NCBI GenBank assembly: GCA_027624855.1
Contig: JAQBTQ010000016.1
Coordinates: 1-61,548, forward strand
Length of the DNA stretch: 61,548 bases
Source of the DNA: Bacteroidota bacterium
GTDB lineage: Bacteria > Bacteroidota > Bacteroidia > Flavobacteriales_D > Sanyastnellaceae
Direction: 5' to 3'
Shown here: one piece after another, positions 1-61,548 of the stretch
Layout of the letters: the number at the start of each line of letters is the position of its first letter
Position numbering within the stretch: the stretch's first letter is position 1
Made by a program: the position numbers and the translations under genes
The notes under the pieces: generated by a model
The model's input: only the letters and a program-made list of their open reading frames with translations
What the model was told of the DNA's origin: nothing
The model's database searches: none

Positions 1-1030
1 ACTAGAAGGGATGAAAACTTATCACATTTACGTCGAGTTTACAAATGCCAATGATGAACTCTCAGCGGTCTTTGGTGACATATCGGCTCCCATGAGCATA
101 AGTTCTACTGAGAGCTTTTACCAAAGCAGCTTCGGAGCAGATTTCGGATGGGGGATAAATCCTTCAATATTGGCCTTTTTCCCGGAAGTTGCATACGACA
201 GCTGGTTTACCATAGGAGTGACTAATGACACCGGTCAATCCTTGGCCAGTTCCATCGGCATAGATGCAGGACTAGCAAGCTTCAACGACGGGGGAGATTT
301 TATTGTAGATGATGCCATTGGAGGATCCGTTTTCACCTTGTTTGGGGATGAAAATGCTGTGGCAGGAGAAGACCTCCGCGTTCTCATGGCGCAATTGACA
401 ACATCAGGAGAAATTTCGGGCAACGTGAACATCCAAATGTTTGTGGATGGCCAACAAAATCAGAGCATGCAGTTCATAGCTCTCCCAATCAATTTCCCTC
501 AAGGATGCGGGGACCCTGCCGCTTGCAACTATGACCCAAGCGCCGAACCCGAAGCCACTGCAGCTTGCGAGTATCCGGCAATGTGCTTCGATTGTCAAGG
601 CGAATGCCTCGATGCAAACACCAATGGAATCTGTGATTGCGACGAAAATCCTGGCTGTACAAATCCTGACGCGGATAATTTCGATGCCACAGCGACCAGC
701 GATGATGGATCCTGCATCATTGGAGGTTGCCTCTACAGCAATGCTGCGAACTTTTCCTCAGAAGCAACCTACGACAACGGGTCCTGTGAATTCGCGGGAT
801 GCACCAATCCATCGGCTTTAAATTATGATTCAGAAGCTGTGCTGGAAGATGGAAGCTGCCTTTTACTAGGATGCATGGATCCGATTGGATTAAATTTTGA
901 TCCGACTGCCAACGTACCCGGTGTTTGTGCATACTCTCCTGTTTGCGAGAGCGATCTCGATGGAGATGGGTACGTGGATGTCTTCGACCTGCTGCTCATG
1001 TTTGAGAGCTACGGGTATGATTGTGAGTAA
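1..1030 (+). CDS. Secreted Cys-rich repeat protein, 5' end cut by window edge
   Basis: The frame is open to the left edge (codons L-E-G before the first ATG at 11). The second repeat protein at 49813-51393 reads L-T-G-M at the same place inside its N-terminal domain, so this ATG is internal and the true start lies outside the window. What remains is about 150 residues of an unrecognised, probably beta-rich domain, then four to five Cys repeats of the GCTNPxAxNYxxxA-DDGSC type, then a C-terminal calcium-loop module (DLDGDGYVDVFDLL) ending YGYDCE. Location is inferred to be extracellular or cell surface, because the full-length relative has a signal peptide. No type A T9SS domain is visible. 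Function unknown. Confidence 0.85.
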   Translation, partial: LEGMKTYHIYVEFTNANDELSAVFGDISAPMSISSTESFYQSSFGADFGWGINPSILAFFPEVAYDSWFTIGVTNDTGQSLASSIGIDAGLASFNDGGDFIVDDAIGGSVFTLFGDENAVAGEDLRVLMAQLTTSGEISGNVNIQMFVDGQQNQSMQFIALPINFPQGCGDPAACNYDPSAEPEATAACEYPAMCFDCQGECLDANTNGICDCDENPGCTNPDADNFDATATSDDGSCIIGGCLYSNAANFSSEATYDNGSCEFAGCTNPSALNYDSEAVLEDGSCLLLGCMDPIGLNFDPTANVPGVCAYSPVCESDLDGDGYVDVFDLLLMFESYGYDCE

Positions 1031-1044
1031 GAATTCTTGATTAA

Positions 1045-1082
1045 TAAAAAACCACCGACCCAAATTGAGTCGATGGCTTTTA
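1045..1082 (+). terminator. Probable Rho-independent terminator
   Basis: ACCACCGAC and GTCGATGGCT form an imperfect hairpin with G-U pairs, flanked by A-rich and T-rich runs. It lies 15 nt after the stop of the edge-truncated repeat protein. Confidence 0.55.
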
Positions 1083-1157
1083 AGTTGCTTGGATTCAAAA
1101 TTTTAGTTTTCAATGTGCTCAGCTCTGGACTTAAATGAAGCTCGAAAACACCAATCC

Positions 1158-1763
1158 TCAATCATTACTCAACTCACGGTATATCTGAGCACTCATGCCC
1201 AAGGACATCGCGCCAGCAAAAGCCGCGAATATTAGGTAGAAGAAGAAGCCTAAAATTGCGAGTATATCTGCGATTTCTGCAGCTAATCCAACTACCACAA
1301 GAATAATCAGGTACAATATGCTGAACAGAATGCCATAGACGAAATATGCAAAAAACATGGTCCATTTATGTCCATTTGTCATTCGATTACTTTCTGTCAA
1401 CGCGTCTGTAGGACTCAATCCTTTATCCGCTACCAATAGAAAGGCCAAACTCCAAGATAACGCCATAACAATTCCAGGAATCACCCCAAACAAGTATCCA
1501 ATTAAAATACCTGTGCTGTGAAAAACAATGAGGAGAAAATAGTTACCCATATTTTCTCTGTATTTGGCATTGAAGATTTCTGTCGGGGACATTGCCTCAC
1601 CACGACTCATGGCCGCTGGAAGCGAAAGCATCGCAATGGTTGTTCCAACGTTTAGGTAAGGAATCCAAATGGTAAGAAGATAGAGTATTACCGCACCAAT
1701 AAGCGATAAAAAATTTCTGGAGGTAATTGAAAATCCTCCTTTAAGTATTGAACCAATCGTCAT
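1158..1763 (-). CDS. Small polytopic membrane protein, unknown function
   Basis: 201 residues from an ATG at 1763; the longer reading from a TTG at 1814 adds 17 polar residues and is less likely. The sequence begins MTIGSILKGGF and has about five hydrophobic segments, with polar loops around residues 60-75 and 110-130. The layout resembles the DUF975/YciC-like and glycerophosphodiester phosphodiesterase membrane domains, but I cannot assign a family firmly. It lies alone between the truncated repeat gene and the decayed copy of that gene's 3' end. Function unknown; membrane location is well supported by hydrophobicity. Confidence 0.75.
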   Translation of the reverse strand: MTIGSILKGGFSITSRNFLSLIGAVILYLLTIWIPYLNVGTTIAMLSLPAAMSRGEAMSPTEIFNAKYRENMGNYFLLIVFHSTGILIGYLFGVIPGIVMALSWSLAFLLVADKGLSPTDALTESNRMTNGHKWTMFFAYFVYGILFSILYLIILVVVGLAAEIADILAILGFFFYLIFAAFAGAMSLGMSAQIYRELSND

Positions 1764-1970
1764 GTTGTAAGGGTTTAGTTTTCGAAATGTAACATCTGAA
1801 TTCCCACATTTCAACTATGAATATCAAATGTTGAAAACTATTATCTCAATGAATAAATCATTCACGCACTCCCCTAGTTTTCTCAGCATTGCAAGACGTT
1901 TAGGGTGCCTAGCCCCTGATAAAGCGGACATATTGAAACAACTAATGACTTTCATTGCGATTTTGTTGGT

Positions 1971-2141
1971 CTTTTACTCGAATGCATGGATCCGATTGGA
2001 TTAAATTTTGATTCGACTGCCAAAGTAACAGGCGTCTAAGGCTACTCCTCTGTTTCCATGAGCAATCTCGATGGTGATGGTTACGTGAATGACTTCGACT
2101 TACTACTCATGCTTGAGAGCTACGGGTATGATTGTGAGTGA
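1971..2141 (+). pseudogene. Decayed copy of the 3' end of the repeat-protein gene
   Basis: Aligns without gaps to 860-1030 (offset 1111) with about 27 mismatches in 171 bp, roughly 84 percent identity by hand count. It covers the last Cys repeat and the C-terminal calcium-loop module. The original frame has a stop (TAA at 2037-2039) where the parent has a Cys codon. Homology ends at the stop codon. No start codon or signal sequence precedes it, so it is a non-functional gene fragment. Confidence 0.85.
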
Positions 2142-2235
2142 TCACTGTCGAAAAAATGCAGAAAAGCAAAACAACATCCAAAAGCAATCCATTCTGAATA
2201 GATTTTCTTATTATTGGATTCATAATTCAATCACT

Positions 2236-2718
2236 ATGAATCAAAACAATATCATTGGCGTTCGCCAAACAAAGCTTTTTTCTAAGTTGAGAATCAACAT
2301 CCTCGCGGGCTTGGCAATTATCATGTTAGCAAGTTGCGGCTCAGATGAACCTGCCGTCTCAGAGAGCACGGAAGAATTAAAACAAGAACTGCAAGCGACG
2401 GGTGCCTCCGAAGAAGTCCAAGAATATTTCGCTGCACTCGCTGAAGTTGTTGATGCGTACGTAGGTATGATCGAAGACATGGCTGAAGCAAGTAAAAATT
2501 CGGATCCTGGGAGCCTCGGTGGAGCCATCAATATGTTGGGAGGAGTTGCCTCAGGTGTAGCAGAAATGGCTCCTCTGCTTGAGAGAATGGAAGAACTTGA
2601 ACAACAAGGCGAGGTTCTTAAAGAGGATATGAGCCCTGAAGAAGTTGAAGCTTTCATGGTAATGTATGGTGACATCATGCAGAGATTCGTTGAAGCAGCT
2701 GAGAAAATGGAGGAATAG
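2236..2718 (+). CDS. Small lipoprotein, unknown function
   Basis: 160 residues from the ATG at 2236. A longer in-frame reading starts inside the decayed repeat-gene fragment and is rejected. The N-terminus has basic residues, a hydrophobic stretch and a lipobox (LASC, Cys about residue 33), so the mature protein is predicted to be lipid-anchored. The rest is acidic and Glu/Met-rich with heptad-like spacing (residues about 45-160), probably helical or coiled coil. No family recognised. A strong terminator follows. Confidence 0.75.
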   Translation: MNQNNIIGVRQTKLFSKLRINILAGLAIIMLASCGSDEPAVSESTEELKQELQATGASEEVQEYFAALAEVVDAYVGMIEDMAEASKNSDPGSLGGAINMLGGVASGVAEMAPLLERMEELEQQGEVLKEDMSPEEVEAFMVMYGDIMQRFVEAAEKMEE

Positions 2719-2784
2719 CCTCTTCAATCTTGAATGGCTCAGAAGAAGTGCCACACCTCTAGAAATTTCTTTCGATAATTATTA

Positions 2785-2824
2785 AAAAGCCCCTAAGAAT
2801 CTCTTGATTCTTAGGGGCTTTTGG
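2785..2824 (+). terminator. Strong Rho-independent terminator
   Basis: Long perfect hairpin (GCCCCTAAGAATC, short TCTT loop, and its complement) flanked by A and T runs. It sits 66 nt after the lipoprotein stop and could work in both directions. Confidence 0.85.
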
Positions 2825-3038
2825 TTTTAGAGTAGATTTAAAACAACCTTTCATTTCGAGAGACCAATCATGTGATTAATTCTGCTATTGTTCCCGGCCT
2901 CTCAAAAGTTAGGAATGGATACATCGGACGCGATTGTCGAACGCAGCTGTGCAGGTCAACCATTTTGGCTCTTTTGAATTGATTTGATGGAGTCATCAGA
3001 ATGATACTCCAACAACAAAACCAATCACTGCCCATGAA

Positions 3039-4610
3039 TCACAACAAGTAATGCATTGACGAAAATGAAGAGTGGCCTCCAGCGATCACTTCTTCCATCA
3101 ACGATTGCTCTTTATCCGATGAAGCAACCAACGTGCGAATGGAAAATGACCGCAATGCGGCTTTCACACTTAAGGTTGCTACCGCACTGTCCTTTCGCCC
3201 CGTGAATGGCAATGAATCGGGGCCCCTTTGACATGAAGCATTGATGTTTACTCGGCACACCTGATTCACCATGTGGTCGATGCAGTGACCCGCTGTTTCC
3301 GCGTTTTGAGTAAAAATACTGACTTGTTGTCCGTAATCGCTTTCAGCGATATCGGTAAGAACCTCTTCAAAATCTTGAAAATCAAGTACCGGGCATACCG
3401 GTCCAAATTGTTCTTCCTTGAAAATGGAAGTATCGCGATCCACGGGATGCAAAATCGCTGGAAAAAAGAGGTTACCATCAACTTCTCCTCCGCGTTGATT
3501 AACCACGCGCGCACCTTTGGCCAATGCTTCTGACACGTAATCCTGCATGTACCCTACTTTCCCTTTTTCAGGCAAAGGCGTGACGTCCGCATCGTCAAAT
3601 GGGCTGCCGGACTTGAGGTCATCGGTTGCTTTCGCAAATGCCTCCAAAAAAGTATCTCGGATGTCCTTATGCACGTACAAAACCTTCAACGCGGTGCACC
3701 TTTGTCCATTAAAGCTCCACGCTCCTTTCACACACTCCTTTACGGTCAGTTCAATGTCGGCGTCTGGAAAAATGACCGCCGGGTTTTTTGCTTCCAACCC
3801 CAGCACCTGACGCACCCGATTGGGTTTCGGATGCTGGCTGATGAGCGCATTGCTTGATTTACTGTTTCCGATCAAAGCCAGCACATCCACATGACCGGTC
3901 TTCATGATTGGCGATGCCAACGTTCGTCCCCTTCCAAAAATGATGTTGACCACTCCGGGCGGAAAACTTTGAGCAAACGCTTCGAGCAACGGAGTGATCA
4001 GGAGTACACCGTACTTAGCGGGTTTGAAAACACAGGTATTCCCCATAAGCAGTGCTGGTAGCAAAACGCAAAAGGTCTCATTCAACGGATAATTGAATGG
4101 ACCTAGGCAAAGCACCACACCGATGGGTCCCCTTCGAATTTGGGCCAAGGTTCCTTCGACTGAAGTGATATGACTTCCCTCTCGGTGAAGGTTTTTGTAT
4201 TCACGAATCGTGTCCCTGAGGTACTCAACGGTTCGATCAAATTCCTTCTCGGCATCCGATCGCTTTTTACAGATTTCCCACATCAACAGATTCACCACTT
4301 CCTCACGTTTCGGTTCCATAAGGCTGATGAACTTCTCCATGGATTTGATGCGCTCCGCAGCCGGGGCCGTTGGCCATTCTCCTCGACCGTGGTCATAGGC
4401 TTTGCGCGCTGCTGCAAGCGCTTCAAGGCCCTGTTCTTCTTGTAGGTCGGGCGTGGTGCCGAGCAGCACAGCATCTCCTTCTGCAGAAAGGATGGGACTG
4501 AATACATCGGCCATTGAGCCGTTCCAATCCTTTAGCTGCCCATCAATCAGATAGGTTGTGTGCTTTCGTGTTTTTATGTTAGTCGCAATGGTCATGGAAT
4601 TGATAACCAT
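3039..4610 (-). CDS. NADP-dependent aldehyde dehydrogenase, GapN-like
   Basis: 523 residues of the aldehyde dehydrogenase superfamily, closest by motif to non-phosphorylating glyceraldehyde-3-phosphate dehydrogenase, which oxidises G3P to 3-phosphoglycerate and makes NADPH. Visible active-site residues: Asn173 (GPFNYPLNE), Glu273 (GLEAKNP) and nucleophile Cys305 ([10 protein letters not shown]); the GQRCTALK context is typical of GapN. Cytosolic, no signal peptide. An alternative start five codons in (4595, MTIATNIK) is equally plausible; neither has a clear ribosome site. Monocistronic. Substrate is inferred from motif, so another aldehyde remains possible. Confidence 0.85.
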
Positions 4611-4788
4611 TGCTTTACCGAAAAGGTTTTCACCTATTCAAGTAAGGTCACCGATGGCCCTACTACTGGAATAAAATGTAGCTGAGCATGTTAAAACCGA
4701 ATGGTGGTGTTATTTTCTTTGTAAAATTGAAAGATTCAAGTCTTGTTAGCATGTACTTGAATAATTGCCTTAAAGATTCTCAAATTCC

Positions 4789-5601
4789 ATGAAAAATCTC
4801 GCGCATTCTATTTTAGATAAAAAGTGGTTTGAGCCATTTATAATGGCCGTTATTCTAATCAATTGCACATTGATTGGTGTAGAAACCTATGTCCAACCAG
4901 AATGGATCATTTGGGTTCAGCAAATAGCACTGATCATCTTCGCAATTGAAATATGGTTGCGATGGGTTGCGCGAGATTCGGTCAAGTCGTTTTTTCGGGA
5001 TGGTTGGAATTGCTTTGATTTAGCAATCGTGCTGGTATCCTTGATTCCTGAATCGCTTTTTGAAGACACAAGCCTCATCATGAGCATCCGAATACTCAGG
5101 GTGTTCAGGGTATTGAGGTTACTGCGTGCGGCCAATGAAGTGAAATTGATTGTTTCTGTGCTGATTAAGTCTTTTTCGGCCCTAACATTCAATGGAATTT
5201 TCTTTTTCATTTTCATGTACTTGTTCTCTCTGATTGGTTTGAATCTTTTCAAATTACCAACCCATGACATAGCCGACGCAGAGACGCTTGATGTGCTCAC
5301 AGAGTATGCCGTTCTGGCTCCCCATGCGCCCGCGAATTCACCCGACCCATATGGCACGCTAAGCGAATCCATGTTCACTTTGTTTCGAATTTTGACGGGT
5401 GAAGATTGGACTGATTTGAGGTATAATCTCTGTGTCGCCAGTGATTTGGAGTTGATATCTGCATCGCCTAGCGTGATAACAACTTTCCATGTTTTGTGGT
5501 TTGTGCTCTCCGCATTCTTGCTTCTTAACCTATTGGTAGGAGCGATACTCAACAACTACCAAGTCATCATGGAAGAATCAAAGAATTCAAAGGACAATTG
5601 A
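4789..5601 (+). CDS. Single-domain voltage-gated cation channel (Nav/Cav type)
   Basis: 270 residues with the six-helix layout of one voltage-gated channel domain. S4 (about 99-114) has five Arg every third residue (R101, 104, 107, 110, 113). S5 is about 132-154, then a long outer loop, a pore helix and filter TGEDW at 203-207, and S6 at about 231-258. Prokaryotic sodium channels such as NaChBac carry TLESW; TGEDW matches the second repeat of eukaryotic calcium channels. Four subunits would make one pore. The C-terminal tail after S6 is very short. Ion selectivity cannot be told from sequence; Na+ or Ca2+ are the candidates. Transcribed alone. Confidence 0.85.
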   Translation: MKNLAHSILDKKWFEPFIMAVILINCTLIGVETYVQPEWIIWVQQIALIIFAIEIWLRWVARDSVKSFFRDGWNCFDLAIVLVSLIPESLFEDTSLIMSIRILRVFRVLRLLRAANEVKLIVSVLIKSFSALTFNGIFFFIFMYLFSLIGLNLFKLPTHDIADAETLDVLTEYAVLAPHAPANSPDPYGTLSESMFTLFRILTGEDWTDLRYNLCVASDLELISASPSVITTFHVLWFVLSAFLLLNLLVGAILNNYQVIMEESKNSKDN

Positions 5602-5734
5602 AAAACAACTTGATTCAAGCATGAATTTGAGTTGGCCAATAAGGGCAAGCGGCACTTCCGGTAGGTGGTGGGTAAGGAGAAGCGGAAAGCCACTTTTAGT
5701 GGTATGTTTGACATTGATCAATACCGAAATACCA

Positions 5735-6721
5735 ATGAAATGGTTCAGAGGAGCGATATGGGCATGCATGCTCATCACCGGTGGCGTTTGGAACACAATC
5801 AAGGCACAAGCCACCCCGAATGGCTCAAATGCCAGTGCAGTTGGTTCAATGGACACGCTCGTTGTTTCGCCTGCAGAATGGCTTATGCTCCAATTGACCA
5901 ATGGGAATTGGTTCTACGGAGAAGTGATTGAAAAAACGGACGCTACCATTGTTCTTAATACGGATATTTTGGGAAAGGTGACCATTCAAAAATTGGACAT
6001 CAAACGATCCATCTCGGGTCCGCTCACTGCTGCGGAACGTCAAGAAATTGAAGACAATGAACGCGCCAAAGACCAATTGATCGGCTTGAACAACTTGTGG
6101 CCTAGGGCAGCGTATGAGCCGGATCCCAACGCCACGCGTTATTTCTTCGCACCTTCGGCTTTCCAACTAAAACAAGGGGAAGCCTATTACCAAAATAGCT
6201 ATGGACTTTACAACCAAGCCAGCACGGGTGTATCCAATGAGTTTACAATAGGAACCAATATATTGGCCCCATTCGCGGTTGGATTTACTGCAAAATTTGG
6301 GGTTGAACTCAATTCCAAAGTGCACATCTCAGGAGGTGGGTTGGTAGCCTTCCCCTTTTGGGACTTAGACGACTCCTTCGGATTGGGGTTCGCCAATCTT
6401 ACCCTTGGATCCGAAAACTCAAACGTCACATTCACGTTGGGAACTGATTTCCAAAACAGTAGCATCCTCAATTTGAGTGCATTGCTTCCGTTGAATGATC
6501 AAACTTGGCTGATTACCGAAAACTACCGCATCACATCCCAATGGTATTGGGGGGACAACACCTACACCAATTACTATGGAATTGTTTCACTCGGGTTGCG
6601 CAGGTTTGCACAGCGTCGAGGATTTACATGGGATTACGCGCTTGTATTGTTGACCGATGAAGAGATGGTATTCCCGTTTTACAGTCTCACCATCCCCATC
6701 AAACCGAAATCAGAACGCTAG
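5735..6721 (+). CDS. Exported protein, probable outer-membrane beta structure
   Basis: 328 residues from the ATG at 5735, which puts a signal peptide at the N-terminus (MKWFRGAIWACMLITGG, cleavage near KAQA). The in-frame start 38 codons earlier would bury it. Residues about 45-90 form a small beta domain of the type DGxxxxGxVxxxTDxxIVLxTxxGKVTI. From about residue 125 come alternating amphipathic strands (FAPSAFQLKQGEAYYQN, then many Gly/Asn turns) ending in a basic tail, consistent with a porin-like barrel. No named family; such proteins recur in Bacteroidota. Follows the channel gene by 133 nt on the same strand. Confidence 0.7.
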   Translation: MKWFRGAIWACMLITGGVWNTIKAQATPNGSNASAVGSMDTLVVSPAEWLMLQLTNGNWFYGEVIEKTDATIVLNTDILGKVTIQKLDIKRSISGPLTAAERQEIEDNERAKDQLIGLNNLWPRAAYEPDPNATRYFFAPSAFQLKQGEAYYQNSYGLYNQASTGVSNEFTIGTNILAPFAVGFTAKFGVELNSKVHISGGGLVAFPFWDLDDSFGLGFANLTLGSENSNVTFTLGTDFQNSSILNLSALLPLNDQTWLITENYRITSQWYWGDNTYTNYYGIVSLGLRRFAQRRGFTWDYALVLLTDEEMVFPFYSLTIPIKPKSER

Positions 6722-6786
6722 GCTGCTCGAGTCCCATAGGATTGGGTTGCGGTTGCCTGGTACCAAGTACTTGGCTCCAACTTAAG

Positions 6787-6860
6787 TGATTCCGTTGGGA
6801 CTCGAACCCAAAACCGTCTGCTTAGAAGGCAGATGCTCTATCCAGTTGAGCTACGGAACC
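6787..6860 (-). tRNA. tRNA-Arg (TCT)
   Basis: Reads on the minus strand from GGTTCCG to CGGAATC plus discriminator A. The 7-bp acceptor stem closes with one G-U pair. Anticodon loop CTTCTAA on a TCTGC/GCAGA stem gives anticodon TCT. T loop GGTTCGAGTCC is present. CCA is not encoded. Confidence 0.95.
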
Positions 6861-6936
6861 AAGCTATCACACGTCTGTGATTTGCGATGCAAAGATGCAA
6901 ATTGAAATTCATTAACTTTAGACAAATCGTTACATC

Positions 6937-9258
6937 ATGCGAATCGACCGAATTATTCGTTCCAAAACCAGTTCAATGATCCTGGTAGGACTGCTTTTTT
7001 CAGTGTTCAGTTTTCAGCTACAAGCCCAATGCACGCAGGCCGAAGAACCCATAGCACTATTCGAATTGGATGAACTTTCAGTAAGCGACTTGCCCACGGT
7101 TTTGGCGGAAAATTCTGTCGGACTAAAGCTCTCAGATGAAGCTTTTCAGGATTTGCGTGAACACAAATACAACGAGTGGACATTGATGCTTCCTTTTCTA
7201 AATGGTAAGACGTTGCCCGTAGAATTGGAATCATTTTTGCCGTTTTCAAGTGACTTCATGATTGGCCGAAGCCAAGCGAATGGAAAATTCATCGAAGAAA
7301 CCTATCGACCCAAACTTCTTTCCTATCGCATCGTTTCACCCGGTATGAAGGGCACCATTGTCATCATGGAAGAATTCGTCATCGGAACATTGCAATGGAA
7401 CAACCAGCAATTTGACATCAGCGCCATTCGAAACGGTGAAGACGGCCAACATGTGCTTTTCTTGTTAGCGGATGCCAATGCGACGATGGATTTTGAATGT
7501 GGTGTCGATGAATTCGGACCCCGAAGGGAAGTCATGCCCATGGGGCTCCAACCCAACACTTCGTCATCGCAAGTCACTGACTGTGTCGAAGTTGCAATCG
7601 ACATTGACTATCATACGTATGGTACGTTTGGGAATGATTGTTATCCAGCCGTTGAGTGGGCTTTGGCCATCATGGCAGGAGTCAACACGATTTACACCAA
7701 TGACCTGGACGCACTCATCAACATTCAAGCGTCATACATCCATGTATGGGAAACCACCGACCCTTACAATAGCTTTACCAATGACGCAGGTGGTATGCTC
7801 GATGCCTTTCGATTGGAATGGTTGAATAGCTCAAACTTCAGTGGTATCCAACGAGACATCGTTCACTTGCTTACCCGACGTCAAAACACCGGCACGGGGG
7901 GCATTGCCTACTTGGATGTCGTCTGCTTCCCCCAGTACGCAGCAGGTTTCAGTTCTTACCTAGGTCCAGAAACTACCTACAACCTCAACAACTACAGCTG
8001 GAACCTCAATGTAGTGGGCCACGAACTTGGGCACAATTTCGGATCGAACCACACGCACTGGTGTGGCTGGTCAAATGGACCAATCGATAACTGCTATGAT
8101 GTTGAAGGCTCATGTGCCAACAACCCTCAACCTCAAGTGGGAACCATGATGAGTTACTGCCATGCGGTTGCTGGTGGCTCAGTCAACCTAGAGTTCCACC
8201 CAACGGTAATCAGTGAAGCGTTTGTTCCAACAATCAATTCAGACGGAAACTGCTTCAACACGTGCGTTGACCTCACAACGAGTTGCCAATATTTTGGCTG
8301 CACCGACTCCGCAGCGTGCAATTACGATCCTGAAGCGGTTGAAGACGATGGCACATGTGCATACGAAGAAGACGGTTGTGGCGTTTGCGGAGGAGATAAT
8401 TCCTCTTGCTCTGGCTGCATGGATTCTGAAGCATGTAATTACGACCCCTCTGCGACAATAGACGACGGCTCCTGTTTCTACCCTCCTGCTGGAAGCACCT
8501 GCGATTGCGAATACACCGCTTCCTTCGATGTGAACTTGAGTGCCGGTGAAACGGCAAGTCAAACCATTGAAGCAGCCGGGTTCGTTACCGGGTTCTCCGC
8601 AGTGTTGGTCTTCCAAGACTCACCGCCTGATCAATCTTGGGCCAATGAGATGATGGTCGGCCTTACTGCACCAGATGGCACTTGCCTGCAATATGGCGGC
8701 TACAACCTCTCTTTGGGTTGTCCGAGCGCCGGTTTATGGCCAGGGGCATGGAACACTGCGGCGGCAGGAACCTATACTGCGACAGCAGTCTTCAGTGAAC
8801 CGATTTCTGGCGCCGGTGATTGGACCATAACAATCATGAATTCTTGGGCGTCTTCAATTGGAGCTTCTTATGAGACCTCGTTGACCTTTGACGGCCTTTG
8901 CGAGGGGCCGCTGTCCGTACCAGGATGCACGGATATTGGCGCGTGCAATTATGATGCTAATGCTACTGCTGATGATGGTTCATGTGAATACACCTCTTGT
9001 GCAGGTTGCACCGATCCAACAGCCTGCAACTACGATTCAGCCGCCACCGCAGATGACGGATCATGTGAATTCAGTTCATGCCTATGCCTAGGAGACCTCG
9101 ACGGGGATAATCAGGTGGCTGTATCGGACGTTTTGCTGTTCTTGAGCGACTTCGGTTGCACATTGGTGCCTTGCGTAGGAGATACTGACGGTGATGGATT
9201 GACAAACGTCAGTGACTTACTTGTTCTTCTGGCCAACTTCGGCAATAACTGCAATTGA
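6937..9258 (+). CDS. Secreted M12B-like zinc metalloprotease with P-domain and Cys repeats
   Basis: 773 residues. Signal peptide to about residue 31, then a propeptide-like region to about 210. The reprolysin-type catalytic domain (about 215-435) carries the metzincin zinc site HELGHNFGSNH (H362, E363, H366, H372) and a Met-turn (MMSYC, about 404-408). Next are two GCxDSxACNYDP repeats (about 453-515), a proprotein-convertase P-like beta domain (about 525-655), two more repeats, and two calcium-loop, dockerin-like motifs (DLDGDN, DTDGDG) to the end FGNNCN. It should hydrolyse proteins outside the cell. No type A T9SS domain is visible; the C-terminal module is shared with the two other repeat proteins here. 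Confidence 0.88.
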   Translation: MRIDRIIRSKTSSMILVGLLFSVFSFQLQAQCTQAEEPIALFELDELSVSDLPTVLAENSVGLKLSDEAFQDLREHKYNEWTLMLPFLNGKTLPVELESFLPFSSDFMIGRSQANGKFIEETYRPKLLSYRIVSPGMKGTIVIMEEFVIGTLQWNNQQFDISAIRNGEDGQHVLFLLADANATMDFECGVDEFGPRREVMPMGLQPNTSSSQVTDCVEVAIDIDYHTYGTFGNDCYPAVEWALAIMAGVNTIYTNDLDALINIQASYIHVWETTDPYNSFTNDAGGMLDAFRLEWLNSSNFSGIQRDIVHLLTRRQNTGTGGIAYLDVVCFPQYAAGFSSYLGPETTYNLNNYSWNLNVVGHELGHNFGSNHTHWCGWSNGPIDNCYDVEGSCANNPQPQVGTMMSYCHAVAGGSVNLEFHPTVISEAFVPTINSDGNCFNTCVDLTTSCQYFGCTDSAACNYDPEAVEDDGTCAYEEDGCGVCGGDNSSCSGCMDSEACNYDPSATIDDGSCFYPPAGSTCDCEYTASFDVNLSAGETASQTIEAAGFVTGFSAVLVFQDSPPDQSWANEMMVGLTAPDGTCLQYGGYNLSLGCPSAGLWPGAWNTAAAGTYTATAVFSEPISGAGDWTITIMNSWASSIGASYETSLTFDGLCEGPLSVPGCTDIGACNYDANATADDGSCEYTSCAGCTDPTACNYDSAATADDGSCEFSSCLCLGDLDGDNQVAVSDVLLFLSDFGCTLVPCVGDTDGDGLTNVSDLLVLLANFGNNCN

Positions 9259-9289
9259 GAAATCCCAGAACACACTTAATACAAAACTG

Positions 9290-9317
9290 AAAGAGGCCAC
9301 GTAATTGTGGCCTCTTT
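9290..9317 (+). terminator. Rho-independent terminator
   Basis: Perfect 11-bp stem AAAGAGGCCAC/GTGGCCTCTTT with a GTAATT loop, 31 nt after the metalloprotease stop. The remaining sequence up to 9494 holds no gene I can see. Confidence 0.85.
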
Positions 9318-9494
9318 GGTTCGGTATCCAAAAAACTAACCCTTACTTCATGGAAATCGTACCATGGAAATAACGATTGGCGAACCTGAAAGTTCACTAC
9401 ACCGCGATTTTTTTTTCGCGGATTACCTACGCTGTTGATATTTCAATTTGTAGTCCCATGAATCACCGCATAACTTTCGTCGAAAGTAGAACCT

Positions 9495-9818
9495 ATGAAG
9501 CCACGCTACCTCCTTTTCTTTCTTGCCCTTATCGGGCTGAATTCCTGCGAATTTTGCGAAACAAAAGGAACCATTACCTTCGATAATACGGAACGGTTAT
9601 GGTGCAACTGCGAAGTAACATTTCCAAACGGTGACGTCTACGTTATTAACGCAGGTGAACAAAGGACGTATGAGTTCTTCCAGGGAACCCATGAAATAGA
9701 CGCGTATTGTGGCAATGGGGCATGGCAAAATGACTTTTGCGGACTTGAAGAAGGTGTCATTTCCCGCACCTTCGATGTTGATTGTGGAGACAATCATGTG
9801 ATGAATCTGAACTTCTGA
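9495..9818 (+). CDS. Small Cys-rich lipoprotein, unknown function
   Basis: 107 residues with signal MKPRYLLFFLALIGLNSC, whose LNSC lipobox predicts lipid anchoring at Cys18. The mature part has seven more Cys, several in close spacing (CEFC, WCNC), suggesting disulfides in the periplasm or outside. The fold looks beta-rich. No family recognised. A near-match to the Bacteroidota -7 box (TCAATTTG) lies about 40 nt upstream. The next gene is the persulfide regulator with its own promoter, so this gene is probably transcribed alone. Confidence 0.75.
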   Translation: MKPRYLLFFLALIGLNSCEFCETKGTITFDNTERLWCNCEVTFPNGDVYVINAGEQRTYEFFQGTHEIDAYCGNGAWQNDFCGLEEGVISRTFDVDCGDNHVMNLNF

Positions 9819-9862
9819 TTTCTTAGTTCGGCGAGGATAAAAAGGTTAATATTTGGATATTT

Positions 9863-9882
9863 GAACAATTATTAAAATGTTC
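9863..9882. promoter_or_regulatory. Putative ArsR-family operator
   Basis: Inverted repeat GAACA-N10-TGTTC, with inner TT/AA also paired. It lies exactly between a -33-like TTTG (9860-9863) and the -7 box, so a bound repressor would block polymerase. Autoregulation by the downstream ArsR-type protein is inferred from position. Confidence 0.65.
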
Positions 9883-9883
9883 T

Positions 9884-9891
9884 TATATTTG
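9884..9891 (+). promoter_or_regulatory. TAnnTTTG promoter box for the persulfide operon
   Basis: TATATTTG, a perfect Bacteroidota -7 element, ending 4 nt before the GTG start; a TTTG lies 20 nt upstream of it. The transcript would start at or next to the start codon. Confidence 0.7.
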
Positions 9892-9895
9892 CCCT

Positions 9896-10228
9896 GTGAA
9901 AGGTCAAGCCGTAGATATTTCAGCCGAACAACTTGAGCGTGTAGCAAAGGTGCTCAAAACCATCGCTCATCCCGTCAAGCTGCAAATTCTGTCCATTTTA
10001 GCCGAAGAAGCACCGATGGATGTGACCAGCTTGTGTGCTCGTGTAGGGATGGGCTGTCAAATCTCCATGATGTCTCACCATTTGGCGAAAATGAAAGACA
10101 ATGGAGTATTGGTTTCAGAAAAATCCGGAAAGCAAGTTTATTATCGAGTGGCTGACAAGAACCTCCTGAATATTTTCAATTGCATTAGCCTTGAAAAGCC
10201 TTTTCAATTAACTAATCAAGAACCCTGA
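9896..10228 (+). CDS. ArsR/SmtB-family regulator, probably persulfide-sensing
   Basis: 110 residues from a GTG start. Winged-helix ArsR fold: helix AHPVKLQILSILAEE, recognition region QISMMSHHLAKMKDNG (about 55-70) and wing GKQVYYRVAD. Cysteines at 47, 54 and 96 place thiols near the recognition helix and in the C-terminal helix, as in the sulfide-responsive BigR/SqrR branch, which forms a disulfide or polysulfide bridge. Its neighbours, an exporter and a persulfide dioxygenase, fit that role better than arsenic or zinc. It likely represses its own operon through the dyad in its promoter. Metal sensing is the alternative. Confidence 0.82.
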   Translation: MKGQAVDISAEQLERVAKVLKTIAHPVKLQILSILAEEAPMDVTSLCARVGMGCQISMMSHHLAKMKDNGVLVSEKSGKQVYYRVADKNLLNIFNCISLEKPFQLTNQEP

Positions 10229-10230
10229 GT

Positions 10231-11022
10231 ATGGAAATTTTAGGTTACGCAATGGCATTGGTCATTGGTGTTTCGTTGGGACTTATCGGAGGTGGAGGAT
10301 CCATCCTGGCGGTGCCTGTGCTCGCTTATCTTTTTGCGCTTGACGAAAAGATTGCAACAGCCTACTCTTTATTCGTGGTGGGTTCGGCCGCACTGGTGGG
10401 TGGACTGAGGCAGCATTCGAATCAAAATGTCGATTGGCGCACGGCCATCGTCTTTGGAATCCCGGCAATCATCGGTGTCTGGCTCGTGAGGCACTTCGTT
10501 GTTCCCGCACTTCCGGATGTGTTAATTCATGCCGGTGAATTTGCTTTCACGCGCCGCATGGGGATGTTCGGTCTGTTTTCAATTTTGATGGTTTGGGCAG
10601 CTTGGTCCATGTTGTCGTCGAAAGAACGCAAAAGCGGTTCGGGCGAAGTGAAATACAATTACTCACTGATATTATTCGAAGGGCTTTTGGTGGGTGGCAT
10701 CACGGGTTTGGTTGGAGCTGGAGGTGGATTTCTCATTATCCCTGCACTGGTCATTCTGGCCAACTTGGAAATCAAGAAAGCCATAGGCACTTCATTGATG
10801 ATCATTGCTTTGAAGTCTTTGATGGGTTTCTTTTTGGGCGACGCATTGACGACACAAATCGACTGGCCTTTTCTGCTTCAGTTCACCGCAATAGCCATTG
10901 CTGGAATATTCGGTGGTGTATACATCGGGAACTTCATCGATGGTAAAAAACTTAAAAAAGGATTTGGCTATTTCATCATTGCCATGGCCTTCTTCATCTT
11001 TACAATGGAATTCATTATTTAA
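10231..11022 (+). CDS. TauE/SafE-family sulfite or sulfur-anion exporter
   Basis: 263 residues with about eight membrane segments and the internal duplication of this family: GLIGGGGSILAVPVLAYL (about 18-35) and GLVGAGGGFLIIPALVIL (about 167-184). The family moves sulfite, sulfoacetate or other small sulfur anions across the inner membrane. It starts 2 nt after the regulator's stop and ends 11 nt before the persulfide dioxygenase, so the three form an operon. Export of sulfite or thiosulfate made by the downstream enzyme is the likely job. The arrangement resembles the staphylococcal cst operon, where a TauE gene accompanies cstB. Confidence 0.85.
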   Translation: MEILGYAMALVIGVSLGLIGGGGSILAVPVLAYLFALDEKIATAYSLFVVGSAALVGGLRQHSNQNVDWRTAIVFGIPAIIGVWLVRHFVVPALPDVLIHAGEFAFTRRMGMFGLFSILMVWAAWSMLSSKERKSGSGEVKYNYSLILFEGLLVGGITGLVGAGGGFLIIPALVILANLEIKKAIGTSLMIIALKSLMGFFLGDALTTQIDWPFLLQFTAIAIAGIFGGVYIGNFIDGKKLKKGFGYFIIAMAFFIFTMEFII

Positions 11023-11033
11023 CCTATTCGATC

Positions 11034-12443
11034 ATGAAAATCGAACAGATCTACACTGGTTGTCTGGCACAAGGTGCTTACTACATTCACAGCAAAGGTG
11101 AAGGTGTCATCATTGACCCTTTACGCGAAGTGCAACCCTATATCGATCGCGCAGAAGCTGACGGTGTAAAAATCAAATATGTGCTCGAAACGCATTTTCA
11201 CGCAGACTTTGTGAGCGGTCACGTTACGCTGGCAGAAAAAACTGGAGCGACGATTGTGTACGGACCCAATGCGAGCACCTCATTCGATGCGCACATCGCA
11301 AAAGACGGAGAAACACTCCATGTGGGAGATGTCACCATTCACGTATTGCACACGCCTGGTCACACCATGGAAAGCACCACCTACTTGCTTCGAGATCAAG
11401 ACGGAAAAGACATAGCCATCTTTACTGGGGACACCCTGTTCCTTGGAGATGTGGGGCGTCCTGACCTCGCCCAGAAATCAGAGAGCATGACCCAAGAAGA
11501 TTTGGCAAGCATTCTTTTTGACAGCCTCCGAGAAAAAATCATGCCTCTAGCTGATGACGTTACCGTATATCCTGCGCATGGTGCTGGTTCTGCGTGTGGA
11601 AAGAATATGATGAAAGAGACGGTGGATACATTGGGCAATCAAAAGCGCATGAACTACGCCTTGCGTGCCGACATGACGCGTGAAGAATTTGTCGCAGAAG
11701 TGACCGACGGCCTTATGCCACCTCCCGGGTACTTCCCCCTCAATGTAAAAATGAACAAAGAAGGATACGAGTCCATCGATCAAGTGTTGCACCGCGGGTT
11801 GGAAGCGCTCTCTCCAAATGCTTTTGAAGCTGTTGCAAACGAGACCGAAGCACTCGTTTTGGATGTTCGCTCGCCACAAGAATTCGCCAACGGTCATATT
11901 CCTGGAAGCATCTTCATCGGAATCAACGGAAACTTTGCGCCGTGGGTTGGTGAACTCATCATCGATGTCAATACCAGCATCATACTGGTCGCGCCGGAAG
12001 GCCGTGAAGAGGAGGTTGTCACTCGCCTTTCACGAGTAGGTTTCGACAAGACATACGGATACCTCAAGGGCGGCATTGATGCTTGGCTCGCAGCCGGCAA
12101 AGAAATCGACACCGTGAAGTCCGTGCCCGCTACTGAAATGGCCGCTAGTTATGAGGCCTATGCAGACCGCATCTTCGATGTCCGCAAACCCGGAGAGCAC
12201 CTGTCTGAGCATGTATTAAATGCCCACCACACGCCATTAAGCAGCCTCAACGACCATCTTGCTGAATTCCCACAAGACGGCGAATTCTTCGTGCACTGTG
12301 CAGGTGGTTACCGCTCCATGATTGCCGCTTCAATTTTGAAGTCGAGAGGCATCCACAACATGATTGATGTCCAAGGTGGATACGGGGCCATCAAGGAAAC
12401 GAGCGCTCCGAAGTCGGATTACGTCTGCCCTTCAACGCTCTGA
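11034..12443 (+). CDS. Persulfide dioxygenase-rhodanese fusion, CstB-like
   Basis: 469 residues. The N-terminal metallo-beta-lactamase domain (1 to about 250) has the mononuclear iron site of persulfide dioxygenases: ETHFHADFVSGH (H54, H56, D58, H63), HTPGHT, FTGDTLFLGDVGR and PAHGAG. Two rhodanese domains follow. The first (about 265-360) has VAPEG where the catalytic Cys loop should be, so it is probably inactive. The second (about 375-465) keeps the Cys in HCAGGYRS. Family knowledge: oxidises glutathione, CoA or bacillithiol persulfide and transfers sulfur, yielding sulfite or thiosulfate. Bacillithiol persulfide is a reasonable substrate because BshB1 is encoded in the window. A terminator follows. 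Confidence 0.88.
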   Translation: MKIEQIYTGCLAQGAYYIHSKGEGVIIDPLREVQPYIDRAEADGVKIKYVLETHFHADFVSGHVTLAEKTGATIVYGPNASTSFDAHIAKDGETLHVGDVTIHVLHTPGHTMESTTYLLRDQDGKDIAIFTGDTLFLGDVGRPDLAQKSESMTQEDLASILFDSLREKIMPLADDVTVYPAHGAGSACGKNMMKETVDTLGNQKRMNYALRADMTREEFVAEVTDGLMPPPGYFPLNVKMNKEGYESIDQVLHRGLEALSPNAFEAVANETEALVLDVRSPQEFANGHIPGSIFIGINGNFAPWVGELIIDVNTSIILVAPEGREEEVVTRLSRVGFDKTYGYLKGGIDAWLAAGKEIDTVKSVPATEMAASYEAYADRIFDVRKPGEHLSEHVLNAHHTPLSSLNDHLAEFPQDGEFFVHCAGGYRSMIAASILKSRGIHNMIDVQGGYGAIKETSAPKSDYVCPSTL

Positions 12444-12471
12444 AGTTTGGGGAGCGAGAGAAAACTAAAAA

Positions 12472-12500
12472 AGCTCTGATGAACTTCAGGGCTTTTTTTT
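12472..12500 (+). terminator. Rho-independent terminator of the persulfide operon
   Basis: AGCTCTGA/TTCAGGGCT stem with one wobble or mismatch, TGAAC loop and a run of eight T. It lies 29 nt after the dioxygenase stop. Confidence 0.85.
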
Positions 12501-12511
12501 GGCTTTCATAT

Positions 12512-13024
12512 TCAATAGGGATAGGAGCCAATCCAATTACCCTGTGGATCATATCGTGCAACAACATAGGTCGTTCCGCTTGACGTGGTTGCGTATCCCA
12601 TCCCAACTTTGGTGGTCTTGGACCAAACCATCTGCGTGTAGTGACCTGTGCCACGGAAGTTATCCCACGACATTTTGACTCGACTGTACTTTTCAATTTC
12701 TTCATACCAAGAATTGCTCGCATTGGAAAATGGAGTCTCCGTCTCCCAAGAACACCAATATAAATTTTCTCCGTAGCCGCATTTCGCGTGCACCAATTTG
12801 TCAATTCGTGCCAGTTCTTCGGCATACTCCGTCGCGTCTTTCGCCAATTCTTCACTCCAAGTCAATGGGGGAACGCCAACTTCTCTTCGCGCGTCGTTGT
12901 GTATTTCCAAAGCCAATTGAATGTCCTCCCGAATTGAGGCTTCCTGATTTTCCTGGGCAATCACATTCTGGACCATAGCCAGCAGATAGGTATTCAACGC
13001 CATGAATATGAAAAACTTTCTCAT
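12512..13024 (-). CDS. Secreted CAP-domain (SCP/PR1) protein
   Basis: 170 residues with a signal peptide (cleavage near VIAQ, residues 21-24) and one CAP domain. Visible family motifs: HNDARREVGVPPLTW (about 42-56), GENLYW, GHYTQMVWSKTTKVGMGYA (about 126-144) and YDPQGNWIG. The four cavity residues of CAP proteins are represented by two His (HND, GHYTQ) and acidic partners. Bacterial CAP proteins are exported; their biochemical role is poorly defined. Monocistronic and convergent with the persulfide operon, sharing the terminator region. Confidence 0.88.
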   Translation of the reverse strand: MRKFFIFMALNTYLLAMVQNVIAQENQEASIREDIQLALEIHNDARREVGVPPLTWSEELAKDATEYAEELARIDKLVHAKCGYGENLYWCSWETETPFSNASNSWYEEIEKYSRVKMSWDNFRGTGHYTQMVWSKTTKVGMGYATTSSGTTYVVARYDPQGNWIGSYPY

Positions 13025-13118
13025 GCTCTCTCAACGAAAAACATCCGTGTAATGGTATGCAAGCACAGGCTATTGATTGAAGAAAACGTCCGCCATTCAA
13101 TCAAATAAGCTGAAACTT

Positions 13119-14030
13119 TCAGATCAATAATCTTTGCCGAAAATCCTTTAACGCCTGATCCAACATGGATTCATCCAAGCCCCTCAAATGGACGAAGGAT
13201 TGACTCGGGTGCTCAATGGCTGGGGTAAGGTATTGGTATTCCACAGCTGGGATACGAGACCGAATCCAGGCTAGCATGGCGTTGAGCTCACACTGAAAGT
13301 CAGCGATTAATAGGTTTTCAGGGCGCTCACCTGAAGCCGCCCGTTGGAGCACTTCGACCACGTGGTGCAGCGCCACAAACGGCCGGACTTGGTTGCCGCT
13401 TCCGAACAAAGAAATTCGCCCTCCAGTCAGTGCTTCAAAAACAAACCGATGCACCAGTGTATCAAATCGGCACGTGCGGTTGCTTCCAAAAATGTGCGCC
13501 GCTCTGACGAGAATCAATTCAATACCCGATTCCGCCGCGTAGCCTTCTAAGTATTGCTCACCCCGCCATTTTGAGAGGGCATAACCGTTTTGCGGGTTCG
13601 GCGCATCTGAAGGATTAATGCCTTCCCGAAATCCATAGACCGCACTGGAACTGAGGTGGACCAAGCGCTGAATCTGTGGGTTTTCTTCAAGCGCACGTGT
13701 TACCGAAAGAGCCCCATACGCATTGACCTGATCGTATTGCGTATGCTGGGAATATGTGAAGGGTTCGTCCACGAAAGCCGCTAAATGAACCATGACGTTC
13801 ATGCCATTGCAAGCTTTCGACAACCGGCGGGTATCGAGGATGTCACCTCGGACGAAACGCACCTTATCTAGGACCGCACCTTCACCTCGATCGAAAAAGA
13901 AGCGCCGGTCGTTGCGAATCAGTTCATCATACACCACGATGCTTCCGACTTCGGGCAACGCATTCAATGCTTCGCACAAAGAAGCTCCTACATATCCTGC
14001 GCCTCCGGTAATGATGATGTTCTGTTTCAT
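13119..14030 (-). CDS. NAD-dependent epimerase/dehydratase (SDR superfamily)
   Basis: 303 residues from the ATG at 14030; a TTG two codons earlier is possible. Extended short-chain dehydrogenase: NAD-binding TGGAGYVG (residues 6-13), catalytic tyrosine motif YALSK (Y150, K154) and Ser in SSSAVYG. It probably acts on a nucleotide sugar, but the exact reaction is not readable. It starts 6 nt after the stop of the APS reductase, so the two are co-transcribed. That pairing recalls sulfoquinovose synthase, an epimerase-fold enzyme that uses sulfite, yet this protein is about 90 residues shorter than SqdB, so that idea is weak. Confidence 0.82.
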   Translation of the reverse strand: MKQNIIITGGAGYVGASLCEALNALPEVGSIVVYDELIRNDRRFFFDRGEGAVLDKVRFVRGDILDTRRLSKACNGMNVMVHLAAFVDEPFTYSQHTQYDQVNAYGALSVTRALEENPQIQRLVHLSSSAVYGFREGINPSDAPNPQNGYALSKWRGEQYLEGYAAESGIELILVRAAHIFGSNRTCRFDTLVHRFVFEALTGGRISLFGSGNQVRPFVALHHVVEVLQRAASGERPENLLIADFQCELNAMLAWIRSRIPAVEYQYLTPAIEHPSQSFVHLRGLDESMLDQALKDFRQRLLI

Positions 14031-14036
14031 GGTCAA

Positions 14037-14720
14037 TCAGTCTGTGTGCAAGCCGCATTCGGTTTTGGAACTTCCCTCCCAACGGCCGCCCCGTTCTTCA
14101 AAATCTAGGGCGTTCCATTTACGAGTACACGGCACGCACCCGATGCTTTTATAGCCGTCATTTTCCAATGGATGACGCGGAAGGTCATGGACTTGGATGT
14201 AGCGGTAAATATCCTTGGCGGTCCACTCCAACAGTGGATGGTACCGAAGAACTCCTGTGGCGTCCATTTCTAGCCGTGCTTTTTGTGAACGCACCTTGCT
14301 CTGGTCCGCCCGAATGCCACTAGTCCATACATCGCCAGGCCTCAATAGTGCACGCATCGGCTCGACTTTATTAAGATGGCAACACGCATCAATGTCCGAA
14401 GCAAACAAAAAATTCCCACGTTGGGTCATTTGCTCAGCAAATGTTCGTTCGCTGCGCACTTTTAGCATTTGAATACCGAGTCGCTCAATAATTGAATGCG
14501 CGAATAAGTACGTTTCCGGAAACAAAAATCCCGTATCGATGAGCACCACCGTCACTGCGTCGCTCGCCAATTGCGATACCATGTGCAGCAAGGGAACACT
14601 TTGGGATTGAAACGAAGAAGTCACGTAAACGCCTCGACCTTCCGATTTGAACTGATTCACATCAGCCCGTATCCTTTGGAACGTGTTTTCAAAAAGTAGC
14701 GAGGAAGACAGGGGCGGCAT
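14037..14720 (-). CDS. cysH: Adenylyl-sulfate (APS) reductase, CysH family
   Basis: 227 residues. PP-loop motif SSFQSQSVPLLHM (about 35-47), substrate loop GIRADQS (135-141) and C-terminal catalytic ECGLHTD with Cys222. Two Cys pairs, C113-C114 (DACCHLNK) and C195/C198 (GCVPC), are the ligands of the 4Fe-4S cluster that marks APS-specific enzymes as opposed to PAPS reductases. It reduces APS to sulfite using thioredoxin; a thioredoxin reductase gene lies at 48788-49750. It is unusual that no cysD/cysN or sulfite reductase gene adjoins it; the only partner is the epimerase downstream. Confidence 0.87.
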   Translation of the reverse strand: MPPLSSSLLFENTFQRIRADVNQFKSEGRGVYVTSSFQSQSVPLLHMVSQLASDAVTVVLIDTGFLFPETYLFAHSIIERLGIQMLKVRSERTFAEQMTQRGNFLFASDIDACCHLNKVEPMRALLRPGDVWTSGIRADQSKVRSQKARLEMDATGVLRYHPLLEWTAKDIYRYIQVHDLPRHPLENDGYKSIGCVPCTRKWNALDFEERGGRWEGSSKTECGLHTD

Positions 14721-14864
14721 GCCAAATCAATTGAGTGAAGTCGCGTACCATTATGCGAGACACAAAATTCGGACATTTCCAGGACATCCCAAAGCCGCCA
14801 CAGGACTGACGGGCCTGCGCTGCGCCATCCTGACATAATCGCGACGCAATGGGCATCACGAAGT

Positions 14865-14926
14865 CTAAAAACGCCCGGCCTTTTTGAGACCGAGCGTTCA
14901 TTTCATTTCGTCGGGGCGGCAGGATT
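14865..14926. repeat. 62-bp direct repeat, copy 1, with tRNA-Pro 3' fragment
   Basis: Identical to 14972-15033. Contains the terminator-like hairpin that follows tRNA-Pro and the last 16 nt of the tRNA gene (14911-14926), after which the tRNA sequence is replaced by unrelated GC-rich bases. A truncated tRNA remnant. Confidence 0.9.
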
Positions 14927-14971
14927 TTTCGGACCGCTCCGCGGCCGAAAGATCAAGTACCACCATTTCAA

Positions 14972-15033
14972 CTAAAAACGCCCGGCCTTTTTGAGACCGA
15001 GCGTTCATTTCATTTCGTCGGGGCGGCAGGATT
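14972..15033. repeat. 62-bp direct repeat, copy 2, with the real tRNA-Pro 3' end
   Basis: Perfect match to copy 1, 107 bp away. The hairpin (AACGCTCGGTCT / AGGCCGGGCGTT on the minus strand, followed by T) is the probable terminator of the tRNA transcript. Confidence 0.9.
14976..15008 (-). terminator. Terminator after tRNA-Pro
   Basis: Minus-strand hairpin AACGCTCGGTC/GGCCGGGCGTT with an AAAAA-containing loop and a T run. A second copy sits at 14869-14901. Confidence 0.65.
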
Positions 15034-15092
15034 CGAACCTGCGATCTCCTGGTCCCAAACCAGGCGCCGTAACCGGACTAGGCCACGCCCCG
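15018..15092 (-). tRNA. tRNA-Pro (TGG)
   Basis: Minus strand. Acceptor CGGGGCG/CGCCCCG plus A. The anticodon stem CCTGG/CCAGG holds a loop with anticodon TGG. T arm GCAGGTTCGAATCCTGC is intact. The start with C is typical of proline tRNAs. Confidence 0.95.
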
Positions 15093-15169
15093 AGCGCGTA
15101 AAGCGAGCGCAAAGATAGGTGAAATTGTTCTGTGTGCAATGCTGAATTCAAATCCTATCTGAAACAAAA

Positions 15170-15198
15170 AGGCCAGTGCATCATCACTGGCCTTTTTT
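15170..15198 (-). terminator. Terminator after tRNA-Ser
   Basis: Perfect 9-bp stem AGGCCAGTG/CACTGGCCT with a CATCAT loop and A/T runs on both sides. It begins 2 nt after the tRNA-Ser 3' end. Confidence 0.85.
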
Positions 15199-15199
15199 G

Positions 15200-15283
15200 C
15201 GGAGAGACTGGGACTCGAACCCAGGCGACGGTTGCCCGTCGACAGATTAGCAATCTGCTCCGTTACCACTCCGGCACCTCTCC
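15200..15283 (-). tRNA. tRNA-Ser (GCT)
   Basis: Minus strand, 84 nt, class II with a long variable arm (GTCGACGGGCAACCGTCGC region). Acceptor GGAGAGG/TCTCTCC with discriminator G, as expected for serine. Anticodon loop TTGCTAA on CAGAT/ATCTG gives GCT. Confidence 0.95.
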
Positions 15284-15405
15284 TTTTCTTTGAACTATTC
15301 CAAAGAAGCGGCGACAAAGTTAAGATAAAGCCTTGCGAAAACAACAAAAATGCGTATCTTACCTGTCTGAATTATTAAGACCGAAACACACTAACCAATT
15401 CTTCG

Positions 15406-15768
15406 ATGAAAAAAGTTCTGATTCTCAGCGTGTTTGCATTCTTCGCATTTGCAGCAAACGCTCAAAGCGATGCATCAACGTCATCTAAATCTGCTACTTC
15501 ACAGGTTTCAGAAACTAAGAAAGACGCCGGTTCTTCGACCAAAAATGTAGCATTGGGTGGTTCTGCAACCACTTCAAAGTCTTCTTGTTCGAAGGATGGT
15601 AACACAACAAGCAAAGACGGTAAAGCTGCTTGCAGCAAATCTCAAGCTTCCTGCTGTTCTTCCAAGAGCGCCGATGCTGGCGACAAGAAGAGTTCTTGCT
15701 GCTCTGGCAAATCTGCCGATAGCTGCTCGAAAGGCAAGAAAGAAGGTGAAGCTCCAAAAAAGGAGTAA
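15406..15768 (+). CDS. Small secreted Ser/Lys/Cys-rich low-complexity protein
   Basis: 120 residues. Clear signal peptide (MKKVLILSVFAFFAFAANAQ). The mature part is nearly all Ser, Lys, Ala, Asp and Gly with seven Cys in its second half (SSC, AAC, SCC, SSCC, DSC), embedded in repeats of the form KSADxxxKKSSCCSGKSADS. There is no hydrophobic core, so it is probably disordered until it binds metal or forms disulfides. A periplasmic or extracellular metal-binding role is a guess from composition. It has its own terminator and stands alone. Confidence 0.75.
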   Translation: MKKVLILSVFAFFAFAANAQSDASTSSKSATSQVSETKKDAGSSTKNVALGGSATTSKSSCSKDGNTTSKDGKAACSKSQASCCSSKSADAGDKKSSCCSGKSADSCSKGKKEGEAPKKE

Positions 15769-15857
15769 CATCGATGGCATTGCCGCAAGGCAGCGCCAAT
15801 CAACACCTCATCGCCACACTCGAAAGAGTGTAATTTCTTGCCAGAGACTTGAATTAC

Positions 15858-15890
15858 AAGGGCTGTTCTAACGAGCAGCCCTTTCTATTT
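15858..15890 (+). terminator. Rho-independent terminator
   Basis: AAGGGCTGTTC-TAAC-GAGCAGCCCTT stem with one G-U pair, followed by a T-rich run. It ends the Cys-rich gene and faces the convergent oxidase gene. Confidence 0.85.
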
Positions 15891-15952
15891 TGTTCAGTGA
15901 TACGTCGTTTCAGCGAGCGATTCACGAATCCAAATGTTGCTATTCAAATCCC

Positions 15953-17191
15953 TCAGAATGAAAACCGTTCTTCAGCTAGAGATGCGATGTGTTCGCCAAT
16001 TGCCAACGCAGCCGTAGCAGCTGGTGAAGGTGCATTCAACACGTGAATATTTCGGTCTGTGTAGGAAATTCGAAAATCATCACGGGTATCCCCATCCTGG
16101 GAAAGTAACAATGCGCGCACACCAGAGCGTCCAGGCCGAATGTCGTCCATTGTCAAATCTGGAATCATTCGCTGAAGCGTTTTAAGGAACAGTCGCTTCG
16201 AAAAAGCCCTTCGGTATTCGTTGATTCCAAATGACATGTTCTGAAAAAACAACTTCCACGTTCCAGCATAGCCTAGCGCCTCCAGGGTGTCTTTTAGATC
16301 AAAATCCGTCTTCCCATACCCTTCACGTTTAAACGTAAAAACTGCATTGGGACCACATTCAATTTCACCATCGGTCATTCGCGTGAAGTGAACACCCAAG
16401 AAAGGAAAATCAGGGTTCGGAACTGGGTAAATGAGGTTGCGCACTTTGTGCTTGGCCTGATCCGTCAATTCATAATAGTCTCCGCGAAAACCAACCACCC
16501 GCTCCTTCAATTCAACACCATCCTTTCGCGCCAAGCGATCCGCTTGTAAACCACCGCAAACGACCACATGCTTTGCGCGATAGCCTTCTGTGTTTCGATT
16601 GGTTCGAACAAGGGTTTCATCCCCTTCCCGTTCAAATGAATTGACCTCCTCGCCCAACTTCATTTCACTATTTGGCTGCAACGCTAACGCCAATTCTACC
16701 ATTTTCGCGGTGGCAGCTCGGTAATCAATGATTCCGGTGCATGGAACCCATAACGCGTCAATGCCCTGGCAATGCGGTTCAATTTCTTTGAGTTGATTGG
16801 CATCAATTCGCTCCAACCCTTCAATCTCATTTTGTTGACCAATGGCATGGATCTTTTCCAACATCGGTAATTCCCAATCTTCAACCGCAACGACCACTTT
16901 GCCGCATACATCATGAGGGATGTTATGCTGTTGTGCAAATCGAACCAACTCACGCCGTCCTTCTACACAATTCTTCGCCTTTAATGAACCCGGTGGGTAA
17001 TATAGACCGGAGTGAATGACCCCGGAATTATTGCCTGTTTGATGATCCGCCAATCCGTTTTCCTTTTCAATCAGCAACATCGATCGATTGGGATAACGAT
17101 TTTGCAGTTTGTAAAGCGTTGCTGCGCCTACAATGCCTCCTCCGACAATGATCACATCGAAGGATGCGCTTGACTGATCTGATTGATTCAT
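15953..17191 (-). CDS. lhgO: L-2-hydroxyglutarate oxidase
   Basis: 412 residues from the ATG at 17191; a longer in-frame reading is rejected because a perfect -7 box sits 5 nt before this ATG. FAD-dependent DAO-fold enzyme: dinucleotide-binding VIIVGGGIVGAATLY near the N-terminus, then HQTGNNSGVIHSGLYYPPGS, the substrate-site region characteristic of LhgO, and a C-terminal RPGRSGVRALLLS segment. It oxidises L-2-hydroxyglutarate to 2-oxoglutarate and passes electrons to oxygen or the quinone pool, removing a toxic by-product of malate and lactate dehydrogenases. Divergent from the MFS gene with only 60 bp between starts. Confidence 0.9.
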   Translation of the reverse strand: MNQSDQSSASFDVIIVGGGIVGAATLYKLQNRYPNRSMLLIEKENGLADHQTGNNSGVIHSGLYYPPGSLKAKNCVEGRRELVRFAQQHNIPHDVCGKVVVAVEDWELPMLEKIHAIGQQNEIEGLERIDANQLKEIEPHCQGIDALWVPCTGIIDYRAATAKMVELALALQPNSEMKLGEEVNSFEREGDETLVRTNRNTEGYRAKHVVVCGGLQADRLARKDGVELKERVVGFRGDYYELTDQAKHKVRNLIYPVPNPDFPFLGVHFTRMTDGEIECGPNAVFTFKREGYGKTDFDLKDTLEALGYAGTWKLFFQNMSFGINEYRRAFSKRLFLKTLQRMIPDLTMDDIRPGRSGVRALLLSQDGDTRDDFRISYTDRNIHVLNAPSPAATAALAIGEHIASLAEERFSF

Positions 17192-17196
17192 CGCGG

Positions 17197-17204
17197 CAAA
17201 AGTA
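17197..17204 (-). promoter_or_regulatory. TAnnTTTG promoter box for lhgO
   Basis: TACTTTTG on the minus strand, ending 5 nt before the ATG; predicts a leaderless message. Confidence 0.65.
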
Positions 17205-17251
17205 CAAATGGAAAACCGACGGGATTCGAACAAAGGTTCTATCTTGCTCAC

Positions 17252-18544
17252 ATGAGTACACTGGAATCAATGAATTCGAAAAAAGTCAAACGGGCATGGG
17301 CCATGTACGACTGGGCAAATAGCGTGTACTCGTTGGTCATCACCACCGCGATTTTTCCCATTTTCTACAATGCGCTGACGTCAGAAAAAAATGAATGCGG
17401 TGAGCTGCTGTACGATAAGGTGACCTTTTTTGGACAAGAATTCATCAATACGCAACTCTACAGTTACGTCTTGGCCGCCAGCTTCATCGTTGTCATCATC
17501 GCTTCACCACTGTTGAGTGGAATGGCCGACGTGTCTGGGAAAAAACTGCAATTGATGAAAGGCTTTTGCTACATGGGCTCGTTGGCTTGTATGTCAATGC
17601 ATTTTTTTGATGCGACCCACCTTGAGTGGAGCATGCTGAGCCTATTTCTTGCCAATATTGGATTTTGGGGAAGCCTTGGGTTTTACAATGCTTTCCTACC
17701 TGAAATCGCCCCGCGTGAAGAGCATGATCGACTCAGTGCGAAAGGATATGCGTTGGGTTATGTTGGTAGTGTTTTGCTTCTTTTGGTGTGTTTGGGACTC
17801 ATCATGGGAGTGGGCGGTCAAATGACTCCTTGGGCATTTGTATTGGTAGGCATTTGGTGGATTGCGTGGGCGCAACCTGCGTTTCGCAAGCTCCCTTCAA
17901 ATCCCTACAACAAAAAAGTAACACGGGACTTATTCGCACATGGATTCAGAGAATTGAGAAAAGTCGCGAATGAATTATCTGGTCGAGTTGATCTGATTCG
18001 ATACCTGTGGGGATTTTTCATCCTGTCGATGGCGCTGCAAACCATCATGCTCATGGCCTCTTCTTTTGGCATTAAAGAAGTCAACCTGAGAGACGATCAA
18101 CTCATCATTGCCATCATCGCTGTACAACTCCTGTCTATTCCAGGGGCGTTTTTCGTTTCATGGGTCAGTAGTAAAATTGGGAACATCCGAACATTGATCG
18201 GTTGCGTTGTGGTTTGGGTTGGAGTATGCGTGTATGCTTACAGCCTTGTGAAAGACGCCAATGGATTCTTTGTCGCTGCTGGAATCATTGGATTTATGAT
18301 GGGCGGTACACAAAGTCTCAACCGCAGCAGCTATTCCAAAATGTTACCCAATACGGAAGACCACGCATCATACTTCAGCTTTTACGAAGTGCTCGAAAAA
18401 GGAGGATTGATTATTGGAATGTTCAGTTGGGGATACATCGAAGGCTTTACCGGATCCATGCGCTCGAGCATCCTGGCCTTGATTATCTTTTTTGCCCTCA
18501 GCATTGGTTTTCTGAGCGCCATCCCTAAGGCTCAGCGAATTTGA
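17252..18544 (+). CDS. MFS transporter, UMF1/Atg22-like
   Basis: 430 residues from the ATG at 17252; an ATG six codons later is also possible, and upstream in-frame codons overlap the divergent oxidase. Twelve hydrophobic segments. The start KRAWAMYDWANSVYSLVITTAIFPIFY is the signature of the UMF1 family related to yeast Atg22 (vacuolar amino-acid efflux). Later motifs are GFYNAFLPEIA and GGTQSLNRSSYSKMLP. Substrate unknown; small metabolites or amino acids are guesses from the family. A TATCTTG element 5 nt before the ATG resembles the shortened -7 boxes seen elsewhere here. Confidence 0.88.
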   Translation: MSTLESMNSKKVKRAWAMYDWANSVYSLVITTAIFPIFYNALTSEKNECGELLYDKVTFFGQEFINTQLYSYVLAASFIVVIIASPLLSGMADVSGKKLQLMKGFCYMGSLACMSMHFFDATHLEWSMLSLFLANIGFWGSLGFYNAFLPEIAPREEHDRLSAKGYALGYVGSVLLLLVCLGLIMGVGGQMTPWAFVLVGIWWIAWAQPAFRKLPSNPYNKKVTRDLFAHGFRELRKVANELSGRVDLIRYLWGFFILSMALQTIMLMASSFGIKEVNLRDDQLIIAIIAVQLLSIPGAFFVSWVSSKIGNIRTLIGCVVVWVGVCVYAYSLVKDANGFFVAAGIIGFMMGGTQSLNRSSYSKMLPNTEDHASYFSFYEVLEKGGLIIGMFSWGYIEGFTGSMRSSILALIIFFALSIGFLSAIPKAQRI

Positions 18545-18547
18545 ATG

Positions 18548-19735
18548 TCAGTTGGTTGGCAAAAAGGCGTGCTCCAACAGTTCAAATTCCACTCTGCGAT
18601 TTTGTTGTCGGCCTTGCGAAGTGGAATTATCCGCAGCAGGCAATTGACTTCCATGCCACGATAGCTTGAGTCGCGCTGGATCAATCCCGCGCTCCTTCAG
18701 CGCATTGAGCACCGATTGTGCGCGTTGCTCACTCAGTGTCATGTTGTAGTCGTCCGGACCGATGAAGTCTGTATGTCCATTTACCTCAATGACCAAGAAA
18801 CGATTGGACCGCATTTCTGAAGCCAATTCCTCTATTTGGTTCTGCGCACTTTCGGTCAACTCGAATGAATCAAAGTCGAATAAAATCGCATCCAACTTGA
18901 TTTGTTCCCGCTGATAAACTTGCCAAGGAGGATCGGTTACGTTTTCCTCAATGGAATTATTCAAGCAAGAACATTCACTCGGATCTCCAACAGGAAAAGC
19001 TTTGAAATCATCCAAATAAACATAAGCCCAATCCTTCGATTCTTCAGGCGCATCGCGTCGCTCCAAGACCCTCACATCGCGCATCTCATGAAAGTTTCCA
19101 ATGGTGACAAACTGTTCTCCACCCTTGGCTTGAAATGCGTCACTGAGCTTCATCCAACTCCAACGATCGCTAAGAATATTCAGCAATGGATTTTGGACTT
19201 GTGCTTGGAAATTTAATGCGCCCAAGTCAAACCCCGACAGTCGTTTCGGACCAAAATGAACACCTAATCCATCCGTAGTGAATTTTGCATGGTCCGCCGC
19301 GCACACCCACCATTCGACACAAACCCACTCACCCTTTTTCAATGCCCTCGAAAGCTGGGCATGGAGGTATTCGCGGTAGGACTCATTCGACTTGGAATAC
19401 AAAACCAAGCCAACGTATGCCTTCCCATCCAATGCTGGCTGAAATCCGAACAAGTTTTCCGGAACTCCCACCCTACTTCCAGCTGCACACTCAGAGAAAT
19501 GATCTGGTGTGCCGCCATTTCCTTGTCTCCAATGATTCAGGGTTTTAAGTTCATATGCGCTGAAATCGATTGGACATTCCCGCTGCTCCTCAAAACTCCC
19601 ATTTGGGATTAGGTTTTGTGCCGTCGCCGTGAGCGCCCGACCTCCTGAGATGGCAACCAAGAGTACACAAAAACAAAACCACCTCCAAAGCGAGTGGAAG
19701 TGGTTTTGCACAGGTATTCGTGATGGCGATGCCAA
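18548..19735 (-). CDS. OmpA-family protein with N-terminal jelly-roll-like domain
   Basis: 395 residues. Signal peptide ending near ATAQ (about residue 40). A beta-sandwich, carbohydrate-binding-like domain (NLIPNGSFEE, about 42-255) is followed by CSC and an OmpA C-terminal domain (about 285-385; motifs ILFDFDSFELTESAQ, NGHTDFIGPDDYN, LSEQRAQSVLNALKERG). The OmpA domain binds peptidoglycan; the N-terminal domain would face outward or bind a glycan. It starts 14 nt after the related gene upstream, so the two are an operon made by duplication. Confidence 0.85.
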   Translation of the reverse strand: MASPSRIPVQNHFHSLWRWFCFCVLLVAISGGRALTATAQNLIPNGSFEEQRECPIDFSAYELKTLNHWRQGNGGTPDHFSECAAGSRVGVPENLFGFQPALDGKAYVGLVLYSKSNESYREYLHAQLSRALKKGEWVCVEWWVCAADHAKFTTDGLGVHFGPKRLSGFDLGALNFQAQVQNPLLNILSDRWSWMKLSDAFQAKGGEQFVTIGNFHEMRDVRVLERRDAPEESKDWAYVYLDDFKAFPVGDPSECSCLNNSIEENVTDPPWQVYQREQIKLDAILFDFDSFELTESAQNQIEELASEMRSNRFLVIEVNGHTDFIGPDDYNMTLSEQRAQSVLNALKERGIDPARLKLSWHGSQLPAADNSTSQGRQQNRRVEFELLEHAFLPTN

Positions 19736-19749
19736 TGGGATATACTAAA

Positions 19750-20931
19750 TCATTTTACGAGCTGGAAAACAACCCGACGGTTTTCGGCCGTGCGATCCGG
19801 TGATGTCGTCGCCGGATCCAAGTTCTCGACCGGATCTACAATGAAACGGTCAGCAGCCATTCCATATTGTTCAACAAAAACTTTGACCATTTCATCCGCC
19901 CGCTTTTGACCTAAATCGCGGTATCTGGGGTTGATTTTACCTTCATTGAATTCATCCTCATCCGAATGACCGATAACCTTCACTTTCCAAGTAGGATTGT
20001 TTTTGAGGATTTCGACCATTCTGGGAATCCGGTCATCAAACGCATTGTACCGGCGCTTTAAGAAGGCATAGTAAACAGTTGAGAGCGCAATGACTTCTTC
20101 ATCTGTGGCAGATTCTGGGATCATTTCGCCGCCATAGACTTCATCATCTCGGATTTCATCAGCAGCAGAACATGCGCATTGAGACTTCGCCTGAATGGGC
20201 ACGACACTAACATTGTCCAAGTAGTAATAGGCATGGTTTTCAACAGTTCCATAGACACCCGCAGGCTTTTTCACCTTCTCAACTTCCATATCGTTGTCGG
20301 AACCAAAGCCTCCAATGATCATGTAGCCTTCGGTACCCGAGCCAATCACAGTTCCGCAAACTGTTTCCCAACCGTCAAGCAGTGACATAACTTTATTGGT
20401 CTTGTGCTGTACCAATCCACCGCTAAAATTTTTGGTACTCAGTGTGCCCTCGTTCCCTTGTTCGGTCTCTCGATCGTGAAACACAGCTCCGATATTGTTC
20501 ACAGCGTAGCGCGATAAATCACTTAAGCTGATATCAAACGATACGCAATAGAGTTGGTTCTTTTCAAGACGCGAATCAAGCTCGATTTGATAATAGTTCC
20601 GCTTACTTTTCGGATCTTTTGAATAAACCCGAATTCCAGCATAGCCGCTCCCATCAGAAGCTGATTGAGTTCCATAAGTGTTATTTGGAACTTGCACCCG
20701 CGTCGACTTTGCACCGGCAGCAAACACATCTAATGGAACCAAAGTCGCTGCATTCCAAGTCTCCATGAACTCCTCAAGTTGTCCATACCCCTTCAAATTT
20801 TTCTGCTCCTTTTCCTTGATTTCAAAACTTGGGTCGGGAACAAGGTTGTCTTCTTGGCCATTAGCCAAAGTCATTCCCAGACAAATCAGTAATCCCGTTA
20901 GGGCCGACTTGGTGATCAATTCTATTTTCAT
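19750..20931 (-). CDS. OmpA-family protein, paralogue of the next gene
   Basis: 393 residues, signal peptide MKIELITKSALTGLLICLGMTL to about ANGQ. Same plan as its neighbour: NLVPDPSFE jelly-roll domain (about 30-250), a CAC motif, then an OmpA-like domain (about 275-393) with KVIGHSDEDEFN and RYRDLGQKRADEM. The second domain is more diverged than its partner's: the usual D-x-G-x-x-x-x-N run is altered. First gene of the two-gene unit. No clear promoter box within 30 nt of the start. Confidence 0.83.
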   Translation of the reverse strand: MKIELITKSALTGLLICLGMTLANGQEDNLVPDPSFEIKEKEQKNLKGYGQLEEFMETWNAATLVPLDVFAAGAKSTRVQVPNNTYGTQSASDGSGYAGIRVYSKDPKSKRNYYQIELDSRLEKNQLYCVSFDISLSDLSRYAVNNIGAVFHDRETEQGNEGTLSTKNFSGGLVQHKTNKVMSLLDGWETVCGTVIGSGTEGYMIIGGFGSDNDMEVEKVKKPAGVYGTVENHAYYYLDNVSVVPIQAKSQCACSAADEIRDDEVYGGEMIPESATDEEVIALSTVYYAFLKRRYNAFDDRIPRMVEILKNNPTWKVKVIGHSDEDEFNEGKINPRYRDLGQKRADEMVKVFVEQYGMAADRFIVDPVENLDPATTSPDRTAENRRVVFQLVK

Positions 20932-21073
20932 ATTCTTACGAGTTATTTCCCATCAATGGAGCCGCAATTTAGCCATCTCTTATTTCTCACCAAAAATTCA
21001 CCGCAAAACTCTGGTTGAGTTCGTTGAGCGCTTGGTCCGGCTAGCATGCGAATGATGGATTATGGATGGGGAT

Positions 21074-22090
21074 TTAATTCAATATTTTAAAAATGGTTTC
21101 CTTAATGAGGGACGCATCGGAGAGGGTCGCATTTCCTTGACCTTTCGATTTGCGATCCGCTTCTCGCAGGTAGCCAAAAATCCTGCCAACTTTCGCTGCG
21201 GAGTAATTTTGGGCTGCCTGAGCATATTGTTTTACGGCAAAAGGAGCACAACGCAACGATTTGGCGGCGGCGGCTGGAGCGCGGTCCTTTAGGCCATGGT
21301 AAGCGTACACTTTAGTGAAAAAAGAATTAAGCACAGGCATGATCATCGCGACCGGGTGATCTTTTGGATTTTGGGCGAAATAGTGTGTGATGCGCTGAGC
21401 ACTTTCTTTGTCCTTCGCACCTAAAGCCCGTTGCAATTCAAAAACGTTGTAATCCTTGCTGATTCCAATGTGCTGCTCAATTTCTACCAATCCTATCTGG
21501 GCGCCTTCCGGCAGGACAATTCGCAATTTTCTAAGTTCATTGACGACCTTTCTCAGATCATTTCCCAAATAATCGGCCAAGACCTGACTGGCCTCGGGAC
21601 GAATGGAGAGCCCTTGATCCCGTGCGTACTCCGAAATCCAATTCGGGAGTTTGTAGTCACGCACCTTTTCACTCAAAAAAAGAACACCAGAACGGCTAAT
21701 CGCTTTGACAGATTTGAGTCGAGCATCCGCTTTTTTGTTTTTGAAGCAGAACACCAAGACTGTTGAATTTACCGGAGACTCAGCATAAGCGAGCAATTTC
21801 TCCATATCGTCCTTTCGCCTCCATGCAGGCCAATCTTGAGCTTCGCGAACAAGAACCAGCTGACGATCTGCCATCATTGGGAAACGACGTGCAGCATCCA
21901 ACACCAGTTCAATTCCGGTATCTCTGCCGTACAAAATGGTCTGATTGAAGTCCCTCATCGATTCCTCCACGACAGAATTTTCCAATGCCCGCGCGATTTC
22001 ATCAATGAAAAATGGCTCCTCACCATGCAATAGATAAAGAGGCTTCAAATTCCCCGATTCAATTTCCCGAATTACCTGACGATGCGGCAT
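21074..22090 (-). CDS. holA: DNA polymerase III subunit delta
   Basis: 338 residues from the ATG at 22090; 30 more in-frame residues upstream would overlap the divergent gene and are not supported. The start MPHRQVIREIESGNLKPLYLLHGEEPFFIDEIA is typical of HolA: the helicase-like N-terminal domain that opens the beta clamp. Further family features are a DRQLVLVREAQ strand and the C-terminal helical domain (VIGISKDYNVFELQRALG, HP-x-x-M-I-x-P region). Part of the clamp loader. Divergent from the HsdR_N-like gene with a 61-bp shared upstream region. Confidence 0.9.
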   Translation of the reverse strand: MPHRQVIREIESGNLKPLYLLHGEEPFFIDEIARALENSVVEESMRDFNQTILYGRDTGIELVLDAARRFPMMADRQLVLVREAQDWPAWRRKDDMEKLLAYAESPVNSTVLVFCFKNKKADARLKSVKAISRSGVLFLSEKVRDYKLPNWISEYARDQGLSIRPEASQVLADYLGNDLRKVVNELRKLRIVLPEGAQIGLVEIEQHIGISKDYNVFELQRALGAKDKESAQRITHYFAQNPKDHPVAMIMPVLNSFFTKVYAYHGLKDRAPAAAAKSLRCAPFAVKQYAQAAQNYSAAKVGRIFGYLREADRKSKGQGNATLSDASLIKETIFKILN

Positions 22091-22151
22091 GGATGCGAAG
22101 ATAATGGATGGTCCGATGGGAATTGGGGAGGAACTTAGGGTAAATTCGAAC

Positions 22152-22658
22152 ATGCCAAAATCGTTGCATGAAGATTTCATTCAACTGGGTCCCAGTCAAT
22201 TTAACAAGCTCCACCTCCCTCCCTTTCGGATAAGGTGGAAGTCTTCCGATGACGGAACCTCGGTTTTGGCGCATTGCCTGTCTCGAAAAAAATGGGTCAC
22301 TTTGGATCCTGAAGAATGGGTTCGCCAGCATTGGTTGCATTACCTGAACACTGCACTCCATTATCCTCTGGGATTGATGAAAGTGGAGCTTCCCCTTGAA
22401 TTGAATGGCATGAATCGTTATGCGGATATCGTTTGCCACGATGACCAAGGAAGTCCGCTGCTGCTGCTGGAACTCAAACGCCCTTCCGTTCAATTATCGC
22501 AATCCACCCTCGATCAAGTACTCAGGTATCAATTGACCATTCACGCTCCTTGGATTTGCATTTCCAATGGAATCCAACACCGAGGGTACCATTTTGACAA
22601 TGGAAAATTCGAAACTGTCCGTGAGATTCCTTCATTCAATCAAGCCCAAAAGAATTAG
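22152..22658 (+). CDS. HsdR_N-type PD-(D/E)XK domain protein
   Basis: 168 residues from the ATG at 22152, preceded by the near-consensus box TAAATTCG three nt upstream; an earlier in-frame ATG at 22089 would overlap holA. It matches the type I restriction enzyme R-subunit N-terminal domain found as a stand-alone protein across Bacteroidota. Core motifs: YPLGLMKVELPLELNG, ADIVCHDDQGSPLLLLELKRP (D and E-L-K of the nuclease fold) and LDQVLRYQ. Possible nucleic-acid cleavage is suggested by the intact D...E-x-K, but no modification or specificity gene is nearby, so it is not a restriction system. Confidence 0.82.
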   Translation: MPKSLHEDFIQLGPSQFNKLHLPPFRIRWKSSDDGTSVLAHCLSRKKWVTLDPEEWVRQHWLHYLNTALHYPLGLMKVELPLELNGMNRYADIVCHDDQGSPLLLLELKRPSVQLSQSTLDQVLRYQLTIHAPWICISNGIQHRGYHFDNGKFETVREIPSFNQAQKN

Positions 22659-22741
22659 CTGAATGCTCGATGAAACGGAAAATTCGCTCAGATATCCGCA
22701 TTGAAGTATTTTCGCACCATTAAGATTCGATTTTATCATTC

Positions 22742-23251
22742 ATGATCATTCAAGAAATTATTGCCATAGCTGGCAAACCGGGGCTTTACCGCATCCTTGT
22801 TACCAATCGCTCAAACCTGGTCGTGGAGTCCATGTTGGACCAAAAAAGATTGAGCATACCTGGAACAAGCCGCATCAGTAGCCTTGCCGATATCACCATG
22901 TATACCACGGACGAAGACATCTTGTTGATGGATGTGTTGAACCGCATGAATGATCACGTCGGTTCAGGAAGCATACCTGCAGTGAAAGGAGATGCACAAG
23001 CAACGAAAGATTTTGTCGATGAAGTCATTCCTGAACTCGATCACGAAAGGGTCTACAATTCAGACTTAAAAAAATTGGTGCAGTGGTTCACCATTTTGCA
23101 TGAAAACAAAGCTTTTCCACTTGAGAACGAAATGACTGAAGAAGAAGCAACGAAGGAAACCAGCGAGGCGAAACCAGAAAAGGAGGCGGTTGCAGCAAAA
23201 AAGGCGAATCCGAAACAGGCCAAGAAAAAATCCGCTGCCGCAGCGAAATAA
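22742..23251 (+). CDS. DUF5606 family protein
   Basis: 169 residues, cytosolic. The first 140 are a compact conserved domain of unknown function (start MIIQEIIAIAGKPGLYRIL, then SMLDQKRLSIPGTSRISSLADI and YNSDLKKLVQWFTIL) found throughout Bacteroidota. The last 35 residues are a Lys/Ala/Glu-rich tail (AAKKANPKQAKKKSAAAAK), probably disordered and possibly nucleic-acid binding. It ends 4 nt before the acyl-CoA dehydrogenase start, so those two are co-transcribed. Confidence 0.85.
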   Translation: MIIQEIIAIAGKPGLYRILVTNRSNLVVESMLDQKRLSIPGTSRISSLADITMYTTDEDILLMDVLNRMNDHVGSGSIPAVKGDAQATKDFVDEVIPELDHERVYNSDLKKLVQWFTILHENKAFPLENEMTEEEATKETSEAKPEKEAVAAKKANPKQAKKKSAAAAK

Positions 23252-23255
23252 TCCT

Positions 23256-24149
23256 ATGGAAATCAAGCAAGTAACGGTCATTGGAGCAGGCACCATGGGC
23301 AATGGCATTGCACATGTGTTTGCGCAATCAGGATTTGACGTTACCCTCGTTGATGTCAGTCAGGAAGCGCTTGAACGTGCTCACTCCACGATTGAAAGAA
23401 ACCTGGATCGCCTCATTAAGAAAGAAAAAATCTCAGAGGAAGAAAAACAGGCTACCCTTGAACGCATCACGACCAGCACCGAACTCACCTCTGGGGTGGC
23501 GCGTGCCAATCTCGTAATCGAGGCAGCGACTGAAAACGTTGAGTTGAAGTTGAAGATTTTCAAGTCAATGGACGAAGCGGCCCCTGCGGATTGCCTGCTT
23601 GCGACCAATACTTCCTCTATTTCGATTACACAAATTGCCGCGGTCACAAAGCGTCCCGAACAAGTCATCGGCATGCACTTCATGAATCCAGTGCCCATCA
23701 TGAAATTGGTGGAAGTCATTCGGGGTTATGCTACGAGCGATGCAACGTGCGCTTCCATCATGCAACTTTCATCGCAGTTGGGCAAGATTCCTGTGGAAGT
23801 CAATGATTATCCTGGCTTCGTAGCGAACCGCATCCTCATGCCAATGATCAATGAAGCCATCATTACCTTGCATGAAGGTGTTGCTGGAGTTGAGGAAATT
23901 GACACGGTCATGAAATTGGGGATGGCGCACCCGATGGGTCCGCTTCAATTGGCTGATTTCATAGGCTTGGATGTTTGCTTAAGCATTTTGAAAGTCCTAC
24001 AAGATGGATTGGGCAATCCGAAGTACGCGCCATGTCCACTTCTTGTGAACATGGTGACCGCCGGACACTTGGGAGTAAAAAGCGGTCAAGGATTTTATCT
24101 TCACACCCCAGGAAACAAAGACTTGGTCGTCGCCCCACATTTCCAATGA
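23256..24149 (+). CDS. 3-hydroxyacyl-CoA (3-hydroxybutyryl-CoA) dehydrogenase
   Basis: 297 residues from the ATG at 23256, just after the DUF5606 stop. Rossmann motif GAGTMGNGIAHVFAQSG near the N-terminus, then ATNTSSISIT, GMHFMNPVPIMKLVEV (catalytic His) and the C-terminal helical domain (DYPGFVANRILMPMINEA, MAHPMGPLQLADFIGLD). It interconverts 3-hydroxybutyryl-CoA and acetoacetyl-CoA with NAD(P). The length suits the stand-alone short-chain enzyme as opposed to the multifunctional FadB/FadJ. Its stop overlaps the next start (ATGA). Confidence 0.9.
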   Translation: MEIKQVTVIGAGTMGNGIAHVFAQSGFDVTLVDVSQEALERAHSTIERNLDRLIKKEKISEEEKQATLERITTSTELTSGVARANLVIEAATENVELKLKIFKSMDEAAPADCLLATNTSSISITQIAAVTKRPEQVIGMHFMNPVPIMKLVEVIRGYATSDATCASIMQLSSQLGKIPVEVNDYPGFVANRILMPMINEAIITLHEGVAGVEEIDTVMKLGMAHPMGPLQLADFIGLDVCLSILKVLQDGLGNPKYAPCPLLVNMVTAGHLGVKSGQGFYLHTPGNKDLVVAPHFQ

Positions 24150-24973
24150 GTCCGACCCGCCTCAAGTTCCACGAGATAATTTTTGAAGCGGATACCCCAG
24201 CTGGCAAGCGATTCGATGTCATTTTATTGTGGCTCATTGTTGCTAGCGTTCTATCAATCATAGCGGAGTCCGTACCTGAGTGGCACGATGAATACCGAGA
24301 GGTATTTGTAGCCCTCGAATGGACATTTACAGGGATTTTCACGTTGGAATATTTGGCGCGGCTTTGGTGCGTCCGAAAACCTCTCCGCTATGCAACGAGT
24401 TTTTTTGGACTCGTAGATTTGCTGGCCATTTTGCCAACATTCATTGGGTTCTTGATTCCCGGTCTTGGTAGCCTTCGCGTGATTCGAATCCTTCGATTGC
24501 TCCGGGTTTTTCGGGTGTTGAAATTGGTGGGATTCATTGAAGAAGCCAAAGGATTGCAATCGGCTTTGCGATTGAGCCGCAGACGAATCATCGTGTTTTT
24601 GAGCGTGGTCCTCGCCATGGTCACCATTTTGGGAACATTGATGTACCTCGTTGAAGATTCCCAATCGGGATTTTCGAGCATCCCTAAGAGCATCTACTGG
24701 GCCATCGTAACCGTTACCACGGTAGGCTACGGCGACATCGCTCCTCAAACGGTTGCAGGACAGATCATCGCTTCAATCATGATGATCATCGGCTATGCCA
24801 TCATCGCCGTACCAACCGGTATGATTGGCGTTCAAATGATTCGGCAATCGGACGGTAAAAACTCCGAAAAATCTGTGCGATCCGAAGTTTCAACTCAAGC
24901 TTGCCCAGATTGTGGAAGGGGTGATCACGACAGCGACGCCAAGCATTGTAAGCATTGCGGACAAGCTCTTTAA
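24146..24973 (+). CDS. Voltage-gated K+ channel with C-terminal zinc ribbon
   Basis: 275 residues. Six membrane helices: S4 at about 109-126 has Arg at 111, 114, 117, 120 and 123; the potassium filter TTVGYGD is at 191-197; S6 is about 203-232. A linker leads to CPDCG...CKHCG (C253, C256, C268, C271), a small zinc ribbon with intervening His. The start overlaps the upstream stop by 4 nt, implying translational coupling. It is an inner-membrane tetramer. The metal-binding tail may sense zinc or redox state, which is inference. Confidence 0.9.
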   Translation: MSPTRLKFHEIIFEADTPAGKRFDVILLWLIVASVLSIIAESVPEWHDEYREVFVALEWTFTGIFTLEYLARLWCVRKPLRYATSFFGLVDLLAILPTFIGFLIPGLGSLRVIRILRLLRVFRVLKLVGFIEEAKGLQSALRLSRRRIIVFLSVVLAMVTILGTLMYLVEDSQSGFSSIPKSIYWAIVTVTTVGYGDIAPQTVAGQIIASIMMIIGYAIIAVPTGMIGVQMIRQSDGKNSEKSVRSEVSTQACPDCGRGDHDSDAKHCKHCGQAL

Positions 24974-25052
24974 CAATCGCATTTGCTTTCCTCGTGAGAT
25001 GTAGTAAATTGCCTCACTACACGATGCAATCATTGCAGCGAAACTCACAACG

Positions 25053-26831
25053 ATGACCGAACCCACTCGCCTATTTGACTTTCCTCGATACCAACTCGAG
25101 CACAATCCCCTTGACTTGATGATGTCCATGCCCAATCTGGGCAATCGGGTCTCTTATTCAACTGAGCAATTCATTGAAGCCGTCGATAGAACCGCCAGAG
25201 GATTAATCTCTATGGGAGTCCAATCAGGTGAAAAAATCGCCCTGATTTCTCACAACAATCGTTGTGAATGGAACATCATGGATCACGCCATCATGTCAGT
25301 GGGCGGCATCAATGTTCCGCTCTATCCAACCATGACAGAAGCGGATTATGAATACATTTTAAATCACAGCGAGAGCAAGTATTGCGCCGTTAGCAACCAA
25401 GAACTTTATGACAAGGTCCTCTCCATCAAGGACAAAATCCCCACTCTTGAAGGAGTTTTTGTATTTGAGCGTAGTGGCAATGGAAGGCATTGGTCAGAAA
25501 TTGCAGAGGCTGGAAGCGACGATTTGCAGGGTCAATTAGAAGAGCGTATGGCGGCTGTGAAGCCGGAAGATCTTGCGACCATCATCTACACTTCGGGTAC
25601 GACAGGAACGCCAAAAGGTGTGATGCTCAGCCACAACAACATCGTGCAAACGGTGATGAAGAGCATTCCAAGGATTCCTCCTGTGCTTATCAATGAACCT
25701 TATCGAGTTTTGAGTTTTTTGCCGGTATGCCACATTTTTGAACGGATGTTGCATTACCTCTACATGTACATCGGTGCCAACATTTATTTCGCAGAAAGCC
25801 TTGAAACCATCAAAGAGGATTTGGCCGAAAGTCAACCCACCGTTTTCACAGCAGTGCCAAGACTCCTCGAAAAATTCTACGACGGAATTGTGGCGAAAGG
25901 CAGGGCAGCAGGCGGAGTCAAAGCAGCGATTTTCAACTGGGCCGTAGGACTAGCCTTGCAATGGGAACCAGACGGTCAAAACGGAGGCTTTTATGAGTGG
26001 AAACTGAAAATCGCTCGAAAACTGGTCTTCAGTAAAGTAAAGACTGCACTGGGATTGGATAACATTCGAGCTGTTGCATGCGGATCCGCAGCCTTAGCGC
26101 CTCGGTTGGCTCGTTTCTTCAATGCCGCTGGCATCCCCATTTATGAAGGTTACGGATTGACAGAAACCAGTCCCGTGGTAACGGTAAATTCTGACGTTGA
26201 ACCTGGATTGATGAAAATAGGATACGTCGGTAAACTCATTGAAGGAGTCGAAGTGAAGTTTGCAGATGACGGAGAAATTTTAGTCAAAGGATTCAACGTC
26301 ATGATGGGATACTACAAGGAGCCCGAAAAGACTGCAGAAGTCATGTCCGGCGAATGGTTTCACACTGGAGACATTGGTCGATTTGACGATGGATTCTTGA
26401 AAATCACGGACCGGAAAAAAGAAATGTTCAAGACTTCCGGTGGTAAGTACGTCGCCCCTCAGTTGCTGGAGAATGCTTTGAAAGCGTCGTTGTTCATTGA
26501 ACAGGTTATGGTGGTTGGGGAAGGCCAAAAATTCCCAGGTGCTTTGGTTGTTCCGAATGCCGATGCTGTAGAAGAATGGTGCAAGCGTAAAAACCATGCC
26601 TTTCCTGGAATGGAAGGCATCAGAAATGACGAGGTCATTGCCAATCGCATTCAAGAAGACGTCAATCGATTGATGGAGCCCTTCGCTCAGTGGGAAAAGG
26701 TAAAAGCCATTCGAATCCTACCCACCATGTTTGCAATTGAGAATGGTGAATTGACACCAACGTTAAAGCTCAAGCGCAAGCCCATCAAAGAGCATTACCA
26801 AGGAGAAATCGATCAATTGTACGCATCATAA
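25053..26831 (+). CDS. Long-chain fatty acyl-CoA synthetase (AMP-forming)
   Basis: 592 residues of the ANL superfamily. P-loop-like motif YTSGTTGTPKGVMLSHNN at about 178-196, then FLPVCHIFERM, GYGLTETSPVVTVN (about 367-380), WFHTGDIG and the C-terminal ITDRKKEMFKTSGGKYVAP with a catalytic Lys near the end. It joins fatty acids to CoA via an acyl-adenylate; the sequence type is the bacterial FAA1/FadD15-like long-chain ligase. It fits the hydroxyacyl-CoA dehydrogenase two genes upstream. Separated by 79 nt from the channel; the next gene starts 3 nt after its stop. Confidence 0.9.
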   Translation: MTEPTRLFDFPRYQLEHNPLDLMMSMPNLGNRVSYSTEQFIEAVDRTARGLISMGVQSGEKIALISHNNRCEWNIMDHAIMSVGGINVPLYPTMTEADYEYILNHSESKYCAVSNQELYDKVLSIKDKIPTLEGVFVFERSGNGRHWSEIAEAGSDDLQGQLEERMAAVKPEDLATIIYTSGTTGTPKGVMLSHNNIVQTVMKSIPRIPPVLINEPYRVLSFLPVCHIFERMLHYLYMYIGANIYFAESLETIKEDLAESQPTVFTAVPRLLEKFYDGIVAKGRAAGGVKAAIFNWAVGLALQWEPDGQNGGFYEWKLKIARKLVFSKVKTALGLDNIRAVACGSAALAPRLARFFNAAGIPIYEGYGLTETSPVVTVNSDVEPGLMKIGYVGKLIEGVEVKFADDGEILVKGFNVMMGYYKEPEKTAEVMSGEWFHTGDIGRFDDGFLKITDRKKEMFKTSGGKYVAPQLLENALKASLFIEQVMVVGEGQKFPGALVVPNADAVEEWCKRKNHAFPGMEGIRNDEVIANRIQEDVNRLMEPFAQWEKVKAIRILPTMFAIENGELTPTLKLKRKPIKEHYQGEIDQLYAS

Positions 26832-26834
26832 TTC

Positions 26835-27431
26835 ATGGTCGATTCCTTGATTAATTTGGATTTTGAATTATTCAAACTCCTCAATCAACCTTGGCCTGGC
26901 GGTGACACCATCATGTGGGCCGTATCCGGGATTTGGTGGTGGACTCCCATCTACTTTTTCTTATTGTGGAAGGTTTGGCAAGTATCCGGAAAAGAGTGGG
27001 ACAAAACGATTTTTCGCGTCCTCTTTCTGGTCGTTTGCATTGCGGCTACCGATATGATTTCAGCTCGAATCATCAAACCTGGGGTGCAACGATTTCGTCC
27101 ATCACATTCCATCGAATTGCGGGATAACGTGCATTTGGTCACCCCTTCGGGCCAAACCCAACCCTATCGCGGAGGAAGATTTGGTTTTGTCAGTTCTCAC
27201 ATGGCCAATTATACGGGCATCGCATTGTACCTCGGCCTGCTGTTTGGTGGTGGGAGTTGGTTGTTAGGGCTCTGCATCTGGAGTGTAATCATCGGATACA
27301 GTCGAATTTATCTCGGTGTTCATTTCCCCTTGGATATCGCTGGTGGCGCTATTCTTGGTGCTTTTGTGGGATACGTCCTTTGGCGAATTCAGCATAAATT
27401 TCTCGGCCAAGCAAAACAGGCAGCTGCATGA
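26835..27431 (+). CDS. PAP2-family phosphatase, membrane-bound
   Basis: 198 residues with about five membrane helices. Phosphatase signature in three parts: KPGVQRFRPSH (about 76-86), SSHMANYTG (about 119-127) and SRIYLGVHFPLDIAGG (about 156-171), supplying the Lys/Arg, His and final Arg-His pair. It dephosphorylates lipid phosphates such as undecaprenyl pyrophosphate or phosphatidic acid; the exact substrate cannot be read. It follows the acyl-CoA ligase directly and overlaps the CrcB start (ATGA). Confidence 0.88.
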   Translation: MVDSLINLDFELFKLLNQPWPGGDTIMWAVSGIWWWTPIYFFLLWKVWQVSGKEWDKTIFRVLFLVVCIAATDMISARIIKPGVQRFRPSHSIELRDNVHLVTPSGQTQPYRGGRFGFVSSHMANYTGIALYLGLLFGGGSWLLGLCIWSVIIGYSRIYLGVHFPLDIAGGAILGAFVGYVLWRIQHKFLGQAKQAAA

Positions 27432-27814
27432 ATTTTATCGCAGTTTTCATTGGAGGGGGATTGGGAAGTGTTGCGAGGTACAGCGTTGGATTGTTGGTAT
27501 CGCAACTCAATGGACAGCCTCCCTGGACAACCCTGATTTCCAACGTCCTCGCCACCATCTTATTGATGTATTTCTTGGCCATTTTTCAGCCTGGGGACGA
27601 GGCCATGAATCCCAAGTCTCGAGCTTTATTTCTCTTGCTAACGATTGGCTTCTGTGGTGGCTTCTCGACCTTCTCGACCTTCGCAATGGATACCATTCAA
27701 CTTTGGAACGCACAAGGATGGCTGTGGGCCGGGATGAATGTTGTGTCAAATTTGCTTCTGTGCGTCGGCTTAGGCTATTGGATCTGGCATTTGACGCATG
27801 GCACCGCGCATTGA
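27428..27814 (+). CDS. crcB: Fluoride channel CrcB/Fluc
   Basis: 128 residues, four membrane helices, small Fluc size. Family motifs: GGGLGSVARYSVG (about 9-21), SNVLAT with the conserved Asn39, and GFCGGFSTFSTF (74-85) containing the phenylalanines of the fluoride pathway. It works as an antiparallel dimer that lets F- leave the cell. The start overlaps the PAP2 stop by 4 nt. No fluoride riboswitch is visible because the gene has no leader of its own. Confidence 0.93.
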   Translation: MNFIAVFIGGGLGSVARYSVGLLVSQLNGQPPWTTLISNVLATILLMYFLAIFQPGDEAMNPKSRALFLLLTIGFCGGFSTFSTFAMDTIQLWNAQGWLWAGMNVVSNLLLCVGLGYWIWHLTHGTAH

Positions 27815-27834
27815 TCAAAATGGCCCCATCCGCT

Positions 27835-27842
27835 TAACTTTG
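27835..27842 (+). promoter_or_regulatory. TAnnTTTG promoter box for the alkaline phosphatase gene
   Basis: TAACTTTG, with a -33-like TTG 21 nt upstream (27811-27813). The box abuts an ATG at 27843 and lies 6 nt before the ATG at 27849, favouring the latter as start. Confidence 0.65.
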
Positions 27843-27848
27843 ATGGAA

Positions 27849-29732
27849 ATGAAATTGAATTCTCACCTTTTTCGGTTTTTACCGTTTTTCCTGCTGCTAA
27901 CTGCGCTCATTGAAAGTGAATCACATCCAGTAGTTGCTCAGATCGGGCCTCCCGATGAGCAGCTTCAAGAACCCAACAAGGGAGGAAAGGTGGATGAGCA
28001 GACGCAGATGCGCAATGCCATTGAAGAGAAGAATGCCATTAAAGCACGGCAAGAGGAAGAGCGAAAGAAAACACCCCCACAGAAAAAACCAGCCGCAACG
28101 CCAAAACCGACAATTCAACCCACTCCAAAAGAAATCAACGTGCTCGATTTGGGCGAACGGCCCAAATTGGTTGTGGGCATCACGGTCGACCAGATGCGAA
28201 TGGATTACCTCTATCGATTTTGGGACGCCTTTGGGGACGGAGGCTTCAAGCGCCTCGTCCAAGGCGGGTTTGTATGTGGCGACCACCACTTTGGCTATGC
28301 GCCCACTTATACAGGGCCCGGTCACGCTTCCATTTATACAGGCACTACGCCGCGTTATCATGGAATCATAGGGAACGATTGGTACGATCGCTCCTCAGGC
28401 GAATCGGTTTACTGCGCCGCTGACCCCGAGGTTCAAACGACCGGAATTGATGATACGCAAAACCCCAGCGGACATATGTCTCCACATCGCATGGAAGCTA
28501 CCACAATTGGCGATGAGTTGAAAATGGCCACCGGCATGCAATCCAAAGTCATTGGAATCAGCATCAAAGACCGAGGTGCGATTCTTCCTGCCGGTCATTT
28601 AGCTGATGCAGCCTATTGGTTCTATGGAAAGGACGAAGGCAAATTCATTACGAGCACCCGTTACATGAGCGAATTGCCTCGATGGGCAGAAAAATGGAAC
28701 AAAGGCAATTGGGGCAACCGCTATCTAAAAACAACGTGGGCGATGGGATTGTCTGAAGATGCGCTTTCCATCCAAACTGCAGACAACACCCCTTACGAGC
28801 GACCATTCAACGGTGACCAGAATGCCACCTATCCTTATGACCTCAAAAAACTAAGCGAAGCCAACGGCGGGATGGACATCCTCAAATCGACCCCCATCGG
28901 TAACACCTTAGTGGTTGATTTTGCACTGGCTGCAATCCAAGGCGAAAGTCTAGGACAAGATGACATCACTGATTTATTGGCGATCAGCTTTTCTTCCACC
29001 GATTATGTTGGACATCAGTTCGGTGTGCATGCCTGGGAGACGATGGACATTTATGTTCGGTTAGATCAACAATTGGAACGCCTCTTCACCGCAATGGATG
29101 AGCAAGTTGGGCGCGATCAATGGCTTTGCTGGTTAACCGCTGATCACGGTGCAGCGACCGTACCTTCATTTGCCCAGGAAGCTGGAATTCCTGTAGATTA
29201 TTGGAAGCCCGGCAACCTCATTGATGATGTGCGCGCTGATTTGAATGCGCATTACGGTGAGGAAAATTGGGTGCTTAACTATTCAAATGATCAGTTTTTC
29301 CTAAATCGGCCACTCATTGAAGAACGGGGGTTGAATCGATGGGAAATGCAGCGCCGCATTCAGCGGATGGCATCAGGATTCCCTGGTGTGTTGATGGCCG
29401 TCACCGGAGAAGACCTCATCACAGGAAATACTGCAGGAGATGAAGTGATTGACCGGCTGCACATGGGTTGGTCACCTGTCAGCTCGGGGGATGTGATGAT
29501 TGTGACCAAACCCGGTTGGATTCAATACAGCAGAAGCGGAACCACCCATGGATCGCCTTTTGCCTACGACACCCATGTTCCTTTGCTCTTTTATGGCTGG
29601 CATGTGGATTCAGGGATTACATACGAGCGCACCTATATCAGAGACATCGCACCAACGATTGCAGCATTGATTCACAGCCCCATGCCCAATGCCTGCACGG
29701 GCCGCCCCATACCTGAATTGTTTGAGCGGTAG
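27849..29732 (+). CDS. Exported alkaline phosphatase, PafA-like
   Basis: 627 residues from the ATG at 27849, chosen from the promoter spacing and because it puts the signal sequence (MKLNSHLFRFLPFFLLLTAL) at the N-terminus. After a 75-residue Gln/Glu/Lys/Pro-rich linker, the catalytic domain begins KLVVGITVDQMRMDYLYRF. APTYTGPGHASIYTG carries the likely Thr nucleophile (Thr153); metal ligands are seen in SSTDYVGH, TADHGA and THGSPFAYDTHVP. Calcium-activated PafA enzymes release phosphate from many monoesters in the periplasm and are common in marine Bacteroidota. A family member acting on diesters is possible. Confidence 0.87.
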   Translation: MKLNSHLFRFLPFFLLLTALIESESHPVVAQIGPPDEQLQEPNKGGKVDEQTQMRNAIEEKNAIKARQEEERKKTPPQKKPAATPKPTIQPTPKEINVLDLGERPKLVVGITVDQMRMDYLYRFWDAFGDGGFKRLVQGGFVCGDHHFGYAPTYTGPGHASIYTGTTPRYHGIIGNDWYDRSSGESVYCAADPEVQTTGIDDTQNPSGHMSPHRMEATTIGDELKMATGMQSKVIGISIKDRGAILPAGHLADAAYWFYGKDEGKFITSTRYMSELPRWAEKWNKGNWGNRYLKTTWAMGLSEDALSIQTADNTPYERPFNGDQNATYPYDLKKLSEANGGMDILKSTPIGNTLVVDFALAAIQGESLGQDDITDLLAISFSSTDYVGHQFGVHAWETMDIYVRLDQQLERLFTAMDEQVGRDQWLCWLTADHGAATVPSFAQEAGIPVDYWKPGNLIDDVRADLNAHYGEENWVLNYSNDQFFLNRPLIEERGLNRWEMQRRIQRMASGFPGVLMAVTGEDLITGNTAGDEVIDRLHMGWSPVSSGDVMIVTKPGWIQYSRSGTTHGSPFAYDTHVPLLFYGWHVDSGITYERTYIRDIAPTIAALIHSPMPNACTGRPIPELFER

Positions 29733-29759
29733 AGACACAATTTGGACACATTTTCAAGA

Positions 29760-31199
29760 ATGAAATCCGTTGATTATCCATCTGATTCATCCGCCATTGC
29801 AGTGCGAATCGAACGCATTTTAGAAGGTACTCCGCGCATTCGGCTTCACGCCGCGTGGCCTGATCATGAGGGATTTGATGCGCAACTGCCGACATGGAGA
29901 CCTGGACGTTATGAATTGGGCCAATTCGCTCAATTCATGTATCGAATGGAGGGCCAAACACCGGAAGGTAATTGGGTGGAATTGACCAAAACAGACCTGC
30001 ATCGCTGGCGCGTTCCAAAAGGCATCCGTTCATTGCGGTGGGAATTTTATGCAGATTTGTTCAATGCGGGCTCTACAGGTGTCGATTCTGACATCCTTTA
30101 TGTCAATCCCGTGAATTGCTTTTTGTATGATCCACAAAAAATGCACCTTGGGTATGACATTGAATTGACTGACGTGCCAGAGACATGGGATGTGGCATGC
30201 GGACTTGAACGAAACGGACGCCATTTAATTGCTGCAGATGTGCAACAGGCCATGGATTGTCCCATTCTCGCCGCTGAATCGCTCACCCACCAATCTTTTA
30301 CTTCCCATGAAATCGAATTCCACATCTGGATCTATGGACGAAATCAGCCCGATGCTGAGCGATTCTTAAAAGAACATCGTGCGTTCACCGATGCGCAAAT
30401 TGCCCACTTCGGATCTTTTCCTGCTTCGGAATACCATTTCATGTATCTCTTACCAGAAAGAGAGGTTCGGCACGGGGTTGAGCATGAAAATTCAACCGTT
30501 ATCGCTTTAGGACCCTCGGAAAAAAGCCAGACAGAGGACGGGCACATGGAGTTGATTGGCATTGCATCACACGAACTTTATCATGTGTGGAATGTGAAGC
30601 GCATCCGTCCTACCGAGTGGATGCCTTATGATTTCTCAAAGGCCTGCCCCAGCAGGATGGGGTATGTAGCCGAAGGCGTGACCACCTATATGGGCGACCT
30701 GTTTCTGTTCGAAAGTGGGATTGTAGATTTACAAGGATGGTGTGCATTGACCGTACGATTATTGAATCGACATATCAACAATGCTGGACGGCTCAACCTC
30801 AGCGTTGCTGATTCCAGTTTCGACACATGGCTCGATGGATACGTCGCTGGAGTGCCAGGGCGCAAAGGATCAATTTATGTTGAAGGTGCGGTACTGGCAT
30901 TGCTTTGTGATGTGCGAATCATGCAACTAACCGGTGGGGAAGCATCTCTTCAAACCGCCATGCGCCTGCTCTGGGAGCAATTTGGAGAGCCTCGAATCGG
31001 ACTGACGGAATCGGATTATTGGTCCGTTTTAAATGAAGTCGCAGGCGCGCCCGAAGCGTTGGATGATCTGCGTCGAGAGTTTGCCGACGGCACAGAAGAT
31101 AGCTGGGATTCATTGGTGGCAGCCATGGATTGGCAAGGATTGCAATTGTCCAAGGAACTTCGAGAAGGCATGTGGTATTGCCAATTGGAACCGAAGTAA
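29760..31199 (+). CDS. M61-family (glycyl) metallopeptidase
   Basis: 479 residues from the ATG at 29760; a TTG six codons upstream is possible. The N-terminal beta domain (PTWRPGRYELGQFA) leads to the thermolysin-like catalytic domain with zinc site HELYHVWNVKRIRP (H271, E272, H275) and downstream glutamate in GYVAEGVTTYMGD. Family members remove N-terminal residues, often glycine. Usual M61 proteins are about 600 residues with a C-terminal PDZ domain; this one stops after the catalytic helical domain and has no signal peptide, so it is probably cytosolic. It follows the phosphatase by 27 nt. Confidence 0.87.
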   Translation: MKSVDYPSDSSAIAVRIERILEGTPRIRLHAAWPDHEGFDAQLPTWRPGRYELGQFAQFMYRMEGQTPEGNWVELTKTDLHRWRVPKGIRSLRWEFYADLFNAGSTGVDSDILYVNPVNCFLYDPQKMHLGYDIELTDVPETWDVACGLERNGRHLIAADVQQAMDCPILAAESLTHQSFTSHEIEFHIWIYGRNQPDAERFLKEHRAFTDAQIAHFGSFPASEYHFMYLLPEREVRHGVEHENSTVIALGPSEKSQTEDGHMELIGIASHELYHVWNVKRIRPTEWMPYDFSKACPSRMGYVAEGVTTYMGDLFLFESGIVDLQGWCALTVRLLNRHINNAGRLNLSVADSSFDTWLDGYVAGVPGRKGSIYVEGAVLALLCDVRIMQLTGGEASLQTAMRLLWEQFGEPRIGLTESDYWSVLNEVAGAPEALDDLRREFADGTEDSWDSLVAAMDWQGLQLSKELREGMWYCQLEPK

Positions 31200-31204
31200 A
31201 CTCG

Positions 31205-31894
31205 TTAATCGACGGCCCCTTGAAACGCATAAGCCACGAGGTTGGCTCCCATCCGCAAGGCCCAGGTTCGGATTTCTTCCGGGTCGCGGTGAACCTGAAA
31301 ATCTTCCCATCCGTCACCTAAGTCCGACTCATAATCATAAAAAACGACCAACCTTCCTTCATAAAATAAGCCCAGTCCCTTTGGAGGTAAGTTATCGTGC
31401 TCATGCACTTTTGGTAAACCCCGATCCAAGTCAAACGCCGCGTGAAAAACAGGATGATTCCATGGCAATTCAAGCCATTCGGACTCGGGTAGCACCTTGA
31501 CCATCTCACGACGTATGTATGGGTCCATGCCGTAGTTATCCGAAATGTGTAAGAATCCTCCAGCCATCAGATACCTCCTCAAGTTTTCCGCTTCAGAACC
31601 AGAAAACACCACGTTTCCATGACCTGTCATGTGAATCCACGGATAATCAAAGATTTCAGGTGTTCCAACTTCCACCGTCGCAACATCCTCCTTTAAGTTC
31701 ATACCCAGATTTTCATTGCAATACGTCACCAAATTCGGCACTGCTGTTGGATTGGCGTACCAATCACCTCCCCCACGGTATTTCAATACCGCCAATTCGT
31801 ATTCTCCAAATTGAGCATTCGAAATCCCAGCGACAAAAAGCCAAAAACATCCAAACAAAACTGCCTTTAAAAAAAATGGACTTTGGTGAAACAT
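31205..31894 (-). CDS. DUF4159 family exported protein
   Basis: 229 residues from the ATG at 31894, fixed by a perfect -7 box 4 nt upstream; 13 extra in-frame codons are rejected. Signal peptide to about SNAQ (residue 28). The rest is the DUF4159 fold, a ThuA-like glutamine-amidotransferase-type sandwich: ELAVLKYRGGGDWYANPTA, HMTGHGNVVFS, LRRYLMAGGFLHISDNYG and a closing VAYAFQG. In Bacteroidota it usually sits near MoxR/von Willebrand-domain gene sets, which are absent here. Convergent with the M61 gene, 5 nt between the stops. Function unknown. Confidence 0.87.
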   Translation of the reverse strand: MFHQSPFFLKAVLFGCFWLFVAGISNAQFGEYELAVLKYRGGGDWYANPTAVPNLVTYCNENLGMNLKEDVATVEVGTPEIFDYPWIHMTGHGNVVFSGSEAENLRRYLMAGGFLHISDNYGMDPYIRREMVKVLPESEWLELPWNHPVFHAAFDLDRGLPKVHEHDNLPPKGLGLFYEGRLVVFYDYESDLGDGWEDFQVHRDPEEIRTWALRMGANLVAYAFQGAVD

Positions 31895-31898
31895 AGCA

Positions 31899-31906
31899 CA
31901 AAGGTA
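31899..31906 (-). promoter_or_regulatory. TAnnTTTG promoter box for the DUF4159 gene
   Basis: TACCTTTG on the minus strand, 4 nt from the ATG; predicts a leaderless message. Confidence 0.65.
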
Positions 31907-31947
31907 GTTCGTACCCTTGCTATCCCTGTCCATGACGGGATTTAAGT

Positions 31948-31955
31948 TATATTTG
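31948..31955 (+). promoter_or_regulatory. TAnnTTTG promoter box for secDF
   Basis: TATATTTG, 25 nt before the ATG, so this gene keeps a short leader, unlike the leaderless examples. Confidence 0.65.
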
Positions 31956-31980
31956 CGCCCCTGAAAAACAACTTTGCATC

Positions 31981-34917
31981 ATGCAAAACAAGAATGCCAT
32001 TCTGCTTTTTACCATTTTGCTTGCGTTAGCAACGGTTTACACATTGAGCCTCAGTGTTGTATCGAGTAATCTTGAAGAAGCAGCAGACAAATATGGAGTC
32101 TACGTTGCGGATTCGCTTCTTACCAAAGGAGAAATCACCAATGAAGACAGCGCCGCAACACAAAACGCAGCGGCACGTGAATACTTGCGCGACACCGCCA
32201 ATGTGTGGAGTTTACCTCTCATTCCGAGTTTGTACTCAATCAGCTATGAAGAAGCTTCAAAGCGGGAATTGAACTTGGGATTGGACTTACAAGGCGGTAT
32301 GTCCGTGACCTTGGAAGTGAGCATCCCAGACTTAATCATCGCATTGAGCGATTATTCAAACGATGAGACGTTCCTGCAGGCCATTTCTGATGCGAAGGCA
32401 GCGCAGAGCGAAACGCAAGGAATGACTTATGTGGACCTGTTCGAAGTGTCATGGAAAGAATTGAATGCGGCGAACGAAAAGCCTGTAGAGCTCTGGCAAA
32501 TCTTCAGCCACGAGGAGACCAAGGACCTGTTCTCCTTAAAATCTACAGATGATGAGATTTTCGCAATTTTGCGTTCTGAGGCGCAGACGGCCATCAATAA
32601 TACTGAGAGCATCATTCGCAAGCGTATTGACCAATTGGGCGTTGCGCAGCCAAACGTGCAAAAAGTTAGTGGAGGCCGAATCTTGGTTGAATTGCCTGGC
32701 ATCGATGACCGGGAGCGAGCAAGAAAACAGCTCAAGAGCACCGCAAACTTGGAGTTCTGGGAAACCTACTTCAATCAAGAAGTAATTCAGCGATTGGATG
32801 CCGCAAACACGGCCATCTCACAAGCACTTTATCCTGATTTAGCAAGCGTACCTGATTCGGCCATTACCGAAGAGCAGCGGTTGCAGAAAATTCCGCTTTT
32901 CCAGTACTTCAAGGGGATAGAGAATCGACCTTCGGCCGTTATTGGTTATGTCTCTGTTGCCGACACCGGTCGTTTTAATTCTTTGCTCAAGCGACCTGAG
33001 GCGCGACTGGCACTTCGAAACGATTTGATGCTTTTGTGGGATGCCAAACCTCGAGGCAATCTTGTAGCGCTGTATGGCGTCAAAGATGAAAGCCGCAAAG
33101 GGAAGGCTGTCCTTTCTGGAAAGAGCATCGTGAATGCGCGAAGGGACTTTGACGAAATCGGCGACGTCGTAGTTTCCATGACCATGGATTCTGAAGGAGC
33201 AGAGATTTGGGGACAGATGACCACACGATGCGCCGCGGATAACCAACGCGCAGTAGCCATCGTTTTGGACGGCCTCGTATTCAGTGCGCCAAGTGTTCAA
33301 TCTGCCATTACCAGCGGGCGATCACAAATCAGCTTTGGATCTGACCAGAGCATCAACGAAAAAATCACCGAAGCAGATGACTTAGCGAGTCTGCTCAAAG
33401 CGGGATCATTGCCTGCACCAGCTCGCATCGTTGACGAAGTGAGTGTGGGGCCGCAGTTGGGTGAAGAAAATATCCAGGCGGGATTGAGCTCATTCTTCAT
33501 TGCGCTCATGGTCATCCTCGTTTACATGATCTTCTATTATAAAGGTGCCGGTCTTGTATCCAACCTCGCGTTGATCGCAAACTTGGTTTTCTTAATTGGT
33601 GCACTGGCCTCGCTCGGAGCAGCACTTACTCTACCTGGAATTGCCGGTATCGTTTTGACCATTGGCATGGCGGTGGATGCGAACGTGCTCATTTACGAGC
33701 GGATTCGCGAGGAAATGCGCAGCGGCAAAGGACTCATGGTCGCACTAAAGGATGGTTACAGCAAAGCATATAGTGCCATCATTGACGCCAACCTTACAAC
33801 ATTGCTTACAGCATTTGTACTGTACAGCTTTGGAAGTGGCGCCATCCGTGGTTTTGCAACGACACTGATCATCGGTATTTTCACCTCGCTCTTCACTGCG
33901 ATTGTGTTGACCCGATTGGTTTTCTTCAGCCGTCTAGAAAACCAGCGCGGCATTTCGTTCTACACGAATATGACCAAAAATTGGTTCACGTCAATCAACG
34001 TAAATTTCGTTGGCAACCGATTCAAGTTCTACGTATTGAGTGGATTGCTGGTGGTTGGAGGATTGGCCAGTTTGATGACCAAAGGACTTCAATACGGTGT
34101 TGAATTCTCTGGTGGAACCACGTATGACATCACCTTTGAATCAGCTGTGGATGTTCAACAGTTGCGCGAATCACTCTCTGAAGCTTTCACGGAGGACGGA
34201 AAGAAAGGAAATCCCATCGTCCAAACCAAAGGCAGTGACTCCAAGGTTCGTGTGATGACCAACTACATGATTGACGACCGTGAAAACGAGCAGCAAGATG
34301 AAATGATTCTTGCAGCCCTCGAATCCGGGCTATCTCAATCGGGAACGAACTACACAATAGATGAATACAATAAGGTAGATAGTACGATTTCGGATGACTT
34401 CCGAAGCGGCGCACAGAATGCAACCATTTTCTCCTTGTTGATCATTTTCTTGTACATCTTCTTCCGATTCCGAAAGTGGCAGTACGGACTTGGCGCGTTG
34501 ATTGCGATGGTGCATGACGTGGTGATTGTTTTGAGCTGCTTCAGCATCTTCGCGGGTATCTTGCCCTTTACAATGGAGATCGACCAAGCATTCATCGCAG
34601 CCATACTGACGGTCATCGGTTACTCCATCAACGATACGGTGGTGGTGTTCGATAGAATTCGTGAATACGTGGGCCTGTACGGTTCCAAGCGAGATGACCA
34701 AACGGTCATGAACGATGCGCTGAACAGCACTTTGAGCCGTACCATCAACACCTCACTTTCGACGTTCGTGGTATTGTTGACCATCTTCCTCCTTGGAGGC
34801 GACAACATCAAAGGCTTCGTATTTGCCTTGATGGTCGGTGTGGTCGTCGGTACCTACAGCTCCATCTTCATTGCGACACCAAGTGTCTTGGATTTGAGCA
34901 AGAAGTTGAAGGCTTGA
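31981..34917 (+). CDS. secDF: Protein translocase subunit SecDF (fusion)
   Basis: 978 residues. SecD half: TM1 at the N-terminus, LNLGLDLQGGMSVTLEV (about 98-114), a large periplasmic P1 domain, SGRSQISFG, then a five-helix block with GIAGIVLTIGMAVDANVLIYERIREE. SecF half begins near residue 660 (FKFYVLSGLLVVGG, YGVEFSGGTTYDI) and repeats the helix block with IGYSINDTVVVFDRIRE. The fused form is usual in Bacteroidota. It sits in the inner membrane with SecYEG and uses the proton gradient to pull exported chains. Terminator downstream; monocistronic. Confidence 0.95.
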   Translation: MQNKNAILLFTILLALATVYTLSLSVVSSNLEEAADKYGVYVADSLLTKGEITNEDSAATQNAAAREYLRDTANVWSLPLIPSLYSISYEEASKRELNLGLDLQGGMSVTLEVSIPDLIIALSDYSNDETFLQAISDAKAAQSETQGMTYVDLFEVSWKELNAANEKPVELWQIFSHEETKDLFSLKSTDDEIFAILRSEAQTAINNTESIIRKRIDQLGVAQPNVQKVSGGRILVELPGIDDRERARKQLKSTANLEFWETYFNQEVIQRLDAANTAISQALYPDLASVPDSAITEEQRLQKIPLFQYFKGIENRPSAVIGYVSVADTGRFNSLLKRPEARLALRNDLMLLWDAKPRGNLVALYGVKDESRKGKAVLSGKSIVNARRDFDEIGDVVVSMTMDSEGAEIWGQMTTRCAADNQRAVAIVLDGLVFSAPSVQSAITSGRSQISFGSDQSINEKITEADDLASLLKAGSLPAPARIVDEVSVGPQLGEENIQAGLSSFFIALMVILVYMIFYYKGAGLVSNLALIANLVFLIGALASLGAALTLPGIAGIVLTIGMAVDANVLIYERIREEMRSGKGLMVALKDGYSKAYSAIIDANLTTLLTAFVLYSFGSGAIRGFATTLIIGIFTSLFTAIVLTRLVFFSRLENQRGISFYTNMTKNWFTSINVNFVGNRFKFYVLSGLLVVGGLASLMTKGLQYGVEFSGGTTYDITFESAVDVQQLRESLSEAFTEDGKKGNPIVQTKGSDSKVRVMTNYMIDDRENEQQDEMILAALESGLSQSGTNYTIDEYNKVDSTISDDFRSGAQNATIFSLLIIFLYIFFRFRKWQYGLGALIAMVHDVVIVLSCFSIFAGILPFTMEIDQAFIAAILTVIGYSINDTVVVFDRIREYVGLYGSKRDDQTVMNDALNSTLSRTINTSLSTFVVLLTIFLLGGDNIKGFVFALMVGVVVGTYSSIFIATPSVLDLSKKLKA

Positions 34918-34938
34918 TACTTCACGATCTCATTAAGA

Positions 34939-34968
34939 AAGGGCGACTCGCAAGGGTCGCCTTTTTTG
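34939..34968 (+). terminator. Terminator of secDF
   Basis: AAGGGCGAC/GTCGCCTTTTTT stem-loop with a T run, 24 nt after the stop. Confidence 0.85.
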
Positions 34969-35077
34969 ATTTACAGAGAATTCAATAAATGAAAATGGAT
35001 ATTTAACATTCCGATAACATTGCTTCTGTTGAACACAATATTCTTCCGGTGAATTTTGCACTCACAAACCATTTATC

Positions 35078-36256
35078 GTGATTGAACTTTTTAGCATCAT
35101 TGGCTTCATGTTAGCCGGTTATTCGGTCATTGCAAATGACAGCGTCCAGACATTGGGTACTTGGATTGCTTCGAATCGTGAAAAATTCAAATGGACCACT
35201 TTGTGGGCAGCCGCAGCTGGGGTCCTGGCGTTGACATTGACCTACGGATGGTACTTTGAAGACGATATCTCGTTTGGGAGATTAAATCAATTTCCTTACC
35301 AACAACCCCAATGGTACCATGCGATAGCTCCACTGGCGATCGTATTGTTGACAAGGAAAGGCATTCCCGTGTCGACCTCTTTTTTGGTGCTTTCTTCTTT
35401 CGGAAAAGAGGAAGAACTACTTGAGATGCTTTATAAGAGTGGTCGAGGTTATGTCTATGCCGCGATTGTCTCGTATGCATTGTGGATGGTTATCTCTCAA
35501 TTCGTGAATGAAAAAGAAGACGTCAGCAAAGGTTCGAAGAAGTTTTGGAGAACTTTCCAATGGCTGAGCACAGGATTCTTGTGGTTCACCTGGCTCTCAC
35601 ATGACGTAGCCAATATTGCGGTGTTCCTTCCCCGTGAACTCGAATGGTACCAACTGATCTTGGTCATTGTATTTTTCGTCATTGGCTTGGGATTCATTTT
35701 TTACAAGCAAGGGGGAGCAATCCAGCAAATTGTCTTGGATAAACAAAGCACCAAATACGTGCGGTCTGCAACTTTAATTGATTTGGTCTATGCCTGTATA
35801 CTGCTTTACTTCAAGGAAATAAGCGACATACCCATGTCAACAACTTGGGTGTTCGTCGGGCTACTCTGCGGCAGAGAATTGGCGCTCAATACGGGAGTAA
35901 CGAAGAAGGGTAACCTGAAAAACATATTCCCCATTATCGCCAAAGATTTCATTAAACTACTCGTTGGTTTGGCGGTCAGCGTAGGCATTGTATTCGTGAT
36001 ATATGGACATACAGGTCAAAACACTGGGGGTGTATCACCGAAAGGGGGAATAGAAGAAGTTGTAGGCGGCGAAGACGCTCCTGCAGCTGAAGACGCTCCT
36101 GTAGCTGAGGATGATCCAGCAGAAGAGGCTTCGACAAAAGAAACTCCAGCAGAAGAGCCTGCAGTGGAAGGAGAACCAATGGAGGATGCCGCCAAACCCA
36201 TACAAGAGGATGGTGAAGGCACCGCAAGTGACCCATCAGGTCAAGACATTGATTGA
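35078..36256 (+). CDS. Divergent PiT-like permease with acidic C-terminal tail
   Basis: 392 residues from a GTG start. About ten membrane segments in two related halves: ANDSVQTLGTWIASN (about 19-33) plus GIPVSTSFLVLSSFG (about 92-106), then LSHDVANIAVFLPR (about 172-185) plus IPMSTTWVFVGLLCG (about 250-264). These line up with the GANDVANA and PVSTTH motifs of PiT phosphate/sulfate permeases but with key residues changed. The last 75 residues are a Glu/Ala/Pro-rich tail of repeated EDAPxAED units. I infer a sodium- or proton-coupled anion transporter of unknown substrate. It precedes a T9SS protein and a TonB receptor on the same strand. Confidence 0.65.
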   Translation: MIELFSIIGFMLAGYSVIANDSVQTLGTWIASNREKFKWTTLWAAAAGVLALTLTYGWYFEDDISFGRLNQFPYQQPQWYHAIAPLAIVLLTRKGIPVSTSFLVLSSFGKEEELLEMLYKSGRGYVYAAIVSYALWMVISQFVNEKEDVSKGSKKFWRTFQWLSTGFLWFTWLSHDVANIAVFLPRELEWYQLILVIVFFVIGLGFIFYKQGGAIQQIVLDKQSTKYVRSATLIDLVYACILLYFKEISDIPMSTTWVFVGLLCGRELALNTGVTKKGNLKNIFPIIAKDFIKLLVGLAVSVGIVFVIYGHTGQNTGGVSPKGGIEEVVGGEDAPAAEDAPVAEDDPAEEASTKETPAEEPAVEGEPMEDAAKPIQEDGEGTASDPSGQDID

Positions 36257-36387
36257 ATGAAGATCAAACCGAAGTGGCCTGTTTGCTCGGTAACGATTCC
36301 ATAACATTTAAATAAGAGTCCCTTTCCGCCGTGACTGAATTAGAAGCTGAATTTTTGCAGAAAATTTCTAGCCTTAAAAAAATTCAC

Positions 36388-38037
36388 ATGAAACAATTTG
36401 TACACTTAATTCTTGCTGGCTTTTTTGCCCTTTCGACGACAACCATCCTTGGACAAGTTACCATCACAGACGATGGATCGGGAACAGGAACAACAACATG
36501 GACCAGTGATAATGTTTACTTACTCGATGGGTTTGTATTCGTCAATGATGGAGATGTGTTGACGATTGAAGCAGGAACGGTAATCAAAGGTAAATCTGGC
36601 TCAGGGGCTGACGCCTCTGCGCTAATTGTAGCGCGTGGCGGCCAAATCCAGGCAAATGGAACAGCCGATGCACCCATCATCTTCACGTTTGAATCAGATG
36701 CATTGGATGGCTCGACTCCATTTAATGTCCGTGGTCAATGGGGAGGTGTCATATTATTGGGGAATGCTTCATTGAACTCATCACCTGGTGAAACCCAAAT
36801 TGAAGGAATTCCAGACACTGAACCTCGAGGGTTGTATGGTGGCAACGATGATATGGATAGCAGCGGTTCGATGACCTACGTGAGCATCCGTCACGGCGGC
36901 ACTGACATTGGTGCTGGGAACGAAATCAATGGACTCACATTAGGTGGTGTTGGCGCTGGAACCAATTTGGACTTTATCGAAATCATTTCAAACGCGGATG
37001 ACGGGGTCGAATTTTTTGGAGGCACCGCATCCATCAAGCACGTATTGACTGCATTTTGCGGTGATGACTCATTTGATTATGACGAAGGATGGCGCGGATA
37101 TGGCCAGTATTGGTGCACTGTTCAAGAGGAAGGTGAAGGCGACCGCGGAGGAGAACATGATGGTGGAACCGATCCTGAAGACGGCATGCCTTACGCGCAT
37201 CCAGTAATCTTTAACGCAACGTACGTTGGCCGCGGCGCTGATGCCGGAAAGCGTGCATTGACTTTGCGTGACAATGCCGGTGGAGAATACCACAACTCCA
37301 TTTTCTTTAATTGGGGCAAAGGAGTGGATATAGAAAACTTGGCTTCTGGAGAAGATTCTTATGAGCGATTTGTTGCCAATGAAATCGCGTTTGCAGGCAA
37401 TGTTTTTGATGGATGTACAAGCCTCGGTTCAGAAGCTACTGCGAGTGATTTATTCAAAATTACCATGGGCTCCGGCTGGGCTAGTGAAGCAGATTCGACC
37501 GATGCAGCTGCAGCATCAACGGCGGCTTTCCAAGCCTCATTCGCAGCCAACGATAATTCTGTAATGACAACAGGATTGAGCTATACCATCGAGGAAGGGT
37601 CAGGATTGTTGAATTTGGTTCCAACTTCTGCCATTGACGCCAATTCATCTGCAAATAACGATTGGTTTGACGCAACCAATTACGCAGGAGCCTTCGACCC
37701 ATCGGCCGAATGCACTTGGCTTGAGGGATGGTCGATGATCTCCGAGCGCGGATTCATTGCCTGCACAAGCACTGGACTGGACGAATTGTCCGAAGCCAAC
37801 TTCGATATTTACCCAAACCCTAGCAATGGCGCTGTGAACTTGTCTGTTTCTACTGATTTCTTTAATGCGCAACTCATCATTACCGCATTGAATGGACAAG
37901 TCGTACATCACTCCAACCTGAATCTCAACGCAGGAGAACAGTTTTCACTGGATTTGGGGACAATCAATACTGGGATTTACATCGTCACTATCACAAGTGC
38001 AGATGCAATTGTGCGTGAAAAAATGATCATTGAATAA
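36388..38037 (+). CDS. T9SS-exported right-handed beta-helix-like surface protein
   Basis: 549 residues from the ATG at 36388; 19 upstream in-frame codons are rejected because they precede the signal peptide (MKQFVHLILAGFFALSTTTILGQ). The body (about 25-450) has parallel-beta features: LTIEAGTVIKGKSGSG, WGGVILLGNA, GLYGGNDDMDSSG, FIEIISNADDGVEFFGG, and a Gly/Asp/Glu-rich loop. A type A sorting domain closes the protein (YPNPSNGAVNLSV to the end EKMIIE, about 474-549), so it crosses the outer membrane by T9SS and is anchored or released. It lies directly before a TonB receptor, which suggests ligand capture. The ligand is unknown. Confidence 0.8.
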   Translation: MKQFVHLILAGFFALSTTTILGQVTITDDGSGTGTTTWTSDNVYLLDGFVFVNDGDVLTIEAGTVIKGKSGSGADASALIVARGGQIQANGTADAPIIFTFESDALDGSTPFNVRGQWGGVILLGNASLNSSPGETQIEGIPDTEPRGLYGGNDDMDSSGSMTYVSIRHGGTDIGAGNEINGLTLGGVGAGTNLDFIEIISNADDGVEFFGGTASIKHVLTAFCGDDSFDYDEGWRGYGQYWCTVQEEGEGDRGGEHDGGTDPEDGMPYAHPVIFNATYVGRGADAGKRALTLRDNAGGEYHNSIFFNWGKGVDIENLASGEDSYERFVANEIAFAGNVFDGCTSLGSEATASDLFKITMGSGWASEADSTDAAAASTAAFQASFAANDNSVMTTGLSYTIEEGSGLLNLVPTSAIDANSSANNDWFDATNYAGAFDPSAECTWLEGWSMISERGFIACTSTGLDELSEANFDIYPNPSNGAVNLSVSTDFFNAQLIITALNGQVVHHSNLNLNAGEQFSLDLGTINTGIYIVTITSADAIVREKMIIE

Positions 38038-38057
38038 AGATTCAAACCATCGAGAAG

Positions 38058-38084
38058 AGAGGCGCCCTACGCGCCTCTTTTTTC
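38058..38084 (+). terminator. Rho-independent terminator
   Basis: Perfect AGAGGCGC/GCGCCTCT stem with a CCTAC loop and T run, 20 nt after the T9SS-protein stop. It separates that gene from the TonB receptor, which therefore needs its own promoter or read-through. Confidence 0.88.
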
Positions 38085-38166
38085 GGTGTTAACAGAATGA
38101 GTTAAGAAAAGAATAACCCAGCGTTAATTACTTATTAAGTCCAATTCGAACCACTAATTTCGCCCA

Positions 38167-41100
38167 ATGAAAAAATGCACCGCGGTCATCTTTGCCTTGA
38201 TTTGTTCTACATACCTTTTGGCTCAAGGCACTGTTACAGGTAAGGTTACTGACAAAGGAACAGGAGACATCCTATTAGGAGCGACAGTTTTACTAAAATC
38301 CAATGGGACAGGTGCCATGAGTGATTTTGATGGGAATTACACCATCAGCAACATCAAACCTGGAACCTACACGCTAGTCGGCCGCTTCATAGCCTATAAA
38401 TCACTCGAAAAAGAAGTTACAATCACTGGAAACGAAACGATCAATTTGGATTTTGCTTTAGAATCTACTGTAATCGCAATTGACAATGAGGCTATCGTAG
38501 AAGTACGCCAAAAAAAGTCGAATGCCGTTTACATGGAGAATGTCAAAAAGAAGGAGTCTTCGATGATTGATTATGTCTCCTCCCAAGAGATCAAAAAGAA
38601 TGGTGATAGCGATGTGAGCAGTGCAATCAAGCGAGTGAGCGGCGTATATACCATTGGGAATTTCGTCGTGGTGAGGGGATTGAGTGACCGTTACATTCGA
38701 ACAGCTTTAAATGGTGCGGAAATCCCATCATTGGATCCAAAGCGAAGTTCTGTTTCAATGGACCTCTTTCCGACCAATTTGGTTGACAACCTCGTTGTCG
38801 TCAAAACGCTCAACGCTAACTTGCCTTCAAATTATTCGGGCGCATACATCAATGTGATTACCAAGGATTTCCCGGATAGCTTCACATTCAATTATACAAC
38901 GTCTACCGGCTTTAATACGAACGCAACATTCAACGAAAACTTTATCACCAGCACCGCTGGTGACGCGGAAATTTTCGGTTGGGATAACGGAACTCTAGAC
39001 ATACCAGATTTAGTCTCAGGTAATACCATTTCGTCTCCGCAATATTCAAACTATTACGACGCCTTGGTCCAGGCAGGATTTTCAGATCAGTTAGCTGAAT
39101 TGGGCATCTCTTCAGTAGACGACATTGGAACCGGAGCAGGCCAAACTTCCATAGGCACCATTGTCAATTCCATTGACGAAATTCAGAGCGTCGCGCAGGT
39201 GAACAATGAATTTCTTCCCGCTATTAGAGAAGTTGAAAACCAGTTGCTATCCAGCCAGACCCAGTCATTCGGAAACACCTGGGAACCCATCAACGAAGCC
39301 CCATCTTTAAACCTATCGAAAAGCATTTCGTTCGGCGACATGACCCGTCTTTTTGGTCGCACGCTCGGATACAATTTTGGTTTCCAGTATAAAATCAATA
39401 ACCAGTTTTATGAAAATGGTAGTACTGGGCGATTCACATTGACCGGATTGGAATCAGAAAAAACCGAATTGGATGTTCAACGCCAATTTTCAGATACGCG
39501 AGGCACCCGTTCTGTTTATACCTCGGCCCTTTTCAATTTGGGCTATGACCTCAATCCTAACAGCACCATTGGCTTCACCTATATGCCCAACCTCTCGGGC
39601 ATCAATGACGCCCGATACCAAAATGGAATCAATCCAAGCGATGCAATAGGACTTGGGCAAGAACAACGGCAACAGCGATACCTCGAGCGTAGTATGAATG
39701 TATTCCAACTTCGAGGCACCCATGAGTTGAGCGAAAATGTCAGCCATAAAATTACGTGGAGCTCGTCCTTCACCATTGGAAAACAGACCACCCCAGATCT
39801 ACGGTTGTTCATTAACAGCTTTGAAGAGCTCCCCGGAGGCTTGCTTTATTTGGATGCCAATGGAACTGACATCACTGAAGAAGCCTTGGCGTTAATTGCA
39901 GATGGGGAAGACTTGAATGAATATTATCCTGGCTATTCAGTTTCTGAGGTTGAATCCAACCAACTTGGTTATAGCATTCAAGACAATTTGTACCCGTCGC
40001 CAACTCGTTTCTACAGAAACATGCGGAATACTACGTTGGATTTAAAATTCAACTATGCTACTCCATTTGCTAAAAATCTCGGAACAGAAAATGTTTTGAC
40101 TTTGGGGTTATCCATGGTCCAACGCAACCGAGAATATGCTGAAAATCGATTCAGTTTTGTTTCTCAAGGAGTGGATTACAATGGTAATCCTGCGGCCTAT
40201 TTCAGCCCAACCAACATGAACATCATCCCCGGGACAGGCAGCGGTTCAACGAATTACCTCTACTTGCGAGATGACACGGACATTCAAAATAGCTACAATG
40301 CCACTCAATCGGTATTGGCAGCTTATTCAATGGTCACTTTAGCACCCACTGAAAACTTGAAGCTGAATGGTGGATTGCGCGTTGAAGCTACCGACATGCT
40401 GCTCGAAAGTGAAAAACTCAATGATGTTGACTTATTGCCTGAACTCGCCGATAATTACCGTGGTTCATTGGACGTTATCGATGTTCTCCCTTCATTGAAT
40501 TTGACGCTGAAATTGGCGGAAGAAGACTTAAAAACCACCAATTATCGTTTTTCAATCAGTCAAAGTGTTGCTCGACCCTTGTTCCGCGAAAAAGCGCCTT
40601 TCTCCGTTTTCGACTTTGAAATTCAGGAACAACAAACCGGTAATACCGCTTTGAACAGAACAAAAATCCTCAACATCGACAATCGATTCGAAGTCTTTCC
40701 AGGACTTCGTGAATTGTTATCCGTGAGCGCCTTTTACAAACACTTCACTGATCCCATTGAACAAGTGATCATCTCAACTGCGGCCAACACAGAAATTACA
40801 TGGAAGAATGTTGAACAAGCCCAGCTCTTCGGATTGGAATTCGAAACCAAAAAGAATCTTGGCTCAATTAGCGAATCTTTCTCTGGATTGAATGTTGCAT
40901 TCAATGCTACTTACATTCACAGCGCAACGAGCATTGCAGAAGATGAATTGGTTGAAATTCGAGCCACAGACCCCGACCACTTAGATACCCGACCGATGTT
41001 CGGACAATCCCCTTATATCGTGAATGGTATCATCAACTATACCAATGATTCATTGGGACTTTCCGTAAATGCAGGGTTCAATGTCAGTGGTCCTAAACTG

Positions 41101-41340
41101 GTCTTGATTACCCCTGGCGGCACCCCAGACGTTTACGACCAACCCCGAGGCGCTTTGGATATGAATGTTTCGAAAACCCTTGCAGATCGATGGTCTGTTA
41201 AGTTGAGTGGACGCAACCTACTCGATCCTGATTATCATCAGACATACATGTTCAAGGACCAGAGTTTTACCTTTCAAAGGTTTACCATGGGGCGAACCTT
41301 TACTATCGGTGTATCCTACATTTTCACCGAAACTCCTTAG
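38167..41340 (+). CDS. TonB-dependent outer-membrane receptor
   Basis: 1057 residues. Signal peptide to about LLAQ (20), carboxypeptidase-regulatory beta domain (GTVTGKVTDKGTGDILLGATV, about 21-105), then a plug domain (SSQEIKKNGDSDVSSAIKR, VVVRGLSDRYIRTALNG) and a 22-strand-type barrel to the end. The plug type VRGLxDRYxxxxLNGxxIPSxDPxR is that of non-SusC receptors of the Oar/OmpA-like group. It imports an unknown ligand with energy from TonB-ExbBD. A near-consensus box TAATTTCG ends 4 nt before the ATG. Its 3' end overlaps the convergent lipoprotein gene by 4 nt. Confidence 0.9.
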   Translation: MKKCTAVIFALICSTYLLAQGTVTGKVTDKGTGDILLGATVLLKSNGTGAMSDFDGNYTISNIKPGTYTLVGRFIAYKSLEKEVTITGNETINLDFALESTVIAIDNEAIVEVRQKKSNAVYMENVKKKESSMIDYVSSQEIKKNGDSDVSSAIKRVSGVYTIGNFVVVRGLSDRYIRTALNGAEIPSLDPKRSSVSMDLFPTNLVDNLVVVKTLNANLPSNYSGAYINVITKDFPDSFTFNYTTSTGFNTNATFNENFITSTAGDAEIFGWDNGTLDIPDLVSGNTISSPQYSNYYDALVQAGFSDQLAELGISSVDDIGTGAGQTSIGTIVNSIDEIQSVAQVNNEFLPAIREVENQLLSSQTQSFGNTWEPINEAPSLNLSKSISFGDMTRLFGRTLGYNFGFQYKINNQFYENGSTGRFTLTGLESEKTELDVQRQFSDTRGTRSVYTSALFNLGYDLNPNSTIGFTYMPNLSGINDARYQNGINPSDAIGLGQEQRQQRYLERSMNVFQLRGTHELSENVSHKITWSSSFTIGKQTTPDLRLFINSFEELPGGLLYLDANGTDITEEALALIADGEDLNEYYPGYSVSEVESNQLGYSIQDNLYPSPTRFYRNMRNTTLDLKFNYATPFAKNLGTENVLTLGLSMVQRNREYAENRFSFVSQGVDYNGNPAAYFSPTNMNIIPGTGSGSTNYLYLRDDTDIQNSYNATQSVLAAYSMVTLAPTENLKLNGGLRVEATDMLLESEKLNDVDLLPELADNYRGSLDVIDVLPSLNLTLKLAEEDLKTTNYRFSISQSVARPLFREKAPFSVFDFEIQEQQTGNTALNRTKILNIDNRFEVFPGLRELLSVSAFYKHFTDPIEQVIISTAANTEITWKNVEQAQLFGLEFETKKNLGSISESFSGLNVAFNATYIHSATSIAEDELVEIRATDPDHLDTRPMFGQSPYIVNGIINYTNDSLGLSVNAGFNVSGPKLVLITPGGTPDVYDQPRGALDMNVSKTLADRWSVKLSGRNLLDPDYHQTYMFKDQSFTFQRFTMGRTFTIGVSYIFTETP

Positions 41341-41645
41341 AGTTTTAGTTCCACTTCAATTTCCCAATTGGGATCTTCCTTTTTCTCGTGAATCAATTTG
41401 ATGATATTGATTGCAATGTCATTGTATTCAGAAGAAGTAAGAACGAAAGTAGCCTCCTGCACAAGTTTACCGTCATCCAATGCCACTTCAACCGAACCCA
41501 AAGTGGCTGCTAATTGACCGTTGTAATAGACTGAAGTGTTTTCATAAGTGAGTCCTTCTGTGCTATATCCGCTTAATAAAGCCGAAGGTTTTGGAGTGCA
41601 TCCAGCGAGGATGGCAATTGAACTGATTAAAATGAATTGTTTCAT
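41337..41645 (-). CDS. Small lipoprotein, unknown function
   Basis: 102 residues; signal MKQFILISSIAILAGC with LAGC lipobox at Cys16. The mature part looks beta-rich (SVYYNGQLAATLGSVEVALDDG) and may be a small periplasmic or outer-membrane-attached domain. No family recognised. Convergent with the TonB receptor, overlapping its stop by 4 nt, which leaves no room for a terminator between them. Confidence 0.75.
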   Translation of the reverse strand: MKQFILISSIAILAGCTPKPSALLSGYSTEGLTYENTSVYYNGQLAATLGSVEVALDDGKLVQEATFVLTSSEYNDIAINIIKLIHEKKEDPNWEIEVELKL

Positions 41646-41760
41646 GCGTGTAGTAGACGTGATGAGTACAAGTTAAAGATAGAAATGACGCTTGCTTCAG
41701 ATTTCTACGGGAGTTATTCCCAAATCGATTGTGCGTGAAATGAATTCCATCTTAGACCAA

Positions 41761-44700
41761 TTATTGTAAAAATTGGCCTTTACGAATGAATTGATATGGA
41801 CTCAGTCGCTCCAGGTTACATGCAAATGTCAGAACCGGTGCATTCGAATCAAAAGCGCTGTGCCACACTTTTCCTGCTGGGATATAAGTAACCAATGGCA
41901 CTTGCAATTTGAGGGCCCCTGCATCCCATTCCAATCCAGTCACAACACCTTCTTGCCCTGAACTCAAAACTGCACCACCATACACATTGATTCCCGCAAA
42001 TAGGCTGCGCGCTGCTTTCAAAGTCACCAGCGATTGAACCGGGTGATTGCTGTATTCTGTGCCGCCAAGTAGGGCCAAACCGCCTTGCTCATGAGCAACG
42101 ATTCGGCTGGCAAAAGTTTCCGTATTCCTTGAGAACATCAAATGGTCACGCAGGTAATCACTCGATCCGGCTAGACCCATGGTGCGCAATGCGTACACGT
42201 GATGATCACCTTGCGAAGTTGCGGCATAGCAGCGCCAACTCCAGTTCGCACCCGAGCCGTTGATGTCGCGCTTCCCTTCCCAAACCGCTTCCCATATACT
42301 TCCTTTCATGGAATGTTTCGGGAATAGTCCCGGTGTAGCATAGGAAGCAAATAAGTATTGGTTGTATTCGTCAAAAGAAAGACCTGCCCATGTTCCCCGC
42401 AATTGGAGTGATTGTTGGTTCCGTACATTTGATCGTTCGATCCTGTAGGACAAACGCAGGGCTTGTCGGTACTCAGAAGTAACGGGGGCAAACTCAGGAT
42501 CTATGTCTGACGCTGCTCCCCCACGCGAACGCATATCGATGGCGCTGAATTCCAATTGCTCACGGTTGCGATCCGCCGGGTTTCGATTGAAATCACGGAT
42601 GGCTTTCAGCTCGTGCCTGCCATAGCGAACCTCAAAGAAATCGGAAACAAATGCATCCGAAAAGGTCCGACCCGTCCCTTCGAATCGCCAGGCGTTGCGC
42701 TTCAATGAAACTCGGGCCATCCCGTTGACTTGTTGGCTGCCTATTCCATACAACGGCATCAGCATCCACTCGAAATCCCGCAATGGCAGCACTGAATTGT
42801 GCAATGCCGCTCCCACCATGAAACCGTCTTGCTCGTTCCAACCTGTTGCTGGAAGCCATCCCAATTGGGTTTTGGTTCCATCGTCGAGGCGGGTGATGGC
42901 ATCGAGCTGCAAAGGTTCGACCCCTTTTAAAAAGCCCTGCCTACGACGGGTATTGTTATGCGCATTGTTATCGAGCATCAAGCCCATATGATCGATGCGG
43001 TACGCTGAGTACTTCGGAACGTTTACTTCCATGCGCCCACCAGCTGCAATTCCCGGAAACCAATCAATTGGCTCCCAATCACTACTTTCTGTTTGTCCAT
43101 GAAGAGACCACGGACCCTCCAACTCTCCGCGGTTTTTGACCGTGACGGTGCAATAGTCACCAGAAGTTTTGACTGAGCCCATTGCATAATCCGTCTGCTT
43201 CGTTGTTTGGATTAGCCCTTCAAAAAACCAACCAAGATCTTCACCCGTGCTATTCTCAAGTGAAGCCCGCAAATCTCCAGGCCCAGGATGCTTGAATTTC
43301 CAGTCATCAAAGTAGGTTTGCATGGCGTGATCGAACCGCTCGGTACCGAGGCTGTTGCGCAAGTATTCAAAAGCAGCTGCAGTTTTCTTATACACGACCG
43401 TCCCATAATTGATTGGGCTGAAATCATTGGAATGGCATTGCATCGGCTGGTCGATGGTCATGCGCGCACTCAGCAGATATGCGAGGGGATCGCGGTCTTG
43501 ATAAGCGCGGTCTACCAAATCCAACTTATCCATCAGCGGAGTCATTTGATTTCGGAAACCAGCGAAACCCAATGCCTCCCCATATTTTTCTACGAAATAC
43601 CGCGTCTCATTGAACGAATTGATGCCTTCATCCATCCACGCATTGGTTCGTTCATTGCTTCCGAGGATGCCATAAAACCAATTATGGCCGACTTCATGCA
43701 CAATCACCGTCTCCAATAATAAATTACTTCCACTCGTTCCAATGACGGTAACATTTGGATACTCCATTCCGCCCCCCGCGCTGATCGTTCCATCCACTGC
43801 GGTCACTTGATTGTATGGGTAATCTCCATTCCACTTTGAGTAGTAATACGTCGCGTCCTGAATGTATTCCAATGATCGCTTCCACAACGACGCAGATTCT
43901 GGTGTGAACATGGCCCATGACGTTACCGATCGGCCAGAATTCGGCAATTCCACTTCTCCTTTGAGCACCCACCAGCGCTTGTCTGCGAACCAGGCAAAAT
44001 CGTGCACATTCGATTGCTGGTAGCGCAATGTTTTTAATTGCTTGGAAGATGCTGGAAATTCCATGGCCATTTCCACCCACTCATCGTCATCGAAATAACT
44101 GTAATCAATTTGACGGGCCGTTGCCAATGCCAATGAATCGAGAAAAGCCAATTCAGCTGCATTATCAGCCAACCCGGGATCCAAGTCGCCCGTAGCCCCG
44201 ACAACATAATTTTGCGGTAGCGTAATGCTGACGTCAAACGAACCGTATTCACTATAAAATTCACCTTGATTCAAATACGGCATGGGATGCCAGCCGTCAC
44301 GATCGTAAACAGCAGGTTTTGGGTACCATTGGGTGATTTGATAGGACTCCCCTATGTGGCCCAATCGGCTGATTTGTCCGGAGGGCAATTTGACACGAAA
44401 AGGGGTCGAATAGGTGACCGAAGCGCCAGGCAGCAAAGGTGCAGGCAATTCAATTTTTGCAATGTCCTGATGGGATTCATCGAATGCCCAGGGCACAGAT
44501 TTCCCTAGCACGCTAAAGTCGAGCGAATCAATCCCTCCTAAATCTCGTTGCATCGCCCAAAACATGAACATATCACCTTCTCGAAATTGCTGCTGAGCAA
44601 GGGCGGTATTGCCGTCGCGGTAGGCATTTGGCCAGAGGTGAATCCACAATGAATTCAGGGTATCAGGGCTGTTATTTCGGTAAGTCGTCGTTATCGAACC

Positions 44701-44838
44701 TCGCAAAAGATGCTGGTCATCATCCAACGTTACTTGGATTTCATGGTTGACTTCTTGCTGAAAATAAGGGGCTTGTGCCGCCGCTTTGCCCATTGTGAAA
44801 AGGCCGAATGCCATCGACCACCAAACGCTGTATTTCAT
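41761..44838 (-). CDS. M1-family metallopeptidase with probable C-terminal outer-membrane barrel
   Basis: 1025 residues. Signal peptide to about AAAQ (22). The aminopeptidase-type domains run to about 620: exopeptidase-type motif [13 protein letters not shown] and zinc site [10 protein letters not shown] (H381, E382, H385) with E404 in [13 protein letters not shown], exactly the HEXXH-X18-E spacing. From about 640 to the end there are repeated amphipathic strands with Gly/Asn turns ([48 protein letters not shown]), consistent with a beta-barrel. M1 proteins usually end at 600-900 residues with helical domains, so the barrel fusion is notable. Overlaps the PhnA stop by 4 nt. Confidence 0.87.
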
Positions 44839-45179
44839 GCTTTTCGAACGAATTCTGATTTAAGACCCATCGCGCCAAACCCATCGATTTTGCACGAAAT
44901 ATTATGATCTCCCTCCACCAAACGGATGTTTTTCACTTTTGTTCCTGCCTTGACGGGCTTAGGCGCACCCTTTACGGGCAAGTCCTTGATGACCACCACT
45001 GAATCCCCATCAAACAAGGCATTGCCGTTGCTATCCAAAACCCCTGTGGCGACATCTGCAGCGACATCTTTCGAGGTTTCGGCATCCCAAGCATGACCGC
45101 ATTCGGGGCAATTTAATCGCGTCCCATCGTCGTAACCGTAAGGGGATGCACACGAAGGGCAAACTATGGAGTCTGACAT
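44835..45179 (-). CDS. phnA: PhnA-family zinc-ribbon protein
   Basis: 114 residues, cytosolic. An N-terminal zinc ribbon [22 protein letters not shown] (two CxxC pairs, about 8-29) is joined to an SH3-like beta domain ([23 protein letters not shown]) that matches PhnA/YjdM along its full length. Despite the name it is not part of the C-P lyase; phosphonoacetate hydrolysis was reported for a different PhnA, so no reaction is assigned. It is the first gene of a two-gene unit with the M1 peptidase. A TATCTTG element 5 nt before the ATG may be its promoter. Confidence 0.87.
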
Positions 45180-45225
45180 GGTGGCAAGATAACTTTTACT
45201 AGGTCAGTAAGCGGATTGAATGCGT

Positions 45226-45233
45226 TAAATTTG
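45226..45233 (+). promoter_or_regulatory. TAnnTTTG promoter box for tatA
   Basis: TAAATTTG, 4 nt before the ATG; predicts a leaderless message for the tatA-antiporter-alkB unit. Confidence 0.65.
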
Positions 45234-45237
45234 CCCC

Positions 45238-45522
45238 ATGGGTGTGACGGAAATCGTCTTTATTTTTCTCATCTATCTCTTGCTCTTTGGATCAAAAGGA
45301 ATTCCTTCTTTTGCTCGAACCATGGGCAAAGCCGTTCGAGAATTTCGTAGTGCTACAGATCAAATTCAACGGGAAATCCTCTCCACTTCAGACGATATCC
45401 GAAAGGATGTGAACCACATGCGCGATTCAGTTGATCCGCTCAATTCGGTTCCGCACAAACCCCAGCCAAAATCTAAAAACGACCAACCAGAGGCATCCGC
45501 TGAGGAGTCAAATCAATCCTAA
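45238..45522 (+). CDS. tatA: Twin-arginine translocase TatA/E-like subunit
   Basis: 94 residues. One N-terminal membrane helix (TEIVFIFLIYLLLFG), the FG hinge, an amphipathic helix (IPSFARTMGKAVREFRSATDQIQ) and an acidic polar tail, the standard TatA plan. TatA oligomers form the pore for folded proteins with an RR signal. No tatC is in the window. The next gene begins at the base after its stop, so the antiporter is co-translated from the same message. Confidence 0.85.
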   Translation: MGVTEIVFIFLIYLLLFGSKGIPSFARTMGKAVREFRSATDQIQREILSTSDDIRKDVNHMRDSVDPLNSVPHKPQPKSKNDQPEASAEESNQS

Positions 45523-46491
45523 ATGGAATTCATCTTATTGATTGGAGGCTTGGTCGCGCTTGTTCTGAGCGGAGATTACCTTGTCAAATTCGCTTCAGGA
45601 CTTGCCTTAAAAATCAAGATTCCACCGGTCATCATCGGTTTAACGGTTGTCTCAATCGGAACATCTGCCCCAGAGATCATTGCTTCGGTCAGGGCGGCTT
45701 TAGAGGGCAATCCCGGTATCACCATGGGAAATGTCATCGGATCGAACATCGCCAATCTCGCCTTGATTTTGGGAGTGACATCATTGATCCATCCCATTCG
45801 CGTGGATCAATCTTTGATGAAGGTCGACTGGCCTACTTTGATTTTGGCCTCGCTCCTATTTTGGGGAATGTCACTCGATGGTGAGTTGAGCAAAACAGAG
45901 GGCATGGTGTTAATTCTAGGGGCCTTGGTTTTGTTGAGTATGCTGTTCTTGAGGAGTAAAAAGGCCCGAGATACGCAGGTTATCGCCGAATTATCGGAGG
46001 AAGAGTTGGAACAGTCCCACCGTCCCATGGCGATTTTATTGGGGGGAATTGCGCTAGCAAGTGTCGGACTGTACTACGGTTCCGAATGGTTCATCGAAGG
46101 AGCACGCCAAATGGCCATCAATTTTGGCATTGGTGACCACATCATCGGATTGACCGTTGTCGCCTTTGGGACCAGCGTCCCGGAATTGGTTGCTTCCGGT
46201 ATTGCAGCTTGGCGGCGTGAACCAGACCTCGCGCTAGGCAATTTGATTGGGTCGAACATTTTCAACATCTTTTTTGCGGCAGGCATTAGTTCGAGTATCA
46301 TCGCCCTGCCTGTCGATGCACAGGCGTTGGATTTTGATTTTTGGTGGATGACGGGAATAGCAATAGCGGTGGGCATCATGATGATGCATCGCAAGCGCGT
46401 TGATCGGTGGAAAGGGTCATTGCTTCTACTGACCTATCTGGTCTATGTTTACTGGATAGGGTCAACCCTATTCATCGTAAATCCAGCATAG
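45523..46491 (+). CDS. Calcium/sodium antiporter, CaCA family (YrbG-like)
   Basis: 322 residues, ten membrane helices in two inverted repeats. Alpha-repeat motifs are GLTVVSIGTSAPEIIAS with GNVIGSNIANL (about 40-90) and GLTVVAFGTSVPELVAS with GNLIGSNIFNI (about 210-250); the acidic Glu in each repeat binds the cation. It exchanges cytosolic Ca2+ for Na+ or H+. It starts one base after the tatA stop; the alkB-like gene follows by 3 nt. Confidence 0.93.
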   Translation: MEFILLIGGLVALVLSGDYLVKFASGLALKIKIPPVIIGLTVVSIGTSAPEIIASVRAALEGNPGITMGNVIGSNIANLALILGVTSLIHPIRVDQSLMKVDWPTLILASLLFWGMSLDGELSKTEGMVLILGALVLLSMLFLRSKKARDTQVIAELSEEELEQSHRPMAILLGGIALASVGLYYGSEWFIEGARQMAINFGIGDHIIGLTVVAFGTSVPELVASGIAAWRREPDLALGNLIGSNIFNIFFAAGISSSIIALPVDAQALDFDFWWMTGIAIAVGIMMMHRKRVDRWKGSLLLLTYLVYVYWIGSTLFIVNPA

Positions 46492-46494
46492 CAG

Positions 46495-47073
46495 TTGGAA
46501 CGACAGCTAATCTTAGAAGATGGAGAAACCCGCTGTTGGGTAATCAAAGCAGCCTTTGCCCATCTCGATTTTGAAGAATGGTACGAATCCATTCCCTGGC
46601 AACAAAATCCCATTCGCATGTTCGGAAAGGAATTTCTGGAGCCTCGATTGACCGCTTGGATGGGTCCGACTTATCGCTACGCAAGCATTCAGTGGGCTGC
46701 CCAGCCCCTCTCGGATACAGTAAAACAATTGCAGGAAGAAATTCACAGGCAAGTCCAACCACCAGAGCCGCTGAACGCGTGCCTTTTCAACCTCTATCGA
46801 AATGGTTCGGATTCCATGGGATGGCACCGAGACAACGAGCCAGAAATTGATTCGCGTTGCATCGTGAGTGTCTCTTTGGGTGCAAGCCGTGATTTTTTAA
46901 TTCGCGATAGGAAGACCCTTGAAAAGTGGAACATACGACTTGACCATGGCGATTTGTTGGTCATGGAAAATCTCCAAACTAATTACGAACACGCCCTCCC
47001 AAAAAGGTTGAGATCCGATGCACCTCGATTGAACATGACCTTTCGAAGGATCCTTTCAATTCCAGCGAACTAA
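46495..47073 (+). CDS. AlkB-family 2-oxoglutarate/Fe(II) dioxygenase
   Basis: 192 residues from a TTG start 3 nt after the antiporter stop; no ATG gives a complete domain. Fe(II) ligands H111 and D113 (GWHRDNE) and H166 (YEHALPK); the 2-oxoglutarate-binding arginine is R178 or R184 in the RLNMTFRR region. NLYRNGSDSMGWH is the usual AlkB sequence before the iron site. It removes alkyl groups from DNA or RNA bases by oxidative demethylation. It resembles the AlkB homologue 2/3 type common in Bacteroidota. Confidence 0.9.
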   Translation: MERQLILEDGETRCWVIKAAFAHLDFEEWYESIPWQQNPIRMFGKEFLEPRLTAWMGPTYRYASIQWAAQPLSDTVKQLQEEIHRQVQPPEPLNACLFNLYRNGSDSMGWHRDNEPEIDSRCIVSVSLGASRDFLIRDRKTLEKWNIRLDHGDLLVMENLQTNYEHALPKRLRSDAPRLNMTFRRILSIPAN

Positions 47074-47095
47074 CCGCTCATCTCGCGCTTTTGGA

Positions 47096-47103
47096 TACCT
47101 TTG
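47096..47103 (+). promoter_or_regulatory. TAnnTTTG promoter box for panB
   Basis: TACCTTTG, 29 nt before the panB ATG; a conventional short leader. Confidence 0.6.
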
Positions 47104-47132
47104 TTACACAATCAGAATAACGTTGCAACCGC

Positions 47133-47948
47133 ATGTCTGTACATAAATCTGCCAAGCGAATTACAACCCAGGTACTCACCGAAATGAAGGCCAACGGTGA
47201 AGCCATTGCCATGTTGACGGCTTACGATTATTCCATGGCTACCATCGTAGATCAAGCGGGAGTCGATGTCATTTTGGTTGGCGACAGTGCATCGAATGTC
47301 ATGGCCGGTCATGAAACAACACTGCCCATCACCCTGGACCAGATGATCTACCACGCATCGAGCGTAGTTCGTGCAGCCAAGCGGGCACTGGTCGTTGTGG
47401 ACCTACCATTTGGAACCTACCAAGGCAACTCAAAAGAAGCCCTGAATTCTGCCATTCGCATCATGAAGGAAAGTGGTGCCCATGCAGTGAAACTTGAGGG
47501 AGGCCGAGAAGTCAAAGAAAGCATTGAACGCATCCTTACTGCCGGCATTCCGGTCATGGGGCATTTGGGATTGACGCCCCAGTCGATTTATAAATTCGGA
47601 ACGTATACGGTCCGCGCCAAGGAAGAAATGGAGGCGGAACAATTGCGAAGTGACGCCAAAATGTTGGATGAAATCGGCTGCTTCTCGGTGGTGTTTGAAA
47701 AAATCCCAGCTGGCCTTGCGAGAGAAGTCAGCGAATCGATTCAGTGTCCAACCATCGGCATTGGTGCCGGAAGTGGATGCGACGGACAAGTTCTTGTGCT
47801 GCATGACATGCTCGGGATTACACAAGAATTCAGCCCTCGGTTTTTGAGGCGATACCTCGACATGGCCGGCGAGATGAATCAAGCGATTCAGCAATACGTT
47901 CGAGACGTTCGAACGCGAGACTTCCCCAACGAAAACGAACAGTATTAA
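47133..47948 (+). CDS. panB: 3-methyl-2-oxobutanoate hydroxymethyltransferase
   Basis: 271 residues, the normal length of PanB. Motifs: [43 protein letters not shown] in segments around residues 28-70 (metal and substrate site), [10 protein letters not shown] and [11 protein letters not shown]. It makes ketopantoate from 2-oxoisovalerate and 5,10-methylene-tetrahydrofolate, the first step of pantothenate and CoA synthesis. Cytosolic decamer in the family. Followed on the same strand by an rluA-like gene; no panC adjoins. Confidence 0.95.
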
Positions 47949-48016
47949 GGACGATGGATCGGCCGAAGCAAGATCCAACCACACACTGGGCTCGTCAGCC
48001 GAAGGCGCCCATCGTA

Positions 48017-48721
48017 ATGAGCACCATTGACAATTTGGATGTCTTGTATGAAGACAACCACATCATTGCAGTCAATAAAAGATCATCGGACATCGTTCAA
48101 AGTGATTCCAGTGGTGACATGACCTTGTGCAGGGTCGTTGGCGAATACATCAAACGCAAATACAACAAACCCGGCGACGCCTTCATCGGCACAGTTCATC
48201 GATTGGACAGGCCCGTGAGCGGAGTGATCCTTTACGCGCGAACATCCAAAGCGCTATCGAGGCTCACGAATATGTTTCGCCTGCGCGAAGTGCAAAAAAC
48301 CTATTGGGCCGTAGTAAAACCGCAGCCCAATCCGCCAGCTGGACATGTGGTGAATTACCTTCAAAAGAATCAGCAACTCAACAAGAGTTTTGCGTTCGAT
48401 GCGCCGGGCAAAGACCGAAAAGAGTCTGAGCTGACCTATGAAACGAAAGGCCGTTCGGATCAATACCATTTCGTTGAAGTCAGACCCAAAACAGGCCGCC
48501 ATCATCAAATACGCACAACGCTCAGCAGCTTGGGAGCACCCATCAAAGGTGACATCAAATACGGCGCACGAAGAACCAATGACAATGCGTCCATCCATCT
48601 TCACGCACGACGCATCGAATTCATGCATCCGGTCCAAAAAACACCCATGTGCATTCTCGCAAGCCCACCGGATGACCCCGTCTGGAATGCCTGGCTCAAG
48701 CTCGAGCATGAGTCCCGTTGA
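48017..48721 (+). CDS. RluA-family RNA pseudouridine synthase
   Basis: 234 residues from the ATG at 48017 (MSTIDNLDVLYEDNHIIAVNK); a longer reading from 47954 adds 21 polar residues and is less likely. Catalytic motif HRLDRPVSGV with Asp64; other family motifs are TYWAVVK and KTGRHHQIRTTLSSLG. No S4 RNA-binding domain, so it is the short RluA/TruC-like class. Target base in rRNA or tRNA unknown. Follows panB by 68 nt on the same strand. Confidence 0.9.
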   Translation: MSTIDNLDVLYEDNHIIAVNKRSSDIVQSDSSGDMTLCRVVGEYIKRKYNKPGDAFIGTVHRLDRPVSGVILYARTSKALSRLTNMFRLREVQKTYWAVVKPQPNPPAGHVVNYLQKNQQLNKSFAFDAPGKDRKESELTYETKGRSDQYHFVEVRPKTGRHHQIRTTLSSLGAPIKGDIKYGARRTNDNASIHLHARRIEFMHPVQKTPMCILASPPDDPVWNAWLKLEHESR

Positions 48722-48774
48722 TCAACCCTGTTTTTTCGTGTAAAAAAACCCATTCTCTTGGCGGTTTGACGCAG

Positions 48775-48782
48775 TATCTTTG
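48775..48782 (+). promoter_or_regulatory. TAnnTTTG promoter box for trxB
   Basis: TATCTTTG, 5 nt before the ATG; predicts a leaderless message. Confidence 0.65.
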
Positions 48783-48787
48783 CGGCC

Positions 48788-49750
48788 ATGAGCGAAGCGA
48801 TAGAACACGTAAAGTGCCTGATCATTGGATCGGGACCAGCCGGATACACTGCAGCCATTTACGCTGCACGAGCAGACATGAAACCCGTTTTGTATCAGGG
48901 AATGCAACCCGGTGGACAGTTGACTGAGACCACGGAGGTGGATAATTTCCCAGGCTACCCCGAGGGAATCAATGGCCCTCAAATGATGATGGATCTGGAG
49001 GCTCAAGCAAAGCGATTCGACACGGATGTGCGCAATGGTTGGGTGACCGAAGTAGACTTCACCGGACCCGTTCACAAGATCTGGGTTGGCGAAGGTGCCG
49101 AGCGCAAAGAGGTTCATGCCGATTCCGTGATCATTTCTACGGGAGCTTCAGCGAAATGGTTGGGGCTGGAGTCTGAATTGAGATTGCGAGATGCTGGAGG
49201 CGGCGTAAGTGCTTGTGCTGTTTGCGATGGATTTTTCTACCGCGGTCAGGAAGTGGTCATTGTGGGAGCGGGTGATACCGCCTGTGAAGAAGCGAGTTAC
49301 CTGGCCAAATTGTGTTCGAAAGTGACGATGTTGGTTCGTCGTGGTGAGATGCGTGCCTCGAAAGCGATGCAAAACCGAGTCTTAGGCATGGAAAACATCG
49401 AAGTGCTTTGGAATACGGAGACGTTGGAGGTGCTTGGAGCAGAGGGCGTAGAAGGAGCGCGGGTCAAAAACAATCAGACGGGCGCCGAACACGTCATTCC
49501 TTGCACTGGATTTTTTGTAGCCATCGGACACAAACCCAATACGGATGTTTTCAAAGGTTGGATCGATTTGGACGAACAAGGTTACATCGTTTACGGTGAG
49601 CCCGGCTCATCCAAAACCAACCGCGAAGGCGTCTTTGTAAGTGGCGACGCGGCAGACAAGACCTACCGACAAGCGGTAACAGCGGCAGGCACAGGCTGCA
49701 TGGCCGCATTGGATGCTGAACGTTATTTGGCTGCTAAGGGCATTCATTGA
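48788..49750 (+). CDS. trxB: Thioredoxin-disulfide reductase
   Basis: 320 residues, standard TrxB size. FAD-binding GSGPAGYTAAIYAARA (about 15-30), redox pair CAVC (C143, C146) followed by DGFFYRG, NADPH-binding GAGDTACEEASYLA and the C-terminal GVFVSGDAADKTYRQAVTAAGTG. It reduces thioredoxin with NADPH and so feeds APS reductase and other thiol systems. Bacillithiol disulfide reductases are related, but the CAVC centre marks a true thioredoxin reductase. Monocistronic. Confidence 0.95.
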   Translation: MSEAIEHVKCLIIGSGPAGYTAAIYAARADMKPVLYQGMQPGGQLTETTEVDNFPGYPEGINGPQMMMDLEAQAKRFDTDVRNGWVTEVDFTGPVHKIWVGEGAERKEVHADSVIISTGASAKWLGLESELRLRDAGGGVSACAVCDGFFYRGQEVVIVGAGDTACEEASYLAKLCSKVTMLVRRGEMRASKAMQNRVLGMENIEVLWNTETLEVLGAEGVEGARVKNNQTGAEHVIPCTGFFVAIGHKPNTDVFKGWIDLDEQGYIVYGEPGSSKTNREGVFVSGDAADKTYRQAVTAAGTGCMAALDAERYLAAKGIH

Positions 49751-49804
49751 CGCGCACATTGAGGCACGCAACGACGCGAGCATTGACGCGATATTGAGGC
49801 TCGC
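49746..49804. repeat. Short imperfect tandem repeat between convergent genes
   Basis: Two units about 36 bp apart, each ATTGACGCG, 2-3 nt, ATTGAGGC, one nt, CGC. The first overlaps the trxB stop codon. It fills the gap before the convergent repeat-protein gene. GC-rich; function unknown. Confidence 0.6.
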
Positions 49805-49812
49805 CTCGTGAA

Positions 49813-51393
49813 TCAATCACAATTGTAACCGTACACCCCGAGCCACATCAGGAGGTCGGATGTACCGCGCTGTCCATCGGCGTCGAAATCCCCAAAGCAC
49901 GGACCGCCATATCCGCCCACTCCCCCATCTCCAGCGCTGGAACCATCGCCAATGCATTGTCCGGTGGTTTCATCCCAAACGGTACCCTCACCGCAGTATG
50001 AAGGCGGCAAGACCGAGCAACTGCCATCATCATCTGTCGCGAGGGGATTGAAATTTTCTGCAAGATCATTGGTACATCCTGCGATTTCAAATTCATCACA
50101 GATACCATCTTCGTCTGTATCAATGAGGCACGCACCATCGCAGTCGTATCCGGCATCTGCATACGAGCATGAAGAAGCCGAATTCGCTGTAGCATCATAA
50201 TCACATGCCACAGGATCCATGCAACCTATGAAAAGGCAAGAACCGTCGTCATCGGTTGCGGAAGCATCGTAATTGTCCGCCAGGGAATCCGTGCATCCCA
50301 CAATTTCTTCCTCATCGCATACGCCATCGCCGTCGGTATCCATCAGACAATTTCCATCGCAATCGCGATACAATTCCGCGAAATCGCAGTCCCCATCATC
50401 GGTGGCTTCTGGCAGGTAGTTGCATGCCGCTTCATCCATGCAACCCGCTATCTCAAATTCATCACAGACTCCATCACCATCCGAATCCATGAGGCACATA
50501 CCATCGCAATCATATCCCTCTTGAGCATACGCACAATCTTCAGGATCGGTCACGCCAACTGCGTAATTGCAACTCTCAGGATCTTCGCATCCAGCAATTT
50601 CAAAAGGATCGCAGACGCCATCGCCATCTGCATCTTCAAGACATTCTCCTTCACAATCATACCCAGCCGTTGCAAACCAACACGAGCCGTCATTGGAGTT
50701 GGCCGCTTCATCATAATTGCAGGCTTCCGGATCTGTGCATCCCGGTGCTCCCGCTCCAAAATCAAACGTTCCCAATTGTTCGTTGAAAGGGTTTCCCTCA
50801 AGAAAACACTGAAGATTCAATGTTCCAGAAAGCAACCCATCGGTGGTGACTTGTGCGAGGAGCACCCGTAACGCTTCATCTGGAAAGCCATTGGAACTTC
50901 CAGGTAGCACAAACCAACTACCGCCCACTTCCGAATCCAAAACAAAATCTGCACCACCTTCAAAAATGGATAACTCTGCATTCATTCCCAAACTCGAAAT
51001 GCCCTCCTCCGTTGCATCTGAAGGAGCAAGATCAAGGCCAATTGTCAACCAGCTATCGTAATTCAAGTCAGGAAGGATACCGAGAAAAAAAGCATTCAAA
51101 TCTGTACCAAAAGAACCTCCAGCTGGATGTTGAAAGAATGAAGTGGTTGAAGACAAATGAATGGGCTCGGCGGCGCTTCCGTAAGCAGCACCAACAAAAT
51201 CTGAGGAATCGGTGACGTTGGCATAGATCCGGTAGGTCGTCATTCCGGTCAAATCTGAGTTTCCCACCATTCCCGTATGAACCTGCACCGTTTCAACCGA
51301 TACGGAGATTACTTGCGCATGAACTGCGATAAAGGAAAAAGGCAAAAAAAGCAGGCACAATAGCCAAGCAAATCGCTGACAGGCACGTAGCAT
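49813..51393 (-). CDS. Secreted Cys-rich repeat protein with dockerin-like C-terminus
   Basis: 526 residues. Signal peptide to about VHAQ (27). An unrecognised domain (about 28-220) matches the start of the edge-truncated gene at 1-1030: SMT/M-T-T-Y start, NYDSWLTIGLDL, DEALRVLLAQVTTDG. Seven or so Cys repeats follow (about 222-480) in two alternating forms, GCTDPEACNYDxxA-DGSC and YDCDGxCLxDxDGDGVCDEFEIAGC; the second resembles calcium-binding thrombospondin type 3 repeats. It ends with a calcium-loop module (DFDADGQRGTSDLLMWL) and YGYNCD. Expected to be extracellular and calcium-stiffened. No type A T9SS domain. Function unknown. Confidence 0.82.
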   Translation of the reverse strand: MLRACQRFAWLLCLLFLPFSFIAVHAQVISVSVETVQVHTGMVGNSDLTGMTTYRIYANVTDSSDFVGAAYGSAAEPIHLSSTTSFFQHPAGGSFGTDLNAFFLGILPDLNYDSWLTIGLDLAPSDATEEGISSLGMNAELSIFEGGADFVLDSEVGGSWFVLPGSSNGFPDEALRVLLAQVTTDGLLSGTLNLQCFLEGNPFNEQLGTFDFGAGAPGCTDPEACNYDEAANSNDGSCWFATAGYDCEGECLEDADGDGVCDPFEIAGCEDPESCNYAVGVTDPEDCAYAQEGYDCDGMCLMDSDGDGVCDEFEIAGCMDEAACNYLPEATDDGDCDFAELYRDCDGNCLMDTDGDGVCDEEEIVGCTDSLADNYDASATDDDGSCLFIGCMDPVACDYDATANSASSCSYADAGYDCDGACLIDTDEDGICDEFEIAGCTNDLAENFNPLATDDDGSCSVLPPSYCGEGTVWDETTGQCIGDGSSAGDGGVGGYGGPCFGDFDADGQRGTSDLLMWLGVYGYNCD

Positions 51394-51468
51394 CGAAATA
51401 GGTTTTGGTTCAGTCTAAGCCTAATTTAACCTATTTATCTACTATTATCAAGGTTTAATCGAAATATA

Positions 51469-52122
51469 TTAAAACACCCATCCCAAAAAATTCGCAAGCA
51501 TTGCCACAATCCCGCTCAACACCAGTCCCGAAAGAACCATAGACAGGGCTATTCTTCCAAAGCGGCTCTTTTGCCAATTCAAGGGTTCCTTCCAAATGAG
51601 GGAATGCACTGCAGGCGCGAAGGCCAAGGATGCCAAAAACACCAAAAGAAAACCAAGTAGCGAGAAACTGGTGTAGCCCCACATCATGGCCGCCGCTCCG
51701 ATTGTTAGCAAGGTCAATCCGAGGTTGCGGTCAATTGGAATTTCTCCTTGCTCTTCTATTTGATTGTCTACTTCTTCTGATACCCGTCCTGCACTTTTCT
51801 GCTGAATCGATTCGAATTGACCCACTTGTTCCGGCAACTTCTTTCTTGCAGGCAACATGCGGATAGATTTGGAAGAGTTGGCAGCGGGCGGTTTTGGACT
51901 GCATTCGCCTTTTTCGATCGCTTCTGGCAAAATTTCAATCTGAGTAGCCAATGAATTCTTATCCCGCACGTCGGGACGAGGGTCCTGAAAACTTATCACC
52001 GGTGCAGGCTCGGCCGGTCCTTGATGACTGGCGACGGCAAATCCCGCCAAAAAAGACTCCTTCTGAACCGAGCAGCCCGTCATGATGAGCAAAACGCAGA
52101 TTCCTATAATGTGATTTCGCAT
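51469..52122 (-). CDS. Lipoprotein with C-terminal membrane helices, unknown function
   Basis: 217 residues. Lipoprotein signal with TGC lipobox at Cys17 (MRNHIIGICVLLIMTGC). A polar, Pro/Glu/Lys-rich region (about 30-130) is followed by three hydrophobic helices (about 133-150, 152-172, 190-215). A lipid anchor plus C-terminal membrane helices is an unusual mix and suggests an inner-membrane-retained protein. No family recognised. Alone in its strand neighbourhood; a TAATTTG element lies 5 nt before the ATG. Confidence 0.7.
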   Translation of the reverse strand: MRNHIIGICVLLIMTGCSVQKESFLAGFAVASHQGPAEPAPVISFQDPRPDVRDKNSLATQIEILPEAIEKGECSPKPPAANSSKSIRMLPARKKLPEQVGQFESIQQKSAGRVSEEVDNQIEEQGEIPIDRNLGLTLLTIGAAAMMWGYTSFSLLGFLLVFLASLAFAPAVHSLIWKEPLNWQKSRFGRIALSMVLSGLVLSGIVAMLANFLGWVF

Positions 52123-52213
52123 GTTCCCAAATTACAATCGTCCATTCCTCCCTGTCTCTCATTTGTCCTCACTTATCAGAAACTTTTTGTCAGTTTCAAG
52201 GGTTGAATAACCC

Positions 52214-52594
52214 ATGGCAACCATCACAAGTGTTCCGAGCGTAGAGGCATGTTTTATGCCGCTGTTATTGGAATTAAAGGATCAGCAACCATTGCTCGAA
52301 TCATCCTTATTTCCCAGCGTCCGCGCGAATCATTTCTCGACATTGCCTTCTATCGCCTTGATCTCGATGGACCGCAAAGGGGTGCCGCTTATACAGCGGC
52401 GTATGGCGTGGGCACTTTTTTATCTAATCGCCGCGGGGTTCATTCAGCATCGATCTCGGCACATCATCCAATTGACTGCTGCTGGAGCGCAAGTCATCAA
52501 TGCTCATTCCTGCACCTGGAAAACACTGACTGAAACCCCAGCATGGACTCAAAAATTTGGTGCGGGCTGGCTCCCGCCGCAGGCACATCATTGA
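52214..52594 (+). CDS. Stand-alone Mrr_N-like winged-helix protein
   Basis: 126 residues. The segment QRRMAWALFYLIAAGFIQHRSRHIIQLTAAGAQVI (read in two parts, about 61-95) and PLLLELKDQQPLLESSLF match the N-terminal DNA-binding domain of Mrr-type restriction endonucleases. The catalytic PD-(D/E)XK domain that normally follows is missing: the frame ends 30 residues later, just before a tRNA-His gene. It may be a truncated relic or a small DNA-binding protein. Coding status is moderately supported. Confidence 0.55.
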   Translation: MATITSVPSVEACFMPLLLELKDQQPLLESSLFPSVRANHFSTLPSIALISMDRKGVPLIQRRMAWALFYLIAAGFIQHRSRHIIQLTAAGAQVINAHSCTWKTLTETPAWTQKFGAGWLPPQAHH

Positions 52595-52602
52595 CCCACA
52601 AA

Positions 52603-52628
52603 AAACCCCCGCCGAAGCGAGGGTTGAT
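52603..52628 (-). terminator. Terminator after tRNA-His
   Basis: Minus-strand hairpin AACCCTCGC-TTCG-GCGGGGGTT followed by six T, with one mismatch. It starts 3 nt after the tRNA. Confidence 0.85.
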
Positions 52629-52630
52629 GG

Positions 52631-52705
52631 GTGACTAATGGGATTTGAACCCACGACCCCTGGAACCACAATCCAGTGCTCTAACCAACTGAGCTATAGT
52701 CACCG
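52631..52705 (-). tRNA. tRNA-His (GTG)
   Basis: Minus strand. Acceptor GTGACTA/TAGTCAC with an encoded extra G at -1 opposite discriminator C, the histidine identity pair. Anticodon stem CTGGA/TCCAG with loop TTGTGGT gives anticodon GTG. T arm GTGGGTTCAAATCCCAT present. Confidence 0.95.
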
Positions 52706-52742
52706 TTTTCCCCAAAAGGGAGCGCAAAGATAATTGAGATTT

Positions 52743-53243
52743 CTAAAGTCCACGCAACCCATCGGCAAAAACACACCGTGCCAGCGAATCATTGAATGGC
52801 AGGCGGTTTTCGATGGGACAACCAATGGCGTCGGTTGTCGCCGGCAACACCTCCTCTCCCGCTAGCGCTTGGTCAACAGCCAGCGCCAAATCGCTGTTTC
52901 TGGGCTTAGAACGATGCTTCCCGAGCGCATAATACAAATCATTCACACGGCCGCGGTATACGACGGATCCAGAGGGACTGATGAGCACCGCCTCTGGCGT
53001 GTAACGCGCACCCACTGCCTCCGACCAACCAACAGTATCTCGTGCGAGCTCCCATTCCACTCCATATCGAGTAGCAAACTCGTCGATGGCCTCATCGGTA
53101 ACCGATGGATTTGGAAACCAACCGACCATTTCTAACTGATCTGAAGCCTCCACATCCCACCGTTCATGCAAAGCATTCAGGTAGAACGTATAATCCTGGC
53201 AAATAGGACAAAGCGGTGCCAAAAACACCCACACCTTCCACAT
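52743..53243 (-). CDS. Thioredoxin-like redoxin domain protein
   Basis: 166 residues from the ATG at 53243, which overlaps the stop of the upstream gene by one base (TGATG); a longer reading runs into that gene and is rejected. Redox motif near the N-terminus: FLAPLCPICQDY (C12, C15). Other thioredoxin-fold parts are GWFPNPSVTDEAIDEFATRY and a cis-Pro-like RYTPEAVLISPSGSVVYRG. No signal peptide is seen from this start, so it is either cytosolic or exported another way. Tight coupling to the copper monooxygenase gene suggests a maturation or electron-supply role. Confidence 0.8.
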   Translation of the reverse strand: MWKVWVFLAPLCPICQDYTFYLNALHERWDVEASDQLEMVGWFPNPSVTDEAIDEFATRYGVEWELARDTVGWSEAVGARYTPEAVLISPSGSVVYRGRVNDLYYALGKHRSKPRNSDLALAVDQALAGEEVLPATTDAIGCPIENRLPFNDSLARCVFADGLRGL

Positions 53244-54829
53244 CAGTCGATGACTTGGATGGTATGGCTTCGAACCAATCCATCCTCCGTGGTCATGCGA
53301 TAGAAGTAGGTTCCTGAATTTAAATCGCCCAACATGAAGCTTCTCTGGTGATGGCCCGCACCAAAAGATTGCATGGGAAGCCAAGTGTCTACCACCCGGC
53401 CTCGAATGTCCAGTAATTCCAGTGTCAAGCGCGCTGGTGCGTGCAAATGCCAACTCACATTCACCGTTTGGTTCGCCCGGGCAGGATTGGGCCAAGCAGG
53501 GAATAAATTATCGGTCTGGTACACCAAACGGGTGTCCTCATCCGGAGCAGATAGGGTAATATTCTCGTCACCAGGGAGGTATGGGACATATTGGAAAAAC
53601 AACACGTACATCTCGTCTCCGGTCAAGTCTCCCCAACTCATCCACTGGGGCGGATCATTCGGGTTATTTGGATTGTCGGCAGTGTTGTCATAGGTGCAAA
53701 AGGCATGCACATTGTATCCCGCTGGAATGTGCTTCAATGAAGGGTAGCTAAAAATTCCCTGCCAATTGAAGTCCCATTGGGGAATCGAAATCAATGGAAT
53801 GGTGTCTTGAGCATTGGCTGAAACCGCATACACTTCCCAAGTCTGTCCGAGCAAATGGCAATGCGGGGTAATGGATAAAATACTGACGTCTTGGAAGACC
53901 GGGTAGATGCCATGAAAGGTTTTGACCTCATTGGGCTGAATGAAAAACGGCTCCGTCAAATTGCCTGGCGTCATCATAGCCAGTTCAACCTCTCGCTGCA
54001 CCGGTTCTTCGGCAAAAAACAAGTTAATCTCCGTGACATCCGTTTCTTCGACAGGTGAAGGACCGTAATGCATCTGCAACAACAATTTGCCATCCGGCCC
54101 AATCTTCTTTCCAATGGTCGCAGGGAAATCAGTCGGTGCAGCTCCCGGCACCCATCCACCGAAAAGGAAATCTTCGACGAAAACGCCATAATCTCCAAAG
54201 CTCTCATAACCTGGTTCGGGATCCGCAGCATCCATAGACTGGGCTTCTTCAATCGACATCGTCGATTCCGTGTATGCAATCAACGCGTGGTGCGCCACCG
54301 CAGAATTACCGGGTCGCACTTCGATTGCCCGAATCTCGGTTTCCTCCTCCACTTCCGTTTCAAGGATGAACACTTGATATTGATCGGTCATATCTCCGCC
54401 ATGGACATACGGCTCTGGCATCGACAGAATGAGGTCTGGCTCACCAATTTGACTGCCCTCTGGAAAATCTGGCAGTCCAGGATTGTCTGCGACATCTCCC
54501 TCAAGCGCCTCACCTTCGGCCCATTCAACCAAGGTTTGGATTTGTTCTTCCGAGAGGAATCGCTCTCCTCGCAGCGTAGCATATTCTGGATCCGGTGTCC
54601 ATGGAGGCATGTATCCCGTTGAAGTAACGTACGCGATAAACTCACGGTAGTCGTACACCTCATCGTAAGTTGTAAATGGCATGGGACCAATTTCACCTGC
54701 ACGGTGGCATTGGGTACAATTCTGATAAATAATGGGAGCAATATCCGCATGGAATGTTGGAGACTGAGCTGAAACCTCAACACAATTCACCAATACTCCA
54801 ACCAACAATAGCAATAAAAAACGCTTCAT
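53243..54829 (-). CDS. PHM-like copper monooxygenase with cytochrome c motif and T9SS domain
   Basis: 528 residues. Signal peptide to about VSAQ (22). A cytochrome-c-type region carries one heme motif CTQCH (38-42) and a distal Met (GPMPF or GYMPPW). Residues about 130-420 resemble copper type II, ascorbate-dependent monooxygenases (PHM/DBM): VAHHALI (H180, H181), MHYG (H254), TPHCHLLG (H323, H325) and WGDLTGDEMY (M407), the full set of CuA and CuB ligands. A type A sorting domain (WPNPARANQTVNVSW to HTIQVID, about 446-528) predicts T9SS export. It would hydroxylate an unknown substrate at the surface. Coupled to the redoxin gene. Confidence 0.83.
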   Translation of the reverse strand: MKRFLLLLLVGVLVNCVEVSAQSPTFHADIAPIIYQNCTQCHRAGEIGPMPFTTYDEVYDYREFIAYVTSTGYMPPWTPDPEYATLRGERFLSEEQIQTLVEWAEGEALEGDVADNPGLPDFPEGSQIGEPDLILSMPEPYVHGGDMTDQYQVFILETEVEEETEIRAIEVRPGNSAVAHHALIAYTESTMSIEEAQSMDAADPEPGYESFGDYGVFVEDFLFGGWVPGAAPTDFPATIGKKIGPDGKLLLQMHYGPSPVEETDVTEINLFFAEEPVQREVELAMMTPGNLTEPFFIQPNEVKTFHGIYPVFQDVSILSITPHCHLLGQTWEVYAVSANAQDTIPLISIPQWDFNWQGIFSYPSLKHIPAGYNVHAFCTYDNTADNPNNPNDPPQWMSWGDLTGDEMYVLFFQYVPYLPGDENITLSAPDEDTRLVYQTDNLFPAWPNPARANQTVNVSWHLHAPARLTLELLDIRGRVVDTWLPMQSFGAGHHQRSFMLGDLNSGTYFYRMTTEDGLVRSHTIQVID

Positions 54830-54911
54830 TCCGTGAAGTTAATCGATTCTCTCAATAAAGACGAAATCAACGCGTTACGGTTTAACCAAAACCTTGCGAC
54901 CTTTGGGATCG

Positions 54912-56081
54912 ATGACCTCAACTCCTGCTCAACTCCGTGTGTTGCATCTCGCCAGCTGGTATCCCAGTCAGGTGCACGGAACATTGGGGAATTTTGTAGA
55001 GCGGCATATCCAGTCCATCTGCACAATGAATGGTGGAGAGGTTTGGTTTGCAACCGCGGTTCCTTCTGATCAAGTCGTTCCTGCCAACACTGTTCGAGAT
55101 TGTGGTAATTACACCGAACGCATCTTTTATTTTCGAGAGAAAAAACCCGTGGTTTGGCAGGTCACACGCACATTGCTTCGTGCTGCGCGGGAGTCCCAAC
55201 CTTTTGATTTGATTCACTTGCACGTCAGTTATCCGGCCGGTCGGGCCGCCAGAATCTTATCCAAAAAATGGAAGGTTCCTTTCATCCTTACAGAGCATTG
55301 GACGGCGTATCACAAGGACCAAAGCAATGCATTGCCATTTTGGAGAAAGCGTTCGATGCAAGTGACAGGAAACGCTGCACATTTCGTTTGTCCAGTAACG
55401 TCAAATTTGGGCGAAAGCATGACTGAATTCGGTATCAATCGCCCGTCCATACCTATATCCAACGTAGTCAATACGGAGCTTTTTTATCCCCGTGACAAGG
55501 CTTCCAAGCGGAGCGGCTTCCACGCTCTGCACATCAGTTCCCTCCGTGATGATCAAAAAAACATCCGAGGAATGTTGCGGGCCCTTCAATCCGCTTGCGC
55601 TCAGTGCGACAATTTAAAAGTGAGCATCATTGGAGATGGCGACCCAACCCCTCACCAAGCTTACGCGAAGGAGTTGGGATTGGAACATCGAGTAGAAATT
55701 GGCGGAGAAATCGACCTCTCTGAAGTAGCAAATAGAATGAGAAATTCGGATGCCTTGCTCCTTTTTAGTCGCTACGAAAACTTTCCTTGCGTCATTCCTG
55801 AAGCGTGGGCCAGCGGCATTCCTGTCCTTTCAACCGATGTCGGTGGTATCAAAGAACACCTGACGCCAGAACGAGGCGCACTCGTTCAATCAGAAGACGA
55901 AGGTGCATTTGCATCGACCTTGGTCAGTTGGGCCAATGGCGCAGTCACTTTCGATGATCAAGCCCTGCGGCAATACGCAGTGAGCCACTTTGGTGTTGAA
56001 GCAATCGCCAAAGGGTATGACCGCATCTATCTAAAGTCGTTACCCGATTTTCCCGAAAATCATAAACCGCTCGATGAATGA
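54912..56081 (+). CDS. Glycosyltransferase, GT4 (group 1) family
   Basis: 389 residues from the ATG at 54912; a TTG six codons earlier is possible. GT-B fold: N-terminal RVLHLASWYPSQVHGTLGNFVERH and DLIHLHVSYPAG; C-terminal donor site with GDGDPTPHQAY and SDALLLFSRYENFPCVIPEAWASGIPVLSTDVGGIKEH (read in parts, about 285-320), containing the E-x7-E motif. It transfers a sugar from a nucleotide donor during surface polysaccharide or lipopolysaccharide synthesis. Its stop overlaps the flippase start (ATGA), so the two work as a unit. Confidence 0.9.
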   Translation: MTSTPAQLRVLHLASWYPSQVHGTLGNFVERHIQSICTMNGGEVWFATAVPSDQVVPANTVRDCGNYTERIFYFREKKPVVWQVTRTLLRAARESQPFDLIHLHVSYPAGRAARILSKKWKVPFILTEHWTAYHKDQSNALPFWRKRSMQVTGNAAHFVCPVTSNLGESMTEFGINRPSIPISNVVNTELFYPRDKASKRSGFHALHISSLRDDQKNIRGMLRALQSACAQCDNLKVSIIGDGDPTPHQAYAKELGLEHRVEIGGEIDLSEVANRMRNSDALLLFSRYENFPCVIPEAWASGIPVLSTDVGGIKEHLTPERGALVQSEDEGAFASTLVSWANGAVTFDDQALRQYAVSHFGVEAIAKGYDRIYLKSLPDFPENHKPLDE

Positions 56082-57271
56082 ATGAATCAGGCATCAAGCG
56101 GCACTCCGTCGTGACCCGGGCAGCATTGCTCACTTTTACAACTGCCGTAATCTTGATGAATACGCGCTTGTTAGGCTCTACGGGCCAAGGTGAGATTGCT
56201 TGGATTCAATTAGGCATTCTTGTAGTCACGAGCGTCGGTGGTTTCATTGCGGGGGGCGCTGTCGTTTATCTGCAAAAAGAAATAGCGCTGCGCTCGATGC
56301 TTGTACCGGGCCATGTTTGGCTTCTATGTGCGGCCTTGATCGGGTCTTGGGCTGGAACAAGCATCGAATTTCTGCCAGCAGAACACTTTTGGACCATGGC
56401 GGGGCTTGGTTGGATGCAAGGAGTCATCATTTTTCATGGCCAATTGCTCCTCGCAAATCATCAAATCAAGCGACACAACAACCTGCAATTGCTCCAAGCC
56501 GGTCTGCTCATGATGGGATTGATCATCGCCTTTTTTGGAATGGAGTCCGTCAGCGTTGACGCGTTTGTTTTGGCGCTTGCAGGAAGCTTGGGTGCCACCA
56601 TGGTGGTTTCTATTCTGTGGTTGGCTCGATTGAAAAACACGGATGAATCAATTACCGGCTGGAAGGCCTTTCAACGCATGTGGCGTTTTGGTCGGTCAGC
56701 TCAAACTGGAGCGCTTTTGCAAATGCTCACCAACCGAGCAAATTTGAGTCTCCTGGCGAGGTCTTCGGCAGGACTTGGAGCATCCGGAATCTATTCGATT
56801 GCTTTTTACGGGCTCGAAGCCATGTGGTTGGTCCCACGTGCCTTGGCGCCCATCGTTTATACCAAAACGGCTTCGGAGACAAATCGCAGTACAAGGCTGC
56901 AAGCGACGCGAAAATCACTTCTTCAATCTCTCGGGGCGACAATGGTTTTGCTGCTAATCGCTATGGCGATGCCAGACCATTGGTATGCAGCGATTTTTTC
57001 ATTTCAGGGCATCCAACCGGTCATTTGGGCGCTGGCTCCTGCCGCAATATTTGGTGCAGCATCATCCATCATCGCCCATCATTTATCCGGAATTGGAAAA
57101 CATCATTGGAACGCCGCCACATCAGGCGTTGGTCTCATTGTCCTCTTGCTACTTTCCAATGAATGGATTGCACCCCATGGTGCCGTGGGTGCGGCGTGGG
57201 CTGCTTCTGTCGCAGCCACAGTCCAATGCCTGGGCCTCATCATTGCCTGGTGGCAATGTGAGCGAGCCTGA
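56078..57271 (+). CDS. Polysaccharide flippase-like membrane protein
   Basis: 397 residues with about twelve hydrophobic segments. Features fit the MOP superfamily (Wzx/oligosaccharide flippase): N-terminal RAALLTFTTAVILMNTRLLGSTGQGEIA, a middle FGRSAQTGALLQMLTNRANLSLLARSSAG and a YSIAFYGLEAMWLVPRALAP segment. It would move a lipid-linked sugar across the inner membrane. Translationally coupled to the glycosyltransferase gene, which supports a role in the same glycan. No polymerase or other glycan genes adjoin, so this is a small satellite unit. Confidence 0.85.
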   Translation: MNESGIKRHSVVTRAALLTFTTAVILMNTRLLGSTGQGEIAWIQLGILVVTSVGGFIAGGAVVYLQKEIALRSMLVPGHVWLLCAALIGSWAGTSIEFLPAEHFWTMAGLGWMQGVIIFHGQLLLANHQIKRHNNLQLLQAGLLMMGLIIAFFGMESVSVDAFVLALAGSLGATMVVSILWLARLKNTDESITGWKAFQRMWRFGRSAQTGALLQMLTNRANLSLLARSSAGLGASGIYSIAFYGLEAMWLVPRALAPIVYTKTASETNRSTRLQATRKSLLQSLGATMVLLLIAMAMPDHWYAAIFSFQGIQPVIWALAPAAIFGAASSIIAHHLSGIGKHHWNAATSGVGLIVLLLLSNEWIAPHGAVGAAWAASVAATVQCLGLIIAWWQCERA

Positions 57272-57283
57272 CAAAACCACCAA

Positions 57284-59290
57284 TCAATCGCGAACACAAC
57301 GAACGCTGTAGCCCATGGTCCCGGCGAAGTCTCCGGCTCCGACAGACCCCATGCTCGTGGACATGATTCGGTAGCCAATACCCTGTTCTGTAGAGGTCGA
57401 ATCCACCCAGTAATATGCGTATGAACCGAGCAAGTTCATGTCGCCTTCACTGCTCATCCGACCGCCTGGTGTGGCACTGAATCCCAATTGATTGTACCCA
57501 TTCCAGGCGGGTTCGTCCATGGTAGAAGACTTAAGGACAGTGGCTGCAGGCATGTTAAATAACTCCGTAATTGAAATCATTTCAGCCCACTCCGCCGACG
57601 TACTCACGTGCCAACCAGAAGGACAGACCCCGCGGCTATCTTGAATGGCATAACCGTTATACAGTCGCCCATGATTCTCGAGGTTTTCTAGGACGAAATC
57701 GTAGTGCAAGTATTGCCCTTCTTGCAAATTTGACCACGTTGCAAAATTGGTGTATTCGATGATCGGATCGCCGTTCGCATAGGTCGTGGTCTGCAAATTT
57801 TCGGCGAACCACTCGTTGGTACCAATGACGACTGTTTCGTATTCGTAGTTTCCATCCGTTACCGTTGAATCACTTACGGAAATCACTTCATTGCAAACAC
57901 TCACTTCTCCAAGATTTTCTTCCTGATCTGCATTATTAAAATCAAGAAGAAGCGTATCTGAGGCAAGGACTCCTTGCATGGGGATTACCTCGTAAGCAAC
58001 CAATTCAATCTCATCCAAACAGGAGAAAAATCCAAACGCACCCTGGTTGTCAAATGATTGAAACTCACCATTGACCATCATGTATCCAAATTCAATGGGT
58101 GCTCCCTCGCACCCCACGAATTGACCTTCAATGAAGTGGTGCTCGTAATCTGAAACTTCAACGTTTATGGTTGTAGAATCTTGGAGTGGACCAAACGGGT
58201 GTTCACCAATGACAATAGGTGTTTCCGATTGTAGGCAAACTTTCACCTGGGCTGACAATGATTGGTCTTTAGGAACCATTCCAGCGAACTCACCTGAACT
58301 GTTCGTCAAGGTTGAGGCGCATCCCGAATTTTCCGTGTAGATTGTTACCAGCGCATCACCAACTGGATTTTCATCCTGGAGAACGGTTCCGTCCAGCCAT
58401 GCAAACGAGCTTGGCACATCAATGTTCCACCAAGAAAAATGAGGCAATTGCATTTGGTACGCATTCTCTGCACGTGACGCCTCTCCCTCATCAATCCACA
58501 ATCCGGATTCCGGATCAAGGCTCCACAAGTCAATTTCATTTGCAGCATACGCCAGTTGTGTTTCATCGATCAATAACGTAGCCTGCGCAGGCAGAAGGAC
58601 ATCCAACGGCTGCCCATCATCAGCAAACAATTCCACGCCGAGCATACCAAAAGTTTCAAGGACTTTGACGCCCTCCGCATCAAGCCCTGTCAAACCACCC
58701 GGAATCACATCAAATAAATCAGCCCTGCTAGGAGCAACATGTTGGACAAATGCCGTAACGGTTCCCGAATAGACCAGACCTTCTATGGCAAACGCACTCG
58801 GTGCAAATTGAATGGTTCCCCAATCGGATGAAATAATCGCTCCCGATGAGGCTTCAAAACTAACCGCATCTGTATGCGGCAGCATGTTGACTCGAAGAAC
58901 GACTTGGCCGCTAGGCGGAGGGAAATATTGCCGATAACCTGAAAAATATCCTGGAGCTTCCGCGGTAATAAAACCATAACGTTCGTACGATTCACAGGCT
59001 GAAAGAAGAAAAAATCCATTTGGATCGGTTTGCACTGACTCCGCACCAAAACCACAACTTACAGTCGCGTTCACTATGGGCACATCTCCATCCATTAAGA
59101 CCCCCTGCACCTGGTTCAATGCCGTTTGCCCGAGCTCAACATGCAAGTTTTGGGTGTTTAATGGTTCTGTAGTTGCTGAACCATTTCCCGGGTTACCACC
59201 GTTGCGGTCCTTTTTACATGAAAAAAACAAGGTGAATGCAGCGAAAAAGAACGCGAAAACTGCAAAGCGCTGGTGCATTATTGGTTTCAT
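57284..59290 (-). CDS. Lipoprotein with FISUMP domain and carboxypeptidase-regulatory repeats
   Basis: 668 residues. Lipoprotein signal with FSC lipobox at about residue 25 (LFFSCKKD). Beta-sandwich carboxypeptidase-regulatory-like domains (VQGVLMDGDVPIVNATVSCG, about 58-130; FAWLDGTVLQDENPVGDALV, about 293-360). The C-terminal 180 residues are a Fibrobacter major paralogous (FISUMP) domain: YETVVIGTNEWFAENLQTT, NGYAIQDSRGVCPSGWHVS, GYRIMSTSMG and the end GYSVRCVRD. It is a surface-exposed lipoprotein, perhaps binding glycans or cells; the role is unproven. Convergent with the flippase gene, 12 nt between the stops. Confidence 0.88.
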   Translation of the reverse strand: MKPIMHQRFAVFAFFFAAFTLFFSCKKDRNGGNPGNGSATTEPLNTQNLHVELGQTALNQVQGVLMDGDVPIVNATVSCGFGAESVQTDPNGFFLLSACESYERYGFITAEAPGYFSGYRQYFPPPSGQVVLRVNMLPHTDAVSFEASSGAIISSDWGTIQFAPSAFAIEGLVYSGTVTAFVQHVAPSRADLFDVIPGGLTGLDAEGVKVLETFGMLGVELFADDGQPLDVLLPAQATLLIDETQLAYAANEIDLWSLDPESGLWIDEGEASRAENAYQMQLPHFSWWNIDVPSSFAWLDGTVLQDENPVGDALVTIYTENSGCASTLTNSSGEFAGMVPKDQSLSAQVKVCLQSETPIVIGEHPFGPLQDSTTINVEVSDYEHHFIEGQFVGCEGAPIEFGYMMVNGEFQSFDNQGAFGFFSCLDEIELVAYEVIPMQGVLASDTLLLDFNNADQEENLGEVSVCNEVISVSDSTVTDGNYEYETVVIGTNEWFAENLQTTTYANGDPIIEYTNFATWSNLQEGQYLHYDFVLENLENHGRLYNGYAIQDSRGVCPSGWHVSTSAEWAEMISITELFNMPAATVLKSSTMDEPAWNGYNQLGFSATPGGRMSSEGDMNLLGSYAYYWVDSTSTEQGIGYRIMSTSMGSVGAGDFAGTMGYSVRCVRD

Positions 59291-59363
59291 TGTGAAGCGT
59301 TTTGGGCACCATTAATGTATGGAATTATTTTTTTCTAATGAAAAACAATCCCTGTAGTGTGTG

Positions 59364-60083
59364 TCATCCCAATACCCCTATCCCATCAATGGCCAGTGGT
59401 CGCTTCACTTGAAAGCCCTCACCTAGCTTCAATCCGGCAAAACGTCCCATCGCCACATCCCGAGCTTTGAGGTGTTCGAGGAATTCAGGCGAACTGATGG
59501 GCGTAGCCGGTTCCGTATCTGCCGCGTCAGAACGGTGAAACTGGGTGGCATAGGCCGCGATGGCTTGCGCCTTGACGTCGCCGTACCCCTCAATGTCGAC
59601 CACAAAATCCGGATTCAGCCAATGATCTTGAATTCCATGGTAAACTGCTCGCGGGCGCCAAGCCGCTTGGCCTGTATCAATTTTTGAAAGTCCGCTCAAA
59701 AATGCCGCTCTGTGGAGGAGCTCCGCCCCGCGCCCATGGTCTGGGTGGCGGTCGCTCAATGCATTGGCGATAACCCTTTGAGGACGCAACCTTCTCAAGA
59801 CTTCGATAACAACACGCAAGCTTTCCTCGTTGATTTCGAAGAACCCATCACCGAGATCAAGGTTTTCACGATGCTCCACTCCCAAAATTGCTTGAGCCGC
59901 GGCAGCCTCAGCAGCACGCGTTTCTGCGGTTCCGCGTGTCCCGAGTTCTCCTCGGGTCAAATCCACAATCCCCACACGTAAACCTTGCGCCACGCTTTTG
60001 GCCAGGGTTCCCCCAGCAAACAGCTCCACATCGTCAGGATGCGCTCCAAAAGCCACGAGGTCGAAATCATGTCGGTCGCTCAT
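59364..60083 (-). CDS. bshB1: Bacillithiol biosynthesis deacetylase BshB1 (PIG-L family)
   Basis: 239 residues. Zinc-site motifs of the LmbE/PIG-L family: GAHPDDVE (H15, D17, D18) and the later SDRHPDHGRG. VDLTRGELGTRGTAETRAAEA and QDHWLNPDFVVDI match BshB1 of Bacteroidota and Firmicutes. It removes acetate from GlcNAc-malate to give GlcN-malate, the second step of bacillithiol synthesis; bshA and bshC are not in the window. Cytosolic. A perfect -7 box lies 4 nt before the ATG. Bacillithiol would be a substrate source for the persulfide dioxygenase at 11034-12443. Confidence 0.92.
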   Translation of the reverse strand: MSDRHDFDLVAFGAHPDDVELFAGGTLAKSVAQGLRVGIVDLTRGELGTRGTAETRAAEAAAAQAILGVEHRENLDLGDGFFEINEESLRVVIEVLRRLRPQRVIANALSDRHPDHGRGAELLHRAAFLSGLSKIDTGQAAWRPRAVYHGIQDHWLNPDFVVDIEGYGDVKAQAIAAYATQFHRSDAADTEPATPISSPEFLEHLKARDVAMGRFAGLKLGEGFQVKRPLAIDGIGVLG

Positions 60084-60087
60084 ACTA

Positions 60088-60095
60088 CAAAAGTA
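60088..60095 (-). promoter_or_regulatory. TAnnTTTG promoter box for bshB1
   Basis: TACTTTTG on the minus strand, 4 nt before the ATG; predicts a leaderless message. Confidence 0.65.
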
Positions 60096-60133
60096 CGAAG
60101 TGACGGATGACCTTTAATTCCTGAGGTCAGTCC

Positions 60134-60172
60134 AAAAAAAATCCCCCAGCATTCCAACCATGCTGAGGGATT
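60134..60172 (-). terminator. Terminator of the T9SS/PKD protein gene
   Basis: Minus-strand AATCCCTCAGCAT/ATGCTGGGGGATT stem with one mismatch, a 7-nt loop and eight T. It begins 22 nt after the stop. Confidence 0.88.
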
Positions 60173-60193
60173 CCGTTTCAATTCCTAACCGTA

Positions 60194-61548
60194 TTATTCA
60201 ATTATGATTCGAATGGATTTTGCCGTGGCATTGTCACCATTCAATTGAAGCACATACAACCCTGGGGTTATACCTGTCAATGCTACTTGATTCGTTCCAA
60301 CGCCATTGAATTCTCGAACCACTTGACCCGTGAGATTCATCAATCGAGCGGTCCAAAACACGTTGGGCTCAATTCCAGCGATCATGAGCCATTCGTTCGC
60401 CGGATTCGGGTAGACACTCACTTCTGAAAAAGCAGCGCTCAATTCTCCCACGACATTGGCAGTTCCGCCGTCAATGACCGTGATTACGAAGCCTTCAACA
60501 AAACCATCCAACAGACCAAGGGAGTCCACAGAAATGGCCTCACAATAAGTATCACTGCAACCCTCTTCTTCATCTGTAACTGTGAGACAAAGCGTGTAAG
60601 GCCCATTGGTTTCATAGGTATACGTTGGGAAAGGATCCTCACTGGTTCCTTCGTCTCCGAAATTCCATGAATAGGATGCATCCGGATTGTAGTCGTAAAT
60701 GAGCACATTCACCGCCCCGGCAATGGGAGTACCGTTGGCCGTGGTGGCCTGTTCCACCTCGAATTCTGCGTTGCATATCCCCTCTTCTTCCGATTCGCAA
60801 ACGACCACTCCCAGAGCATCGTCGGGAACCTCATACTCAATGTTCTGATCCACCAAGATGTCTCCGGCTTCGTCTCGGACGATGTAACCGCAAAATTCTG
60901 CAAATACTACAGGCTCAGTTACGATGAAATCGATTTCACCATTATCCACAGTAACCATCACACGGCGCTCATTAAACCCTTGATAATCGGCGTAGCCGTC
61001 CCCGTCAAAATCAGGGTTGAAGAAGATGTTGGCCTCAAGGCCAGATTCAGAGTATACCGCCATGCTGCCGCCATACCAACCGTCTTGTGAATCATCGATG
61101 AATTGAATTTCAACCAGCCCACAGGTGGGAGCGGCTCCGCAAGGATTTAGGCCATAGATGCTCTTTGGTATGGTGCTTAGTCCATTCCAATCAACTGAAC
61201 CGTTGCTGATGTAGACGGTGTTGCCTGAATCATCCACCACCTCGAAACCGTGATACCCTGGATAGCCATCGGGAATGTAAATTACATCAATTCGACTGTC
61301 TTCATCCACGGGAAAAACGAAGGATTCAGGTGCATCGGTGGTTTTGGTTTCCGAAGCAATGAGGACCCCATTCGAGAGCACATTCACCGTTGCTCCTCCC
61401 CAGCCCGTTCCTCCCGCCGGATTCGAAGTCATATTGATGGTCCAAGTCCCGCACGATCCCACAGGAGGAGGGAAGTTGAATGGCATGACTTCACCCAAGG
61501 CGTGTACGACCCCGTTGTAAGCCAAAATGTCCGGTTGAATAATCGTGG
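60194..61548 (-). CDS. T9SS surface protein with PKD domain, 5' end cut by window edge
   Basis: The frame stays open to the right edge, and the first candidate start is only a TTG, so the gene continues outside. The first visible residues (QPDILAYNGVVHALGEV) resemble the closing strand of a fasciclin (FAS1) domain, whose end is typically NGVVHVID. Then come two beta domains with similar openings (CGTWTINMTSN, CGLVEIQFIDDSQDGWYGG), a PKD domain (YSWNFGDEGTSEDPFPTYTY) and a type A sorting domain (VYPNPANEWLMIAG to IRIIIE). It is exported by T9SS to the surface and may act in adhesion. A terminator follows. Confidence 0.85.
   Translation of the reverse strand, partial: TIIQPDILAYNGVVHALGEVMPFNFPPPVGSCGTWTINMTSNPAGGTGWGGATVNVLSNGVLIASETKTTDAPESFVFPVDEDSRIDVIYIPDGYPGYHGFEVVDDSGNTVYISNGSVDWNGLSTIPKSIYGLNPCGAAPTCGLVEIQFIDDSQDGWYGGSMAVYSESGLEANIFFNPDFDGDGYADYQGFNERRVMVTVDNGEIDFIVTEPVVFAEFCGYIVRDEAGDILVDQNIEYEVPDDALGVVVCESEEEGICNAEFEVEQATTANGTPIAGAVNVLIYDYNPDASYSWNFGDEGTSEDPFPTYTYETNGPYTLCLTVTDEEEGCSDTYCEAISVDSLGLLDGFVEGFVITVIDGGTANVVGELSAAFSEVSVYPNPANEWLMIAGIEPNVFWTARLMNLTGQVVREFNGVGTNQVALTGITPGLYVLQLNGDNATAKSIRIIIE

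Follow-up and report, generated by a model that had tools for sequence, protein, structure and literature searches.

A gene from a Bacteroidota genome (Table 1) encodes a 270-amino-acid protein that, judged by its sequence, is a member of a distinct clade of voltage-gated, single-domain channels whose selectivity filter resembles that of repeat II of eukaryotic calcium channels. The gene lies in the window, by which we mean the whole stretch of 61,548 nucleotides that was analysed and which opens contig 5 in a genome of 2.29 Mb (40 contigs, 96.6% complete). Its filter reads TGEDW (T203-G204-E205-D206-W207, codons 5395–5409), or TGEDWTD in full. We propose that four identical subunits form a voltage-gated, calcium-permeable cation channel, a reading in which we place as much belief as doubt.

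The family would provide a small, naturally occurring pore of four-fold symmetry, each subunit of which has the filter of one animal calcium-channel repeat. The family bears on whether a channel becomes selective for calcium or is merely blocked by it when an Asp adjoins the filter Glu, a question to which the channels NavAb and NavPp give conflicting answers, and also on what a Gly at position 2 adds. Measurements on a family channel could reveal how pores of this kind discriminate between calcium and sodium. If Ca2+ does pass, there would be voltage-driven Ca2+ entry in Bacteroidota of animal guts, which would be unexpected.

A literature search that mostly lay outside subscription journals found no study of a TGEDW bacterial channel family, found the TGEDW motif for Cav1.2 only (in the portion of PMC4436565 at hand) and found nothing joining BacNav/NaChBac-type channels with Bacteroidetes. 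The available portions of the filter review PMC10120453 and of the four-domain survey PMC5824947 do not mention the family.

Gene, domain and predicted fold

The open frame has no internal stop, and its product matches the Pfam domain Ion_trans (PF00520) over residues 12–264 with an E value of 1.3e-42 (146.1 bits versus a curated cut-off of 25). No NCBIfam model comes near its cut-off for this protein, and a protein search of the source genome returns a single match. The AlphaFold2 model, made from an alignment of 72 rows, has a mean pLDDT of 93.9 and a pTM of 0.77. It contains helices S1–S4, S5, P1, P2 and S6, together with an extra helix in the turret between S5 and P1.

Table 1 Features of the channel gene in the window, and a gene set adjoining the channel at three other loci
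Feature	Position	Strand	Basis
Single-domain voltage-gated cation channel gene, 270 aa	4789..5601	+	Open frame, Pfam
S1–S3 of voltage sensor, residues 14–85	4828..5043	+	AlphaFold2 helices, column counts
S4, residues 94–114	5068..5130	+	Sequence, AlphaFold2 helix 94–114, column counts
S4–S5 linker and S5, residues 116–154	5134..5250	+	AlphaFold2
Long S5–P1 turret, residues 155–190, predicted helix 164–176, family motif SPDPYG	5251..5358	+	AlphaFold2, column counts
P1 pore helix, residues 191–202, holds Glu193	5359..5394	+	AlphaFold2, column counts
Selectivity filter T203-G-E-D-W-T-D209	5395..5415	+	Sequence
P2 helix, residues 207–219, with Arg211, Y212 and N213	5407..5445	+	AlphaFold2, column counts
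S6, residues 227–269, with Trp237, N247 and short tail	5467..5595	+	AlphaFold2, column counts
SPFH/GYF_2/zinc-ribbon set	L008:179-3644; L012:496-3432; L055:4730-7930		

Residue conservation was counted in an alignment of 43 family rows and 29 other bacterial channels, with loci L096 and L109 left out. The S4 helix has five Arg residues, one at every third position: R101 and R104 (43/43 family rows each), R107 (39/43), R110 (42/43) and R113 (38/43). The S2 and S3 acids E54 and D77 are present in all 43 family rows and in 29/29 of the other channels, and F51 occurs in 41 of the 43 family rows; residues of this kind form the charge-transfer centre. Conservation of the five S4 Arg residues and the S2/S3 acids points to a working voltage sensor. 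These residues and the Ion_trans match agree with the original prediction of a single-domain voltage-gated channel. The frame is intact in the relatives examined except at locus L027 (positions 4001–4747), where an in-frame stop leaves an open frame of 183 amino acids within a match spanning residues 22–270.

Among solved structures, VIA-align places NavAb nearest (6mvy_A, Z 17.9, rmsd 2.3 over 215 residues), followed by a CatSper chain (7eeb_C, Z 17.3) and NavEh (7x5v_A, Z 17.0), with the NavAb mutants of a Ca2+-selectivity study at Z 16.8–17.0; we treat entries within one Z unit as tied. Foldseek lists a CatSper chain at the top and then NavAb and NavMs chains. A whole-chain PDB sequence search ranks eukaryotic channels first, an order that we rejected as misleading because it sums repeats; per domain, bacterial chains come out on top by a modest margin. 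Specifically, S1–S5 best match the bacterial chain 4dxw, which we take to be NavRh, at 78.7 bits. Among the matches listed, the best Cav repeat reaches 52.8 bits (five chains) and NavAb chains, at 52.7–54.1 bits, score no better. For the pore, the bacterial chain 4p2z leads with 29.8 bits, NavAb chains score about 20–22 and the best L-type repeat among the matches listed scores 20.8.

Conservation of the filter

A scan of a sequence collection confirmed 98 loci, the best 80 of which encode relatives of 38–64% identity. By their titles, these 80 come mostly from Bacteroidales bins, many from animal guts, and the other hosts are Saprospira/Aureispira, two of deltaproteobacterial type, Methylococcales, Sulfurimonas, SAR324 and a few more. 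The best 80 and the window together give 81 loci, of which 75 carry TGEDW, four TAEDW and one TGDDW, with the filter of the prematurely stopped L027 left uncalled. For the trees and for a count of distinct genes, six rows were dropped: L027, four partial or broken rows (L054, L067, L107 and L111) and a repeat of the window (L084). After removal of these rows and of duplicates, the best 80 of the 98 loci and others added later comprise 78 distinct genes including that of the window, with filters TGEDWTD (72 genes), TAEDWTD (four), TGDDWTD (one) and TGDDWAG (one). Position 2 is Gly in 74 of these genes and Ala in four, and D4 and W5 are present in 78/78. The TGEDW originally read at residues 203–207 is confirmed. 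In the naming used in the available portion of PMC10120453, Glu205 occupies the high-field-strength position and Asp206 the ‘beacon’ position. The acidic filter positions are nearly constant in the column counts as well (E/D205 43/43, D206 43/43 and D209 42/43).

The 78-gene sample is biased, in that one search seed was EDWTDLRY and 66/78 genes carry only that seed; Thr203 and Gly204 fall outside it. Because of this bias, we also searched 247 genomes from the bacterial family of locus L039 with a pore-blind profile of residues 1–155 (S1–S5) at a threshold of 1e-10. Matches occur in 24/247 genomes. Nineteen are family members (16 TGEDW and three TAEDW) scoring at least 234 bits, a number that counts in the centre genome as well as a copy truncated at the start of its contig and that may overlap in part with the 78 genes. 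The other five (three TLESW, one TVEGW and one TIEGW) reach at most about 82 bits. A full-length profile, against which members stand out at 285 bits or more versus at most about 132, finds five members (centre included) in 295 Bacteroidales genomes, with four TGEDW filters and one TGDDW. Since the motif is kept across the family, its presence there is beyond chance. Close relatives bearing TLESW, which the original prediction held to count against it, appear neither among the 78 genes (best 80 of 98 loci plus later ones) nor among the five Bacteroidales members or the 19 pore-blind members. Other single-domain channels in sampled Bacteroidota (loci L085–L113) carry TLESW, TLEDW, TLEGW, TLENW, TGDGW, TGDDW or TFDDW.

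Family features outside the filter

The stretch from F154 at the end of S5 to T203 spans 48 residues in the window protein, close to the long loop of about 45 first claimed, and 48–49 residues in 33/43 family rows. It measures 29–35 residues in the other ten, and the 29 other bacterial channels have a median of 22 (21–27). Glu193 is present in 43/43 family rows versus 0/29 others, Arg211 in 42/43 (with Lys in the remaining row) versus 0/29, and Asn213 in 42/43 versus 1/29; Trp237, invariant in the family (43/43), is replaced by Phe in 29/29 others. Gly at filter position 2 is found in 4/29 other channels, including those of loci L104 and L106. The tail after NNYQ has 12 residues in the window protein and 12–51 in 99 family-filter rows (duplicates included). 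Such short tails would leave little room in most members for a long NaChBac-type coiled coil, as suggested at the outset.

Phylogenetic position

We built three maximum-likelihood trees, all without NavPp, CavMr, NavAb, CatSper, EukCat and protist channels and with any eukaryotic repeats taken from mammals only. Tree 1 contains 26 family rows and 31/39 other representatives at 85 bits or more, after clustering at 75% identity, and tree 2 leaves out the eukaryotic rows and loci L096 and L109. Tree 3 has 16 family, 14 AnclNav-type, six canonical, five TVEGW-type, three potassium-channel and 11 eukaryotic rows; among the eukaryotic ones, five cover voltage-sensor parts only. All three trees have a branch, supported at 100/100, that splits the family from the remaining rows, and its stem is long (0.96 to 1.73 changes per column). 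The backbone is without resolution in each, and in tree 3 the TVEGW-type and potassium channels sit on long branches that join.

Six rows labelled canonical (three TLESW, two TLEGW and one TLENW) form their own clade without the family, with support of 100/95, 100/99 and 97/97. This label and that of AnclNav-type rest on filter and tree place, with no reference channel among the rows. The AnclNav-type rows, whose filters include TLEDW, TLEGW, TFEDW, TFDDW and others, are set apart from the family. Support for a group of the two, at 54/79 in tree 3, from which NavPp and CavMr are absent, neither establishes nor rejects it, and a clade of AnclNav-type rows without the family has a p-AU of 0.402 in tree 2. 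Loci L104 (TGEDWPE) and L106 (TGDDWGN) carry Gly at position 2 on the AnclNav side, and on these trees this residue appears to have arisen more than once, although the test does not reject a clade of the family and L104 (P = 0.157, tree 2).

The TGEDW motif itself is indeed that of Cav repeat II, as originally predicted: it is seen in our Cav2.1 alignment and stated for Cav1.2 in the portion of PMC4436565 at hand. The predicted likeness to Cav repeat II holds at this level and not beyond it, nor is Gly2 peculiar to that repeat given its presence in L104 and L106. An origin of the gene or its motif from Cav repeat II was considered and discarded, because the AU test rejects a clade of the family and repeat II (p-AU 0.0124). 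TGEDW in the two is best read as parallel. Placing the family with all eukaryotic repeats gives a likelihood equal to that of the free tree (p-AU 0.511 and 0.502, with long branches and mammalian repeats only), and kinship with those repeats together is a mere possibility. The proposed check by phylogeny has accordingly returned a well-supported separate clade without nesting in repeat II, on a backbone that stays unresolved.

Distribution and genomic context

The family has a patchy distribution. The full-length profile detects a member in 1/394 sampled genomes of the window's phylum (completeness floor 80) and in 1/349 of the phylum of locus L074, in each case the genome of origin itself, and in 5/295 of the Bacteroidales. 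The pore-blind profile gives 19/247 for the bacterial family of L039. A protein search of 60 genomes including the window's yields two further matches, both weak (27% and 20% identity), and the channel protein has no match in 21 congeners. In the congener G014, a counterpart of the window gene at 5621–6721 (45% identity) lies 83 bp from the presumed counterpart, judged by eye, of the gene at 11–1030, and the channel and the aldehyde dehydrogenase are both missing from the interval. Either gain by transfer in the lineage of the window or loss among its relatives would fit this arrangement; because the distribution is patchy, transfer seems the likelier. The scan of a viral contig collection revealed no relative of the channel, and among 12 matches in plasmid records, none of the 10 listed exceeds 34.1% identity, which is less than the family range. 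The contig start probably truncates the window gene at 11–1030, since the counterpart in locus L175 has 382 amino acids and begins earlier.

An Aureispira genome (G462) has two TGEDW paralogues (L125 and L131) and a more distant TIEGW channel (L137), and hetero-tetramers are conceivable there. Two contigs of one horse-faeces bin (L020:1132–1942 and L021:3999–4809) hold channel genes that are 99.75% identical over 811 bp, with identity covering little beyond the gene body and flanks without similarity, which reflects either a recent gene-body duplication or a mixed bin. At L034:3487–3701, part of the channel pore is present a second time, decayed and in two frames, just upstream of the intact gene.

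Neighbouring genes were compared as stop-to-stop open reading frames of at least 100 amino acids around the best 80 of 98 loci and in the window; 52/80 loci are flanked by 3.9 kb or more on each side. No neighbour gene is common to most of these loci. A set of SPFH (Band_7), GYF_2 and zinc-ribbon genes adjoins the channel in the scattered loci L008, L012 and L055 (Table 1), where an SPFH-GYF_2 protein, a companion protein and a GYF_2 protein are all encoded within 4 kb of it. The companion combines a zinc ribbon and GYF_2 in L012 and has no Pfam match in L008 and L055. Single members or fragments of the set occur in L010, L021 (a GYF_2-like frame directly downstream of the channel), L030 and L031, for a total of 7/80 loci (best 80 of 98). 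Other recurring sets are frames overlapping the channel or are limited to close relatives. The set is absent from the window, and a search of the window genome with the L008 SPFH protein, itself of little weight, gave no match. Given its presence in 7/80 loci and absence from the window, we regard the set as a lead and not as a partner. Elsewhere in the window, an ArsR-type regulator, a TauE-type permease and a metallo-beta-lactamase/rhodanese fusion stand in a row at 9896–12443, which looks like a sulfur-handling operon. Positions 6937–9258 encode a large metalloprotease of the M12 type (reprolysin-like) in which GCTD..ACNYD segments recur.

Ion selectivity

If the protein assembles as a tetramer, the carboxylates of Glu205, Asp206 and Asp209, four of each, would form rings around the filter, partly offset by four Arg211 further out. 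These acid rings would hold Ca2+ at the pore mouth and exclude monovalent ions, and movement of S4 on depolarization would allow Ca2+ to pass. This model draws on the Ion_trans domain and on a confident structure model near NavAb, CatSper, NavEh and the NavAb mutants of Ca2+ selectivity, on the conserved S4 Arg residues and S2/S3 acids, and on a filter that is kept even among members found by the pore-blind search. It also draws on the review PMC10120453, in the available portion of which the change of the NavAb filter from TLESWSM to TLEDWSM (Tang 2014, taken as given there) is reported to raise permeability to Ca2+ over Na+ by about 100-fold, and channels that are calcium-selective or calcium-blocked are said to be marked by an Asp following the filter Glu. 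The family has three acids per subunit, as does CavAb (TLDDWSD).

Published bacterial data on calcium versus sodium nevertheless point both ways in the portions at hand of PMC10120453, PMC7041947 and PMC10349818. NavPp, whose TLEDWTD filter differs from that of the family at position 2 only, is permeable to Na+ and blocked by Ca2+ (PMC7041947). High Ca2+ selectivity of CavMr depends on Gly4, and the G4D change there has an effect opposite to that in NavAb (PMC7041947). The NavAb mutants L176G and L176A show divalent block, strongest in L176A, and L176N and L176Q are stated to have low Ca2+ permeability (PMC10349818). Gly and Ala are exactly the residues that the family has at position 2, and the NavPp and L176G/L176A results together favour a voltage-gated channel for Na+ in which divalent cations from outside restrict the current. 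In such a channel Asp206 and Asp209 would draw Ca2+ in, and at the inner end of the filter Gly204 would leave a gap filled with water, in which Ca2+ stalls. We hold this explanation to be possible but doubtful, since a position-4 Asp favours Ca2+ in NavAb, Gly2 and Asp4 occur together in repeat II of the calcium channel Cav2.1 and the available portions of the literature examined contain no measured channel with TGEDWTD in all four subunits.

Arg211 also weighs against calcium permeation by removing charge, and no widely shared neighbour gene hints at calcium. With Gly204 and a wide mouth, Arg211 might cancel the extra acidic charge to leave a weakly selective cation channel, and Arg or Lys at this position in 43/43 family rows and in none of the 29 other bacterial channels fits that idea. 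It seems unlikely to us, given that the three acidic filter positions are nearly invariant and therefore suggest a specific ion site. We consider it very improbable that the protein is an ordinary canonical BacNav or AnclNav whose filter has drifted, with no special biology. The fold and S1–S5 are those of the superfamily, the tree backbone is without resolution and a grouping of AnclNav with the family, at 54/79, is neither established nor rejected; against this stand the near constancy of the filter over the clade, the long, fully supported stem and five diagnostic features outside the filter. The calcium-permeable channel remains our preferred reading.

Comparison with known channels

The characterized channels closest in kind are CavMr of Meiothermus ruber and NavPp of Plesiocystis pacifica, the AnclNav channels of Shimomura 2020 (PMC7041947, portion at hand), which like the family are single-domain bacterial channels apart from canonical BacNav. 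Among channels described in the available portions of the literature examined, CavMr alone is a native calcium channel from a prokaryote. The filters of NavPp and CavMr (TLEGWVD) depart from the TLESW type that had been ascribed to characterized bacterial channels in general. Like NavPp, the best-scoring non-family rows here carry TLEDWTD (locus L171, 170 bits). Compared with AnclNav, the family has Gly or Ala in place of Leu at position 2, Arg at position 9 and Trp237 in S6, a turret that is about 26 residues longer in 33/43 rows and 7–13 longer in ten, and a separate clade at 100/100 in trees from which NavPp and CavMr are absent. The family is not clearly AnclNav.

Canonical BacNav channels (NaChBac, NavAb and NavMs; TLESW) have the six-helix fold in common with the family, NavAb is the nearest structure and the best single-domain PDB sequence matches are bacterial for both S1–S5 and the pore. 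Filter, turret, tail and clade all differ, however, and on filter and clade the family is not canonical BacNav. Repeat II of eukaryotic Cav1/Cav2 channels has the same five-residue filter motif, and its longish S5–P1 loop (29–34 residues in Cav2.1, 3.1 and 3.3) is a further likeness, whereas the family protein is one 270-residue domain instead of four linked repeats and is not nested with repeat II. The engineered CavAb has Asp at positions 4 and 7, as the family does, but the family is native and has Glu instead of Asp at position 3, Gly at 2 and Arg at 9. CatSper and the eukaryotic single-domain NavEh resemble the family in structure alone, at Z about 17, and the CatSper3 filter, TVDGWTD in the portion of PMC7041947 at hand, differs from TGEDWTD.
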